A stretch of 47,106 nucleotides of DNA from an uncultured Chloroflexota bacterium. Lineage in GTDB: Bacteria > Chloroflexota > Chloroflexia > Chloroflexales > Chloroflexaceae. Positions within the stretch are counted from its first letter, which is position 1, and each line of letters starts with the position of its first letter. The position numbers and the translations under genes were made by a program. Shown in pieces: positions 1 through 47,106 of this stretch. The notes below the pieces were generated by a model. It was not told the DNA's origin. It saw nothing but the letters and a program-made list of their open reading frames with translations, and made no database searches. Location: NCBI GenBank assembly GCA_937120965.1, contig CAKZKA010000257.1:1-47106 (forward strand). The letters are read 5' to 3'.

Positions 1-14
1 TCTGGTCTCCCCGC

Positions 15-147
15 TTCGACAGGCTCAGCGCAGGCGCTCCAGCTTCGCTGGAGAGGGGGAGGGGGTGAGGACCACCCGGCGCATCCCAACGCCATAACGC
101 CCGTCGGCGCTCATACGTTCTGTCCGCCCCTGAATCCCGACCCGCAG
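15..147. repeat. Partial MITE-like repeat M1 (right part)
   Basis: About 100 bp from 26 to 147 match the element at 20961-21139 at roughly 90 percent by eye. Shared parts are the CTGGAGAGGGGGAGGGGGTG tract, a stretch about CCCAACGCCATAA, and an end reading GTTCTGTCCG followed by CCCTGAA. The left part lies outside the window or is missing. Positions 17-36 also carry the motif CGACAGGCTCAGCGCAGG, seen again near 40880, 46845 and 47025. No gene is visible in 1-161. Confidence 0.7.
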
Positions 148-161
148 GGGCAGACCTGCAC

Positions 162-1286
162 CTACACGCAGCGCGCAGGCACGCGAGCCTGCCTGTACAC
201 ACGGGTAAACTCTTCGGCGAAGGCCTGCGCCAGCGCAGGGTCCTCGATGATCAACAGGTTCTCGTCGTTCACTTCCTCGGCGCGGCGCGTAAAATTGTAC
301 GAGCCGGTAATGACCACGCGCCTGTCCACGATCATCACTTTATGGTGCATCGTGTGGCAGTTGCCGTCGCGGTGTACATCGAGGCCAGCCGCGCGAAGAC
401 GCCCGTACTCCGAACCCGAGCCGTTGGCGTTGCGCGCTTCAAAGACTGCCCGTACCGGCACACCCAGCCGGTGGCGGGCGAGCAGCGCCTCGGCGATGGC
501 GTCGTCGGTAAACGAGAACGCCAGCACGTCTACGCTCCTCCGCGCGCGGGCCAGATGCTCCAGCACCTGCATGCGCACCGGTTGGTGCGGTGAGAAGAAG
601 GTGGCAACCGTCGCCCCCGGCAGGCGCACCAGTGGATAGGGCGTCGCTCCGCCCTTCAGGCTGCCGAAGCGCCCTGCGGCCATACGCTCGAACTCGGCGA
701 CGTAGTTCGCCACTACCTGCGGCGCGGTGATGCGCAAGAGATTGTTGTTGTTGCGGTAGGTGTCATTCACCGTCACGTTCCACGAGCCGGTCCAGACCAC
801 GCGCCGGTCAAGGATCACAAACTTGCTGTGCAGGAAGCCGTCGCTCTGCTCCCAGCTTATGGTTGCGCCGGCCTCTTCGATCAGCCCGGACCAGCGGGCC
901 ATAGCCGGGTGGTGCAGACTTTCGCGATCGAGGGCCAGACGCACCTGTACGCCACGGGCGCGGGCGCGGATCAGCGCCTCGGCGACGCTGACAAGATTGT
1001 ACTCGAAGCTCGCCAGCTCGATGCGCTCTTTCGCGGCGGCGATATCGGCCAGCAAGGCCCGCTCGAAGGCCGGGGCAACCCGGTTGCGCGGCACGTCGGG
1101 ATATTGCAACTCCGGGGTGGTGAAGTAGACCGCCAGTGCTCCGGCTGCGGTCAGGTGGGGCCGGGTGGGCGAGCCGCGCAGGAGTCCAGCGCGTTCCGAA
1201 AACCCATAGGCGAGCGTGGCAACGAGCAGCAGGGCCAGGACGGCCAGCATACGCCCGGAGTGGCGTGGGGGAGGGAAGGAAGGCAT
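162..1286 (-). CDS. Phospholipase D-like protein with two HKD motifs
   Basis: The protein has two HxK(x4)D motifs, HSKFVILDRRVVWTGS in the first half and HHKVMIVDRRVVITGS in the second. This is the bipartite active site of the PLD superfamily, which contains cardiolipin synthases, phospholipases and Nuc-type nucleases. An N-terminal hydrophobic segment (LAVLALLLVATLAYGF) suggests a membrane anchor or signal, so the catalytic part is probably outside the membrane. The open frame runs 47 codons further upstream, but that part is translated P/T repeat. The ATG at 1286 (MPSFPPPRHSGR) is therefore preferred. The length of about 374 aa fits a two-domain member. The substrate, lipid or nucleic acid, cannot be told from sequence. 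It lies downstream of the importer genes, separated by a repeat block. Confidence 0.85.
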   Translation of the reverse strand: MPSFPPPRHSGRMLAVLALLLVATLAYGFSERAGLLRGSPTRPHLTAAGALAVYFTTPELQYPDVPRNRVAPAFERALLADIAAAKERIELASFEYNLVSVAEALIRARARGVQVRLALDRESLHHPAMARWSGLIEEAGATISWEQSDGFLHSKFVILDRRVVWTGSWNVTVNDTYRNNNNLLRITAPQVVANYVAEFERMAAGRFGSLKGGATPYPLVRLPGATVATFFSPHQPVRMQVLEHLARARRSVDVLAFSFTDDAIAEALLARHRLGVPVRAVFEARNANGSGSEYGRLRAAGLDVHRDGNCHTMHHKVMIVDRRVVITGSYNFTRRAEEVNDENLLIIEDPALAQAFAEEFTRVYRQARVPARCV

Positions 1287-1524
1287 AGTGCGTGTGCGGA
1301 TTGCAGCGTACTGATTACAGATCGGGTGCAGCACGAACGATGCGATGAACATGCACTGGGAGGGCTGCGCCCTCCCAGGCCCTCTCCACAGGGAGGGGTA
1401 TGGGAAGCCCGGTTTCTCCAGGTTCACCCCGGGCGCGCAGGGCTGCGCCGCAGCCGGGTACGCAAAGAAACCGTCTCGGGCAAGGGGAAGTTACGCTGCC
1501 AGGGGAACGAGGAGCAGCGGCATC
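1287..1524. repeat. Composite P/T repeat block
   Basis: The gap between the PLD-like gene and the permease holds a T module (GGGAGGGCTGCGCCCTCCC at about 1359-1377), a degenerate P module near 1408-1424 and a GCTGCGCCGCAGC hairpin near 1442. No gene was seen. No convincing promoter for the PLD-like gene was found. Confidence 0.7.
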
Positions 1525-2487
1525 CTACAACCGCGATCGCGGGTCCAGCGCGTCCCGGAGACCATCGCCGATGTAGTTAATGCTCAGCACAGTGAGGAAG
1601 ATGAGAAAGCCGGGCCAGAGCACCATCCAGGGGGCGAAATCGAGGAAGTTCTGGCCCTCGTAGAGCAGGCGGCCCCAGGTGGGCGTATCGGGAGGAAAGC
1701 CCAGACCCAGGAAGGAAAGCACCGACTCGGTAATGATCGCCGCGCCGACCCCCAGGGTTGCCGCGACGATGATCGGGCCAAGGGTGTTGGGCAGAATGTG
1801 GCGGAACATGATCGTCAGCTCACCGACGCCCAGCGCGTGAGCGGCCTCAACGAACTCCTTCTGTTTGAGCGAGAGGAACGAACTGCGCACCAGACGCGCC
1901 ACCGTCATCCAGTTCAGCGCGCCGATCACCGTGACGATCAGGATGAAAATGCCCGTTTCGGCCCCGAAGGTGCGCCGCAGGCTGTCGCGGAAGAGAAAGA
2001 TCAGCAACAGCAGCAACGGCACCACCGGAAGGGCCAGAAACAGATCGGTAATACGCATCAGAATACTATCAACACTGCCGCCGAGAAAGCCGGCTACGGC
2101 GCCAATAAGCGTGCCCAGGGTCGTTGCGATCAGCATCGCCGCCATACCGACCGACAGCGACACGCGACCGCCGAGCATCACCCGCGCAAGCACATCGCGA
2201 CCCAGATCGTCGGTACCCATCGGATGCACCCGGCTCGGCGGCTGCAGGCTGCGTGCAAAGTCAATCTTGCGGGGATCGCCGTGCCAGACCACGGGGCCGG
2301 CGATGACCCCGATAGCCAGGAGCAGGAACACCACCGCGCCGGCCACGGCCATACGGTGGCGGCGAAAGCGTCGCCAGGCATCACTCCACAACGAGCGCCG
2401 TGGCCGCGCTACCTCCGCGAGCGTCGCGCCTCCCAGCGTCGTGGGCGCCGCCGAGGTGTTTCCAACGGATGGGTTCGCTTCCGACAT
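1525..2487 (-). CDS. Oligopeptide/dipeptide ABC transporter permease, OppC/DppC type
   Basis: This is an inner-membrane permease subunit of a peptide/nickel-type ABC importer. The 320 aa length, the cytoplasmic N-terminus followed by a transmembrane segment (MAVAGAVVFLLLAIGVIAG) and the motif PTGTDDLGRDVL-like HPMGTDDLGRDVLARV are typical of OppC/DppC. The EAA-type loop is visible as EFVEAAHALGVGELTIMFRH. The ATG at 2487 has AGGAA upstream. It follows the OppB-type permease and the substrate-binding lipoprotein on the same strand, separated by a 196-nt repeat block. No ATPase subunits occur in the window, so the ATPases must be supplied from elsewhere or lie further downstream. Confidence 0.93.
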   Translation of the reverse strand: MSEANPSVGNTSAAPTTLGGATLAEVARPRRSLWSDAWRRFRRHRMAVAGAVVFLLLAIGVIAGPVVWHGDPRKIDFARSLQPPSRVHPMGTDDLGRDVLARVMLGGRVSLSVGMAAMLIATTLGTLIGAVAGFLGGSVDSILMRITDLFLALPVVPLLLLLIFLFRDSLRRTFGAETGIFILIVTVIGALNWMTVARLVRSSFLSLKQKEFVEAAHALGVGELTIMFRHILPNTLGPIIVAATLGVGAAIITESVLSFLGLGFPPDTPTWGRLLYEGQNFLDFAPWMVLWPGFLIFLTVLSINYIGDGLRDALDPRSRL

Positions 2488-2522
2488 GTTCGTTCCTGCA
2501 ATGTGTGTTGATGGCAGTCGCC

Positions 2523-2683
2523 CACGCGGGCAGGAGCGCAGGGAACCCCGGGTTTCCCATTCTTCGCGTGAAGACCCATGCGGCTGCGCCGCACAACGCT
2601 ACGTGCTCCTGGGAGGGCGCAGCCCTCCCAAACCCTCCCCAGGGGGAGGAGCGTGGGGAAACCCGCTTTCCCCACTGTTCGCG
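2523..2683. repeat. P-T-J-P composite repeat inside the importer operon
   Basis: Read on the minus strand, the block starts directly after the OppB stop. Its order is a P module (2652-2671), a T module (2617-2640), a J-like GCGGCGCAGCCGCA hairpin (2579-2592) and a second P-like palindrome (2541-2560). It separates two genes that must be made together. Confidence 0.8.
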
Positions 2684-3643
2684 TTAGTCGTAGCGTATCC
2701 GCGGGTCAAGAACACCATACAGAACATCAGCAATCAAATTAAAAAACACCACCAGCACCGCAAAAATGAACGTAATCGCCATCACCACCGGCGTGTCAGA
2801 GTTCTGGATCGACTTGATCAGTAACTCCCCGATGCCATTAATGCGAAAGATCTGTTCGGTCACAATCGCGCCGGTGAAGATGGTCGGCACGCCCAGGGCC
2901 AGCAGGGTAACCACGGGGATCATACTGTTGCGAAACACGTGCCGTAACACCACCACCTGCTCGCTGAGACCTTTGGCTCGCGCGGTGCGGGCATAATCCG
3001 CGGGCAGGTTTTCCATCATAGCGGCGCGCACGAAGCGGGTGAGCGAGCCGGTCTGGAACAGGGCCAGCACTGTCACCGGCATGATCATCTGGCGTACCTG
3101 GCGCACAAAGGTCTCCCAATCGGTTACGCGCAGCGTCGAGTCGTAGATAAAGGGCAGCGCGTTCAGGCGCACGGAGAAGATCAGGATGAGCACCAGGCCG
3201 GTGAAGAAGGTCGGCACTGAGAAGCCGATGAAGGCGAAGGTCGTGGCCAGGTTATCGAAGAGCGAGTAGGGCCGCACAGCCGAGATAATGCCGATGGGGA
3301 TGGCAATAAGAATGGAGACCAGATAGGCCACCCCGACCACCTGCAGGGTCTGGGGCAGACGCTGGGCGATCAGGTCCAGCACGGGGACGCGACTGGCGAA
3401 GGAGTAGCCCCAATCGCCCCGGAACAGCGCGGTCAGCCATTTGAAGTAGCGGATGTACCACGGGTCGTTCAGCCCCAGGCTCTCGCGGATCTGCTCGCGC
3501 GCCTCGGGCGGCACCGAGGGATCGGCGGCGAACTGCGCCAACGGGTCACCCGGGGCGAGGGCGAGGATAGCGAAGATCACCAGGCTGATGCCCAGCAGGG
3601 TGGGCACGGCAAAGATCAGGCGGCGGAGGATGTAACGACCCAT
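2684..3643 (-). CDS. Oligopeptide/dipeptide ABC transporter permease, OppB/DppB type
   Basis: The 319 aa permease starts MGRYILRRLIFAVPTLLGIS, the classic OppB/DppB N-terminus. It contains LAPGDP, several hydrophobic segments and the EAA-like loop YARTARAKGLSEQVVVLRHVFRNS. It should pair with the OppC-type permease to form the membrane channel. The ATG at 3643 has no strong Shine-Dalgarno sequence. The stop codon abuts a P-type repeat. Peptide is the default substrate for the family, but nickel, sugars or other oligomers are possible. Confidence 0.93.
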   Translation of the reverse strand: MGRYILRRLIFAVPTLLGISLVIFAILALAPGDPLAQFAADPSVPPEAREQIRESLGLNDPWYIRYFKWLTALFRGDWGYSFASRVPVLDLIAQRLPQTLQVVGVAYLVSILIAIPIGIISAVRPYSLFDNLATTFAFIGFSVPTFFTGLVLILIFSVRLNALPFIYDSTLRVTDWETFVRQVRQMIMPVTVLALFQTGSLTRFVRAAMMENLPADYARTARAKGLSEQVVVLRHVFRNSMIPVVTLLALGVPTIFTGAIVTEQIFRINGIGELLIKSIQNSDTPVVMAITFIFAVLVVFFNLIADVLYGVLDPRIRYD

Positions 3644-3734
3644 GAAGAATCCGTGTGCTTGAAACTGTACATTGTCGCGGTGATAGGCCCCGGGCGGTCA
3701 GGCCATACGCCACGGGAACGAACACGAAGATTTC

Positions 3735-3851
3735 TGGCATAGCCGCGCGCTCCCACACCTTCCTCCGGCAGGGGCCAGGAGAAACCCTCATTCCCCAATA
3801 CGCCGTGCAGCGAGGTGTGGGAGGGCTGCGCCCTCCCACACCCTGCGACCG
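3735..3851. repeat. T/P repeat block between permease and binding protein
   Basis: A T module (GGGAGGGCTGCGCCCTCCC, 3820-3838) and a degenerate P module (about 3780-3798) lie between the binding-protein stop and the OppB-type start. Positions 3644-3734 show no recognisable element. Confidence 0.6.
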
Positions 3852-5684
3852 TCACTTGTACCAGTTGGCAACGTCCCACAACTCCGAGTCCCAGCCGGAG
3901 GGGTTGTAGCCCTGGAGATCCTTGCTGGCGCCGGCAACGCGCGGGCGCGCCACCAGTGGGATCATGGCCACATCGCTGACGATCAGCGCGTCCATCTGGC
4001 GGGCGATCTCCACCCGCTTGTCGGGATCAAGCTCGGCGCGGAGCTGGTCGCAGAGCGCATCGTACTCGGTATTCTGCCAGCGCATATTGTTGGTGCCGCG
4101 CCACTCGTTCTCTTTTTGCGATGCCGCGCTGGAGACCCAGCCGCACAGATGCGCCGTCGGGTCCGGTTCGGGAGCGCCGGTGGTGTACATCTGGATATCG
4201 GCGAAGAAGTGGCCAATATTGTCGGGGTTGCCCGGATCACTGCCGAAGAACACGCTCCCGTCCACGCTCTTCAGTTCCGTCTCCACGCCAATCTCGGCCC
4301 AGTTAGCCTTGATCAACTCCTGGGTCTTCTGGCGCAGGGTGTTGACGCTGGTCTGGAAGAGCAGGCTGAGGCGCACGCCATTCTTCACCCGAATGCCATC
4401 AGCGCCGCGCGTCCAGCCGGCCTCGTCGAGCAACCGGTTGGCCTCATCGATATCCTGATCGCAATCCTTAAAGATATCGGCGATGCTTTCGGCAAACGGC
4501 GGGTACCAGAGAAAGGTGCAGGTCGGATAGCCGGACGGGCCGTAGAGCTGCTCGGCGATGGCTTTGCGATCAATTGCCAGGGCCAGGGCCTGACGCACCT
4601 TCAGGTCGGTCAGGAAGGGATGCGGCTGGCTGAGCTGGCCGCGCTCGTCGCCGAGGGCCGGGTCGGGGTTGGTGAAGTTGATCAGCAGCCGTTCGACATT
4701 GGCCGTGTTGTACGTAACCAGGTTGCCCTGGCCGCCCTGGCTGGCCAACTGCTGCAACACGGCGGCCTCTACCTGCAAGTTCCAGGCCCAGTCTACCTCG
4801 CCAGCTTGCAAGACAGCGCGCGCCGCTGAGGGGGCGTCGCCGCCGCCCTTAAGCTCCACTCGCTTGAAGAAGGGCTTGTCGGGGTCGCGGTAGCGTTCGT
4901 TCAGTTCGTAAATCACCACGTCGCCGGGTTTAAACTCGACCAGCTTGTAGGGACCGGTGCCAATCGGCGCCAGATTGGCAGCCTGGCAATCCGCCGCGGT
5001 CGAGGCGGCTTCACCGACGCAGTCCTCAAACTGAGCCTTCTGAATAATCGCCCCGCGCTGGCTGGTAAACACCTGGTAGGGATAGCTGTTGGGCGCCTCC
5101 CAGGTCACCTTGACCGTATACTCGTCCAGCGCCTCAACCGTCTTGATGCCACGGAAGGCCGCGACGCTCGTACACGCCGTCTTGGGATCAGCGCAGTATT
5201 CATACGTAAACACCACATCGGCGGCGGTGAACGGGCTGCCATCGGACCACTGCACATCTTTGCGCAGCTTCCAAGTGATCGAGGTGAAATCCTGGGCCAC
5301 GCCGCCATTTTCGACGGTAGGGATCTCCTCGGCCAGCATGGGCACGAAGTTGCCCTCAGGATCAATCGCTGCCAGCGGCTCAAGGATCAGCCGCGAGGCA
5401 TCAACGTCTTTGGTTCCGACGGCCAGGTGGTTATTAAGAATGGTGGGCGCCTGCCAGTAGAGAATACGCAGCGTATCACCGGCGCCGCGTCCGGCGCTGG
5501 GCGTGGGCGCCGCGGTGGGCGCAGGAGCCGCGGTGGCTGCAACCGCCGCCGTGGGCGAGGCCGGCGCCGTGGTGGCCGGCGCTGTGGTGGGAGCCTGTGC
5601 CGGGGGAGCGCCGCCACATGCCGCCAGCGCGATTGCGCCGACGAGCACGGCGGCCATTAAGGACCAGATCCGTTGCTGGCTCAC
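3852..5684 (-). CDS. Substrate-binding lipoprotein of an Opp/Dpp-type importer (SBP family 5)
   Basis: The extracellular solute-binding protein of the importer, about 610 aa. The start is taken as GTG at 5684 because AAGGAGGT lies 4 nt upstream; an in-frame TTG six codons further up overlaps that ribosome site. The signal peptide (WSLMAAVLVGAIALAAC) ends in a lipobox with Cys23, so the mature protein is lipid-anchored. An Ala/Pro/Thr linker of about 50 residues follows, then a family 5 binding domain: an early LEPLA(A)I-type segment, WSDGSPFTAADVVFTYEY, and IGTGPYKLVEFKPGD. The C-terminus WDVANWYK is intact. It is the first gene of a three-gene minus-strand operon with a TTGACA promoter element upstream. 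Confidence 0.94.
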   Translation of the reverse strand: MSQQRIWSLMAAVLVGAIALAACGGAPPAQAPTTAPATTAPASPTAAVAATAAPAPTAAPTPSAGRGAGDTLRILYWQAPTILNNHLAVGTKDVDASRLILEPLAAIDPEGNFVPMLAEEIPTVENGGVAQDFTSITWKLRKDVQWSDGSPFTAADVVFTYEYCADPKTACTSVAAFRGIKTVEALDEYTVKVTWEAPNSYPYQVFTSQRGAIIQKAQFEDCVGEAASTAADCQAANLAPIGTGPYKLVEFKPGDVVIYELNERYRDPDKPFFKRVELKGGGDAPSAARAVLQAGEVDWAWNLQVEAAVLQQLASQGGQGNLVTYNTANVERLLINFTNPDPALGDERGQLSQPHPFLTDLKVRQALALAIDRKAIAEQLYGPSGYPTCTFLWYPPFAESIADIFKDCDQDIDEANRLLDEAGWTRGADGIRVKNGVRLSLLFQTSVNTLRQKTQELIKANWAEIGVETELKSVDGSVFFGSDPGNPDNIGHFFADIQMYTTGAPEPDPTAHLCGWVSSAASQKENEWRGTNNMRWQNTEYDALCDQLRAELDPDKRVEIARQMDALIVSDVAMIPLVARPRVAGASKDLQGYNPSGWDSELWDVANWYK

Positions 5685-5937
5685 GTTGACCTCCTTAAGC
5701 AATCCAGGGAAACAACCTGCGCTTCAGAGCGGTGTACGGCTGCGCTTTAACCGCTGGCCCGGGGCAAGGGGGAACCCCGGTGGGGCGAAAGATCTTTCGC
5801 CCCGGCTGGGGGGCCGGGAAGCGACGGGCCCCGCGAGAGCCAGGCCCTCCTGACTCCTCCTCCGGACAGGGGCGGAGTGCGACTCCCAAACCCTGTTCTG
5901 CGCCTGTCACACGCTACTGGATACAGATTATTCGGTA

Positions 5938-5966
5938 AGGTAACACACCTTTTCCGGGCTTGTCAA
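5938..5966 (-). promoter_or_regulatory. Candidate promoter of the importer operon
   Basis: On the minus strand a consensus -35 TTGACA (5961-5966) is followed after 17-18 nt by TTACCT/TACCTT (5937-5943). It lies about 255 nt upstream of the GTG start. The -10 match is weak. Another -10-like TATAAT lies at 5997-6002 but has no good -35. An 8-C run on the minus strand (5973-5980) lies just upstream. Confidence 0.45.
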
Positions 5967-6266
5967 GTTCAAGGGGGGGGTTGAGGTTTTTATCGCATTA
6001 TAAAGGCAGAAAGTCGCTTCGAATCCTGTTATATTGTAAAGAGTTACTGGACTGATCAGCTTTCTCGCTGTCCAATATTAACAGGGCGTTGATTGGTGAC
6101 AAGCCTCCCCCACCGGGGGGCTTTCACAGGTAGCGTCCTGATGCGATCCGCAAAAAAACTCTCTCCCTGAGAGTCGCTGGAGGGAGGAGTCCGATTGCCT
6201 CCCCCCCGAGGCAAGGGGCAACCAGGTTTCCCCCACCCCCGCCTGTGGGATGGCAGACCCTCCCGG
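5967..6266. other. Intergenic region without a recognised gene
   Basis: The stretch begins AT-rich (about 5985-6070) with several -10-like hexamers on the minus strand. It then turns into GC-rich hairpin sequence (6100-6260), including a weak P-like element near 6217. No coding region could be supported. Confidence 0.5.
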
Positions 6267-6290
6267 AAAAAAGTTCACCCGGTCAGGGTG
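6267..6290 (-). terminator. Intrinsic terminator of the pyr operon
   Basis: On the minus strand CACCC-TGACC-GGGTG forms a GC-rich 5-bp stem followed by AACTTTTTT. It lies about 37 nt past the stop of the last pyr gene, where the operon should end. Confidence 0.6.
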
Positions 6291-6326
6291 CGGCACAGCC
6301 GCGATGACGCCTTTTCGGACGGCCTC

Positions 6327-7772
6327 TTAAGGCGCCGGCGCGGCTTCGGGCGTGCCAGCGCGGTCTCGGCGGAAGACGATGCGACCGCCAGCCATGGTCA
6401 GCAGTACCTGGCCCTTGAGGCGCTGGCCGTGCAGAGGGGTATTCTGGCCTCGCGAGACGAAGCGCGTCGCGTCCACCGTCCAGGTGGCATCGGGATCAAA
6501 GATGACGATGTCGGCGCGTGCGCCGGGGCGCAACGTGGCCGGGGAACGGTCGAGTACCTGGGCGGGTCCTTCCGTCAGCCTGGCAACGAGATCCACCAGG
6601 TCCATCTCGCCACGATGCACCAGCGAGAGCACCAGGGCCAGGGCCGTCTCCAGGCCGCTGATGCCGGGCGCGGCCAGTCCGTATTCGCACTCCTTTTCAA
6701 CCCGCGATTGAGGGCTGTGGCCGGTGGCAATGGCGTCAATAGTGCCGTCGCGCAGTCCCTCGGCCAGGGCCTCCAGGTCTTCCTCGGTCCGCAGCGGTGG
6801 GCAGACACGGGTGCTCGGGTCGTAGGGCGGCAGGCGGGTGGCGTCGAACCAGGACGGCAGGCCCAGCTCGGGGTGCGGGCTGCGCTTGCGGCCTGGCCGG
6901 GACTGGGGAGGCGGCGGTGGATCGTGCGCGGCAAGGCTGCCCAGCACCCAGCGATCGGTGAGCGTCAGATGGTGCGGCGACACGTCGGCGGTAACGCGCA
7001 CGCCGCGGGCCCTGGCGGCGCGAATGAGGCTCACGCCACCCGCGGTACTCACCTGGCAGATGTGCAGATGGGCGCCGGTCAGTTCGGCCAGGGCAATGTC
7101 CCGGGCGATCAGCGCCTCTTCGGCGGCGGCGGGGAAGCCTGGCAACCCCAGGCGCGTGCTCACTGCGCCTTCGTGCATGGCCCAGCCGGCGCTCAACCGC
7201 GCTTCCTGGCCCAGGCTCATCACCGGTAAGCCCAGGGCAGCGGCATAGGTCAGCGCATGCCGCATCAACGCGCTGTCGCTCAATGCTCGATCGCCATCAC
7301 TGAAGGCGATACACCCGGCCTCGGCCAGTTCGGCCAGGTCGGCCAGCGCGCGCCCCTCACGGCCCACGGTTAGCGCGCCTACAACATCAACGTGCACGTG
7401 ACCTTCGCGGCGGGCCAGCTCCTGCACCAGACGCACCGTCGCTGCGGTATCGTGGGTGGGATAAACCGTGGGCATAGCGCAGACAGTGGTGAAGCCACCG
7501 TGGGCTGCGGCCAGGGTGCCGCTGGCTATGGTCTCTTTGTGCTCTTCGCCCGGCTGGCGCAGGTAGGCGTGGAGATCGGTGAAGCCTGGCGCCACCACCG
7601 CCCCGCGGGCATCAATGATCTCAACATCGTCACCCACCATGTGCTGCTCCGCGGCCCGGTCGGCGATCTCGAAGAGACGCTCTACCTTGCCGTCGGTCAC
7701 CAGCACATCTCCCACCGTGGCAACCCGCTGCGTCGGATCGATGATGGAGCCATTCCTGATCAGATAGCGCAT
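6327..7772 (-). CDS. pyrC': Dihydroorotase-like protein PyrC', predicted catalytically inactive
   Basis: The 481 aa protein has the class I dihydroorotase fold: N-terminal small beta domain, barrel entry GFTDLHAYLRQPGEE, and FSDGDRALSDSALMRHAL. Key metal and catalytic residues are replaced. The HxH motif is HAY (68-70), the barrel histidine of PVxxHxED is Leu187, the histidine of HICHVST is Gln240, and the aspartate of ATDHAPH is Gly351. The Asn of the NPPLR loop is Cys (RVCPPLR). A proline-rich insertion lies around residues 281-314. Known inactive PyrC' proteins, for example in Pseudomonas, are encoded beside pyrB and serve as structural partners of aspartate carbamoyltransferase. That is the likely role here. 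It starts 30 nt after pyrB. A functional dihydroorotase must be encoded elsewhere. Confidence 0.88.
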   Translation of the reverse strand: MRYLIRNGSIIDPTQRVATVGDVLVTDGKVERLFEIADRAAEQHMVGDDVEIIDARGAVVAPGFTDLHAYLRQPGEEHKETIASGTLAAAHGGFTTVCAMPTVYPTHDTAATVRLVQELARREGHVHVDVVGALTVGREGRALADLAELAEAGCIAFSDGDRALSDSALMRHALTYAAALGLPVMSLGQEARLSAGWAMHEGAVSTRLGLPGFPAAAEEALIARDIALAELTGAHLHICQVSTAGGVSLIRAARARGVRVTADVSPHHLTLTDRWVLGSLAAHDPPPPPQSRPGRKRSPHPELGLPSWFDATRLPPYDPSTRVCPPLRTEEDLEALAEGLRDGTIDAIATGHSPQSRVEKECEYGLAAPGISGLETALALVLSLVHRGEMDLVDLVARLTEGPAQVLDRSPATLRPGARADIVIFDPDATWTVDATRFVSRGQNTPLHGQRLKGQVLLTMAGGRIVFRRDRAGTPEAAPAP

Positions 7773-7802
7773 AGGACCTCGTTGTGGAGCGGGTTCGACC
7801 GG

Positions 7803-8747
7803 TTATCCTGCCAGGCGGTACAACAGGGCCATCCGCACGGCGACGCCGTTGGTCACCTGCTCTTCGATGACCGCATTTGGAGCGGTCGCGGCCTCGGGTG
7901 AGATCTCGACGCCCTCATTCATCGGGCCAGGGTGCATGATCAACACACGTTCGCCAAGCCGCGCCAGCCGTTCGGGGTTCAGCCCGTACAGCCGGGTATA
8001 CTCGCGCAACGACGGCAGCAGACCGGCCTGCTGTCGCTCTTTCTGCAAGCGCAGGGCCATCACCACATCGGCGCTGCTCAACACCTCGTCGAGATGATAG
8101 GAGACCCTCACCTCCGGCCAGGTCGCCGTCCAGTAGGCCGGCGGGCCGAGCAGCGTCGCCGGCCCGCAGAGGGTCACCCGGGCGCCCATGCGTGTGAGGC
8201 CCCAGAGATTTGAGCGGGCCACGCGGCTATGGATAATGTCGCCGAGGATGAGCACGTGGACGCCGTGGATCTGGCCGAGGCGTTCGCGAATGGTGAAGAG
8301 ATCGAGCAACGCCTGGGTGGGGTGGGCGTGGCGCCCGTCGCCGGCGTTGATCACCGAGCCGCGGAAGTGCCGGGCCACCAGGTACGGGGCGCCAGCCTGG
8401 CTGTGGCGGATCACCACAATATCGGCGCCCAGGGCCTGGAGTGTGCGCACAGTGTCAACCAGAGACTCGCCCTTCTCGACGCTGCTCCCGCGGGCGCTGA
8501 AGTTGACGATATTCGCCGAGAGGGCGCGGGCGGCCAGCTCGAACGAGATGCGCGTGCGGGTGCTATCTTCGTAGAACATATTCACAATGGTGCGCCCGCG
8601 CAGGGCCGGTACCTGCTTGATCTCGCGGGAGAGCACTTCCTTCATGCTCTCAGCCGTCGTGAGGATCTCCTCGATCTCGGTTGATGAAAAATCGTCCAGA
8701 TCAATCGCGTGGCGGCGGCGAGGGTGTTCCGTCGAGGATGGTGCCAT
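7803..8747 (-). CDS. pyrB: Aspartate carbamoyltransferase catalytic subunit
   Basis: It catalyses carbamoyl phosphate plus aspartate to carbamoyl aspartate, the second step of de novo pyrimidine synthesis. The 314 aa protein has the carbamoyl-phosphate motif STRTR (62-66), SSVEKGESL (88-96), HPTQALLD (142-149), the aspartate-domain GDIIHSRVARSN, and HPGPMNEGVEI near the C-terminus. All catalytic motifs look intact. It lies 35 nt after pyrR and 30 nt before pyrC'. The inactive PyrC' next door suggests a dodecameric PyrB-PyrC' complex as in Pseudomonas. No regulatory-chain gene (pyrI) is seen. Confidence 0.97.
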   Translation of the reverse strand: MAPSSTEHPRRRHAIDLDDFSSTEIEEILTTAESMKEVLSREIKQVPALRGRTIVNMFYEDSTRTRISFELAARALSANIVNFSARGSSVEKGESLVDTVRTLQALGADIVVIRHSQAGAPYLVARHFRGSVINAGDGRHAHPTQALLDLFTIRERLGQIHGVHVLILGDIIHSRVARSNLWGLTRMGARVTLCGPATLLGPPAYWTATWPEVRVSYHLDEVLSSADVVMALRLQKERQQAGLLPSLREYTRLYGLNPERLARLGERVLIMHPGPMNEGVEISPEAATAPNAVIEEQVTNGVAVRMALLYRLAG

Positions 8748-8782
8748 ACCGTTACTGCCATTTCCTGCGGCGCTCTAGCCGT

Positions 8783-9328
<546 letters not shown>

Positions 9329-9344
9329 TTAATTGCCCCTGGAC

Positions 9345-9860
9345 ATTTAACGTGAACATATGGGGAACCCGGGGTTCCCCACGCCCCTGCCTGCCGGGGC
9401 GTCAGGCACCCCCACCTCCGGTTGGGGGATGGGCAACTCGGGGTTCCCCTTTCTTTCAGGGGTAGAGTTTTTTGGGCCACGGCGGCTTTGTCCTCACCCC
9501 CCTGTCCCCCTCTCCCTGAGCGGGAGAGGGGGAGGATCTTCCCCCCTGCCCCCCGCGCTAGCCGAGCTGGAGCGGGAGGATCAGCCTGCTCCCGCCCCCC
9601 TCTCCACCGTAGGTGGAGAGGGGGGAAGGGGGGGTGAGGACCTGCCCACACCTGAGCGCCAGCGATCCTACGGACCCACAGAGCGGTTGAGGGCAACTCA
9701 GGCGGCTTTGTCCTCACCCCCCGCCCCCCTCCCAACTTGTGGGTAATGCACAGCCCGCCAGGGAGAGGGGGGAACGGGCTTAGGGACGCCCCATGTGGAC
9801 TCTCCCTCTCCCGCTCAGAGCCGGGGGGTGAGGACTTGCGACAGCCATGGCTTCCTGATG
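9345..9860. repeat. Repeat-rich spacer between pyr attenuator and pyrR
   Basis: It starts with GTGAACATATGGGGAACCC (P module, about 9351-9380) and a second P-like copy (9432-9450). Then follow at least four C/T-rich hairpins of the type CCCTCTCCxxxGGAGAGGGG (about 9495-9640 and 9715-9830). The strand asymmetry (long polypyrimidine runs on plus, polypurine on minus) is marked. No protein-like frame was found; frames through it are translated repeat. Confidence 0.7.
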
Positions 9861-9922
9861 CGCTCTGCAACAAACGCTATCCCCGATGAGGTTTCCCCGT
9901 CCCCAAAGTAAGCGCGCGGGAC

Positions 9923-9962
9923 AAAAAAAGACCCACGCCCCGAAAAGCGGGGAACCGTAGGT
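9923..9962 (-). terminator. Attenuator terminator in the pyr leader
   Basis: On the minus strand ACCTACG, a GTT bulge and CCCCG pair with CGGGG and CGTGGGT across a CTTTT loop. The stem is immediately followed by a run of T (CTTTTTTT). This is a classical intrinsic terminator between the PyrR-binding RNA and pyrR. Confidence 0.8.
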
Positions 9963-10001
9963 AGAGGCCACGCCGGCGCGCGATGATCCGGCCATTGCAT
10001 T

Positions 10002-10026
10002 GCTCCTTCACAGCCTCACAGGGCTG
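10002..10026 (-). promoter_or_regulatory. PyrR-binding RNA element
   Basis: The minus-strand leader has CAGCCCTGTGAGGCTG followed by TGAAGG. This fits the PyrR binding-loop consensus CCnGnGAGGyU, with CAGCC pairing with GGCTG around the loop. It starts about 10 nt after the predicted transcription start and ends in AAGGAG. That ribosome-like site sits before a small open frame (9780-9995, 71 codons) of unknown reality. Both attenuation at the downstream terminator and translational control are possible. Confidence 0.8.
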
Positions 10027-10042
10027 CATTAAAGGCGGGGGC

Positions 10043-10071
10043 ATTGTAGCACCGCGATGGGGCCACGTCAA
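10043..10071 (-). promoter_or_regulatory. Promoter of the pyr operon
   Basis: On the minus strand TTGACG (10066-10071), a 17-nt spacer and TACAAT (10043-10048) give a near-consensus sigma-70 promoter. The start would be near 10036, just before the PyrR element. Confidence 0.85.
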
Positions 10072-10084
10072 TGGCCGGATCGCC

Positions 10085-10130
10085 AGTACGTGTTCACATG
10101 TGGGGTAAGGCGTCACCCCGGGAGCGCAGG
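10085..10130. repeat. Half copy of inverted-repeat element M2
   Basis: From AGTACGTGTTCACA the first 35 bases are identical to the reverse complement of the right end of the element at 34487-34615, and similarity then fades. It lies directly beside the pyr promoter. Confidence 0.75.
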
Positions 10131-10314
10131 CGTCTTTTAGCATTTGAGATTGTAGATTTCGGGTTGCAGGTCGTCGCTCAGGGCGCCCGGGCGGGCTGTA
10201 ACGCGGCGCTCCTTGCGGAGTGTTCATATGGCGTTGGTGTCCCGTCCTCCCTGGCGTTCGAGGGCAAACTGCCCGCGCTCTCAGGAGTGAGCGCCAGCCG
10301 ATGCAAAAACGTGG

Positions 10315-10320
10315 TACGAT
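10315..10320 (+). promoter_or_regulatory. Possible extended -10 element for the glycosyltransferase pair
   Basis: TGG followed by TACGAT lies 48 nt upstream of the ATG at 10368, with a GGTGCGGTTGCACC hairpin just downstream. No good -35 is seen. Confidence 0.3.
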
Positions 10321-10367
10321 GGGTGCGGTTGCACCGTTACCTGTCCGTCACCTCCAGGACCACGCGC

Positions 10368-11507
10368 ATGCCTCGAGTGTTGTTGCTTCACGCCTCTGTT
10401 GGTACCGGCCACAAGCGAGCCGCCGAGGCACTGGCTGCTGCCTTTGCCCGTCGTCAGCCCGGCGAGGTGCGGGTGGAAGACGTGCTCGACCACACCTCAC
10501 GTCTGTTTCGGGTCGCTTACGCCCGCTCGTATCTGGAACTGACCGACCGCGCGCCCCTGGTCTGGGGCTATTTTTACACCCAGAGTAATGTAGACCCCAA
10601 TCTGGCCGAGTTTACCAATAACCTGCGCCGGATCGTCGAGAGCATCGGCACCACCGGGCTGAAGGATCTGTTGCGGGCCTTTCTTCCGCAGGTGATCATC
10701 TGCACCCACTTTTTACCCATGGAGCTGCTGGTGCGCTACCGGCGCAGCGCGCAGTTGACCCAGCCGATCTATTGTGTCATCACCGATTATGCCGCCCATA
10801 CGTTCTGGACCTATACCGAGATTGACGGCTATTTCGTCGGCGATACGCAGACCCGCGACCAGTTGATCGCCCGCGGGGTGAGCGCCAGGCAGATCTGCGT
10901 CAGTGGTATTCCAGTCGATCCGCAGATCGCCGAACCCAAGGACCCGGTGGAGATTCGCACCCGCTACGGCCTGCCGGTGGAGGGGCGGATCATCACCCTC
11001 TTTGGCGGCGGGGTGGACGATGAACACGTGCGGGTGATCGTGCAGGGTCTCAAGCGCAGTGAGGTCGAGGCCACGCTTATCGTTGTGGCGGGACGCAACC
11101 CGACTCTGGTGGAGCACCTTGCCGAGGAGCGTTCCACACCCCGTCTGAATCTCCGGCTGTACGGGTATGTCAATTTTGTCGATGACCTGATCATTGCCAG
11201 CGATCTAGTGATCACCAAGGCAGGCGGGTTGATCGTGAGTGAGGTGCTGGCGCGTGGCGTCCCGCTGGTGGTGATTGATCCCATACCCGGGCACGAGGAG
11301 TGGAACGCCGACTACGTTGTTCGTTCCTGCGCCGGGGTTCAGTTGCGAATGGCCGAGTCGGTGCCGGCAACTGTGGAGCGGTTGCTCAACCGGCCCCGAT
11401 TGCTGGCCGAGATGCGCGAGAATGCCCGCTGTGTCGGCCGGCCCCGCGCCGCCGCGGTCATCGCGGAGAAGGTGATCAGCGATTTCAACCATCGGCGTTA
11501 CCATTGA
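10368..11507 (+). CDS. MGDG-synthase-like glycosyltransferase (GT28 fold), first of two
   Basis: The 379 aa protein has the MGDG-synthase N-terminal motif LLLHASVGTGHKRAAEAL and then CTHFLPMELL in the acceptor domain. The C-terminal nucleotide-sugar domain has LYGYVNFVDDLIIASDLVITKAGGLIVSEVL. Family members transfer a sugar from UDP-hexose to diacylglycerol or to a related lipid at the membrane. The ATG at 10368 (MPRVLLLHASVG) is chosen because the frame upstream (to 10071) is not protein-like and overlaps the pyr promoter and the M2 repeat. A homologous gene follows 155 nt later, which suggests two successive sugar transfers. Sugar and lipid specificity cannot be read from sequence. Confidence 0.9.
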   Translation: MPRVLLLHASVGTGHKRAAEALAAAFARRQPGEVRVEDVLDHTSRLFRVAYARSYLELTDRAPLVWGYFYTQSNVDPNLAEFTNNLRRIVESIGTTGLKDLLRAFLPQVIICTHFLPMELLVRYRRSAQLTQPIYCVITDYAAHTFWTYTEIDGYFVGDTQTRDQLIARGVSARQICVSGIPVDPQIAEPKDPVEIRTRYGLPVEGRIITLFGGGVDDEHVRVIVQGLKRSEVEATLIVVAGRNPTLVEHLAEERSTPRLNLRLYGYVNFVDDLIIASDLVITKAGGLIVSEVLARGVPLVVIDPIPGHEEWNADYVVRSCAGVQLRMAESVPATVERLLNRPRLLAEMRENARCVGRPRAAAVIAEKVISDFNHRRYH

Positions 11508-11662
11508 GTGGTCCGTGAACATGGCGCCCCGGCACTGCCGCCCCGTTCCATCTCCCCGCGCCGGTGAAGGCGCCTGGCTCTCTCTCCGAGCGGGGCGGGC
11601 CAGGGAGGGGCTGAGCAGCAAGCCGAATACCCGCGTTACGGACCCCTGCCTGAGGAAGGTCT

Positions 11663-12880
11663 ATGAGTGGCTCGGTAGACGTGCTTTTTGCGATCTCGGA
11701 CACGGGTGGCGGGCACCGCAGCGCCGCTGTTGCCATCAGCGCCGGACTGGACGAGGCCAGCGGCAATGCGCTCTCCTGGTCCATTGACGATATTCTGCGC
11801 CTGACCGACTTTCCGGGCGTGCGCGGCGCGCCCGAACATTACGAGCGGCTCTCGACACGCTGGCTACGGCTGTACGATCTGACCTTTCAACTCACCAACA
11901 CCACCCGCACCGTGGATGTGCTCTCGCGCCTGGTCTTTCTGACGGCGCGCCGCAACCTGGTACGTCTCCTGCTCGAGCGCCAGCCCCGCCTGGTGGTCTC
12001 CACCCACCCGCTGGTTCACCGTCTGGTTGTGGCAGCGCGACAAACGCGCCGGCTGCCCTTTCGGGTGGTTACCGTGGTGACCGACCTGGTGAGCCTGCAC
12101 GCCTCGTGGACGTACCCCGGCGTCGATCTGGCCCTGGTGCCGACTGACGAAGCCTACCGGATTATGTACCGGCGCGGGATGCGGCCCTCCAAGCTGCGCC
12201 GCACGGGGTTCCCTGTCCACCCCAAGTTCGCCAATTACATCACGCCGCGCTCCGAAACCCGCCGGCAGTTGGGGCTGGACGAGCGGTTTACCATCCTGCT
12301 CACCGCCGGCGGAGTCGGCTCGGGGCGGCTGGGTGAGCTGGTGGTGGAGTTGGAGCGCGCCTTTCCTGAAAAGCAATTGCTGGTGGTCACAGGCAAGAAC
12401 CGCGCCGTGTACGATGAACTACAGCGCCGCCACGGTTCACCGTACAGCCACATCTACGGGTTCGTAGACAACATGGAAGCCCTGATGGCGGCGAGCGACC
12501 TGGTTGTGACCAAGGCCGGCCCGGGGACGTTGATGGAGGCCCTGGTCATGCGCAAGCCGGTGATCGTCACCGAAGCAGTGGGCATGCAGGAGCGGGGCAA
12601 TATTGACTTCGTGCTCAACTACGAACTGGGCCTCTTCTGCCCCACCAATGAGCGCATCCTCGGCGCGGTGCGTGAGCTGGAGGAACCACAACGCTACACC
12701 GACACGGTGCAGCGTCTGGAAGGGGCGGTGCCGCGAGACGGCGCCAGGCAGATCGCGCAGATCTTGATGGAACAACTCTCGCTGGTGAATGAGCGGATCG
12801 GCGCTGAACCGCGCCGCCCACGGCTGCTGCCGCTGCGCCCCTGGCGGGGGCGGTTGCAACGGGGCCGCCGGACGCGGTAA
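11663..12880 (+). CDS. MGDG-synthase-like glycosyltransferase (GT28 fold), second of two
   Basis: The 405 aa protein is a diverged homologue of its neighbour. It has the N-terminal motif LFAISDTGGGHRSAAVAI, STHPLVHRLV in the middle, and IYGFVDNMEALMAASDLVVTKAGPGTLMEAL with MRKPVIVTE in the donor domain. GAGGAAGG stands 5 nt before the ATG at 11663. The C-terminus ends in an Arg-rich tail (about 25 residues), which may help membrane association. It was probably co-transcribed with the gene at 10368. It is likely to glycosylate a membrane lipid. Whether the two genes act one after the other is an inference from their order. Confidence 0.9.
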   Translation: MSGSVDVLFAISDTGGGHRSAAVAISAGLDEASGNALSWSIDDILRLTDFPGVRGAPEHYERLSTRWLRLYDLTFQLTNTTRTVDVLSRLVFLTARRNLVRLLLERQPRLVVSTHPLVHRLVVAARQTRRLPFRVVTVVTDLVSLHASWTYPGVDLALVPTDEAYRIMYRRGMRPSKLRRTGFPVHPKFANYITPRSETRRQLGLDERFTILLTAGGVGSGRLGELVVELERAFPEKQLLVVTGKNRAVYDELQRRHGSPYSHIYGFVDNMEALMAASDLVVTKAGPGTLMEALVMRKPVIVTEAVGMQERGNIDFVLNYELGLFCPTNERILGAVRELEEPQRYTDTVQRLEGAVPRDGARQIAQILMEQLSLVNERIGAEPRRPRLLPLRPWRGRLQRGRRTR

Positions 12881-12953
12881 TGCCGCTCAGGTACGGTCGG
12901 GCCTTCCGGTATGTCCGTTGCGCGCCAGTCTTGCGGGGTTGCATCCTTCCGCA

Positions 12954-13817
12954 TCACCGCGGCGTCTGATGGGCTACGTCGCCAACCGGCGGCGCCTCCG
13001 CGGTATAGGGCACGGCACGAATGATCACGCGCTGGGTGTACTTCTGAGGACCGGTGAGCGGCCAGCACGTCACCAGGGTTACGACCTCATAGTCGGTTGG
13101 GGCGATCAGGCGCGCGTTCTCGGCGCGCTGCTCAGGCGGCGCGCCCTCTTCGGTCACCACCAGGCGTTCCTTGACCGTGTAGAGAAATTGCCGCCCCTCG
13201 CTGTAGAGCACCACCGGCTCGCCGGGCCGCACGTAGAAGAGGTCGCGGAACACCTTGCCGTACCCGCCGACGTGACCGGCCAGCACGATGTTGCCGCCTT
13301 CACCGGGGTTGGCCGAACCCCGGTGTTGCCCGACGGCGTATTCGGCCACCTGCCACACCGCCACCTGCTGGCCATCCTGCTCTACGACTTCCCACCCGAC
13401 CTCGATCACCTTCGAGTCAACCTTGATGCTGGGGATAACAACGCGCTCGACCAGGGCAGGGCGAGCCTCCACGGCGTCACGCGAGGGCTGCGCCGCGCTC
13501 TCACCGCCAAGCGCCGGCGCCTCAAAGGCGGGCAGAGCCCCGGGTGACGCCTGCGGCAAAACCGCAGGCGCGCCGACCACACCGACATCGGCCCGACCAG
13601 CAGCGCCACCCATGAGCACCCGCGGCGCAGCAATGTCACTGTCGCCACGGGCAGCCATGCGGTGGTAGGCAATCTCCGCGTACACCCCGCCCACGTAGAG
13701 CAGCAGGTACACCCCGGCAACCGCCAGGAGATTGCCCAACGTCCAGTACAACCGGCGCCGCCGCGTCGTCCGATTGACGCTAATAATTACATCACCCGTT
13801 CTCGATGGTGTCACCAT
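12954..13817 (-). CDS. Sortase family protein (class D/E/F-like)
   Basis: About 287 aa with one N-terminal membrane anchor (YWTLGNLLAVAGVYLLLYVGGV), a low-complexity Ala/Pro spacer and a C-terminal sortase domain. The catalytic triad is visible: His in NIVLAGHVGG, Cys in VTLVTCWP and Arg in TQRVIIRA. Sortases link secreted proteins to envelope components or to each other, or process them. The first domain strand is RVVIPSIKVDSKVIEVG. The start is placed at ATG 13817; a TTG four codons upstream is possible. No sortase substrate with an LPxTG-like tail was noticed in the window, so the partner is unknown. Confidence 0.9.
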   Translation of the reverse strand: MVTPSRTGDVIISVNRTTRRRRLYWTLGNLLAVAGVYLLLYVGGVYAEIAYHRMAARGDSDIAAPRVLMGGAAGRADVGVVGAPAVLPQASPGALPAFEAPALGGESAAQPSRDAVEARPALVERVVIPSIKVDSKVIEVGWEVVEQDGQQVAVWQVAEYAVGQHRGSANPGEGGNIVLAGHVGGYGKVFRDLFYVRPGEPVVLYSEGRQFLYTVKERLVVTEEGAPPEQRAENARLIAPTDYEVVTLVTCWPLTGPQKYTQRVIIRAVPYTAEAPPVGDVAHQTPR

Positions 13818-13921
13818 ACCCGAACACAAATATCAGGAGTGATCCAGTGGCTCCGCGCCGCGCTGTATGCGAAGGTTCGGAACCACGGCGAACAGCGACA
13901 GGTTCAAGGTCATCCGTTTTG

Positions 13922-13951
13922 AGTATACCATCGGGCCGTAACGGGTGCGAA
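13922..13951 (-). promoter_or_regulatory. Possible promoter of the sortase gene
   Basis: On the minus strand TTCGCA (13946-13951), 18 nt and TATACT (13922-13927). It lies about 105 nt before the sortase start. The -35 matches four of six bases. Confidence 0.35.
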
Positions 13952-14127
13952 TGGACATTCAGAACCGCCTGCTCCTCTCACCAAACACTCATTTGACGCT
14001 AAACCTTCAAGTGCCGTACCCTGAATTGAGGCCGCGTCGCCGATGCCGCGGCGTTTCCGGGAGAAGCGCGTCGTCGCCCGAACAACGAGCGTTCACGGCG
14101 CTGGCGCAGGTATCAGGAGAATGCCCT

Positions 14128-14877
14128 ATGCTGCAACGAGTGCTTGTCGCGCTTCTGCTCGCCGGCGTGCTGGCCGCCTGCGCCGCCCCGGCCGCTCAGA
14201 CTCCCACCGAAGCGCCCACGGGCGCCCCCGCTCCGACCACGGCGCCCACCACCGCTCCCGCCCCCGCCACCGGGGCCACTGTACCCGCGACCACTGGCGC
14301 GGCAACGACTCCTGCCGCCCCGGCTGGCACTGGCGTAGTTGTGTTTCGCATCATTCCCGAGGAGTCGGAAGTGACGTATGAGGTCGGTGAGACCTTCCTC
14401 AATCAGAACAACCGCTACGCGATTGCCGTAGGCCGCACACAGCAGGTCAATGGTGAAGTGCGCTTCGACCAGACCAACCCGCGCAACAGCAGTGTGGGCA
14501 CTCTCACCATCGACATCAGCACCTTCACCTCGGACAGCCCGCGCCGTGACAATGCCATTCGCGACCGCTGGCTCGAATCGGCGCGCTATCCACTGGCGAC
14601 CTTCACCCCGACGACAATCGAAGGTCTTCCCGACACCTACACTTCTGGCGAAGAGGTAACCCTGACCATCACCGGCGACCTGACCGTTCGTGACGTGACC
14701 AGGCCGGCAATATTCACCGTGACCGGCGCGATTGATGGCGAAACGATGCGCGGTGTGGCTGAGACGCAGATCAAGATGACCGATTTTGGCTTCGATCCAC
14801 CGGATATCGCGGGAGTGCTACGGGCCGAGGACGATGTGAAGATCAGCTTCAGTTTCGTGGCTCGCCCTGCGCAATAA
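14128..14877 (+). CDS. YceI-like domain lipoprotein
   Basis: The 249 aa protein has a lipoprotein signal (MLQRVLVALLLAGVLAAC, Cys18) followed by a Pro/Thr/Ala linker to about residue 70. The YceI-like domain includes VVFRIIPEESEVTYEVGE, VNGEVRFD, STFTSDSPRRDNAIRDRWLES, LTITGDLTVRDVTRPA and KMTDFGFDPPDIAG. YceI domains form a lipocalin-like barrel that binds isoprenoid-type or amide lipids. The start is ATG 14128, with AGGAGA 7 nt upstream, because the longer open frame (from 13945) has no protein-like N-terminus. The ligand is unknown. It is probably anchored outside the cytoplasmic membrane. Confidence 0.9.
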   Translation: MLQRVLVALLLAGVLAACAAPAAQTPTEAPTGAPAPTTAPTTAPAPATGATVPATTGAATTPAAPAGTGVVVFRIIPEESEVTYEVGETFLNQNNRYAIAVGRTQQVNGEVRFDQTNPRNSSVGTLTIDISTFTSDSPRRDNAIRDRWLESARYPLATFTPTTIEGLPDTYTSGEEVTLTITGDLTVRDVTRPAIFTVTGAIDGETMRGVAETQIKMTDFGFDPPDIAGVLRAEDDVKISFSFVARPAQ

Positions 14878-14944
14878 GCAGGGCCGCGTGGGTAGAGGCG
14901 TGGAGGTGTGTAGGGGCAGCCGGCACGCCGCCAGACAAGCAGAT

Positions 14945-15042
14945 TCGGGAGGGCTTCGCCCTCCCGAACCCTCCCCCTGCGGAGAGCTTGCCACCTCCAC
15001 AGGCAGGAACGTGGGGAAACCCGGTTTCCCCATATGTTCATC
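14945..15042. repeat. T-P composite repeat, reversed orientation
   Basis: T module (GGGAGGGCTTCGCCCTCCC near 14948-14966) with CCGAACCCTCCCCCTGCGG, then a P module (GGGGAAACCCGGTTTCCCC, 15014-15032) and ATATGTTCATCTCAG, which runs into the stop codon of the next gene. Confidence 0.8.
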
Positions 15043-15276
15043 TCAGGCGGCGCTGGTCAATTCGATCGCATTGAGACGCACGAGCGAGGCGCGCAACAGG
15101 GCAAACTCTTCATCGGTCAGGCGCGCAAGCAGAGGGTCCGCGGCAGCGCTCGCTTCGCTCAGCAGCAGGAGCGCGCGCATAGCAGCCGCCAGTCCCGCCT
15201 CCGATGCCATGTCACCGGCGACGAAGTGGGGAAGCTGCCCTTGTGGCGGTTGTCTTAGAGAACGCGCGGTGGTCAT
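15043..15276 (-). CDS. Small helical protein of unknown function
   Basis: A 77 aa frame with a very good ribosome site (GAGGAG, 5 nt, ATG) and protein-like composition. The sequence is Ala/Leu-rich and predicted helical (AGDMASEAGLAAAMRALLLL, then LTDEEFALLRASLVRLNAIE). I do not recognise the family. The stop codon TGA is the first triplet of the adjoining repeat boundary (TGAGATGAACATATGGGG). It is flanked on both sides by repeats and convergent with the YceI-like gene. Confidence 0.6.
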   Translation of the reverse strand: MTTARSLRQPPQGQLPHFVAGDMASEAGLAAAMRALLLLSEASAAADPLLARLTDEEFALLRASLVRLNAIELTSAA

Positions 15277-15364
15277 GGCATCTCCTCATCATTCAGTAGA
15301 TTTTCCTTAGTGTAGATCCGGGATGTAACCAGAGTCAAGAGCATTTTGCCCCGACTGCCGTGAA

Positions 15365-15858
15365 GAGCGGGAACTCTGGTGTCGTCGGCCTCTCCTCCAG
15401 CGGGGGAAGGAACCGGGCTCCTCTGGAGGGGGGCGAAACGCTGCGAACCCTCCCCGCCAGGAGGGGCGTGGGAAAACCCGGTTTCCCGATACCCCAACTA
15501 ACTGGTGGGGTCGCCCGGCACACCGATGGGCAGGGGCGTGGGGAAACCCGGTTTCCCCATGTCCCAACCGCTGTTGGGAGCGGCTGGCGCCCCCACAGGC
15601 AGGGGGACGGGGAAACCCGGTTTCCCCGTATGTTCACGGTACGGAGGGGGTTGGGGAAACCCGGTTTCCCCATGTCCCAACCGCTGTTGAGAGCGGCTGG
15701 CGCCCCCACAGGCAGGGGGATGGGGCAACCCGGTTTCCCCGTATGTTCACAGTACGGAGGGAGTTGGGGAAACCGGTTTCCCCATGTCCCAACCGCTGTT
15801 GGGAGCGGCTGGCGCCCCCACAGGCAGGGGGATGGGGCAACCCGGTTTCCCCGTATGT
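15365..15858. repeat. P-module tandem array, 113-bp period
   Basis: After T-like and P-like sequence (15380-15490) come three tandem units starting at 15540, 15653 and 15766. Each unit contains GGGGAAACCCGGTTTCCCC, the hairpin-rich CCCAACCGCTGTTGGGAGCG, GGCGCCCCCACAGGCAGGGG, a second P module, then GTATGTTCACGGTACGGAGG. Units are nearly identical by eye. The last P module runs up to the stop of the NagD-like gene. Confidence 0.9.
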
Positions 15859-16638
15859 TCACCTCAGTAACTCCAGAAGGCTTTCAATCACATACGTAGG
15901 CTGGACGGGCGAGCCGGGCAGATCGGCGCGTTTGCTGTCGCCGGTAAGCACCAGGGCAGTGGCCATACCCGCGCCAGCGCCCATAGCGATATCGGTCATC
16001 AGCCGGTCGCCGACGATGAGACAGCGCTCGGGGGGGAGTTGGAGTAAGGCTCCGACCGTGCGGGCCATAATTGGCGAGGGCTTGCCAACGTTAACCTCGC
16101 ACCTGGTGCTGGTGCATGCCTCGATGGCAGCGATAATCGCGGCTGCGTCGGGCTCGCCGCCGCCGGGCACCGGGCAGAAGCGGTCGGGGTTGGTGGCCAC
16201 CAGGCGCGCGCCAGCGCGAATAGCGTCGAAGGCTACCTGGAGCTTGTGGTAGGTGAAGGTGCGGTCGAACGAGGCAACCACCAGGTCAACCTCACCCGGG
16301 CGCTCACTCAGCCGGAAGCCCGCTGCAGTCAACTCGCCGATCAACGGGGCCTCGCCGCAGACGAAGAGCGTGGCCCCCGGCGCGTGCTCCAGCAGCCACT
16401 GCACCAGCACGTGCGACGAGTTGACCACCTCGCCCAGTTCGGCTTGCAGGCCCATCCCACGCAATTTGGCGACGTACTGCTCGCGGGTCCTCGTCGGATT
16501 GTTCGAGAGAAAGGCCACCCGCCGGCCCTCGGCCCGCAGGGTCGCCAGCACCTCCACCGCCCCCGGCAGGGGGATGTCACCCAGGTAGAGCGTGCCGTCC
16601 AGATCAAAGATGTAGCCGTCGTAGCGTGGGATGCTCAT
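15859..16638 (-). CDS. HAD-IIA family sugar/nucleotide phosphatase, NagD-like
   Basis: The 259 aa protein has HAD motif I YIFDLDGTLYLGD (near residue 9), motif II in VAFLSNNPTRTREQY, the motif III lysine in VNVGKPSPIM, and motif IV IVGDRLMTDIAMGAGAGMATALVLTG. The C2-type cap between motifs II and III marks HAD-IIA (NagD, AraL, PGP). It probably dephosphorylates a small phosphate ester in the cytoplasm; the substrate is not predictable. The ATG at 16638 lies about 39 nt after a TATAAT element. The stop codon falls inside the repeat boundary (GAGGTGAACATACGGGG). Confidence 0.93.
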   Translation of the reverse strand: MSIPRYDGYIFDLDGTLYLGDIPLPGAVEVLATLRAEGRRVAFLSNNPTRTREQYVAKLRGMGLQAELGEVVNSSHVLVQWLLEHAPGATLFVCGEAPLIGELTAAGFRLSERPGEVDLVVASFDRTFTYHKLQVAFDAIRAGARLVATNPDRFCPVPGGGEPDAAAIIAAIEACTSTRCEVNVGKPSPIMARTVGALLQLPPERCLIVGDRLMTDIAMGAGAGMATALVLTGDSKRADLPGSPVQPTYVIESLLELLR

Positions 16639-16676
16639 AGTTGCCAGCGGTGATCATCGCGGCGCGCAGATGGCTG

Positions 16677-16682
16677 ATTATA
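16677..16682 (-). promoter_or_regulatory. -10 element of the NagD-like gene
   Basis: A perfect minus-strand TATAAT lies 39 nt upstream of the ATG at 16638. The -35 region (TCCAGT at 17 nt) is poor. Confidence 0.5.
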
Positions 16683-16770
16683 CCTCATGATGCTGCATCA
16701 CTGGAGGGGTGTAGAACTCTGTTCGCGTGTGGTATATTTGTGCTACCATCAATGCACAGAGGAGAACCCC

Positions 16771-18396
16771 ATGCCGTCATCCCGGAATCGCCTTGGCGTC
16801 GTTATCAGCGGCTCGCTCATCGAAGGGCTAACGGCCCGGCTCGACGCGCACACGAACGTCGAGGATATGCGCGTCGGCAAGTTTGTGGTAATCCAGGGCG
16901 ACCGGCACGCCTTCTTCTCGATGGTGACCGACGTTACACTGGCGTCAACCAACCAGGAGGTGCTGCTCGACCCACCCGACGGTGACCGTTTCGTCCACGA
17001 GGTGCTGGCCGGGACGGCCACTTACGGTACCCTCGAACTGATGCCGCGGCTGATGCTGCCCCTCGAGCAGAGCGAGCAACCCTTGCTGCCGGTGAAGACC
17101 ATTCCCCGGCACTTCGCCCCGGTGTACGAGGCCGATGCGGAGGATTTCGGGCGTGTGTTCGGGCAGGCCGGCGGCGCCTCGTTCGAAATCGGGCGCCCGC
17201 TGGATATGGACGTGCCGGTGTGCCTGAACCTGGAACGGCTCGTTGAACGCTCCAACGGCATCTTCGGCAAGAGCGGCACCGGCAAGAGTTTTCTGACCCG
17301 CCTGCTACTCTGCGGTACGATCTTCGCCAATGCGGCCAGTAACCTGATCTTCGACATGCACAGCGAGTACGGCTGGGGCGCTCCGTCGGAGGGTGGGACG
17401 TTCGTGAAGGGTCTGCGCCAGCTCTTCGGCAGCGAGGTGCTGGTCTATACCATTGATGCTGAGGCGTCGCGGGGGCGGGCCTACGACGGCGACCTGGTGA
17501 TCGGCCTGGACCAGATCGAAGTCGAGGACGTGATCGCGCTGGAGGAGGAACTCAATCTGAGTAGCACGGCCACCGAGTCGTCGTACCTGCTCTACGACCG
17601 TTACAAGGAGGGCTGGCTGCGGGCCTTGCTGGACATGGACAGCGAGGCGATCCGCGAGTTCGCCGAGAGCAGCGGGGCCCACGCAGGCGCGATCAGCGCG
17701 CTCAAACGCAAACTGGCCCGTATCTCCCGGCTAAGCTTTGTGCGTGAGCGGGCCGATTTTTCCGCCGTGGATCGGTTGATCGAGGCCCTGGCCGCCGGAC
17801 GCCACGTGGTGCTGGAGTTCGGCCGCCACGACAACAGTCTGGTTTACGTACTGGTGGCCAACATCATCACCCGGCGCATTCACCGGCGCTGGGTGGAGCA
17901 GACCAACCGCGCCATCCAGAGCCAGAACCAGGCCGACCGCCCTCGTCCACTGATGATCACTATTGAGGAGGCCCACAAGTTCCTCAACCCGCACACGGCG
18001 CGCCAGACGATCTTCGGCACGATTGCCCGCGAGTTGCGCAAGTATGGCGTGACGCTGCTGGTGGTGGATCAACGGCCCTCCTCGATTGACCCGGAGGTGC
18101 TGAGCCAGCTCGGCACACGGGTTACTGCCTTGCTCAACGACGAACGTGATATCGAGGCGGTGTTTACGGGGGTGAGCGGCAGCGCGGGCCTGCGGGCAGT
18201 GCTGGCTTCGCTCGACAGCAAGCAGCAGGCCCTGGTGCTCGGCCATGCGGTACCCATGCCCGTGGTGGTTCGCACGCGCCCCTACGACACAGCGTTCTAC
18301 GCCGCGATGGAACGGCGTGGCTCGCGCCGCGGGGCGCCAGCGCCCGGCCCGGCCCGCTCGGCCCAGGAAGAGATGGACGAGTTGTTTCCGGATTAA
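16771..18396 (+). CDS. HerA-like ATPase / DUF87 family
   Basis: A 541 aa FtsK/HerA-superfamily motor ATPase. Residues 1-130 form a small beta-rich HAS-barrel-like domain. Walker A is GKSGTGKS (166-173), Walker B is LMITIEEAHKF (394-404) with paired Glu, and a later LRKYGVTLLVVDQRPSSID is typical of HerA. AGAGGAG stands 6 nt before the ATG at 16771; an upstream in-frame start is not needed. Bacterial HerA proteins usually work with NurA nuclease in DNA end processing, or with defence nucleases. No NurA or nuclease gene is adjacent, so the role is open. Confidence 0.9.
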   Translation: MPSSRNRLGVVISGSLIEGLTARLDAHTNVEDMRVGKFVVIQGDRHAFFSMVTDVTLASTNQEVLLDPPDGDRFVHEVLAGTATYGTLELMPRLMLPLEQSEQPLLPVKTIPRHFAPVYEADAEDFGRVFGQAGGASFEIGRPLDMDVPVCLNLERLVERSNGIFGKSGTGKSFLTRLLLCGTIFANAASNLIFDMHSEYGWGAPSEGGTFVKGLRQLFGSEVLVYTIDAEASRGRAYDGDLVIGLDQIEVEDVIALEEELNLSSTATESSYLLYDRYKEGWLRALLDMDSEAIREFAESSGAHAGAISALKRKLARISRLSFVRERADFSAVDRLIEALAAGRHVVLEFGRHDNSLVYVLVANIITRRIHRRWVEQTNRAIQSQNQADRPRPLMITIEEAHKFLNPHTARQTIFGTIARELRKYGVTLLVVDQRPSSIDPEVLSQLGTRVTALLNDERDIEAVFTGVSGSAGLRAVLASLDSKQQALVLGHAVPMPVVVRTRPYDTAFYAAMERRGSRRGAPAPGPARSAQEEMDELFPD

Positions 18397-18466
18397 GGGG
18401 CTGCGGTGAACGTGGCGAAATCGGGTCACTCCGGCCGCCTGGCCGCCAGCGGGGAGCCGCGGACCC

Positions 18467-19204
18467 TTACAATGCCCCCGCCGCCTCGTGATCGAGCATC
18501 CACACCACGGCCCCGTGGCGCGGGCGCACGATCTGCGCGGGAATGGCATGGGGGTCGTAAGGTCCCCGCAGGGCGGCGCGAACCATTGGAGCTTTGTCGG
18601 CCCCCGCGACGAGAAAGAGCGCCAGGGTGGCGCGGTTCAACGCCGCCGGGCTTAGCGTCACGCGAGTAGAGGGCGGCTTCGGAGCACCCTCCACTGGCAA
18701 CGCCCACACATCGGGCGGCGCATCGAGCTGCGGAAAGCCCGGAAAGAGCGAGGCGGTATGCCCGTCGGGACCCATGCCCAGCACGGCGACGTCAATCTGG
18801 CCGTCGTGCAGCGCGAGCAGGGCCGCTACCTGCTGGTGGTACACTTCGGCAGCGCGCGCAGCGTCGTAGTAGGTCGCAACGGGGTACACCTGTAGCGATG
18901 GAATGGGCACGTGAGCCAGCAAGGTCTCGCGTGTCAGGCGGTAGTTGCTGTCGGGACTGCTGAAAGGCACGAGCCGCTCGTCGCACCAGATCAGGCTGAC
19001 CCGCTCCCAGGGCACCCGGCTCCGCAGCGGCTCTGTAGCCAGGCGCCCGAACAGGCCCGGCGCCGCCGATCCCCCGGATACCGCAAGCAGCACTCGCCCC
19101 CGCGTCTGCCCAGCCGTCTCGGCCACGGTCGCCACACGTTCCGCCGCCGCCGCCTGGAGGTCCTCCAGGCTGGCGTAGATCTGCACATCGGGTTGTGCTG
19201 GCAC
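18467..19204 (-). CDS. pgl: 6-phosphogluconolactonase
   Basis: It hydrolyses 6-phosphogluconolactone in the oxidative pentose phosphate pathway (SOL/DevB type). The 245 aa sequence has VLLAVSGGSAAPGLFGRL, SLIWCDERLVPFSSPDSNYRL in two overlapping blocks, VLGMGPDGHTASLFPG and a C-terminal MLDHEAAGAL. The start is taken as GTG 19204 (VPAQPDVQIYASLEDL), with GGGGAG about 9 nt upstream. The frame is open for 139 more codons upstream, but this is wholly translated P/T/J repeat and should not be annotated. No zwf or gnd neighbour is present. Confidence 0.92.
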   Translation of the reverse strand: MPAQPDVQIYASLEDLQAAAAERVATVAETAGQTRGRVLLAVSGGSAAPGLFGRLATEPLRSRVPWERVSLIWCDERLVPFSSPDSNYRLTRETLLAHVPIPSLQVYPVATYYDAARAAEVYHQQVAALLALHDGQIDVAVLGMGPDGHTASLFPGFPQLDAPPDVWALPVEGAPKPPSTRVTLSPAALNRATLALFLVAGADKAPMVRAALRGPYDPHAIPAQIVRPRHGAVVWMLDHEAAGAL

Positions 19205-19257
19205 GATCTGCAACTCCCCGGGGTGGGTCCGTAGCGCTCCGCACCCCTGTCTGATGT

Positions 19258-19645
19258 GAAAATAGCCGGCCCACCGGGAGGGTTTGGGAGGGCGTAGCCT
19301 TCCCAAGAACAATAATATTTTCATTCTGGCGTTGTGCGGCGCAGCCGCATGGATGACTGAGGTGAAAATACGGGGAAACCGGGTTTCCCCATCCCCCTGC
19401 CTGTGGGAGCGGCAAGCCCTCCCCACCGGGAGGGTTTGGGAGGGCGTAGCCCTCCCAAGAACACGTATTTTCATTCCGCGTTGTGCGCTCCGCGCATGGG
19501 GCCTAATGTGAAAATACGGGGAAACCGGGGTTCCCCATTCCCCTGCCTGTGGGGGCGGCAAGCCCTCCCCACCGGGAGGGTTTGAGAGGGCGTAGCCCTC
19601 CCAAGAAAAACCCATATTCATCTTGTCGTTGCGCGGCGCAGCCGC
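19258..19645. repeat. Tandem composite T-J-P repeats
   Basis: Three T modules (near 19281, 19430 and 19577), three J modules with hairpins such as TGCGGCGCAGCCGCA, and two P modules (19373-19391 and 19517-19535) follow each other with a period of about 145 bp. Each composite ends TGAxGTGAAAATACGGGG. Confidence 0.88.
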
Positions 19646-19666
19646 GTAACCACCAGAGCCCCCGGC

Positions 19667-20638
19667 TCAGGTAGCCACCAGGATCTCAATCAAGCGCAGG
19701 GCATCGTCACGAGCTGCCTCGTGGGGTTGGGCGCGCATATAGTGGTAGGAGGCAAGCCAGAAACTGGCGAGCAAGCGCAAGAGGGGCAGCCGCTCTTCCT
19801 CGGTTGACGAGAGCGGCCCGGCCGCCCCATAGCCCTCCAGCAAGCCCTCGCGCCAGGGTTCGGGGTACACCGGGCACAGACCGCACGCCAGATCCCACAA
19901 CCCATCACCGCCTACCCAGCGCCCCGGCTCCTCAATCGCCTCCAGATGCACCCCGGTTCCGGCAGTGCAACGCACAACCGCCGGGCCAAAGGCGCCGTGC
20001 ATCAGCACAGGCCGGATCACCTCCAGGCGCTCGTCGTCGAGCAGCAGGGCGACGGCCGCGCGTTCCGCCTCGCTGAACAGCAGCGCATCGGTAGGGGGCA
20101 GGGCGACGTGCTCACCAATACGCCGCAGCACCTGGCGCCAGCTCATCTGCGGCCAGCGCCCCGTTATGCGCGGGCGCCCCGCCCCGGGGGTGCTGATTCG
20201 GTGCATGCGCCGCAGGGCGCGCCCGGCCTGGCGCCCCGCGCCGCGCAGCAGGTGTGGCTCGCCCAGCGCCGCCGCGGGCACGCCCGGCATAAAGGTTTCC
20301 AGCGTGTAGGCAAAAGGCACCAGGGTACACGACAGGTCTCGCTGGATGAGCCGCGCTGCGGGCAGGTTCTGGGCGCTCATCATGCGCAGAAAAAAGACGT
20401 GCGCCGCCAGGTCATCTTCGGGAGCGATCCGCAGGATCAGGTGCTCATCAGGCGTCGAGATGCGCACCAGCAGGTGCTGCTCCGTTTGCCCGTGGAGGGT
20501 TACGGCAGTGGGTCGCAGATTCAGCGCGCGCACCACCAGCGCCGTGTACTCGCCCAGATGGGCCAGCAAGCGCCTCCAGGCATCGCTCATCCCTTCGCTG
20601 ACCGGAGGGACATAGTGGTTGAGATGGGTATAATCCAT
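19667..20638 (-). CDS. APH-fold kinase-like protein with degenerate catalytic loop
   Basis: About 323 aa. The overall pattern is that of aminoglycoside/homoserine phosphotransferase-like kinases: an N-lobe LLVRISTPDEHLILRIAPED, a helical middle, and the C-lobe signature VLMHGAFGPAVVR then GGDGLWDLACGLCPVYPEPW. In active members the loop reads HGDlxxxN and the metal site contains an Asp (IDWE/IDFE). Here the Asp is Ala, the Asn is Val and the second site is IEEPG. Phosphotransfer is therefore doubtful, and it may be a pseudokinase or binding protein. ATG 20638 is used; ATG 20590 is an alternative with GAAGGG before it. Upstream codons to 20863 are translated repeat. Confidence 0.72.
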   Translation of the reverse strand: MDYTHLNHYVPPVSEGMSDAWRRLLAHLGEYTALVVRALNLRPTAVTLHGQTEQHLLVRISTPDEHLILRIAPEDDLAAHVFFLRMMSAQNLPAARLIQRDLSCTLVPFAYTLETFMPGVPAAALGEPHLLRGAGRQAGRALRRMHRISTPGAGRPRITGRWPQMSWRQVLRRIGEHVALPPTDALLFSEAERAAVALLLDDERLEVIRPVLMHGAFGPAVVRCTAGTGVHLEAIEEPGRWVGGDGLWDLACGLCPVYPEPWREGLLEGYGAAGPLSSTEEERLPLLRLLASFWLASYHYMRAQPHEAARDDALRLIEILVAT

Positions 20639-20960
20639 GTTTCTGAGGTGAACATAGCCCGCCCGCGGGAGGGTTTGGGCGTAGGGGCGCGGCGGCGCCG
20701 CGCCCCTACCCCCTCCCAGGAAACAACCCGCCCGCGGGGAGGGCTTGGGAGGGCTTCGCCCTCCCAGGAAACAACCCGCCAGCGGGGAGGGTTTGGGAGG
20801 GCGAAGCCCTCCCGGGAAACAACCCGCCAGCGGGGAGGGTTTGGGAGGGCTTCGCCCTCCCAAAAATAATTATTTTCATTCCGGCGTTGTGCGCCATACG
20901 CATGACCGTCTGATGTGAACATATGGGGAAACCGGGTTTCCCCATCCCCCTGCCGGCTGG
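20639..20960. repeat. Serial T modules with J and P
   Basis: From TGAGGTGAACATAGCCCGCC come four T-type hairpins (about 20680-20720, 20748-20767, 20797-20816, 20847-20865), the second to fourth in a tandem period of about 50 bp. A J module (20875-20920) and a P module (20923-20945) follow. One T hairpin has a GCGGCGCCGC core. Confidence 0.85.
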
Positions 20961-21139
20961 GTTTAAGGGCGGACAGAACATCCGAGCCAACGTGGGTTGG
21001 ACCGCATTGGAACGCTCCCGCGCACGGCTCTGCTCTCCCCTCTCCAGCGAAGCTGGAGAGGGGGAGGGGGTGAGGACCAACCAGCGCATCCCAACGCCAT
21101 AAAGCCCGTCGGCGACCATATGTTCTGTCCGTCCCTGAA
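20961..21139. repeat. MITE-like element M1, full copy
   Basis: The left end (TTTAAGGGCGGACAGAACAT) and the right end (ATGTTCTGTCCGTCCCTGAA) are imperfect inverted repeats with a perfect 12-bp core CGGACAGAACAT. The interior holds a CTCTCCAGC/GCTGGAGAG hairpin and no frame for a transposase. Related pieces lie at 15-147, 21395-21455 and 25128-25185. Confidence 0.75.
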
Positions 21140-21508
21140 GCCGGCTGTGGGGGCGCCAGCCGCTTCCAACAGCAGTTGGGACATGGGGAAACCAGGTTTC
21201 CCCAATCCCCTCCCTGCGGGGAGGAGCCCGGTTCCCTCCCCCAGCGGGGGAGGGCCAGGGAGGGGGCGGCCCTCCCAAAGACGCCCCATGTTCATCGCGG
21301 CGTTGTGCGCTCCGCGAATGGGGCCTGATGTGAACATATGGGGAAACCGGGTTTCCCCATTCCCCTCCCTACTGGAACACCCCCGTGCGCGGCTCTGCTC
21401 TCTCCGCCGGGGTGAGGACCAACCAGCGCCTCCCAACGCCATACCTCCGCCCGGCGAGAGGGCCTGGAAGGGCAAAGCCCTCCCACGAAACCCGTTGTAT
21501 TCCCACGC
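21140..21508. repeat. Mixed P/T/J repeats and M1 fragment
   Basis: P modules lie at about 21185-21203 and 21340-21358. T-like sequence is at 21230-21280, a J module with GTGCGCTCCGCG at 21290-21330, an M1 fragment at 21395-21455, and a last T-like GAGGGCCTGGAAGGGCAAAG up to 21483. No gene was seen. Confidence 0.75.
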
Positions 21509-24500
21509 CTAGCCCTGCGGAGCCACCTCAGGCAAGACGAAACGCAACACGCGGTTGGTGGCTCGATCCGCCACCCACACCGCCCCCTCGGCATCCACAG
21601 CCAGACCGCTCGGACTGGTCAGGGCGATCAGGTCGTTGCCCTGGCCGCTCCAGCGCAGCAGTGGATCGCCGCGCAGGTTGAACGAGATGACCTGGCTCCG
21701 GCTGGGTACACTGACGAAGACAGTGCCGTCGGGGCCGGCGACAAGCGCAGGGTCATCATACGTGTTCGGGCGCCAGCCGGATACCTGCCAGGTGACGATA
21801 GGGATGGGGCCGACGCGCCCGGAGCCGTCGGGTGCAAAGACCTGCACCCGGCTGTTCCAGGTATCGGCGACGTAGAGATTGCCCTGCGCGTCCACCGCCA
21901 GGCTGGTCGGCTCGTTGAACTGACCCGGCCCGGCGCCGGCAGAGCCAAACTGGTAGAGGAACGCGCCGTCGCTGTCGGTCACAATAATGCGGCGGTTACC
22001 CGTATCGGCGATGTACACATTCCCCCGGGCATCCACCGCCACGCCGCGCGGCCCGAACAGGCCCAGGGGGGCGGCGGCGTTACGCGCAGGATCGCCTTCG
22101 GTGATCGTCGCGCGCCGGCCGTCGCCCAGGTCCTGCTCGCCACTGCCCCAGGCAGCAACGGCTCGACCCTGAGGATCGTACTTGACGATGCGCGCGTTCC
22201 AGGTATCGGCTACGTACAGGTTGCCCTGAGCGTCAACGGCCACCCCGCGCGGCTCGTACAGCTCGCCGAGGGCCCCGCCCTGCCCGCCGAGGCTGCGGAT
22301 CAACTGCCCGTCGGGGCCGTAGACATGAATGCGGTGACCACCGGTGTCGGCGACGTAGAGATTGCCCTGCGCGTCAACCGCCACGCCTGTCGGCTGACTG
22401 CCCCCGGCGGGCAGCGCCAGCGCCTGCCGGGCCACCAGGCGCAGATCGGGGGTGGTCGGAGCAGCCATCGTCGCCCCCATGCCGCCGGCCACCAGATCAC
22501 TGCGCACCCATACCTCCATCTCACGAGCGCCGGGAACCAGGGGGTAGGGCAGCTCGCGGTGCAGCACGTAGCGGCCCAGCCAGTTCCAGTTCTCAACCCG
22601 GAACGGCCAGAGAAGCGGGGCGTAAGGCCCATGCACCTCCGCCGAAATGTCGCGCCCACAGCCGCCCGAGCCGCCAGCCCCCGGCGGCTTGAGCAAATCG
22701 TCCACTGGCGTCCATGTGCTGTAGTAGAAGCGTTTGTAACCGGGGCTGTTGGGAGAGCACTTATCCCCTTCGGGGAACCACCAGTTAAACACCCCTGCCG
22801 GGCCGTAAGGCTGCACATAGGCCTGCTGGAGCACGCTCCGCACCGCTTCGGTCACGTGGGGGCGGTAGAGCAGCACCACGGGCGCCAGGGCGGTTGAACC
22901 ATCGGGCATCGACACCACGAACGTCTGCGGGCCGGGTTCGGTTTGAAAGCGATCGCGCTTCGTCCAGGCCAGGTTCTTGAAATCGCGGAAGTACCACTGG
23001 AGCGGCCAGGCCAGCGACCCCTCGCCGCTTTCGTCACCGCTGTCAATGAACACCGGCATACTCAGGCCGCCGGTCTGGTCCTGCGGGGTACGGTTGCCAC
23101 GGGTCAGGTTAATCGCCATTTCACGAATATCGGCGACATAGCGGGGCACCTCGGGGGCGGTCTGGGTATAGATCAGCGGCTCGATCGGGGTATCGGGATG
23201 GTGATACACAACCATCCAGGTGGCCCGCACGGTATAGGCGCCGATCCCCAGGGCCAGCGTCAGGCCGACCAGGGCGAGAACCAGCCGCGCGCCGAGCATG
23301 CCGGCCAGGGTAAGCAAGGCGTACACCAGGCCCCCGGCAATGAACAGGGGTACCAGGCCCTGCAAGAGATTGCGCTGCCACTCCTGGCCCGGGGCGCCGG
23401 CCCCTATGCGCCAGAGCGCCACACCAATGGCAACGACGGCCAGGGCAGTAACCAGCGGCACCAGTCCGAGCAACACATACGGCCCGGGGCCGTCCACGGG
23501 CGAGTCGCCGGTCTCGCCAGCGGCAGGCGCCGCGCCTACCGTGCGCCCTTCACGCGCAACGACATCGAGCAGGCGCGCCAGCACCCAGGCGGCCAGCAGC
23601 GCTCCCGGCAGGGCCATATGCAGCACCAGCCAGGGCATTTTCTCGCCGGCCCAGGAAAAAATGATCACCGCCGTCCAGAACCAGAACGTGGCGAGCAACG
23701 GGTAGAGTCCCCAGGGCTGCAATTCGCCGGGCAGCGCCGGCAGCCCGGTCGGCGAGGGGCCTGACGGGGCGTCCTCGGCGTTCGCCTCTGGCGCCTCGTC
23801 GCCCGACACCGCAGCGGCGGCGCGCCGGCGGGCCAGGAAGCGCCGCGTCACGGCGACGATCAGCGCCACCACCACGCCGATAGCGGCCAGCACGGCCAGC
23901 GGCTCGTAGAGCGGCAGGAGCATCAGGTAGTAGTACCAGGGCTGATCGCCACGGGCATACTCCTGCTGGCTTCCGAGCCAGTAGGCCAGGCCGGCGTAGA
24001 GACCGTCGAAGGCCCCGCGCATATGGGCAAAGAACGACGAGTAGAGCACCAGGTAGATACCGCCCAGTATCGCCAGAGCGATCCACAACGTCGTTCGCTG
24101 TTCGTTCCACAGCACGCGCAGGCGCGGCAACAGGACCGGCGTGGGGTCCCACAACTGCTGGCAAAGCCAGGCCAGCAAGAAGGCCGAAGCCACCAGGAAC
24201 GCTTTCTCGCCGAAGTACAGCCCCTGGCCCACCGGAATGCGCGGGTTCACCAGCATCAGAACCAGCGAGACGCCGATCACGGCCAGCAGGAACCAGTTCA
24301 GGTAGCGGGCGAAGCGGCTCTCGGCGAGCAGGCGCATCAGCACAAAGACGCCAAAGATAAACAGCAGAATGTAGTAGAGTTCGTGGGTGGCAATTGCCAG
24401 GGCCACCGCCGCAGCCGTCAGGTACAACCAGCCCGCGCGACCACTATCGAGCCAGCGCAGCGCCCCGATGAGCATCCACAACTCCCAGAGCACCATCAGG

Positions 24501-24988
24501 CCATCATGGCGCGCAAAGCGTGTGTAGTAGAGCAGCGAAGGGGAAAACGCCAGCAGCGCCGCTGCCACCAGCACCCCGCGGCGCCCCAGGTAGGGGCGCA
24601 GCCACCAGCTTGAAGCGACCATCACGATGCCGGCCACGGCCATTGGCAGGCGGGCCTGGGCATCCCCGTCACCAAAGAGGAAGTAGGCCAGCGCAGTGAA
24701 ATAGTACAACGACGGCCCGTGGTAGACCGGGTCGTAGCAATAGGTTGGCGCAGTGACCCCACCCCAGCAGTTGAAGCCGCCTGCGCCGGTGTACAGACGC
24801 CAGCTCGACCAGGCGTGGATGCTCTCGTCGTGGTGGAGCGCCATCGCGCCCAACCCCCAGAGGTGGGTAATGACGCTGGCCAGCACAATCAGCGCAAAAA
24901 CCGCGACGTCGCGGGTGAGCCAGGCCAGATTGACCGGACGGCCGAGCGTCCGGGGCTGTGCAGGCTGGTTAAGTGTCTCGAGTGCCAT
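21509..24988 (-). CDS. Agl23-like HHDE membrane protein fused to an NHL-repeat propeller
   Basis: An 1159 aa protein. Residues about 25-640 are a multi-pass membrane domain of the PMT/ArnT (GT39-like) type with the motif MALHHDESIHAW (HHDE at 52-55), as in the family annotated flippase activity-associated protein Agl23. A soluble region follows (about 640-865). Then come at least five NHL-type repeats of the form GVAVDAQGNLYVADT (about 865-1155), which would form a beta propeller outside the membrane. The family may transfer sugars from prenyl-phosphate donors or assist polysaccharide export; the exact reaction is not established. ATG 24988 is used. A shorter paralogue without NHL repeats lies directly upstream. 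Confidence 0.88.
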   Translation of the reverse strand: MALETLNQPAQPRTLGRPVNLAWLTRDVAVFALIVLASVITHLWGLGAMALHHDESIHAWSSWRLYTGAGGFNCWGGVTAPTYCYDPVYHGPSLYYFTALAYFLFGDGDAQARLPMAVAGIVMVASSWWLRPYLGRRGVLVAAALLAFSPSLLYYTRFARHDGLMVLWELWMLIGALRWLDSGRAGWLYLTAAAVALAIATHELYYILLFIFGVFVLMRLLAESRFARYLNWFLLAVIGVSLVLMLVNPRIPVGQGLYFGEKAFLVASAFLLAWLCQQLWDPTPVLLPRLRVLWNEQRTTLWIALAILGGIYLVLYSSFFAHMRGAFDGLYAGLAYWLGSQQEYARGDQPWYYYLMLLPLYEPLAVLAAIGVVVALIVAVTRRFLARRRAAAAVSGDEAPEANAEDAPSGPSPTGLPALPGELQPWGLYPLLATFWFWTAVIIFSWAGEKMPWLVLHMALPGALLAAWVLARLLDVVAREGRTVGAAPAAGETGDSPVDGPGPYVLLGLVPLVTALAVVAIGVALWRIGAGAPGQEWQRNLLQGLVPLFIAGGLVYALLTLAGMLGARLVLALVGLTLALGIGAYTVRATWMVVYHHPDTPIEPLIYTQTAPEVPRYVADIREMAINLTRGNRTPQDQTGGLSMPVFIDSGDESGEGSLAWPLQWYFRDFKNLAWTKRDRFQTEPGPQTFVVSMPDGSTALAPVVLLYRPHVTEAVRSVLQQAYVQPYGPAGVFNWWFPEGDKCSPNSPGYKRFYYSTWTPVDDLLKPPGAGGSGGCGRDISAEVHGPYAPLLWPFRVENWNWLGRYVLHRELPYPLVPGAREMEVWVRSDLVAGGMGATMAAPTTPDLRLVARQALALPAGGSQPTGVAVDAQGNLYVADTGGHRIHVYGPDGQLIRSLGGQGGALGELYEPRGVAVDAQGNLYVADTWNARIVKYDPQGRAVAAWGSGEQDLGDGRRATITEGDPARNAAAPLGLFGPRGVAVDARGNVYIADTGNRRIIVTDSDGAFLYQFGSAGAGPGQFNEPTSLAVDAQGNLYVADTWNSRVQVFAPDGSGRVGPIPIVTWQVSGWRPNTYDDPALVAGPDGTVFVSVPSRSQVISFNLRGDPLLRWSGQGNDLIALTSPSGLAVDAEGAVWVADRATNRVLRFVLPEVAPQG

Positions 24989-25012
24989 GCTTTATGTGCG
25001 TGGTGGTCCGAT

Positions 25013-25190
25013 ACGAACATGCGGAAACCGGGTCTCCCTGCACCCCTCTCTCCGGGGCGAACTGGGGAGAACACAGCCCTCCCACGCAGGGGTGAGGGGA
25101 AACCGGTTTCCTCTCACCTCTCCTGGCGGTTTAAGGGCGGACAGACCATCCGAGCCAGCGTGGCTTGTACCGCAGTAGAAAACCCGGTTG
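25013..25190. repeat. P-like repeats and M1 left-end fragment
   Basis: Degenerate P modules lie at about 25021-25039 and 25091-25109. From 25128, GCGGTTTAAGGGCGGACAGA and about 50 further bases match the left part of M1. The block separates the two HHDE membrane proteins. Confidence 0.75.
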
Positions 25191-25195
25191 ACAGC

Positions 25196-27658
25196 CTACT
25201 TACCGCGCAAGTCACCGCCAAAGCCCACGCCTATCTGGTCGGCAAGCTCGGGGCGCACGGCGATGATCACATCGGTTGAGCCGAGGGGCTCGCCGAGATC
25301 GCGAAACATCAGAAAGCGCCACCAGCGCTCGCCCACCCCACGATCGAACGGCGCGCGCAGGGCCTGACCCAGCAGCGACACCTGCTCCAGCGGCGCCTCA
25401 CGCCAGCCCGGCCCCAGCCGATAGACGTGATCCTCCGGGAACCACCAGCGCAGTGGGTAACGCTGGACCACAAAATCCTCCAGGTAGCGCCGGTTCTCCG
25501 GATAGCGGTCGTAATTCTCCTGGAGCAGCAGCACGGCCATAATCCGAGGGTCAGGCGGTGCCATCAACTGCCCGCCTATGCGCTCGGCAGCGCTAAAATC
25601 TCGCAGGTACCAGCTCCAGATGGTCTCGTTATCGTAAATAATCGGCAGCGCCAGGCCGCGGCCCCGGCGGATAGAGGCTTCCTCCAACCGCCGCACGACG
25701 CGCATCATATCCGGCGAGGTCTGCGTATAGACCATTGCCTCGACGGGCACATCGCCATTCACATAGGCCAGGCGGAAGGCGGAACGGAAGGTGTAGAGGC
25801 CCACTGCAACGCCCACACAGGCGGCGAGCAGGGTCAGAGCGTGTCCCGGCCCCCAGCGCAAGCTCGCGCCCGTGGTCAGCAGCGCAATCAGCGCCAGGGC
25901 CGCCGCCGGCGCCACCCAGGGCGATAGCGCCGACTGCTCACCGAAGGCCACGATGGCCGTAAGCAGCACGAAGCTCAACCCGACGATGATCGCAAAGAGC
26001 GTCGCGTAGATCGCCCAGGCAGCCCGACCCGCCGCGCGGGCCAGGGCCACATCCTCAGCAGCCAGTTCCGCCTCTTCAACCGCGCGCCGGCGGTTCCAGA
26101 TCAGGCGCTGGGCGCCCCAGGCAGCCAGCAAGGTCCACGGCACACTGATATGGATGGTCAACCAGGGCATCTTCTCGCCGGCCCAGGTGTAAATGCCCAG
26201 GGCGGCCAGCGCCCACCAGGCCAGGAAGTAGATGCCCACATCGGCTTTACGGACAACACGCGGCGCCCCTTCCACCGCCGTTTCCGGCGTCGGCCCGGAA
26301 CGGCGCGCGGCCCACAGGGCGTCCAGCGCCACCAGGACCAGTCCTGCTCCGCCGAAGATCAGCAACAGCGGCTCGTAGACCCCGAGCAAAAAGAGGTAGT
26401 AGTGTCCGGGCTGCCCACCGCGCTCCACATTATGTTGCGCGAGCCAGTAAAGCAGGGACCCGCTTACGCCGCTGATCACGCCGATGATGTTGGTGAAGAA
26501 GGCGGTGAAGAACACCGTGTAGATACTCAGCACGATCAGCAGGGCCACCAGCCAGCGCCGGTTGATACCGAGACTGGCGAAAACCTCCGCCGCCGGATCG
26601 CCGCGCTCGCGGGCGGCCTGCCAGGGCGTGCGCCCATCGGCGCCGGGGCGCCGCCAGATCAGGTAGATCAGCATCGCCAGCACACCGATGGTCGTCCCGA
26701 TTGCCAGCAGCACCGCGGGATGGCGAAAAAACTGCCACAGGTCGCGCAGGTAGAGGCCAAGATTGGTGAACAGGTCGCGCCCGCCGTCGTCATCGGCGCG
26801 ATTGCGCACGCGCAGCGCATAGCCGTTATCCTCAGTCTCCAGCGGCGGCCAGCCGAACCAGCCTGGCTGCGCCACCACCAGTTCGCCGCTCTGCGGATCG
26901 CGCACGGCATGGTGGGCGCCGTCCACCTGCGCGTGGCCGGGCATCACGAAGATCAGCGCAGCGACCACCACTCCCAGGAGGATCACCAGAGCGATGCCAG
27001 GGCGGTACACGCGCCACAGAAAGGCCACCGCCAGGGGCGCGGCCATTATCAGCAAGAAGAGGTAGGTCGTTTCCTGGTTCACCAGCATGAAGGCGAAAGC
27101 AGCCGCGCCCACGAAGAGCCAGAGCGAGCGACGGGTGGCGCCGTAGCCCATAAGCGCCGCGAACACCAGGATTTCGCACACAACCGAGTAGATGTCGTGG
27201 CGGAAAAAGCGCCCCACGTACAGCGCCACCGGGGAAATCAGCAGGTACACCGCAGCAATCAGCGCCGCAGGTCGCCCGAGGGTCTGACGGAGGAGGTAGG
27301 GGGAGAGCGTGAGAGCCGTGCCGGCGAGTGCTGGCCCCAGACGAGCCACGAAGTCGTTATCGCCAAAGAGGAAGTAGAGCGCCGCACCGAGGTAGTAGAG
27401 CAACGGGCCGTGGAGCAGCGGGTCGTGGATGTACCCGCGGCCCACCAGCAGGTACCACGAGTAGGCCGCGTGCAGCGTCTCATCGTGGTGCAGCGCCCGG
27501 TCGCCAAGCGCCCACAGATGGGCCAGCAGGGCTACCGCACCGAGCGCCAGGTAGGCCATCTGCTCGACCGTGAGTAACCAGGGCCGGAGACCAGCGGCGC
27601 CCGCGCCGGGGGCAGGCTCAGGGGCGGCCCGTGGCCGCGACAGTTCAAGCGTTGACAT
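25196..27658 (-). CDS. Agl23-like HHDE membrane protein (TIGR03663-type)
   Basis: An 820 aa multi-pass membrane protein, with the first membrane segment after LTVEQMAYLALGAVALLAHL and the motif ALHHDETLHAAYSWYLL (HHDE at 57-60). The N-terminal half has PMT/GT39-like architecture. A late soluble domain has VYTQTSPDMMRVVRRLEEAS and WYLRDFSAAERIGG, closely matched in the downstream gene (IYTQTAPEVPRYVADIREMA, WYFRDFKNL). The two are paralogues that presumably act in the same envelope glycosylation process. ATG 27658 is preceded by a good promoter and a palindrome. Substrate unknown. Confidence 0.88.
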   Translation of the reverse strand: MSTLELSRPRAAPEPAPGAGAAGLRPWLLTVEQMAYLALGAVALLAHLWALGDRALHHDETLHAAYSWYLLVGRGYIHDPLLHGPLLYYLGAALYFLFGDNDFVARLGPALAGTALTLSPYLLRQTLGRPAALIAAVYLLISPVALYVGRFFRHDIYSVVCEILVFAALMGYGATRRSLWLFVGAAAFAFMLVNQETTYLFLLIMAAPLAVAFLWRVYRPGIALVILLGVVVAALIFVMPGHAQVDGAHHAVRDPQSGELVVAQPGWFGWPPLETEDNGYALRVRNRADDDGGRDLFTNLGLYLRDLWQFFRHPAVLLAIGTTIGVLAMLIYLIWRRPGADGRTPWQAARERGDPAAEVFASLGINRRWLVALLIVLSIYTVFFTAFFTNIIGVISGVSGSLLYWLAQHNVERGGQPGHYYLFLLGVYEPLLLIFGGAGLVLVALDALWAARRSGPTPETAVEGAPRVVRKADVGIYFLAWWALAALGIYTWAGEKMPWLTIHISVPWTLLAAWGAQRLIWNRRRAVEEAELAAEDVALARAAGRAAWAIYATLFAIIVGLSFVLLTAIVAFGEQSALSPWVAPAAALALIALLTTGASLRWGPGHALTLLAACVGVAVGLYTFRSAFRLAYVNGDVPVEAMVYTQTSPDMMRVVRRLEEASIRRGRGLALPIIYDNETIWSWYLRDFSAAERIGGQLMAPPDPRIMAVLLLQENYDRYPENRRYLEDFVVQRYPLRWWFPEDHVYRLGPGWREAPLEQVSLLGQALRAPFDRGVGERWWRFLMFRDLGEPLGSTDVIIAVRPELADQIGVGFGGDLRGK

Positions 27659-27687
27659 GCGCTACCTGTAGGCCCAAAACGCGCCTG

Positions 27688-27704
27688 TGCCACATTCTGT
27701 GGCA
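27688..27704. promoter_or_regulatory. Perfect inverted repeat at the transcription start, possible operator
   Basis: TGCCACATTCTGTGGCA has 7-bp arms and a 3-nt centre. It begins at the last base of the -10 element of the minus-strand promoter and covers the expected start point, a usual repressor position. Confidence 0.45.
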
Positions 27705-27732
27705 TTGTACACGATGGGGATGCGTGGGGCAA
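27704..27732 (-). promoter_or_regulatory. Promoter of the Agl23-like genes
   Basis: On the minus strand TTGCCC (27727-27732), a 17-nt spacer and TACAAT (27704-27709), about 45 nt upstream of ATG 27658. Confidence 0.65.
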
Positions 27733-27814
27733 GGCCAATGGGAGGTGTGGAGATGTGGAGGTGTTTTCGGGTTATGTGCTTGCAGCTCCACACTTCCACT
27801 CCTCCGCGGCCCGC

Positions 27815-30274
27815 TCACTGCGGTTCGAGGAACAGCACGTCAGTGGTATGGCGTTCAACCGCTTCCCGGCTCCACAGGAGCGGACAGTAGCCGCCTGCGC
27901 GCCAGGCGCCGGCCAGGTCGGCGTAGTGGCTGCTCATCGGATGCCCGCTCTGCCCGGCGGGAATAACCACCCGTGCCGCGTCCCAGTCGCCCGGATCGAA
28001 AATCTGGCGGTAGGAGGGGGCGTTGTAGATCGGCCCTGCCGCGGTCTGGCGCGGCACGTACTGCTGGTTCACCGTGTCCACGTCGCCGCCGGTGGGCCAG
28101 GGGCCGCGGTTGAAGATCGGCGCCAGCGCCGGGACGCTCCCCAGCGGGTGGCGCAGGGTCAGGGTGTGTACCTTGCCGTAGCTCCATCGGGCCGGATCGG
28201 GGCCGAGTCTCTCGCGCAGCTCGGCCACCGCCAGGCGTAGCGCCTCACCAAGCACCGCGCCCCAACTGCGCTGGCCGCCGAGCCAGGCATCGGGCTGTGC
28301 CGGATCGGCGGCTTCGGCCCGCGCCAGCACCTCGGGCAAGGCCCGCTCCAGGTAGCTGTTCGACGGCAAGGCGCCAAACGCGCCCAGGCCGCCCTGGGCG
28401 CCGATCAACTCGCCAAGCTCGGCATAGACTACCCGCAGCAGGTGGTAACGCACCGCGTCGTAGACCGCGCCAGCAGGGGCGTCGGCGGTCAACTCACCGT
28501 CCCAGGCCGCCAGCAGGTCACGCGCGGCTCGCTCCAGGCGCTCCTGGGGTTCCAGACGCGCCACCAGGCGGGCCAGACGCAGCCCCGGCAGGCAGCGCAG
28601 GTCGGCCTGGATGCGCGCGAAGCTCCGCACATCGTGCCGCTCCACGCTGTTCAACAACTCGGTGATCCGTTCGGCGCGGTAGGGGTTGGCCCACTCGCCG
28701 TGGATCGCATCGTGGTAGGGATGGCTGGCGCCAACGATCCGGTTGTTCGCCGTGACGACCAGGCCACCGGGCGGGTCGAGGACGGCGGGCAGGGCCAGGT
28801 TAGGGATAAAGCCCTGCCATTCATGCTCGCCATCCCAACCGGGCGCCGGGGTCTGCCCGTCACCCCTGGCCCTCACGGGCAAACGGCCGCCCACCGCGTA
28901 ACCGATGTGGCCATCCACGTCGGCATAGACGAAGTTCTGTGGCGGCACGTCCCAATCCTCCAGCGCGGCGCGGAACTCGTCCCAGTCGCGGGCGCGGTTG
29001 AGACGCAGCACGGCCCGCGTCACCGCCGGCGAGGGATCGAGGGCCGTCCAGCGCAGGGCCAGCGCCTGATGCGGCACGGCCGGCTCGGCGCGCCGGAACG
29101 GCGAGCCTTCCGGGCCGGCAATTTCATCAATGATCGGGCCGTGATGGGTCAGGCGCACGTCAATCAGCACAACTTCTTTCTGGCCCTTGACCACGATCTC
29201 CTCGCGCAGGCTCTCCACCTCGCGCCACTCGCCGCGCCACTCGTAGAGGTCGGGGTTTTCGGGATGAAAGCGTTCGATGTAGAGATCCTGGTTGTCGGTC
29301 ATGGTATTGGTCTGGCCCCAGGCGATGCGTTCGTTGTGCCCGATAATCACACCGCAGGTGCCGGGGATGGTGGCGCCGGCCACGTTGAAATCGCCACCCT
29401 CGAGATGGGCCAGGTACCACAGGCCGGGCAGCCCCAGGCTGAGATGGGGATCTTCAGCCAGCAAGGGCCGGCCCGTCGTGGTACGCGCACCGGAGACGGC
29501 CCAGGCGTTGGAACCTTGCGGTGTGCCGCTCTCGCCGGTAAAGGGGGCCGCCTCAGCGGCAAGACGCAGGGCGCCCTCGCCGAGATGCGGCGGCAACTCC
29601 GCCTCGGGGGGCACGCTGACCACCGCCGCGCCCGGGTAGCGCGGCGCAATGGCCGCGGCGCGCTCGTGGCCCACGGCGGCGATGATCTTGCTGTTCAGCA
29701 ACTCGCCCGTCCAGTTCGCCGAGAGCGTCAGGGCCATGATCTTGGGCCAGACGAGAATATCCACCAGCTCCCAGGGGCGCGGCTGAAAACCCAGGAGGGT
29801 AAACTCCAGCGGCAGCCGCCCGCGGCTGGCTTCCAGACAGGCGTTGACGCCACACACATACGCCTCGAGGATCATGCGCGTCTCATCATCGAGTAACGCG
29901 ACCTCACGGCGCGCCAGGCGCTCAAAGCCCAGGGTACGCACAAACTGATCGGAACTCAAGGCCACAGGCCCGAAGATTTCGGCCAGTTGCCCCCGCCCGG
30001 TGCGGCGGTTCAACTCCATCTGCCAGAGCCGGTCCTGGGCATGCACGTAGCCCAGAGCGGCAAACAGATCGGCGTTACCGGCGGCATAGATATGCGGAAT
30101 ACCCCAGCGATCGCGGCGCACCTCGACCTCGGCGGCGAGACCTGGCAGCGGCTGCCGCCCGCTGACCCGGGGGAGCGAACGGCGCAAGGCGGCGACGGCG
30201 CCGATCCCCACGGCGCCAGCGGCAAGCCCGACGGTAAGGCCAAGAACCCGAGCGAGGCGGGGAAGCTCTGTCAT
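27815..30274 (-). CDS. Penicillin acylase family N-terminal nucleophile hydrolase
   Basis: An 819 aa precursor of the penicillin amidase/acylase family (Ntn hydrolases). These are exported, cleave themselves and hydrolyse amides such as N-acyl homoserine lactones, penicillins or other acylated amines. The N-terminal hydrophobic segment (VLGLTVGLAAGAVGIGAVAAL) acts as signal or anchor. Motifs are DRWGIPHIYA, YVHAQDRLWQMELNRR, and PQGSNAWAVSG with the predicted nucleophile Ser255 after Gly, then TIPGTCGVIIGHNERIAWG. The ATG at 30274 with AGGAGAAAGGTG upstream is preferred over a longer frame from 30331. The natural substrate is unknown. Confidence 0.93.
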   Translation of the reverse strand: MTELPRLARVLGLTVGLAAGAVGIGAVAALRRSLPRVSGRQPLPGLAAEVEVRRDRWGIPHIYAAGNADLFAALGYVHAQDRLWQMELNRRTGRGQLAEIFGPVALSSDQFVRTLGFERLARREVALLDDETRMILEAYVCGVNACLEASRGRLPLEFTLLGFQPRPWELVDILVWPKIMALTLSANWTGELLNSKIIAAVGHERAAAIAPRYPGAAVVSVPPEAELPPHLGEGALRLAAEAAPFTGESGTPQGSNAWAVSGARTTTGRPLLAEDPHLSLGLPGLWYLAHLEGGDFNVAGATIPGTCGVIIGHNERIAWGQTNTMTDNQDLYIERFHPENPDLYEWRGEWREVESLREEIVVKGQKEVVLIDVRLTHHGPIIDEIAGPEGSPFRRAEPAVPHQALALRWTALDPSPAVTRAVLRLNRARDWDEFRAALEDWDVPPQNFVYADVDGHIGYAVGGRLPVRARGDGQTPAPGWDGEHEWQGFIPNLALPAVLDPPGGLVVTANNRIVGASHPYHDAIHGEWANPYRAERITELLNSVERHDVRSFARIQADLRCLPGLRLARLVARLEPQERLERAARDLLAAWDGELTADAPAGAVYDAVRYHLLRVVYAELGELIGAQGGLGAFGALPSNSYLERALPEVLARAEAADPAQPDAWLGGQRSWGAVLGEALRLAVAELRERLGPDPARWSYGKVHTLTLRHPLGSVPALAPIFNRGPWPTGGDVDTVNQQYVPRQTAAGPIYNAPSYRQIFDPGDWDAARVVIPAGQSGHPMSSHYADLAGAWRAGGYCPLLWSREAVERHTTDVLFLEPQ

Positions 30275-30356
30275 CGCATTACACCTTTCTCCTGGGGAAA
30301 GCCGTGTACAGGTCCCATTCGCGGGGAACACAACGCCACGATGAAAACAGGTGTAT

Positions 30357-30475
30357 GTTTGGGAGGGCTGCGCCCTCCCAAACCCTCCCCTCAGGGAGGG
30401 GCGTGGGGAAACCCGGTTTCCCCATATTTCACCTCAGCCCTGCCCCACACCATAAGCCGGGTTCCCCGTATTTCC
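30357..30475. repeat. T-P composite repeat
   Basis: T module (GGGAGGGCTGCGCCCTCCC, 30361-30379) with AAACCCTCCCCTCAGGGAGG, a P module (30407-30425), ATATTTCACCTCAG, and half a P palindrome at 30457-30467. The -10 of the next gene follows within 20 nt. Confidence 0.8.
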
Positions 30476-30485
30476 ATTTGCGCCG

Positions 30486-30491
30486 TATAAT
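30486..30491 (+). promoter_or_regulatory. -10 element of the prenyl-synthase-like gene
   Basis: A perfect TATAAT lies 38 nt upstream of ATG 30530. The -35 region is part of the repeat palindrome (TTCCCC at 18 nt) and is weak. Confidence 0.5.
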
Positions 30492-30529
30492 GAAAAGGTG
30501 AAGAACACCTGAGGCCGCAGCGGCAACCT

Positions 30530-31477
30530 ATGCGCCACATCGAGTTTTCTCCCAACTTGAGCGCCGATCTGCAGCAGGTAGAGCAGATCATCCACGAGCG
30601 GACACACGCCCGCGCCGCGGTGATCAGTATCGCCGGGTCGCACCTGTCACCGCCGGACGTGCCCCGCTTACGGGCCGCGCTGGTACTCCTGGCCGCGCAA
30701 ACTGCCAGTTACCATCTTGAACAGGTCATCCACGCCGCGGCGGCGGTCGAACTGATCCACGCTGCTACCCAAACCCACAACGATCTGGTAGATGAAGCCG
30801 AGCGCCGTCGTGGTCGGCCGCGCGCTGGCCCCTGGAACCACGGCGTAGCCCTGATGGTTGGCGACTACCTGTTTGCCCTGGCCGCCGGAGAGATGGCCCT
30901 CAGCCCTGACCCACGGGTGATCATCTTCTTTACCGAGGCGGTCAAGCAGATCACCGAGGGGATCTTGATGCCAGCGGCGCCGCTCCAGCCGCTGGAGGAG
31001 GGACGAGCGCGCCACCTGGAACGCATCGGCCACACCGATGCCGCGCTCATCGTGGCCGCCTGCAAGGCCGGCGCCGCCGCTGCGGGCGCCGATCCAGAGC
31101 ACATCGAGACCCTGGGTCACTTTGGCCACGAGCTGGGTCTGGCTCTGCGCCTCGGCGACGAGGTGCGCGATTTCACCGAACATAACGGCAGCGCGGCCCC
31201 GGGCGCGAGCCTTCGCGCCGGAGTGGTGACCCTGCCGCTTATCTTCGCCGCGGCCCTCGGCAACGGCCCGCGCCTGGCGGCTGCCCTTGACAGCACCGAT
31301 ACCGCCGAGCAAAGCTGGGCCGTTGATACAGTGCGCCGCTATGGATTGACCCCGGCCCGCGCGGAGGTGCTGCGCTGCGCCGAGAGCGCCCGCGGCATGC
31401 TCGCCCGGGTCCCTCCCGGTCCCGGGCGCGAAGCGCTGGCTCGCATCGCCGACTATGCGGTGCAACGCGCCGCCTGA
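30530..31477 (+). CDS. Polyprenyl synthetase family protein with altered substrate motifs
   Basis: The 315 aa protein has the all-helical fold of trans-isoprenyl diphosphate synthases. The first Asp-rich motif is HNDLVDEAERRRGRP (83-97), where the first Asp of DDxxD is Asn84; the second is GDEVRDF with DEVRD at 210-214. The usual GGKRLRP substrate motif is replaced by DVPRLRA (43-49), so Lys and Arg that bind IPP are not evident. It could be a weak or specialised synthase, or a non-catalytic subunit as known for the small subunits of heterodimeric enzymes. Downstream it ends 1 nt before the stop of a convergent small gene. Confidence 0.82.
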   Translation: MRHIEFSPNLSADLQQVEQIIHERTHARAAVISIAGSHLSPPDVPRLRAALVLLAAQTASYHLEQVIHAAAAVELIHAATQTHNDLVDEAERRRGRPRAGPWNHGVALMVGDYLFALAAGEMALSPDPRVIIFFTEAVKQITEGILMPAAPLQPLEEGRARHLERIGHTDAALIVAACKAGAAAAGADPEHIETLGHFGHELGLALRLGDEVRDFTEHNGSAAPGASLRAGVVTLPLIFAAALGNGPRLAAALDSTDTAEQSWAVDTVRRYGLTPARAEVLRCAESARGMLARVPPGPGREALARIADYAVQRAA

Positions 31478-31478
31478 A

Positions 31479-31706
31479 CTATAGATCCTGCCGCTGCCGC
31501 CCGATGGCCCATCCCAGGGCCAGCCCCCCCAGGGCAAAGAGGATCGCTGCGCTCGCCAGTCCCACCAGCAGGTGACGCCAGCCCAGCGGCCCCCCCAGCA
31601 ACCACCAGGCCAGCATGGTCGGCACGCCGACGAGCGCCAGCGCCACCAGGGCCAGCGGTACGGCGCCGCGGAGGAACAACACCACTCTGTGGAACCATTC
31701 GCCCAA
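31479..31706 (-). CDS. Small two-helix membrane protein
   Basis: A 75 aa frame with two clear hydrophobic segments (AVPLALVALALVGVPTMLAW and LLVGLASAAILFALGGLALG) joined by a short loop, and a charged C-terminus GRQRQDL. The start is taken as TTG 31706, with GGAG 7 nt upstream; upstream codons to 31859 are translated repeat. I do not recognise the family. It is convergent with the prenyl-synthase-like gene, with a single base between the stop codons. Confidence 0.5.
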   Translation of the reverse strand: MGEWFHRVVLFLRGAVPLALVALALVGVPTMLAWWLLGGPLGWRHLLVGLASAAILFALGGLALGWAIGRQRQDL

Positions 31707-31900
31707 GCGGCTGCTCCAGGGCTGAGGTGAATATATGGGGAAACCGGGTTTCTCTACGTCCCTCCCTGCGGGGAGGGTTGGGCGTAGAGACGCAGCGCCG
31801 CTGCGTCTACACGTTCCGGCGTTGTGCGGCGCAGCCGCATAGGTGTCTGGCGTGAACATAGGGAAATCCGGGTTCCCCCCACCATCAACAGGCGCCGCGC
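31707..31900. repeat. P-J-P composite repeat
   Basis: GCTGAGGTGAATATATGGGG leads into a P module (about 31737-31755), a degenerate T (GGCGTAGAGACGCAGCGCCG), a J hairpin TGCGGCGCAGCCGCA (31826-31840) and a final degenerate P near 31860. Confidence 0.75.
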
Positions 31901-31901
31901 A

Positions 31902-33671
31902 TCACTCCCTCTTCAAGGCCTGCAACTGCACGATCAGCGCCTCGGCAAGCGCGACATCCTGCGCGCCGACGACATCGCGGGCGACGACCGTAAGGGCGTC
32001 GGCCATTGCCGTCGGCTCGGCGCCGCCGAGGGTCTCCAGCGCTGCCTCGGTGGCGGCCATATCGCCGCCCAGCACCACCTCGGCGGCTTCGCGCACCTCT
32101 GGCGGCGCCTGGCCCAGCACCTCCGCCACCGGGGCGCCGCCGAGGACCTCTCCACCGCCCATCGCCACGCGCAGTTTCGCCATCGCGTCAGCCGCGGTGG
32201 CCCGGGCATCGAGATGCACGTCCGGGGGAGTGCTTATCTCAGTAACGACCACCTCGTAGAAGAGATCCGTGCCATTGGCCACCTGCCCGTGCACGGTGCT
32301 GATCGCGGTATGCGTGGTTTGCGCTGCCATACCTTGCCCGGCGCCTTCGGCGGCGCCGAGCACGGTCACCGGCTCTGCGCTCACCAGCATCGCGCCGAGG
32401 GCCAGGCTACCCGTCGCCGTACCATGCAGGCGCACGCGGTAGGCCCCCGCGGGCGGGTTGGGAATGACAGCGATATTCAGATGCTTGCCACCGTGACCGT
32501 GATCGCGGGCGCGTACCCGGCGCGGGCGCGCGGGGGCGCCCAACACTTCGACCGGCGCGCCCAGAACACCCGCGCCAGGCAGGGGTGGGCCGGCCGGCGT
32601 CTCCACCACCATCGTTACCGGCGAGGCGGTAAGCACCACCAGCTTCGTCTCCTCGACCGGCGGCGCGCCGAGTGGGGGTGTCGGAAGACCCGGCTCTTCA
32701 GTTCTCCTCAGTTCTTCGAACAGCAGATCCAGCACCTCGGGATGATCCGGCAGCACCCCGTGGCTCGTGCCGGACAACGGATCGAGATTGTTGATGTTCT
32801 GATGCGCCAGCTCGGCGCTGGCGGAGCGCACAGTGCCGTCGCCATCAAGGTCAACCTCGTCCTGCACCGGCTCTCCGTCGGGGAACCGCGGCGGATCCCC
32901 CGGCGGAATGGGCGGGCCGCCCACCACAATCGCCCGGATGGTCGGAAAGCCCTTCGCCCGGATCGTCGTAACCGGCACCCGCCGGGCCAGCAGTTCCAGT
33001 TGCGCCGGCTGGTTCAGCATCAGGCCCACCAGGTTGCGCTCCCGGTGCGAAGCCTCAGGTTTAGGCAGAGGAGGACCCGGGTGATTGAGCAGGTAATTGT
33101 CAATCGGCAGCAAATCGCGGAGACCGGGCACCTGGGTACGGATGGTCCGCAGCGGGTCCAGTTGCGTCTGGAAGGGATGGGTGTGCCGGAGGTACCAGAG
33201 GTACACATCGAAGACCGCCTTGACAGCAGGATCGGAGCGCAACTGGCCGCCGCCCCAGGCGTAATAGGCCTCGCCTGCGCCACGATGAGGCGTGCCCAGT
33301 GTGAACAATCGGGCAACATCGTGGGCATAGTCAGGCCCCTGAATGTAGCTCCGCGCTACCAGACCGCCCATGCTGTGGCCCACCAGGACGACCTTGTCGG
33401 CGCCAGCGCGTTGCTTCGCCCGGTCAATCCAGGGCTTGAGGTACAGGCGCGCCGCATCCTGGATCGACTTGCGCCAGTCGTAGAAAGCCACGAACAGATC
33501 CCTGTCCCGGACGTAGCCGGCGCGTTCGAAGGCTTCGAGGAAGTGTTTTCCGTAGCTGATAAAAGGCGGAAAGTTCCAACCCGTGAGGCGTGGCCCCTGA
33601 AAATCGAGCAGGACCAGCAGGTTAAATGAGCCACACAGACCGGGCACAAAGATCACAGGCATGCGCGCCAT
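31902..33671 (-). CDS. Lipase/esterase-like alpha/beta hydrolase with long C-terminal extension
   Basis: The 589 aa protein starts MARMPVIFVPGLCGS and has the nucleophile elbow VVLVGHSMGGLVARSYI, then LFTLGTPHRG. This pattern belongs to lipases/acyltransferases of the LCAT/PGAP1-like group. No signal peptide is apparent although the family often acts on lipids. Residues from about 350 to 589 form a Gly/Ala/Pro-rich extension with repeated LGGAP/VLG motifs and no recognised domain; part of it (PAGAYRVRLHGTATG) resembles a beta-sandwich. Substrate unknown. ATG 33671 fits the conserved N-terminus. Confidence 0.85.
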   Translation of the reverse strand: MARMPVIFVPGLCGSFNLLVLLDFQGPRLTGWNFPPFISYGKHFLEAFERAGYVRDRDLFVAFYDWRKSIQDAARLYLKPWIDRAKQRAGADKVVLVGHSMGGLVARSYIQGPDYAHDVARLFTLGTPHRGAGEAYYAWGGGQLRSDPAVKAVFDVYLWYLRHTHPFQTQLDPLRTIRTQVPGLRDLLPIDNYLLNHPGPPLPKPEASHRERNLVGLMLNQPAQLELLARRVPVTTIRAKGFPTIRAIVVGGPPIPPGDPPRFPDGEPVQDEVDLDGDGTVRSASAELAHQNINNLDPLSGTSHGVLPDHPEVLDLLFEELRRTEEPGLPTPPLGAPPVEETKLVVLTASPVTMVVETPAGPPLPGAGVLGAPVEVLGAPARPRRVRARDHGHGGKHLNIAVIPNPPAGAYRVRLHGTATGSLALGAMLVSAEPVTVLGAAEGAGQGMAAQTTHTAISTVHGQVANGTDLFYEVVVTEISTPPDVHLDARATAADAMAKLRVAMGGGEVLGGAPVAEVLGQAPPEVREAAEVVLGGDMAATEAALETLGGAEPTAMADALTVVARDVVGAQDVALAEALIVQLQALKRE

Positions 33672-33699
33672 TTGTGGTTCCCTCTATCAGGAGAGATCT

Positions 33700-34480
33700 G
33701 ATGTGAAAATAGCCCGCCCGCGGGAGGGTTTGGGAGGACGTAGCCCTCCCAGGAAACAACTCGCCAGCGGGGAGGGTTTGGGAGGGCTTCGCCCTCCCAA
33801 GAACAATAATATGTTCATTCTGGCGTTGTGCGGCGCAGCCGCATGGATGACTGAGGTGAAAATAGCCCGCCCGCGGGAGGGTTTGGGAGGGCTTCGCCCT
33901 CCCAAGAACGATAATATGTTCATTCTGGCGTTGTGCGGCGCAGCCACATAGATGATGGATGCGACGGGAAGCCTCGCAGCAGGGCAAAGCCTTTCCCACT
34001 CATCACAACCAGGTTAACAGACCAGACGTGCCGGCAGCGGCAAGGAGACACAGAACAGGTTCATCATAGGCCCTCGACCCGCGGCCGTCAAGGTCGCGCC
34101 GGTAGCGCTCCCAGGGCTGAGGTGAAAATACGGGGAAACCAGGTTTCCCCAATCCCCTCCCTGCGGGGAGGCGCCTGGTTCCCTCCCCCAGCGGGGGAGG
34201 GCCAGGGAGGGGGCGGCCCTCCCGAAGACGCCCCATGTTCATCGCGGCGTTGTGCGCCCCGCGAATGGGCGTCTGAGGTGAACATAGCCTGCCGGCGGGG
34301 AGGGTTTGGGAGGGCTGCGCCCTCCCAAGAAAAACCCATGTTCATCTTGTCGTTGTGCGGCGCAGCCGCATGGATGACTGAGGTGAACATACGGGGAAAC
34401 CGGGGTTCCCCATACCCCTGCCGGTGGGGGCGCCTGGCATCCCGGTGAACAGGAGCGGAGGGAACCCCGGGTTCCCTATG
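33700..34480. repeat. Large composite repeat block, about 780 bp
   Basis: Three or more T modules (33727-33750, 33777-33800, 33876-33905), three J modules with TTCATTCTGGCGTTGTGCGG, then P modules near 34131, 34394 and 34462. The two copies at about 33708-33850 and 33855-33950 are nearly identical over most of the T-J section. No gene was found between 33672 and 34776. Positions 33960-34110 show no clear repeat. Confidence 0.85.
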
Positions 34481-34486
34481 TTCACG

Positions 34487-34615
34487 TTGCAACAGTACGT
34501 GTTCACACTTCTCCTGGGTGCGCGGGCATCTTGCCCGCATCCAGGCCCTTGCGGGCGGGACGCCCGCACGCCGGGGGTGACGCCTTACCCCACATGTGAA
34601 CACGTACTTGCAACA
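34487..34615. repeat. Inverted-repeat element M2, full copy
   Basis: The ends GTACGTGTTCACA (34495-34507) and TGTGAACACGTAC (34595-34607) are perfect inverted repeats. With a 2-nt gap the match extends into TTGCAAC/GTTGCAA. The interior carries hairpins GCGGGCATCTTGCCCGC-like and CGGGCGGGACGCCCG. There is no coding frame. A half copy is at 10085-10130. Confidence 0.75.
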
Positions 34616-34621
34616 GGCCTG

Positions 34622-34649
34622 TTGCGCAATTCTAAAGTTATGGTAAAAT
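34622..34649 (+). promoter_or_regulatory. Promoter of the DUF5317-like gene
   Basis: TTGCGC (34622-34627), a 16-nt spacer and TAAAAT (34644-34649), directly next to element M2. The 5' untranslated region would be about 120 nt. Confidence 0.6.
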
Positions 34650-34776
34650 CTCGCGGCCAGTAAGAATCCGAAGCTCATACTTTGGCTTTTGCGTTCCTCG
34701 TGTTCGAACCTTGCGTAACCGTCGGCGTGACCCCATGGCAGGCTGACGTTCGCGTTCGTCTTGTGAGGAGGAAGGT

Positions 34777-35379
34777 ATGCTCAAAGGCCTCATTGTTCTG
34801 GTCGTCATTGCTGTGGCGCTGGCTCGAGGCGGCTCCTTGCGAAACTTCGCCGCGCTCGACCTGCGCTGGCTGCCCCTGGTGGTTGGTAGCTTCGGCCTGC
34901 AATTGTTGATCTTTACGCCCTTCCGTGACACAGCGCTGATCCCCTTTGCCACTGCCCCCCTCTACCTGCTCTCGATGGTGCTGCTCGTGATCTGGATCTT
35001 GCTCAATCGCCGGATTCCCGGCGCCACCCTGATCGCTGTCGGCGTACTGCTGAACACGATTGCCATTGCCGCGAACAACGGCTATATGCCGGTAGCTCCC
35101 GAGGCAGCGCGCTACGCCGGTCGCCTGGAGCACTATCCCATCGAGGGTCTACCGGTGAGCAACAATTCGATCGCCGTTGCCGACAACGTGCGGCTCTGGT
35201 TCCTGACCGACATTTTCCCCGTGCCCGCCGGCATTCCCTTTGCCAATGTCTTCAGCCTGGGCGATGTGCTGCTCACCCTCGGCGTCGCCATACTGTGCTA
35301 CCAGACTATTTGCCGCCCTGTAGTCGCTTCCCCGGCCCCAACCCCCGTGCGGACCCCGCCCCTTGGCGCCGGTCAGTAG
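34777..35379 (+). CDS. DUF5317-like membrane protein
   Basis: A 200 aa protein with about four to five hydrophobic segments, starting MLKGLIVLVVIAVALARGGS. The pattern GRLEHYPIEGLPVSNNSIAVADNVRLWFLTDIF and NNGYMPVAPEA looks like the DUF5317 family of unknown function common in Chloroflexota, Actinobacteria and Firmicutes. GAGGAGGAAGG lies directly before the ATG at 34777. The C-terminal tail is Pro/Thr-rich and probably disordered. It is followed by an unrelated hypothetical gene on the same strand. Confidence 0.85.
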   Translation: MLKGLIVLVVIAVALARGGSLRNFAALDLRWLPLVVGSFGLQLLIFTPFRDTALIPFATAPLYLLSMVLLVIWILLNRRIPGATLIAVGVLLNTIAIAANNGYMPVAPEAARYAGRLEHYPIEGLPVSNNSIAVADNVRLWFLTDIFPVPAGIPFANVFSLGDVLLTLGVAILCYQTICRPVVASPAPTPVRTPPLGAGQ

Positions 35380-35500
35380 ACTGGCGCGCAAGGCGGTCCC
35401 TGGAAGGGCCTCATCCTCCCGGCGCTGCGTGATCTTCGAGCCTGCGTGACCCATTATTCGCACCGATTACACACTCATTCCCAGGAGGCAAGGAACAACC

Positions 35501-36160
35501 ATGACCGCAGATGCCCAATCATTCAGCCCGATGCTGCTCGAACAACTGATTTACCAGGTTCGAGGCGTTCAGGGAGCGCGACTGATCACCGATCCTCAGG
35601 GGCAGATTGACGAGATCCACGTGGTTGGCACACCCCAGCGCAACCCCAAGCAGATTGTGCGAGACATCGAGTCCATCCTCTACGTGCGGGGCGGCATACG
35701 TCTCGACCACCGCAAGATCAGCCTGGTACAGGTTGCGGAGCGTGAAGCCGCTTCAACAGGGCGCCGGCTGCAACTGCTGGAGGTGTCGATCAGCGCGGGC
35801 GAAGAGGAAACGCGCGTTGAGGTGCTCCTCGGCCTGCAGGAGCAGCGGTTCAAAGGCAGCAGCGCCTGCGGCATCACCGACCCTGCGTCGCGCTCCCTGC
35901 TGGCCGCCACTGCCACCATCGAGGCCCTCAACCGCGCCATCGGCGCGCAAGGCTCCTTTCGGCTCGAACGGCTGCAACGCCAACCCCTGGGTGAGCTGGA
36001 CACCTTCCTGACACACCTTTCATTCGTGCTCGAAAGCGGCCTGGAAATCCTCCTGGGGGTGAGCATCGTTCGTGAAGACGAGGCCGGCGCTGCGGCGCGG
36101 GCCGTGCTCGACGCGGCCAACCGTCGGGTTGAGCGCCTCTTGAGTAATTTAAACATCTGA
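35501..36160 (+). CDS. Hypothetical protein with repeated alpha/beta units
   Basis: A 219 aa soluble protein I cannot place in a family. Residues 10-75 have an alpha/beta pattern (LLEQLIYQVRGVQGARLITD, GQIDEIHVVGTPQRNPKQIV, YVRGGIRLDHRKISLVQV). A second part (85-215) has another alternating pattern (LLEVSISAGEEETRVEVLLG, then LEILLGVSIVREDEAGAAAR). A strong ribosome site, AGGAGG then AGGA, lies before ATG 35501. No signal peptide or membrane segment. The well-conserved look of IVRDIESIL and DHRKIS suggests a real, lineage-specific family. Confidence 0.78.
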   Translation: MTADAQSFSPMLLEQLIYQVRGVQGARLITDPQGQIDEIHVVGTPQRNPKQIVRDIESILYVRGGIRLDHRKISLVQVAEREAASTGRRLQLLEVSISAGEEETRVEVLLGLQEQRFKGSSACGITDPASRSLLAATATIEALNRAIGAQGSFRLERLQRQPLGELDTFLTHLSFVLESGLEILLGVSIVREDEAGAAARAVLDAANRRVERLLSNLNI

Positions 36161-36165
36161 GCGAC

Positions 36166-36194
36166 TTGCGCGATCTCAACTTTTTTGTTACTAT
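36166..36194 (+). promoter_or_regulatory. Promoter of the short transcript
   Basis: TTGCGC (36166-36171), a 17-nt spacer and TACTAT (36189-36194). It starts 6 nt after the stop of the preceding gene. The transcript would begin near 36201. Confidence 0.65.
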
Positions 36195-36198
36195 TTCG

Positions 36199-36324
36199 GT
36201 GTGAATCGGAAAATTTACGGTCGAAGTGTCCGAGCGGAATGGGGCAGATTGCCCGAAGCGGAGCGGAGGGGACCCGAGGCACACTGGTCATATCCAGCAA
36301 CAGCGAAGAAAGGGGTCTCCGAAG
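36199..36324 (+). ncRNA. Structured leader or small RNA upstream of a 33-residue peptide
   Basis: GTGTG (about 36200) and CACAC (about 36280) can close a domain. It encloses the hairpin GGGCA-GAT-TGCCC (about 36244-36256) and several CCGAGCGG / GCGGAGCGGAGG segments that can pair. No known riboswitch or tRNA consensus was recognised. The function is not known; the call rests on position between a promoter and a terminator and on local pairing potential. Confidence 0.35.
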
Positions 36325-36426
36325 ATGAAGTGGCACGCCGTAAACCTCTACATCAAGATCTCTCTGCTGATGGGGGCGATCGCCTCGCTCCTTCTGGCGG
36401 CAGGTGCAGGGGGCAAGTGGGGCTAG
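36325..36426 (+). CDS. 33-residue single-span membrane peptide
   Basis: MKWHAVNLYIKISLLMGAIA begins the peptide and SLLLAAGAGGKWG ends it. It has one hydrophobic span (about residues 9-27), positive or aromatic residues at the front and a Lys-Trp-Gly end. AAAGGGG lies about 9 nt before the ATG. The frame is the only protein-like one within a promoter-to-terminator unit of about 285 nt, which supports it being real. Similar Trp-Lys pairs stand at both ends (KW near each terminus). The family is not recognised; it might modulate a membrane protein or be a toxin-like peptide, both only guesses. Confidence 0.5.
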   Translation: MKWHAVNLYIKISLLMGAIASLLLAAGAGGKWG

Positions 36427-36449
36427 GTTTTAGCCGTTCCCGGTTCGCG

Positions 36450-36486
36450 CGAGCAGAAGGGTTCACCCCTTCTGCTCGTTCTTTTT
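36450..36486 (+). terminator. Strong intrinsic terminator
   Basis: CGAGCAGAAGGG and CCCTTCTGCTCG form a perfect 12-bp stem with a TTCAC loop, followed by TTCTTTTT. It lies 23 nt after the stop of the 33-residue peptide. Confidence 0.95.
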
Positions 36487-36788
36487 GTAGCGCGATGGTT
36501 TGGATCAGGCGCTATACTTCCTGGTACTGCGGTTCCACACGCGATGCCTGGCCAATCGTAAGCTTCGAGCAGCCTGACCGGAGCTATGCCTCGCGATCGG
36601 CAACGGCTTGCCGAACAAGCACCGATTGACCGCTGGCCTGACAATTTTGTGGTGACAGCCGGATGATTGCACGGAGAGCCGCGCCCTCCCTCACCTCTTC
36701 CCGCTCTATCCACCAGGATCACCTTGTCAGGCCACTGGTTCGGAGCCGTGGGTTACTCAGGTACCAGGCTCCGTCACGAGATGAGCGT
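36487..36788. other. Intergenic region upstream of the histidine kinase
   Basis: About 300 bp without repeats of the P/T/J type. A frame in phase with the kinase is open from 36663, but its first 42 residues are not protein-like. No good promoter was identified. Confidence 0.4.
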
Positions 36789-38339
36789 ATGATGAGCACA
36801 CTCCCAAGGGCGGCGCGCTGGTACATATATACCTTGTGGGGCGTGGCGCTGTGCGGCGTCGTTGTGACGATCATCTCTGCCCAGGTCCCTTTGTCCGGTC
36901 TGGTGGCGCTATGCGTTAGTGCCGTCGCTCTTGTGCTGGCCGATTACTTCGAGGTTGACTTCGGTCTCGATCAGCGCCACCGCGTGGTCATGACCGTTGT
37001 TGATGCGCCCATCATCTTTCTTGTACCCGTAGTTGGTCCGTTCGGAGTCCTGGTTGTGCTTCTCGGTACCCTGGTGGTTGACCGGCTGCGCAGGCGGCCC
37101 TGGTACAAGGGCCTCTTCAATGCTGCACAGCGCAGTATCACCTTTCTGACCCTGATTATCATCTACTCCCTGCTGGCCACACCGGGAAGCCCGCCATTTA
37201 GCGGTCTCCGCGGGTTACTGGCCTTTGTGGCTCTGGCTGCCGCGTATTACGCCCTCAATACGGTCCTGGTCTCCACGATCGTCGCCCTGGCCAGCAGTCA
37301 GCCACTGCTCGAGATCTACCGCGCCAGCTTTCGCGAGGTGCACTGGGTGCATTTCATTACCCTGCCCTTCGGCGCCATCCTGGCCTGGATCTGGTCAACC
37401 AACCCCTGGTTGACCCTGGCCGCCGTGCTGCCGCTGTTTATGGCTCACCACTCCTTCAAGACCATGGCCGCGTTGCAGGAAGAAAGCCGGCGTAACCAGG
37501 ACCTGGCCAACCACGCCACGCGCCTGGTTGATGAACTGCGCGCCAGACAGGAGGAGTTGATGCGCTCCTCCCAACTGGCTGCGCTGGGCACATTTGCGGC
37601 AAGTGTAGCGCACGATTTCAACAACCTCCTCACCGCCATTTACGGCTTTACACAGCTCGGGCTGAGCACCGACGATCCCCAGGAAAAGGATAACGCCCTT
37701 GATGTGGCCAGACGCGCCTGTGCCCGCGGCCAGAGCATCACCCGCGGGCTGCTCTCGTTTACGCGCTGGCGTGAACCGAGGCTCGAGCCCTGCCAGTTGA
37801 ACGACCTGGTGCGCGAAACAATCGTCTTGCTACAGCCCGATTTTATCCGCCTGAACGTGGTGATTGAGGAACGCCTGCAACCCCTGCCTGTCATTTACTG
37901 CGATAGTGGCCAGATCACCCAGGTGTTGATTAACCTGCTCACCAACGCCCGCGATGCGCTGCGCGACCGGGGTTACGGGCGCATTATCGTCAGCACGCAG
38001 ATCATCGAGGATCAGATCGAACTCTCGGTCCAGGATACGGGAGTTGGCATACCCGCCGAGATGCTCACCCAGATCTTTCAACCCTTTGTGACAACCAAAC
38101 AGGCGAGCAACAGCAAAAACTCCGGCACCGGCCTGGGGCTGGCGATCTGTCGCACCATTGTCGAGAACCACGGTGGCGTCATCCAGGCCGCGAGTGAGGT
38201 GGGCCAGGGCACGACGATGACCGTTCGCCTTCCACTCAGCAAACTGGTGACCCGTGGTATGCCCGGCGACGACGGGGAGGCAGCACCGGGCGTGGAGCAC
38301 AACCCGCACCACGCCGACGCGCCGCATTCGCTGGCCTGA
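36789..38339 (+). CDS. Membrane sensor histidine kinase
   Basis: About 516 aa. Residues 10-230 contain some six hydrophobic segments resembling a MASE-like sensor without a periplasmic domain. A short coiled coil (AALQEESRRNQDLANHATRL) leads to the HisKA H-box SVAHDFNNLLTAIYGFTQL with His275. The HATPase domain has the N box ITQVLINLLTNARDAL, G1 DTGVGI, F box IFQPFVTTK and G2 GTGLGLAI. The NtrB-like HDFNN H-box suggests activity towards a response regulator, but none is adjacent (orphan kinase). ATG 36789 or 36792 are equally likely. The stop TGA is part of the following repeat boundary (TGAGGTAAACCAGGGG). Confidence 0.92.
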   Translation: MMSTLPRAARWYIYTLWGVALCGVVVTIISAQVPLSGLVALCVSAVALVLADYFEVDFGLDQRHRVVMTVVDAPIIFLVPVVGPFGVLVVLLGTLVVDRLRRRPWYKGLFNAAQRSITFLTLIIIYSLLATPGSPPFSGLRGLLAFVALAAAYYALNTVLVSTIVALASSQPLLEIYRASFREVHWVHFITLPFGAILAWIWSTNPWLTLAAVLPLFMAHHSFKTMAALQEESRRNQDLANHATRLVDELRARQEELMRSSQLAALGTFAASVAHDFNNLLTAIYGFTQLGLSTDDPQEKDNALDVARRACARGQSITRGLLSFTRWREPRLEPCQLNDLVRETIVLLQPDFIRLNVVIEERLQPLPVIYCDSGQITQVLINLLTNARDALRDRGYGRIIVSTQIIEDQIELSVQDTGVGIPAEMLTQIFQPFVTTKQASNSKNSGTGLGLAICRTIVENHGGVIQAASEVGQGTTMTVRLPLSKLVTRGMPGDDGEAAPGVEHNPHHADAPHSLA

Positions 38340-38540
38340 GGTAAACCAGGGGAAACCCGGTTTCCCCATATGTTCACATCAGCCGTCTATGCGGCTCCGC
38401 TGCACAGCGCCAGAACGAACATGCTTGTTCTTGGGAGGGCTGCGCCCTTCCAAACCCTCCCGGTGGAGAGGGCTTGCCGCCCCCACAGGCAGGGGCATGG
38501 GGAAACGCGGTTTCCCCATATGTTCATATCAGGTGAAGCG
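38340..38540. repeat. P-J-T-P composite repeat, reversed orientation
   Basis: P modules at about 38350-38368 and 38500-38518 flank a J module (hairpin TGCGGCTCCGCTGCA, about 38388) and a T module (about 38435-38455). It separates the kinase from the lipoprotein gene and gives an in-frame ATG (38520) for the latter. Confidence 0.85.
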
Positions 38541-40763
38541 TTGCGTATCAAACTGACCCTGCCGCGCATTGTGACGCGTACCGTGCGGCGTATCACGCAT
38601 CTCGCGTGCAGCATCACGGGTGTGAGCCTGCTCGCGCTGCTGGCCGCCTGCGCTGCTGCGGTCCCGCCGGACCCACCCGCTCCCTACGGCCTGGTCGAGC
38701 CGTTCCTCAGCGCCTGGCGACGCGCTGGCGGCGAGGCCCTCGGGCCGCCGCGCACGCCGCCGCTGTGGATCGACGATTTCCAGGTGCAACTCTTCGCGCG
38801 CCACGCTATCATTGCCACCGATGGGCAGCGCGCCGTAGCCGAGCCTCTCGAGCCGGGCTGGGAACGGCGCTATCCCGATGAGCTGCTGCGCCTGCCCGCC
38901 GCGCCGTTCCGCGCCTCCCTGAGCAACGCGGCCCATCCCGTGGCGCGCCCTCTGATCCCATTTACTGCCACACTGCGGGTGCCCGGCTACAGCGGTCCCC
39001 TCGAAGTGCGCCTCTTCGACAGTTCTCTGCGACCCGCGGGGGTGGCAACGACCGAGGTTACCGCTGGCTATGGTGAGATCACCCTGCTACCGCGCGGGCA
39101 CGCCGGCGAGCAGTGGGCCATCGTGGTGATCAACGGGCAGGTGGCCGGAGCACGCAGCCGCTTCGTTACGCTCGATCCTGTCACCGAGCTCCATACCGGC
39201 CAGCCCGACCTCGACGCCCTCTACCCCCGCTTGCGCGCTTTCATGCAACAGGACGTGGTCGCCTATGACCTCGACGGGCGTCCGGTGCGCGGCTATCGCT
39301 CGCCCGACAATCCTCTCCTCTGGTTGCGCGACCATGTCTACCAGGGTCGCGGCTTTCGCTACTTTGAACGCGATGTGACCAGCCTGCTCGACGCCTTTCG
39401 CGCCGCCCAGCGGCCCGACGGCAGCTTCCCCGACGTGATTGATTACCCCGAGCGCTCGGTGCGCGCCTTTCGCAAAGAAGTCGAAAGTGACCTGGAGTTC
39501 CTCTTCGTTCAGGGCGTTTACGAAGCCTGGCAAATGACCGGCGACGACGCCTGGCTACGCTCCAACCTGGAGGCCATGCGGCGCGCGCTGCGCTATATCA
39601 CCAGCGACCCGCTGCGCTGGAACGCCGAACGGGGCCTGGTGCGCCGCCCCTACACTATTGATATGTGGGACTTCGCCTATGGCCCGACCACCATCAGCCC
39701 CGACGGGCGTCCGGCGCCCCGCCACTGGATCGACGCGGATACCGTCTGGGGCACGTTCCACGGCGACAATACCGGCCTGGCCTACGCCCTGACGCTGATG
39801 GCCCGGGTTGAAGAGCGCGTGGGCGACCCGGTCCTGGCCGAGACCTGGCGCGCCCGGAGCCGCGACCTGATGCAGCGTCTGAACGATCTGAGCTGGAACG
39901 GCCGGTTCTTCACCCACTTCATCCCCGAAGATCCGGCAGTGCGGCCCGAAGGGGTGAACCCGGCAGCGCAACTCAGCCTCTCCAACGCCTACGCCCTCAA
40001 TCGTGAAGTGCTGGACCAGTGGCAGGGCCAGCAGATCGTTGAGGAGTACTACCGGCGCCGCGATTTTACGCGCGCCTTTGCAGAATGGTACAGCATTGAT
40101 CCACCCTTCCCGTCAGGAAGCTTCGGAATGGCCGGGGGCAAGGGCGAAAATCCGGGCGAGTATGTTAATGGCGGCATCATGCCGCTCGTGGGCGGCGAAC
40201 TGGCCCGTGGCGCCTTTCGCTATGGCCTGGAAGCCTACGGCTTCGACATCCTCCGGCGCTACGCCGAGCTGACCCGTCTTACCGGCGCGACCTACCTGTG
40301 GTATTATCCCACCGGTGTGCCGGGCGTCCAGGGGCCCGACACGCTGGCCACCGACGGCTGGGGAGCAGGGGCAATGCTCGGCGCGCTGATGGAAGGCGCC
40401 GCCGGGTTCACCGATCGGGCCAGTGGCTACCGCGACCTGCTGCTCGCGCCGCGCTGGGCCGCCGACCCGCGCTTCGAAGAGGTCTACGCCGTGGCCCGCT
40501 ACGCTGCCGCCGATGGCTACGCGGCCTACCACTGGCGCCGCGAGGCGAATGCTATCACGCTGAACTTCACCGGCAGCGCCGAACGCGCCGAAGTGCGCCT
40601 CTTCGTGCCCCCGGAGATCGCCACTCGCCCGCTCCAGGTGACCCTCAACGGCGCCAGCCTGCCCGCGACCGTCGAGATCATCCGCACCAGCGCCTATGTG
40701 GCGGTACCGGTCAGTGGCGGCGATGCTGAGGTGGTTATTCGCTGGGAGGCTGGCAGCCAGTAG
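38541..40763 (+). CDS. Lipoprotein with six-hairpin (alpha/alpha)6 glycosidase-like domain
   Basis: About 740 aa. A signal with lipobox (GVSLLALLAAC) directs it to the outer face of the membrane. After an Ala/Pro region there is a beta-rich N-terminal part (about 40-210). The central domain has the look of a six-hairpin glycosidase (YRSPDNPLLWLRDHVYQGRG, AAQRPDGSFPDVIDYP, WIDADTVWGTFHGDNTGLAY). A C-terminal beta domain ends the protein. Acidic residues in RDH, DTVWG and NGG/GGKGEN stretches could be catalytic. A glycoside-hydrolase family cannot be assigned. The start is probably TTG 38541 (AGGTG just upstream) or ATG 38520 inside the repeat; the 57 codons before 38541 are otherwise translated repeat. 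Confidence 0.75.
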   Translation: MRIKLTLPRIVTRTVRRITHLACSITGVSLLALLAACAAAVPPDPPAPYGLVEPFLSAWRRAGGEALGPPRTPPLWIDDFQVQLFARHAIIATDGQRAVAEPLEPGWERRYPDELLRLPAAPFRASLSNAAHPVARPLIPFTATLRVPGYSGPLEVRLFDSSLRPAGVATTEVTAGYGEITLLPRGHAGEQWAIVVINGQVAGARSRFVTLDPVTELHTGQPDLDALYPRLRAFMQQDVVAYDLDGRPVRGYRSPDNPLLWLRDHVYQGRGFRYFERDVTSLLDAFRAAQRPDGSFPDVIDYPERSVRAFRKEVESDLEFLFVQGVYEAWQMTGDDAWLRSNLEAMRRALRYITSDPLRWNAERGLVRRPYTIDMWDFAYGPTTISPDGRPAPRHWIDADTVWGTFHGDNTGLAYALTLMARVEERVGDPVLAETWRARSRDLMQRLNDLSWNGRFFTHFIPEDPAVRPEGVNPAAQLSLSNAYALNREVLDQWQGQQIVEEYYRRRDFTRAFAEWYSIDPPFPSGSFGMAGGKGENPGEYVNGGIMPLVGGELARGAFRYGLEAYGFDILRRYAELTRLTGATYLWYYPTGVPGVQGPDTLATDGWGAGAMLGALMEGAAGFTDRASGYRDLLLAPRWAADPRFEEVYAVARYAAADGYAAYHWRREANAITLNFTGSAERAEVRLFVPPEIATRPLQVTLNGASLPATVEIIRTSAYVAVPVSGGDAEVVIRWEAGSQ

Positions 40764-40956
40764 AGGCCCCGTGCGGCGCAGCCGCACGCTACAAGAATGA
40801 AACGAGATTCTCCTGGGAGGGCGCAGCCCTCTCAAACCCTCCCGCTGGGGAGGGCTTGCCGCGCCCACAGGTAGGGGTGCGGTTCGACAGGCTCACCGCA
40901 GGTGGGGAAACCTGGCTTCCCCGTATTTTCACATTGGAGCAATATACACGCAGGCT
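40764..40956. repeat. J-T-P composite repeat with CGACAGGCTCA motif
   Basis: A hairpin GTGCGGCGCAGCCGCAC (40770-40786) sits right after the stop codon. A T module (40815-40833) with AAACCCTCCCGCTGGGGAGG follows, then TTCGACAGGCTCACCGCAGG (40883-40902) and a P-like module (40903-40922). Confidence 0.8.
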
Positions 40957-41940
40957 ATGGCTACGACGTTCACCGCTACTCCATGGGGCGCCGATCACGC
41001 CCTGGCAGGCTTCGAGGCCCGTCGCCTCGAATTCCCTCCCGACAGCGAAGGACCGGTCATTGCCACGCTGGTGCGCCGTCGCGCCGCCACCCCGGCGGGC
41101 CGCGCAGTGCTCTACATCCATGGCTTTGTGGACTACTTCTTCCAGACCCACCTGGCCGAGGCCTTCAACGCCCACGGCTACCACTTCTACGCCCTCGATC
41201 TGCGCAAGTGTGGACGCTCACTCCTTCCCGGCCAGACGCCAAATTTCTGTACTGATCTCCCTGAGTACTATGCCGAGCTTGATGCCGCCATCGCCCTCAT
41301 CTTCAACGAAGAGGACCACCCCTGGTTCCTGCTCAACGGCCATTCCACCGGCGGCCTCATCGCTGCGCTCTACGCCCACGAGGGGCGCTGGCGCGAGCGG
41401 ATCAAGGCCCTGTTCCTGAACAGCCCTTTCTTCGCCTTTCACCTGCCGTGGCACCGGGTTGGGCCGGCGCGCCTGTTCGCCGGCCTGGGGCGCTGGTATC
41501 CACGTCTCGCCGCCAACGGCTCAGTCTCGCCGTTTTATGCCCATAGCCTGCACCGCAATTATCGCGGCGAGTGGCAGTTCAACCTGGCATGGAAACCGCT
41601 GGAGGGCTTTCCGGCCTATGCCGGGTGGATGCGGGCAGTGATGCGGGGACAGCATCGCCTCCAGGCCGGGCTGGCGATACCCTGCCCGGTGCTGATTATG
41701 CACTCGACGCGCTCGGTGCTCCTCCCGCGTTGGGACGAGCGACTGCTGCGCGCCGATGCGGTGCTTAACGTGGCCCATATGCGCCGCTACGGGCCGGGCC
41801 TCGGCCCACGGGTGACGCTACTCGCCATCGAGGGCGGCTTGCACGACCTGACCCTCTCAGCCGCTCCGGTGCGCGCCCGGGTTTTCGCAGAGCTGTTCAC
41901 CTGGCTGGAATGGGCCGCGGCGCAGAACCAGGGCCGCTGA
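40957..41940 (+). CDS. Alpha/beta hydrolase, monoacylglycerol-lipase-like (serine hydrolase S33 type)
   Basis: A 327 aa cytoplasmic-looking protein. AVLYIHGFVDYFFQTHLAEA has the HG oxyanion motif. LNGHSTGGLIAALYAHE carries the Ser nucleophile in GHSTGG. LLAIEGGLHDLTLS has the expected catalytic His near the C-terminus. FYALDLRKCGRSLLPGQTPN is the lysophospholipase-type segment after strand 4. The substrate may be a lysophospholipid or monoacylglycerol. ATG 40957 (MATTFTATPWG) fits. It lies downstream of the glycosidase-like lipoprotein with a repeat block between. Confidence 0.9.
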   Translation: MATTFTATPWGADHALAGFEARRLEFPPDSEGPVIATLVRRRAATPAGRAVLYIHGFVDYFFQTHLAEAFNAHGYHFYALDLRKCGRSLLPGQTPNFCTDLPEYYAELDAAIALIFNEEDHPWFLLNGHSTGGLIAALYAHEGRWRERIKALFLNSPFFAFHLPWHRVGPARLFAGLGRWYPRLAANGSVSPFYAHSLHRNYRGEWQFNLAWKPLEGFPAYAGWMRAVMRGQHRLQAGLAIPCPVLIMHSTRSVLLPRWDERLLRADAVLNVAHMRRYGPGLGPRVTLLAIEGGLHDLTLSAAPVRARVFAELFTWLEWAAAQNQGR

Positions 41941-42031
41941 TTTTATCCCCGCGCAGGGCGTGGTTTGGAGTGGCGGCGCCCGCCCCAGCCCTTCCCGCCG
42001 GGAGGGGTTTGGGGAAACCCGGCTTCTCCCA
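41941..42031. repeat. P-like repeat between convergent genes
   Basis: CCGCCGGGAGGGGTTTGGGG followed by a degenerate P module (42012-42030) runs up to the stop codon of the PAP2-like gene. Confidence 0.65.
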
Positions 42032-42673
42032 TTACAGCAACCCGTAGGCCACGAACGCCCCAACCACGCAGCCCGCCGCCAGGGTCAGGCCGGCGACGAC
42101 CTGCATCGGCGTATGGTTGCGCGTCCGCACCCGCGCCCATCCCAGGACCAGGGCGCACAGCCAGAGTCCCAGGCCCAGCGGCTCGGAGTAGAGGGCAGCC
42201 AGGGTTGCTGTCGAGCCCATGCTCGAGGCGTGGATGCTGATCTTCCAGTACAGGTTGATGAGCCAGGCCAGGACACTGATGGCAATGCCCGAGGCCACCA
42301 TCGCCAGAATCGGCGGCGGCGCGCCAAGGGCGTGCAGCACAACCATACCGGCCACCAGGTTGACAATACCGAAGAGGTACAACTCGTTGCGCTGCGAGCG
42401 GACTGAGACATCGTCATCGGTATATGCGCCCTGCCGGAGACGCACGGTGAAAAAGAGCGTGGGCGGTAGCACCTGCAACCCGGTGCAGAGCAAGGCCCAG
42501 TACAGGCCCGTCTGGCGTGGCTCAACTCCGAGCAGGCCAACGATAAAGATACTGGCCACGCCGAGAAACACCGGATGGAGCACCTGCGAGATCAGCCGGG
42601 CCACGGCGTAGCCGCGGCCCGGCAGTGCGCCCCGCTGGATGGCCTCAGCAGTCAGATCGTTCTGTGAAAACAT
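42032..42673 (-). CDS. PAP2-like membrane protein with non-canonical active-site motifs
   Basis: A 213 aa protein with about five to six hydrophobic segments. A PAP2 phosphatase pattern is seen: SIHASSMGSTAT where PSGH stands in active enzymes, and RVRTRNHTPMQVVAGLTLA where SRxxxxxHxxxD stands. The last acidic residue is Gln and the KxxxxxxRP motif is not evident (nearest RQGAYTDDDVSVRSQR). It probably handles prenyl- or lipid-phosphates, but activity is uncertain. ATG 42673 is chosen; the gene overlaps the end of the upstream GT4 gene by 29 nt, which shows tight co-expression. Confidence 0.75.
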   Translation of the reverse strand: MFSQNDLTAEAIQRGALPGRGYAVARLISQVLHPVFLGVASIFIVGLLGVEPRQTGLYWALLCTGLQVLPPTLFFTVRLRQGAYTDDDVSVRSQRNELYLFGIVNLVAGMVVLHALGAPPPILAMVASGIAISVLAWLINLYWKISIHASSMGSTATLAALYSEPLGLGLWLCALVLGWARVRTRNHTPMQVVAGLTLAAGCVVGAFVAYGLL

Positions 42674-43832
42674 GATCAGGCGATCCTTTACTCGGTCCAC
42701 CGGCGCCGAGGGTCCGGTAGCATGCCAATAAACGCTGCGCGGCCGTCTCCCAGCGAAAGCACCGCGCCTGCACCGGCCCGGCGGCCCGCAGGTGCGCGGC
42801 ATCGTGCAGAGCGCGGGTAATGCCGGCGGCGATGACAGCTTCATCGAGGGGATCTACCAGCACCGCTGCCTCGCCGGCGACTTCGATCAGGCTCGACACG
42901 CCCGAGGTCACCACGGGCGTGCCACACGCCAGGGCTTCCAGCACCGGCAACCCGAACCCCTCGTAGAGCGAGGGGTAGACAAAGGCCCGCGCAAGATTAT
43001 ACAACGCCGGAAGATCTGCATCGGCAACAAAATCAAGAAACTGCACCCGATTCTGGATACCCAGCCGCTCGACCGTGGCAAAGATTTCCTCGTAGAGCCA
43101 TCCTCGCCGTCCGGCAATGACCAGGTGCAGCTCCGGGTCATCAAGGCGGGCGAAGGCCCGCACCAGGCGCGGCAGGTTCTTGCGCGGCTCCAGCGTGCCA
43201 ACAAAGAGGACAAAGGCCGCCGGCAACCCCAACCGCGCGCGGGTGGCCTCCAGCGCGGCGGGGGGCAGCGGCTGGAAGCGTGGGTCAACGCCAGGGTAAA
43301 TCAGATGCACCCGCGATCCAGAGACGCCGAGCAGTCGCGCGAGGTCCGCCGCTGTGGCCTGCGAGTCGACAAGGACCATATCGGCGCGGCGGAGCGCCCG
43401 CGGCACGACGCGCGCGAGGTAGCGCCGCAGCCCGGCCTCGGCGCACTCTGGCCGCACCAGAAAGGTGAGATCGTGAATGGTGAGCAGGGTACGGACGCGG
43501 GTGGGCGGCAAGACAAAATCGGGGGCGTGCAGCAGGTCAATCGAGCCTATCAGGCGCTCGGCCGGCAGGGGCAGCCGCAGGCGCTGCCAGAGGATGGTCA
43601 GTAGACGCGGGCTGAGAGGCAAGGGCCGAAGCTCGACATTGGGGTGCGCGGCGGCCAGGGCGCGCAGATCGGCCAGGTAAGGCGAGGTGGCGGGCAGGGC
43701 GCCTGCGGCGTAGAAGAGTCGATAGGTGATCGACGGATCGAGACCGACCACGGCGCGGATCAACTCGCGTGTGTAGCGCCCGATCCCCGCACCCTGCCAC
43801 ACCGCCGCAGTGTAATCAACGCCGACGCGCAT
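42645..43832 (-). CDS. GT4 family glycosyltransferase
   Basis: A 395 aa GT-B enzyme using nucleotide-sugar donors. It has the N-terminal VGVDYTAAVWQGAGIGRYTR, LLTIHDLTFLVRPE, the C-terminal domain start FVLFVGTLEPRKNLPRLVRA, and the EX7E motif YEGFGLPVLEALACGTPVV. These features match mannosyl/rhamnosyl-type transferases (WbaZ/MtfB-like). It probably adds a sugar to a lipid-linked glycan at the cytoplasmic membrane. The 3' end overlaps the PAP2-like gene. Upstream is a repeat block and then the flippase-like gene in the same direction. Confidence 0.93.
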   Translation of the reverse strand: MRVGVDYTAAVWQGAGIGRYTRELIRAVVGLDPSITYRLFYAAGALPATSPYLADLRALAAAHPNVELRPLPLSPRLLTILWQRLRLPLPAERLIGSIDLLHAPDFVLPPTRVRTLLTIHDLTFLVRPECAEAGLRRYLARVVPRALRRADMVLVDSQATAADLARLLGVSGSRVHLIYPGVDPRFQPLPPAALEATRARLGLPAAFVLFVGTLEPRKNLPRLVRAFARLDDPELHLVIAGRRGWLYEEIFATVERLGIQNRVQFLDFVADADLPALYNLARAFVYPSLYEGFGLPVLEALACGTPVVTSGVSSLIEVAGEAAVLVDPLDEAVIAAGITRALHDAAHLRAAGPVQARCFRWETAAQRLLACYRTLGAGGPSKGSPDHVFTERSDC

Positions 43833-43867
43833 GCTACCACCGGGTTATGGTGAATCTCCTCCGAACC

Positions 43868-44060
43868 TTGTCTCAGGCCCCATGCGGCTGCGCCACACAA
43901 CGACAGGATGCGAGGGCGCAGCCATCACCCCCCCCGGCAGGGGCATGGGGAAACCCGGTTTCCCCACATCCCTTCGAGGGAAGCATGGGAGGGCTGCGCC
44001 CTCCCAAACTCTCTCGTCGGAGAGGTGCGAAAGGGAACCTGCGGGAAACCCCCACCGCGA
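43868..44060. repeat. J-P-T composite repeat
   Basis: A J part (CCCATGCGGCTGCGCCACAC, about 43878), a P module (43948-43966) and a T module (GGGAGGGCTGCGCCCTCCC, 43987-44005) with AAACTCTCTCGTCGGAGAGG. Confidence 0.8.
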
Positions 44061-44078
44061 CGAAGTCTCGTTGTAGGA

Positions 44079-45170
44079 TTAGCGACGTTTGCTGAAAAGA
44101 TAGGCGACGAAACCGCCAACGACAATGCTCCAGAAGTTGATCAGCCGGTCGAGGAAGGTAACCGCCGCGCCCAGGTGCTTATCTACGCCGAAGAAGGTGA
44201 GCACGACGGTGATCGTGCCCTCCACGACCCCGAGGCCAGCGGGCGTAATTGGCAGCGCGGTCAGCAGTGATGAGGAGAGGGCCACGAAAATAATCGCCGA
44301 GAGGGAGAGAGTGCCGATAGCCGGGCCAAGCGCCTCGATCACGAAGAAGAGCCGGAAGCCCTCGAGCAACCAGACCCCGGCGGTCAACACGATCAGGCGC
44401 GGCAGAATGGCGGGGCGGAACGAGCGCAGGGCGGCATACTCAAACCGCCCGTAAAACGCATGTAGCCGACGGGGCAACACCCGGTGCACCAGGGGGCTGA
44501 ACCAGCGCATACCCGCCAGGCCGCTGAGGATCATGACTACCAGCAACCCGCCAAACCCGAAGACGATCTGCGTTCCTTCAGGCATATGCGCCCCGAAGGT
44601 GAAGTAGGCCGAGATGACCAGCATGCCAAACAGCCCGAGCATATCGAGCAGGCGTTCGGCGAAGATGGTGCCAATCGAGGTCGAGAAACTGACCTTGCCG
44701 TTATGCTTGAGCAGATAGGCCCGGTAGGCATCGCCGAGCTTGGCCGGCACAATACAATTCGCGAACCACGACAGATAGATGTACTCGATCAGCGCGGGCA
44801 TCGAGGCCCAGCTCTGCCGGCCCTCATCAACCGGCACGCCCGCATTTCGCAACAGCACGCGCCAGCGCAGCGCCCGCAAAGGAAAGGTCAGGTAAAAAAT
44901 GCCCAGGCCAGCCAGCAACAGCCAGGGGTTGGCCTGCCGCATGTGCTGCCAGGTGGTCGCCAGGTCAATATCCAACCCTCGCAGGACAAAGACAACAATC
45001 GCGATCGCCAGGCCAAAGGAGATAAGCGTGCGCGGGCTGCGCAGGCGCTCCCACAATGAAAAGCCTTCGCGCGCGATCTCGGCCTCGGCGGCAACATCCG
45101 ACGTTACCGGCGGGCTCGCCGGCACCGGCACCTCCGCAGCAGATGAACCCTTGGTGTTGTCAACAATCAT
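44079..45170 (-). CDS. Lysylphosphatidylglycerol-synthase-TM / flippase-like membrane protein
   Basis: A 363 aa membrane protein of the UPF0104 / LPG_synthase_TM family, with about eight hydrophobic segments. The characteristic segments LRALRWRVLLRNAGV, NCIVPAKLGDAYRAYLLKHN and TALPITPAGLGVVEGTIT are all present. The 40-residue N-terminus is Pro/Ala-rich and cytoplasmic. In MprF the related domain flips aminoacylated lipids; stand-alone members are thought to move lipids or glycolipids. Its place between a GT4 enzyme and a nucleotide-sugar epimerase suggests a glycolipid export role, an inference. Confidence 0.9.
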   Translation of the reverse strand: MIVDNTKGSSAAEVPVPASPPVTSDVAAEAEIAREGFSLWERLRSPRTLISFGLAIAIVVFVLRGLDIDLATTWQHMRQANPWLLLAGLGIFYLTFPLRALRWRVLLRNAGVPVDEGRQSWASMPALIEYIYLSWFANCIVPAKLGDAYRAYLLKHNGKVSFSTSIGTIFAERLLDMLGLFGMLVISAYFTFGAHMPEGTQIVFGFGGLLVVMILSGLAGMRWFSPLVHRVLPRRLHAFYGRFEYAALRSFRPAILPRLIVLTAGVWLLEGFRLFFVIEALGPAIGTLSLSAIIFVALSSSLLTALPITPAGLGVVEGTITVVLTFFGVDKHLGAAVTFLDRLINFWSIVVGGFVAYLFSKRR

Positions 45171-45218
45171 GCCTCAGCCTGCCTCCTGTGGGTGGTGCGC
45201 GACGGTATGTTCGTGAGG

Positions 45219-45248
45219 AGTATACCGTATTTTGCACAGTCGGGCCAA
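45219..45248 (-). promoter_or_regulatory. Promoter of the flippase-like gene
   Basis: On the minus strand TTGGCC (45243-45248), 18 nt and TATACT (45219-45224), about 50 nt upstream of the ATG at 45170. Confidence 0.6.
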
Positions 45249-45580
45249 TAACTGGTTTGTAAGGAAGTGTTCTGGTCTTTGCCCCTTCCAGCTCCGCCGG
45301 GTGGAGAGGAGGTCTCTAGATCGCTTTCCCGGTGGGCGAAGGCTGAGAAGCGGGCGAGTAACTATGAGATAACTCAGTTCACAGACTCACGACGATCCCG
45401 TTAGGAAGGTTCTGGGCCGGGCCGCCCTGACGTGACCGTTGGTCAATGGAGCCACGTGACTCAGTGTGTGGAGGTGTGGAGATGAAGACCAGGTGGTCGA
45501 GTTCGTCTGAAACACGCCTTCCACGGAGCGGGCAGCGCCATCACCGGCTCCCTCCTGCTACACGCGCCGTTCCATCTACC
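45249..45580. other. Intergenic region without recognised features
   Basis: About 330 bp. No P/T/J module, no protein-like frame and no clear terminator for the epimerase were found. GTGTGGAGGTGTGGAGATGA (45468-45487) resembles a GGAGGTGTGGAGATG-type tract near 27740. Confidence 0.4.
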
Positions 45581-46552
45581 CTACGGGCGCCTGACGGACG
45601 GCAGCACTTCCAGTTGGTACCACTCCCAGAAGCGGGCCAGGCCGTCTTCAACCCTGGTGCCGGCTCGAAAACCCAGCAAGCGCCTCGCCTTCTCGGTGGA
45701 GGCGTAGGTGATTAGCGGCTCAGTGGGCGGTAGGGGCTGCGCCTCAATTACCGCGCGCATCCCGGTGATCTGTTCGAGCAAGGCAACGAAGCGCTGGAGT
45801 TCGACCGGGCTTGAGTTGCCCAGATTGAAGATCTCATAGCCCTGCGCCCGGTCAAGCGCCGCGAGAACACCGGCAACGATGTCGTCAATATAAGTGTAAT
45901 CGCGATACAACTCGACCCCGCGCTCGAACAGCACGATCGGCTGCTCCCGTACCATTCTATCAACAAAGACGTACGGCGTCATATCCGGACGCCCGCGCGG
46001 GCCGTAGACGGTGAAGAAACGCACCACGCTCATTGGCGTGCCGTAGAGGCTGTGGAAGGTATAGCCGAGCACTTCAGCGGCTTTCTTCGTCGCAGCGTAG
46101 GGCGAAAGGGGGCGGTCGGTCGGATCACCTTCTTCAAACGGCACCTTGCTGGCGCGGCCATAGACTGATGAGGTCGAGGCCAGAACGAAGCGTTCCACGT
46201 CGTAGCGCCGGGCCAACTCCAGCAGGTGCACTGTGCCGCCGACGTTGACCTGTTCGTAGAGTGCGGGGTTGGCAATCGAGGGCCGCGGGCCGGGCAATGC
46301 TGCCAGGTGTACCACCTCTCGCGGGCGATAACGCTCAAAAATCCCGGCCAGCGCCTCGGCATCGCGAAGATCGGCCTCGACCAGCACAAACCCCGGCTGC
46401 GTAGCGGCCCAAGCCAGGTTGCGGCGTTTGCGCTCCGGATCGTAGTAGGGAGTGAAGTTGTCAAGACAGATCACCCGATCACCACGGCGCAAGAGCGCAT
46501 CCACCGTATGGCTGCCGATGAAGCCCGCGCCACCCGTCACGAGGCAGGTCAT
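45581..46552 (-). CDS. NAD-dependent nucleotide-sugar epimerase (GalE/UDP-glucuronate epimerase-like)
   Basis: A 323 aa extended SDR enzyme. The NAD site is MTCLVTGGAGFIGSH with GxxGxxG at 7-13. LDNFTPYYDPERKRRN, the Ser in STSSVYGRAS and the YxxxK motif in SPYAATKKAAEVLG follow. FFTVYGPRGRPDMTPYVFVD and DYTYIDDIVAG are typical of UDP-glucuronate 4-epimerases (GAE/CapI), though UDP-glucose 4-epimerase cannot be excluded. It supplies nucleotide sugars to envelope glycosyltransferases such as the GT4 enzyme nearby. ATG 46552 lies next to a repeat block. Confidence 0.93.
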   Translation of the reverse strand: MTCLVTGGAGFIGSHTVDALLRRGDRVICLDNFTPYYDPERKRRNLAWAATQPGFVLVEADLRDAEALAGIFERYRPREVVHLAALPGPRPSIANPALYEQVNVGGTVHLLELARRYDVERFVLASTSSVYGRASKVPFEEGDPTDRPLSPYAATKKAAEVLGYTFHSLYGTPMSVVRFFTVYGPRGRPDMTPYVFVDRMVREQPIVLFERGVELYRDYTYIDDIVAGVLAALDRAQGYEIFNLGNSSPVELQRFVALLEQITGMRAVIEAQPLPPTEPLITYASTEKARRLLGFRAGTRVEDGLARFWEWYQLEVLPSVRRP

Positions 46553-46582
46553 CGCCGCTTCTCCTTCTTCGCATCAGATACT

Positions 46583-46755
46583 GCTGAGGTGAAAATAGCC
46601 CGCGCGCGGGAGCGTTTGGGCGTAGGGGCGCGGCGGCGCCGCGCCCCTACGCCCTCCCAGGAAACAACTCGCCGGCGGGGAGGGTTTGGGAGGGCTGCGC
46701 CCTCCCAAGAACAATAATATTTTCATTCTGGCGTTGTGTGCCCCGCGCATGGGGC
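46583..46755. repeat. T-T-J composite repeat
   Basis: It opens with TGAGGTGAAAATAGCCCGCG, then a T-like hairpin with a GGCGGCGCC core (46621-46660), a T module (46680-46710) and a J module (46720-46758). It closely copies the block at 20639-20720. Confidence 0.85.
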
Positions 46756-47106
46756 CTACCGTGAACATGCGGGGAAACCGGGTTTCCCCTTTCCCCCTCC
46801 CTACCGTGAACGTACGGGGAAACCGGGTTTCCCCACCTGCGGTGAGCCTGTCGAACCGCACCCCTGCCTGTGGGGCGCCAGCCGCGCCCAACCGCGGTTG
46901 GCCAATGGGGAAACCGGGGTTCCCCATCCCCCTCCCTACCGTGAACATGCGGGGAAACCGGGGTTCCCCAGGCCCCCTCCCTACCGTGAACGTACGGGGA
47001 AACCGGGTTTCCCCACCTGCGGTGAGCCTGTCGAACCGCACCCCTGCCTGTGGGGCGCCAGCCGCGCCCAACCGCGGTTGGCCAATGGGGAAACCGGGGT
47101 TCCCCA
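46756..47106. repeat. 180-bp tandem repeat built from P modules
   Basis: Lines 46801-46926 and 46981-47106 are identical base for base, an exact 180-bp period that reaches the window end. The flanks 46756-46800 and 46936-46980 are nearly so. Each unit has GTGAACATGC-P, GTGAACGTAC-P, CTGCGGTGAGCCTGTCGAAC, CCAACCGCGGTTGG and a third P module. Confidence 0.95.

Follow-up and report, generated by a model that had tools for sequence, protein, structure and literature searches.

A pyrB-linked dihydroorotase homologue with an eroded active site in Chloroflexales, probably retained as a structural partner of aspartate carbamoyltransferase

Known pseudo-dihydroorotases come from Pseudomonas, rhizobia and fungi. 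The aspartate carbamoyltransferases (ATCases) of P. putida and P. aeruginosa belong to class A2, in which, as the papers on these enzymes describe it, PyrB is paired with a dihydroorotase homologue (PyrC′) that has lost active-site residues, an active dihydroorotase being encoded elsewhere. The P. aeruginosa catalytic chain is described as monomeric and inactive until the inactive homologue, pDHO, joins it (PMC7053772). The same source describes a pseudo-DHO domain in fungal Ura2/CAD-like proteins that has lost zinc and substrate residues while keeping the fold. In Sinorhizobium meliloti, smc01361 (PyrX), a proposed inactive dihydroorotase, adjoins pyrB, with an essential PyrC elsewhere, and its disruption results in pyrimidine auxotrophy (PMC5929573). 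Both of these systems are likened here by description; the former is a eukaryotic domain fused to CPSase and ATCase, the latter an alphaproteobacterial protein. Class A1 is represented by the ATCase-dihydroorotase of Aquifex aeolicus (3D6N, 4BJH), whose dihydroorotase retains the zinc site and works as an enzyme within the complex, according to PMC3880350. Loss of zinc ligands does not by itself prove inactivity, since a Pseudomonas PyrC paralogue lacking the conserved zinc residues was reported to be active (PMC2770081) and His180 and His232 of the Aquifex enzyme could be changed to alanine without loss of activity (PMC3880350).

The locus described here lies in a 47,106-nucleotide stretch (the window) from an uncultured bacterium of the Chloroflexales, where three genes form a cluster in the order pyrR-pyrB-pyrC′:

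8783..9325, minus strand: pyrR, pyr operon regulator / uracil phosphoribosyltransferase (NF003549, 244.4 bits, cut-off 138)
7803..8747, minus strand: pyrB, aspartate carbamoyltransferase catalytic chain, 314 amino acids (NF002032, 397.6 bits, cut-off 263)
6327..7772, minus strand: pyrC′, class I dihydroorotase homologue with an eroded active site, 481 amino acids (alignment, profile match and predicted fold)

The original prediction of an intact reading frame 30 nt after pyrB was borne out: the frame runs on the minus strand from an ATG at 7772 to 6327 (481 codons), the plus strand across the same interval being interrupted by stops. Homology to class I dihydroorotases is clear from the match to the PDB entry 3d6n_A (E 2.2e-92). 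It had also been anticipated that automatic annotation would name the gene pyrC, and indeed the TIGR00857 dihydroorotase model scores 351.7 bits against a cut-off of 279.05. PyrC′ falls below every equivalog cut-off among the 25 of 46 NCBIfam families listed. No known RNA element was found in the window at gathering threshold. Past the 3′ end of pyrC′, positions 2684-5702 hold minus-strand open reading frames whose translations resemble a peptide ABC transporter permease and a solute-binding protein. On the other side, the GC-rich segment directly upstream of pyrR (9326-9600) is part of a dispersed repeat with at least 76 matches in the same genome, itself included (40 of 839 first-look candidates were scored); several copies are in tandem, for example at C56:3195-4028.

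Active-site positions were read against the Aquifex and Bacillus anthracis enzymes, then in a multiple alignment, and are given in Aquifex numbering. Five of the six metal-site residues are altered in PyrC′ (H63Y, D153G, H180L, H232Q and D305G), H61 being kept as H68. At the substrate site, which we take to comprise R65, N95 and H309, two of the three positions are changed (N95T, residue T102; H309Q, residue Q355) and R65 is kept as R72. The metal-site and catalytic changes fall at the following codons:

7563..7571, minus strand: codons 68-70, H-A-Y instead of H-x-H (His61/His63 of Aquifex), from sequence and alignment
7293..7295, minus strand: codon 160, Gly instead of the metal ligand Asp153, from alignment
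7212..7214, minus strand: codon 187, Leu instead of His180, from alignment
7053..7055, minus strand: codon 240, Gln instead of His232, from alignment
6720..6722, minus strand: codon 351, Gly instead of the catalytic Asp305, from alignment

The roles of H61, H63, D153, D305, H180 and H232 are those given for the Aquifex enzyme in PMC3880350. Among the four residues expected of an active class I dihydroorotase (H61, H63, D153 and D305), only the first persists, the others being replaced by Y70, G160 and G351. These three losses matter most, because H180 and H232 are dispensable for activity in Aquifex. Four changes had been named in the original prediction (HxH to H68-A-Y70, L187, Q240 and G351); alignment with Aquifex PyrC confirms each of them and brings the number of lost ligands to five, as Asp153 (G160) is gone too.

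The same prediction drew attention to a proline-rich insertion. The insertion exists, spanning 56 residues where Aquifex has 18 (sites 262 to 279), and part of it is predicted to be disordered:

6852..6920, minus strand: codons 285-307, the low-confidence segment (pLDDT below 50) of the proline-rich insertion, whose length is equalled by inserts in several intact relatives

Inserts of 56-68 residues also occur in six relatives with intact active sites (G010, G011, G017, G018, G027 and G071), other intact relatives having 36-41 residues. Being carried by many intact relatives and predicted to be disordered, the insertion is no mark of inactivity, and it was discarded as such. An AlphaFold2 model of PyrC′ built from 30 sequences (mean pLDDT 90.2, pTM 0.90) gave its best PDB matches by Z score with Aquifex chains 4bjh_A (Z 58.5) and 3d6n_A (Z 57.9), the predicted fold superimposing with an rmsd of 1.4-1.5 over 421 residues. 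Both chains are dihydroorotases solved in complex with aspartate transcarbamoylase. Foldseek placed B. anthracis 4yiw_A first, with 4bjh_A and 3d6n_A second and third. Fewer residues align with the free Aquifex forms, whose loops are disordered in the crystals, so that the Z ranking is by itself no proof of a bound state.

The check for a second pyrC with intact ligands turned up a type II dihydroorotase in the same genome (G000:C258:28590-29570), scoring 349.2 bits with TIGR00856 (pyrC_dimer; cut-off 292.95). Its six ligand positions, named after E. coli His16, His18, Lys102, His139, His177 and Asp250 (PMC2770081), read HHKHHD and are all intact. This motif recurs in 43 of the 45 type II rows compared, the exceptions being the G072 copy, truncated by the end of its contig, and a disrupted gene from Sulfurovum. 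A class I paralogue on contig C61 was rejected as the active dihydroorotase, scoring 184 bits where the TIGR00857 cut-off is 279; we take its motifs to be dihydropyrimidinase-like.

We consider it very probable that the pyrC′ product is a class I dihydroorotase without catalytic activity, kept as a structural partner for PyrB, as in class A2 ATCases. Four traits of that class were found here: homology and predicted fold are those of class I dihydroorotases, zinc and substrate residues are lost, the gene is adjacent to pyrB and maintained, and a separate dihydroorotase with intact ligands is present in the genome. Both the pairing with PyrB and the absence of activity are suggested by the sequence comparisons.

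The relationship between erosion and the replacement enzyme was surveyed in 82 Chloroflexales genomes, accepting PyrC matches at E ≤ 1e-60 and type II matches at E ≤ 1e-30. A PyrC orthologue was found in 69 genomes and a type II enzyme in 40. Sites were scored as intact or eroded at nine positions, six from the metal site and three from the substrate site. All 36 genomes with both genes have an eroded PyrC and none an intact one; among the 33 PyrC genomes with no detected type II gene, 30 are intact and three eroded (Fisher p 1.7e-16, a value that ignores kinship, with G020, G039 and G075 scored on partial genes). The three exceptions each have a distinguishing feature. In G025 the first 42 residues of a type II enzyme are present, cut at a contig end. 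G005 is the sole genome of the 82 with a PRK09236-type dihydroorotase (723.7 bits, cut-off 535). G004 is represented by an assembly 84% complete; its congeners, the window genome and three more, have the type II gene. When G025 and G005 are counted as having a replacement enzyme, erosion goes with its presence in every one of the 61 full-length rows, and no genome in which both enzymes are readable has both intact. On the tree, these data yield two independent contrasts on starred branches and four on all branches (sign test p 0.5), too few for the sign test to decide. In a further alignment of 82 rows (the best 80 loci, Aquifex and the window), 66 rows are fully intact, 15 are eroded and one (L162) has an unreadable residue; the eroded rows are the window and loci of Chloroflexales.

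Thirteen genomes lack a PyrC match at 1e-60. In G006, G014 and G068, pyrB lies no more than 217 bases from a contig end; G009, G072 and G073 are without a pyrB match as well; the six genomes of family f2 have a different pyrB, with another dihydroorotase-like gene beside it in five; the remaining genome is G070. Those bearing the type II gene are G014 and G068, with pyrB at a contig end, and G009 and G072, with no pyrB match. Among the 82 genomes, none with the type II enzyme was seen to keep pyrB while demonstrably missing pyrC′. The PyrB of family f2 (L092, L094, L096 and L098, from G037, G040, G043 and G049) shows 35-38% identity, and the dihydroorotase-like gene of the family is shorter and carries the motifs HxH and DHAPH. 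A dihydroorotase-like match adjoins the f2-type PyrB in G037, G043, G046, G049 and G052.

Intact relatives of the window protein reach 70% identity, and the sites of relatives roughly 50 to 91% identical to it range from intact through half-eroded to fully eroded, in most cases with the same pyrB alongside. In the tree (built without G004, G013, G019, G020, G039, G075, G078 and G080, whose genes are short or broken), the window protein nests among intact relatives, which places the loss of the active site within Chloroflexales. Leaving out G020, G039 and G075, which have gaps at scored sites, 97 columns are invariant in 28 intact relatives and 51 of them still so in 38 eroded sequences. The most often altered of the 97 are N95, D153, H309, H232 and D305, in groups that are themselves defined by these sites. 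When the same rows were grouped by presence of the type II gene instead (35 versus 28 rows, the type II-free group leaving out G004, G005 and G025), N95, D153, H309 and H232 were the four most altered of 141 conserved columns. The nine scored sites are more altered than the other 132 columns (Mann-Whitney p 2.7e-5, indicative only as the sequences are related), and none of 100000 random sets of nine columns was altered as strongly. Within this pattern H61 is unaltered, and the non-ligand columns P156, M172 and T77 are altered nearly as much.

The residues lost differ from genus to genus. The six metal-site residues read HYGLQG in the window, HHGSRD in g9, HQDHQG in g5, HHGTID in g31, HYAHHN in G045 and HHEHHD in g23 and g27 of family f4; the last, nearly complete metal site is that of the eroded sequences G042, G048, G051, G054, G056 and G060. 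Among the 27 eroded members of family f1 that were scored, no altered residue is common to all, N95 being altered in 26. The tree requires at least eight changes at D153, ten at N95 and four at D305, and an AU test rejected a single clade of eroded rows (p 0.005). This pattern is what would be expected if a relaxation of selection was shared and decay then ran its course independently in each lineage; for N95, altered in nearly all of f1, a single founding change early in that family may also have occurred. One eroded pair, G066 and G067 (L110 and L111), sits on a very long stem branch of 1.34 changes per column in the PyrC+PyrB tree and has a shorter insert of 35 residues.

These data bear on the possibility that pyrC′ still encodes a dihydroorotase with a rebuilt or metal-independent site, like the Pseudomonas paralogue, which is predicted to be expressed under zinc limitation. 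The reported activity of that paralogue without zinc residues (PMC2770081) gives the idea a precedent, and in the window protein an aspartate (Asp161, in the motif SDGD) adjoins the lost Asp153 position. That aspartate, however, is present in only 6 of 38 eroded sequences, and the replacements vary by genus (G, A or E at 153; L, F, C, S, T or Y at 180), unlike what a conserved new site would show. With the catalytic Asp305 and the substrate-site residues N95 and H309 gone as well, and a type II enzyme with full ligands in the genome, we regard continued activity as improbable.

Selection was gauged by pairwise Nei-Gojobori dN/dS. In pairs of eroded genes the ratio is 0.02-0.22, similar to that of the adjacent pyrB, in a set that includes pairs at synonymous distances above 1, where values are rough, and excludes saturated pairs, which give none. 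Within the window genus (four genomes, six pairs), it is 0.086-0.117 for pyrC′ and 0.048-0.119 for pyrB; intact groups give 0.004-0.158. In all 36 type II-bearing genomes that have it, pyrC′ lies on the same strand directly behind pyrB (gaps of 7-457 nt), and in the 33 other genomes the 24 pyrB-pyrC gaps measured range from 12 to 668 nt. Genus g20 (G038, G041, G047, G050, G053 and G055) has an intact pyrC that is unlinked to pyrB, unlike the eroded lineages.

Such strong purifying selection could also be expected if the pocket had been reused and PyrC′ were a regulatory subunit, binding a nucleotide or an intermediate and tuning PyrB as PyrI does in E. coli; H68, P101, H268, R328 and H352 are invariant in the intact and eroded sets alike. 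Pocket substitutions are nonetheless heterogeneous across genera, and the nucleotide effects seen in P. aeruginosa are ascribed in PMC7053772 to destabilisation of the complex, not to allostery, so that we give this idea little credence. A decaying pseudogene, its frame open only through recent inactivation, is hardly credible: a functional replacement does exist and the G020 frame is split, as is pyrB in that genome, yet 35 of the 36 type II-bearing genomes that carry the gene have an open frame, and dN/dS, even in pairs at synonymous distance above 1, led us to reject it.

The proposal of a structural partner for PyrB is thus the one best served by the data: the second dihydroorotase, the low dN/dS, the invariant adjacency to pyrB and the match of the predicted fold all argue for it, as far as sequences and a model can. 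By analogy, PyrC′ of the window would have the same role toward PyrB as its counterparts in P. aeruginosa and S. meliloti. An ancestor within the order would have acquired the type II dihydroorotase, relieving PyrC of catalysis; catalytic residues would then have been lost independently in the descendant lineages, while selection continued to preserve the surfaces by which PyrB trimers are held together. PyrC′ and PyrB would form a PyrB6-PyrC′6 dodecamer, with PyrC′ lending stability to the PyrB trimer, in which an active site is shared between two subunits. Carbamoyl aspartate would be produced by this complex and cyclised to dihydroorotate by the type II enzyme encoded elsewhere.

As to where that enzyme came from, it was found in 27 of 400 genomes drawn from the phylum, all 27 in families f1 and f4 of Chloroflexales. 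The type II genes of 40 order members cluster together in the tree with a support of only 84/86, f1 and f4 being mostly sorted. Outside the order, the nearest relatives are in Campylobacterota (C. jejuni 3pnu_A, E 1.1e-111, the next match being at 3.6e-66); in the listed 25 of 124 plasmid records, identity is 56.9% with Sulfurovum, 54.0% with Aliarcobacter and at most 43.6% with others. The outgroup of the tree consisted of five plasmid-borne genes, two of them on meeting long branches and one (Sulfurovum) broken and matched in two pieces. Because this outgroup is small, with long branches and a broken copy, the tree fixes neither the donor nor the number of transfers. The simplest reading is one gain before the f1/f4 split, followed by losses of either activity; alternatively, the type II gene may have been transferred repeatedly within the order. 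On balance we lean towards a history in which the ancestor of the two families received a type II enzyme with Campylobacterota-like affinity. Daughter lineages that later shed it would have preserved the original active site, whereas in those that retained it the original site would have decayed. The PRK09236-type enzyme would have repeated the decay in one lineage, and class A1 would have turned into class A2 repeatedly and in parallel. PyrC′ would have been kept all along because PyrB depends on it as a scaffold.

Compared with Pseudomonas PyrC′, the window type arose within Chloroflexales, nested among intact relatives; it differs further in that Chloroflexales genera lost different residues, in its long disordered insert, and in an assembly deduced here from the genes. 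Since the loss arose within Chloroflexales, the likeness to Pseudomonas PyrC′ would be convergent, judging from the Chloroflexales tree. With the Aquifex class A1 complex the window protein shares the predicted fold (Z about 58 over 421 residues) and an expected pairing with PyrB; it differs from the Aquifex enzyme by the loss of the zinc site. The kind of protein is already known; what is new is its origin within Chloroflexales, the graded intermediates and the near-perfect association with a replacement enzyme. We know of no comparable graded series in Pseudomonas, rhizobia or fungi. A literature search on Chloroflexi dihydroorotase in pyrimidine biosynthesis found no paper and no title naming a Chloroflexota case (Labedan et al. 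2004 may mention Chloroflexus).

As a curated family model, TIGR00857, labels PyrC′ a dihydroorotase, metabolic reconstructions of Chloroflexales that follow this name would be misled. Beyond annotation, the order offers intact, half-eroded and fully eroded relatives together with an identifiable likely trigger, the replacement enzyme, and with this series the order of events by which an enzyme turns into a scaffold becomes testable.
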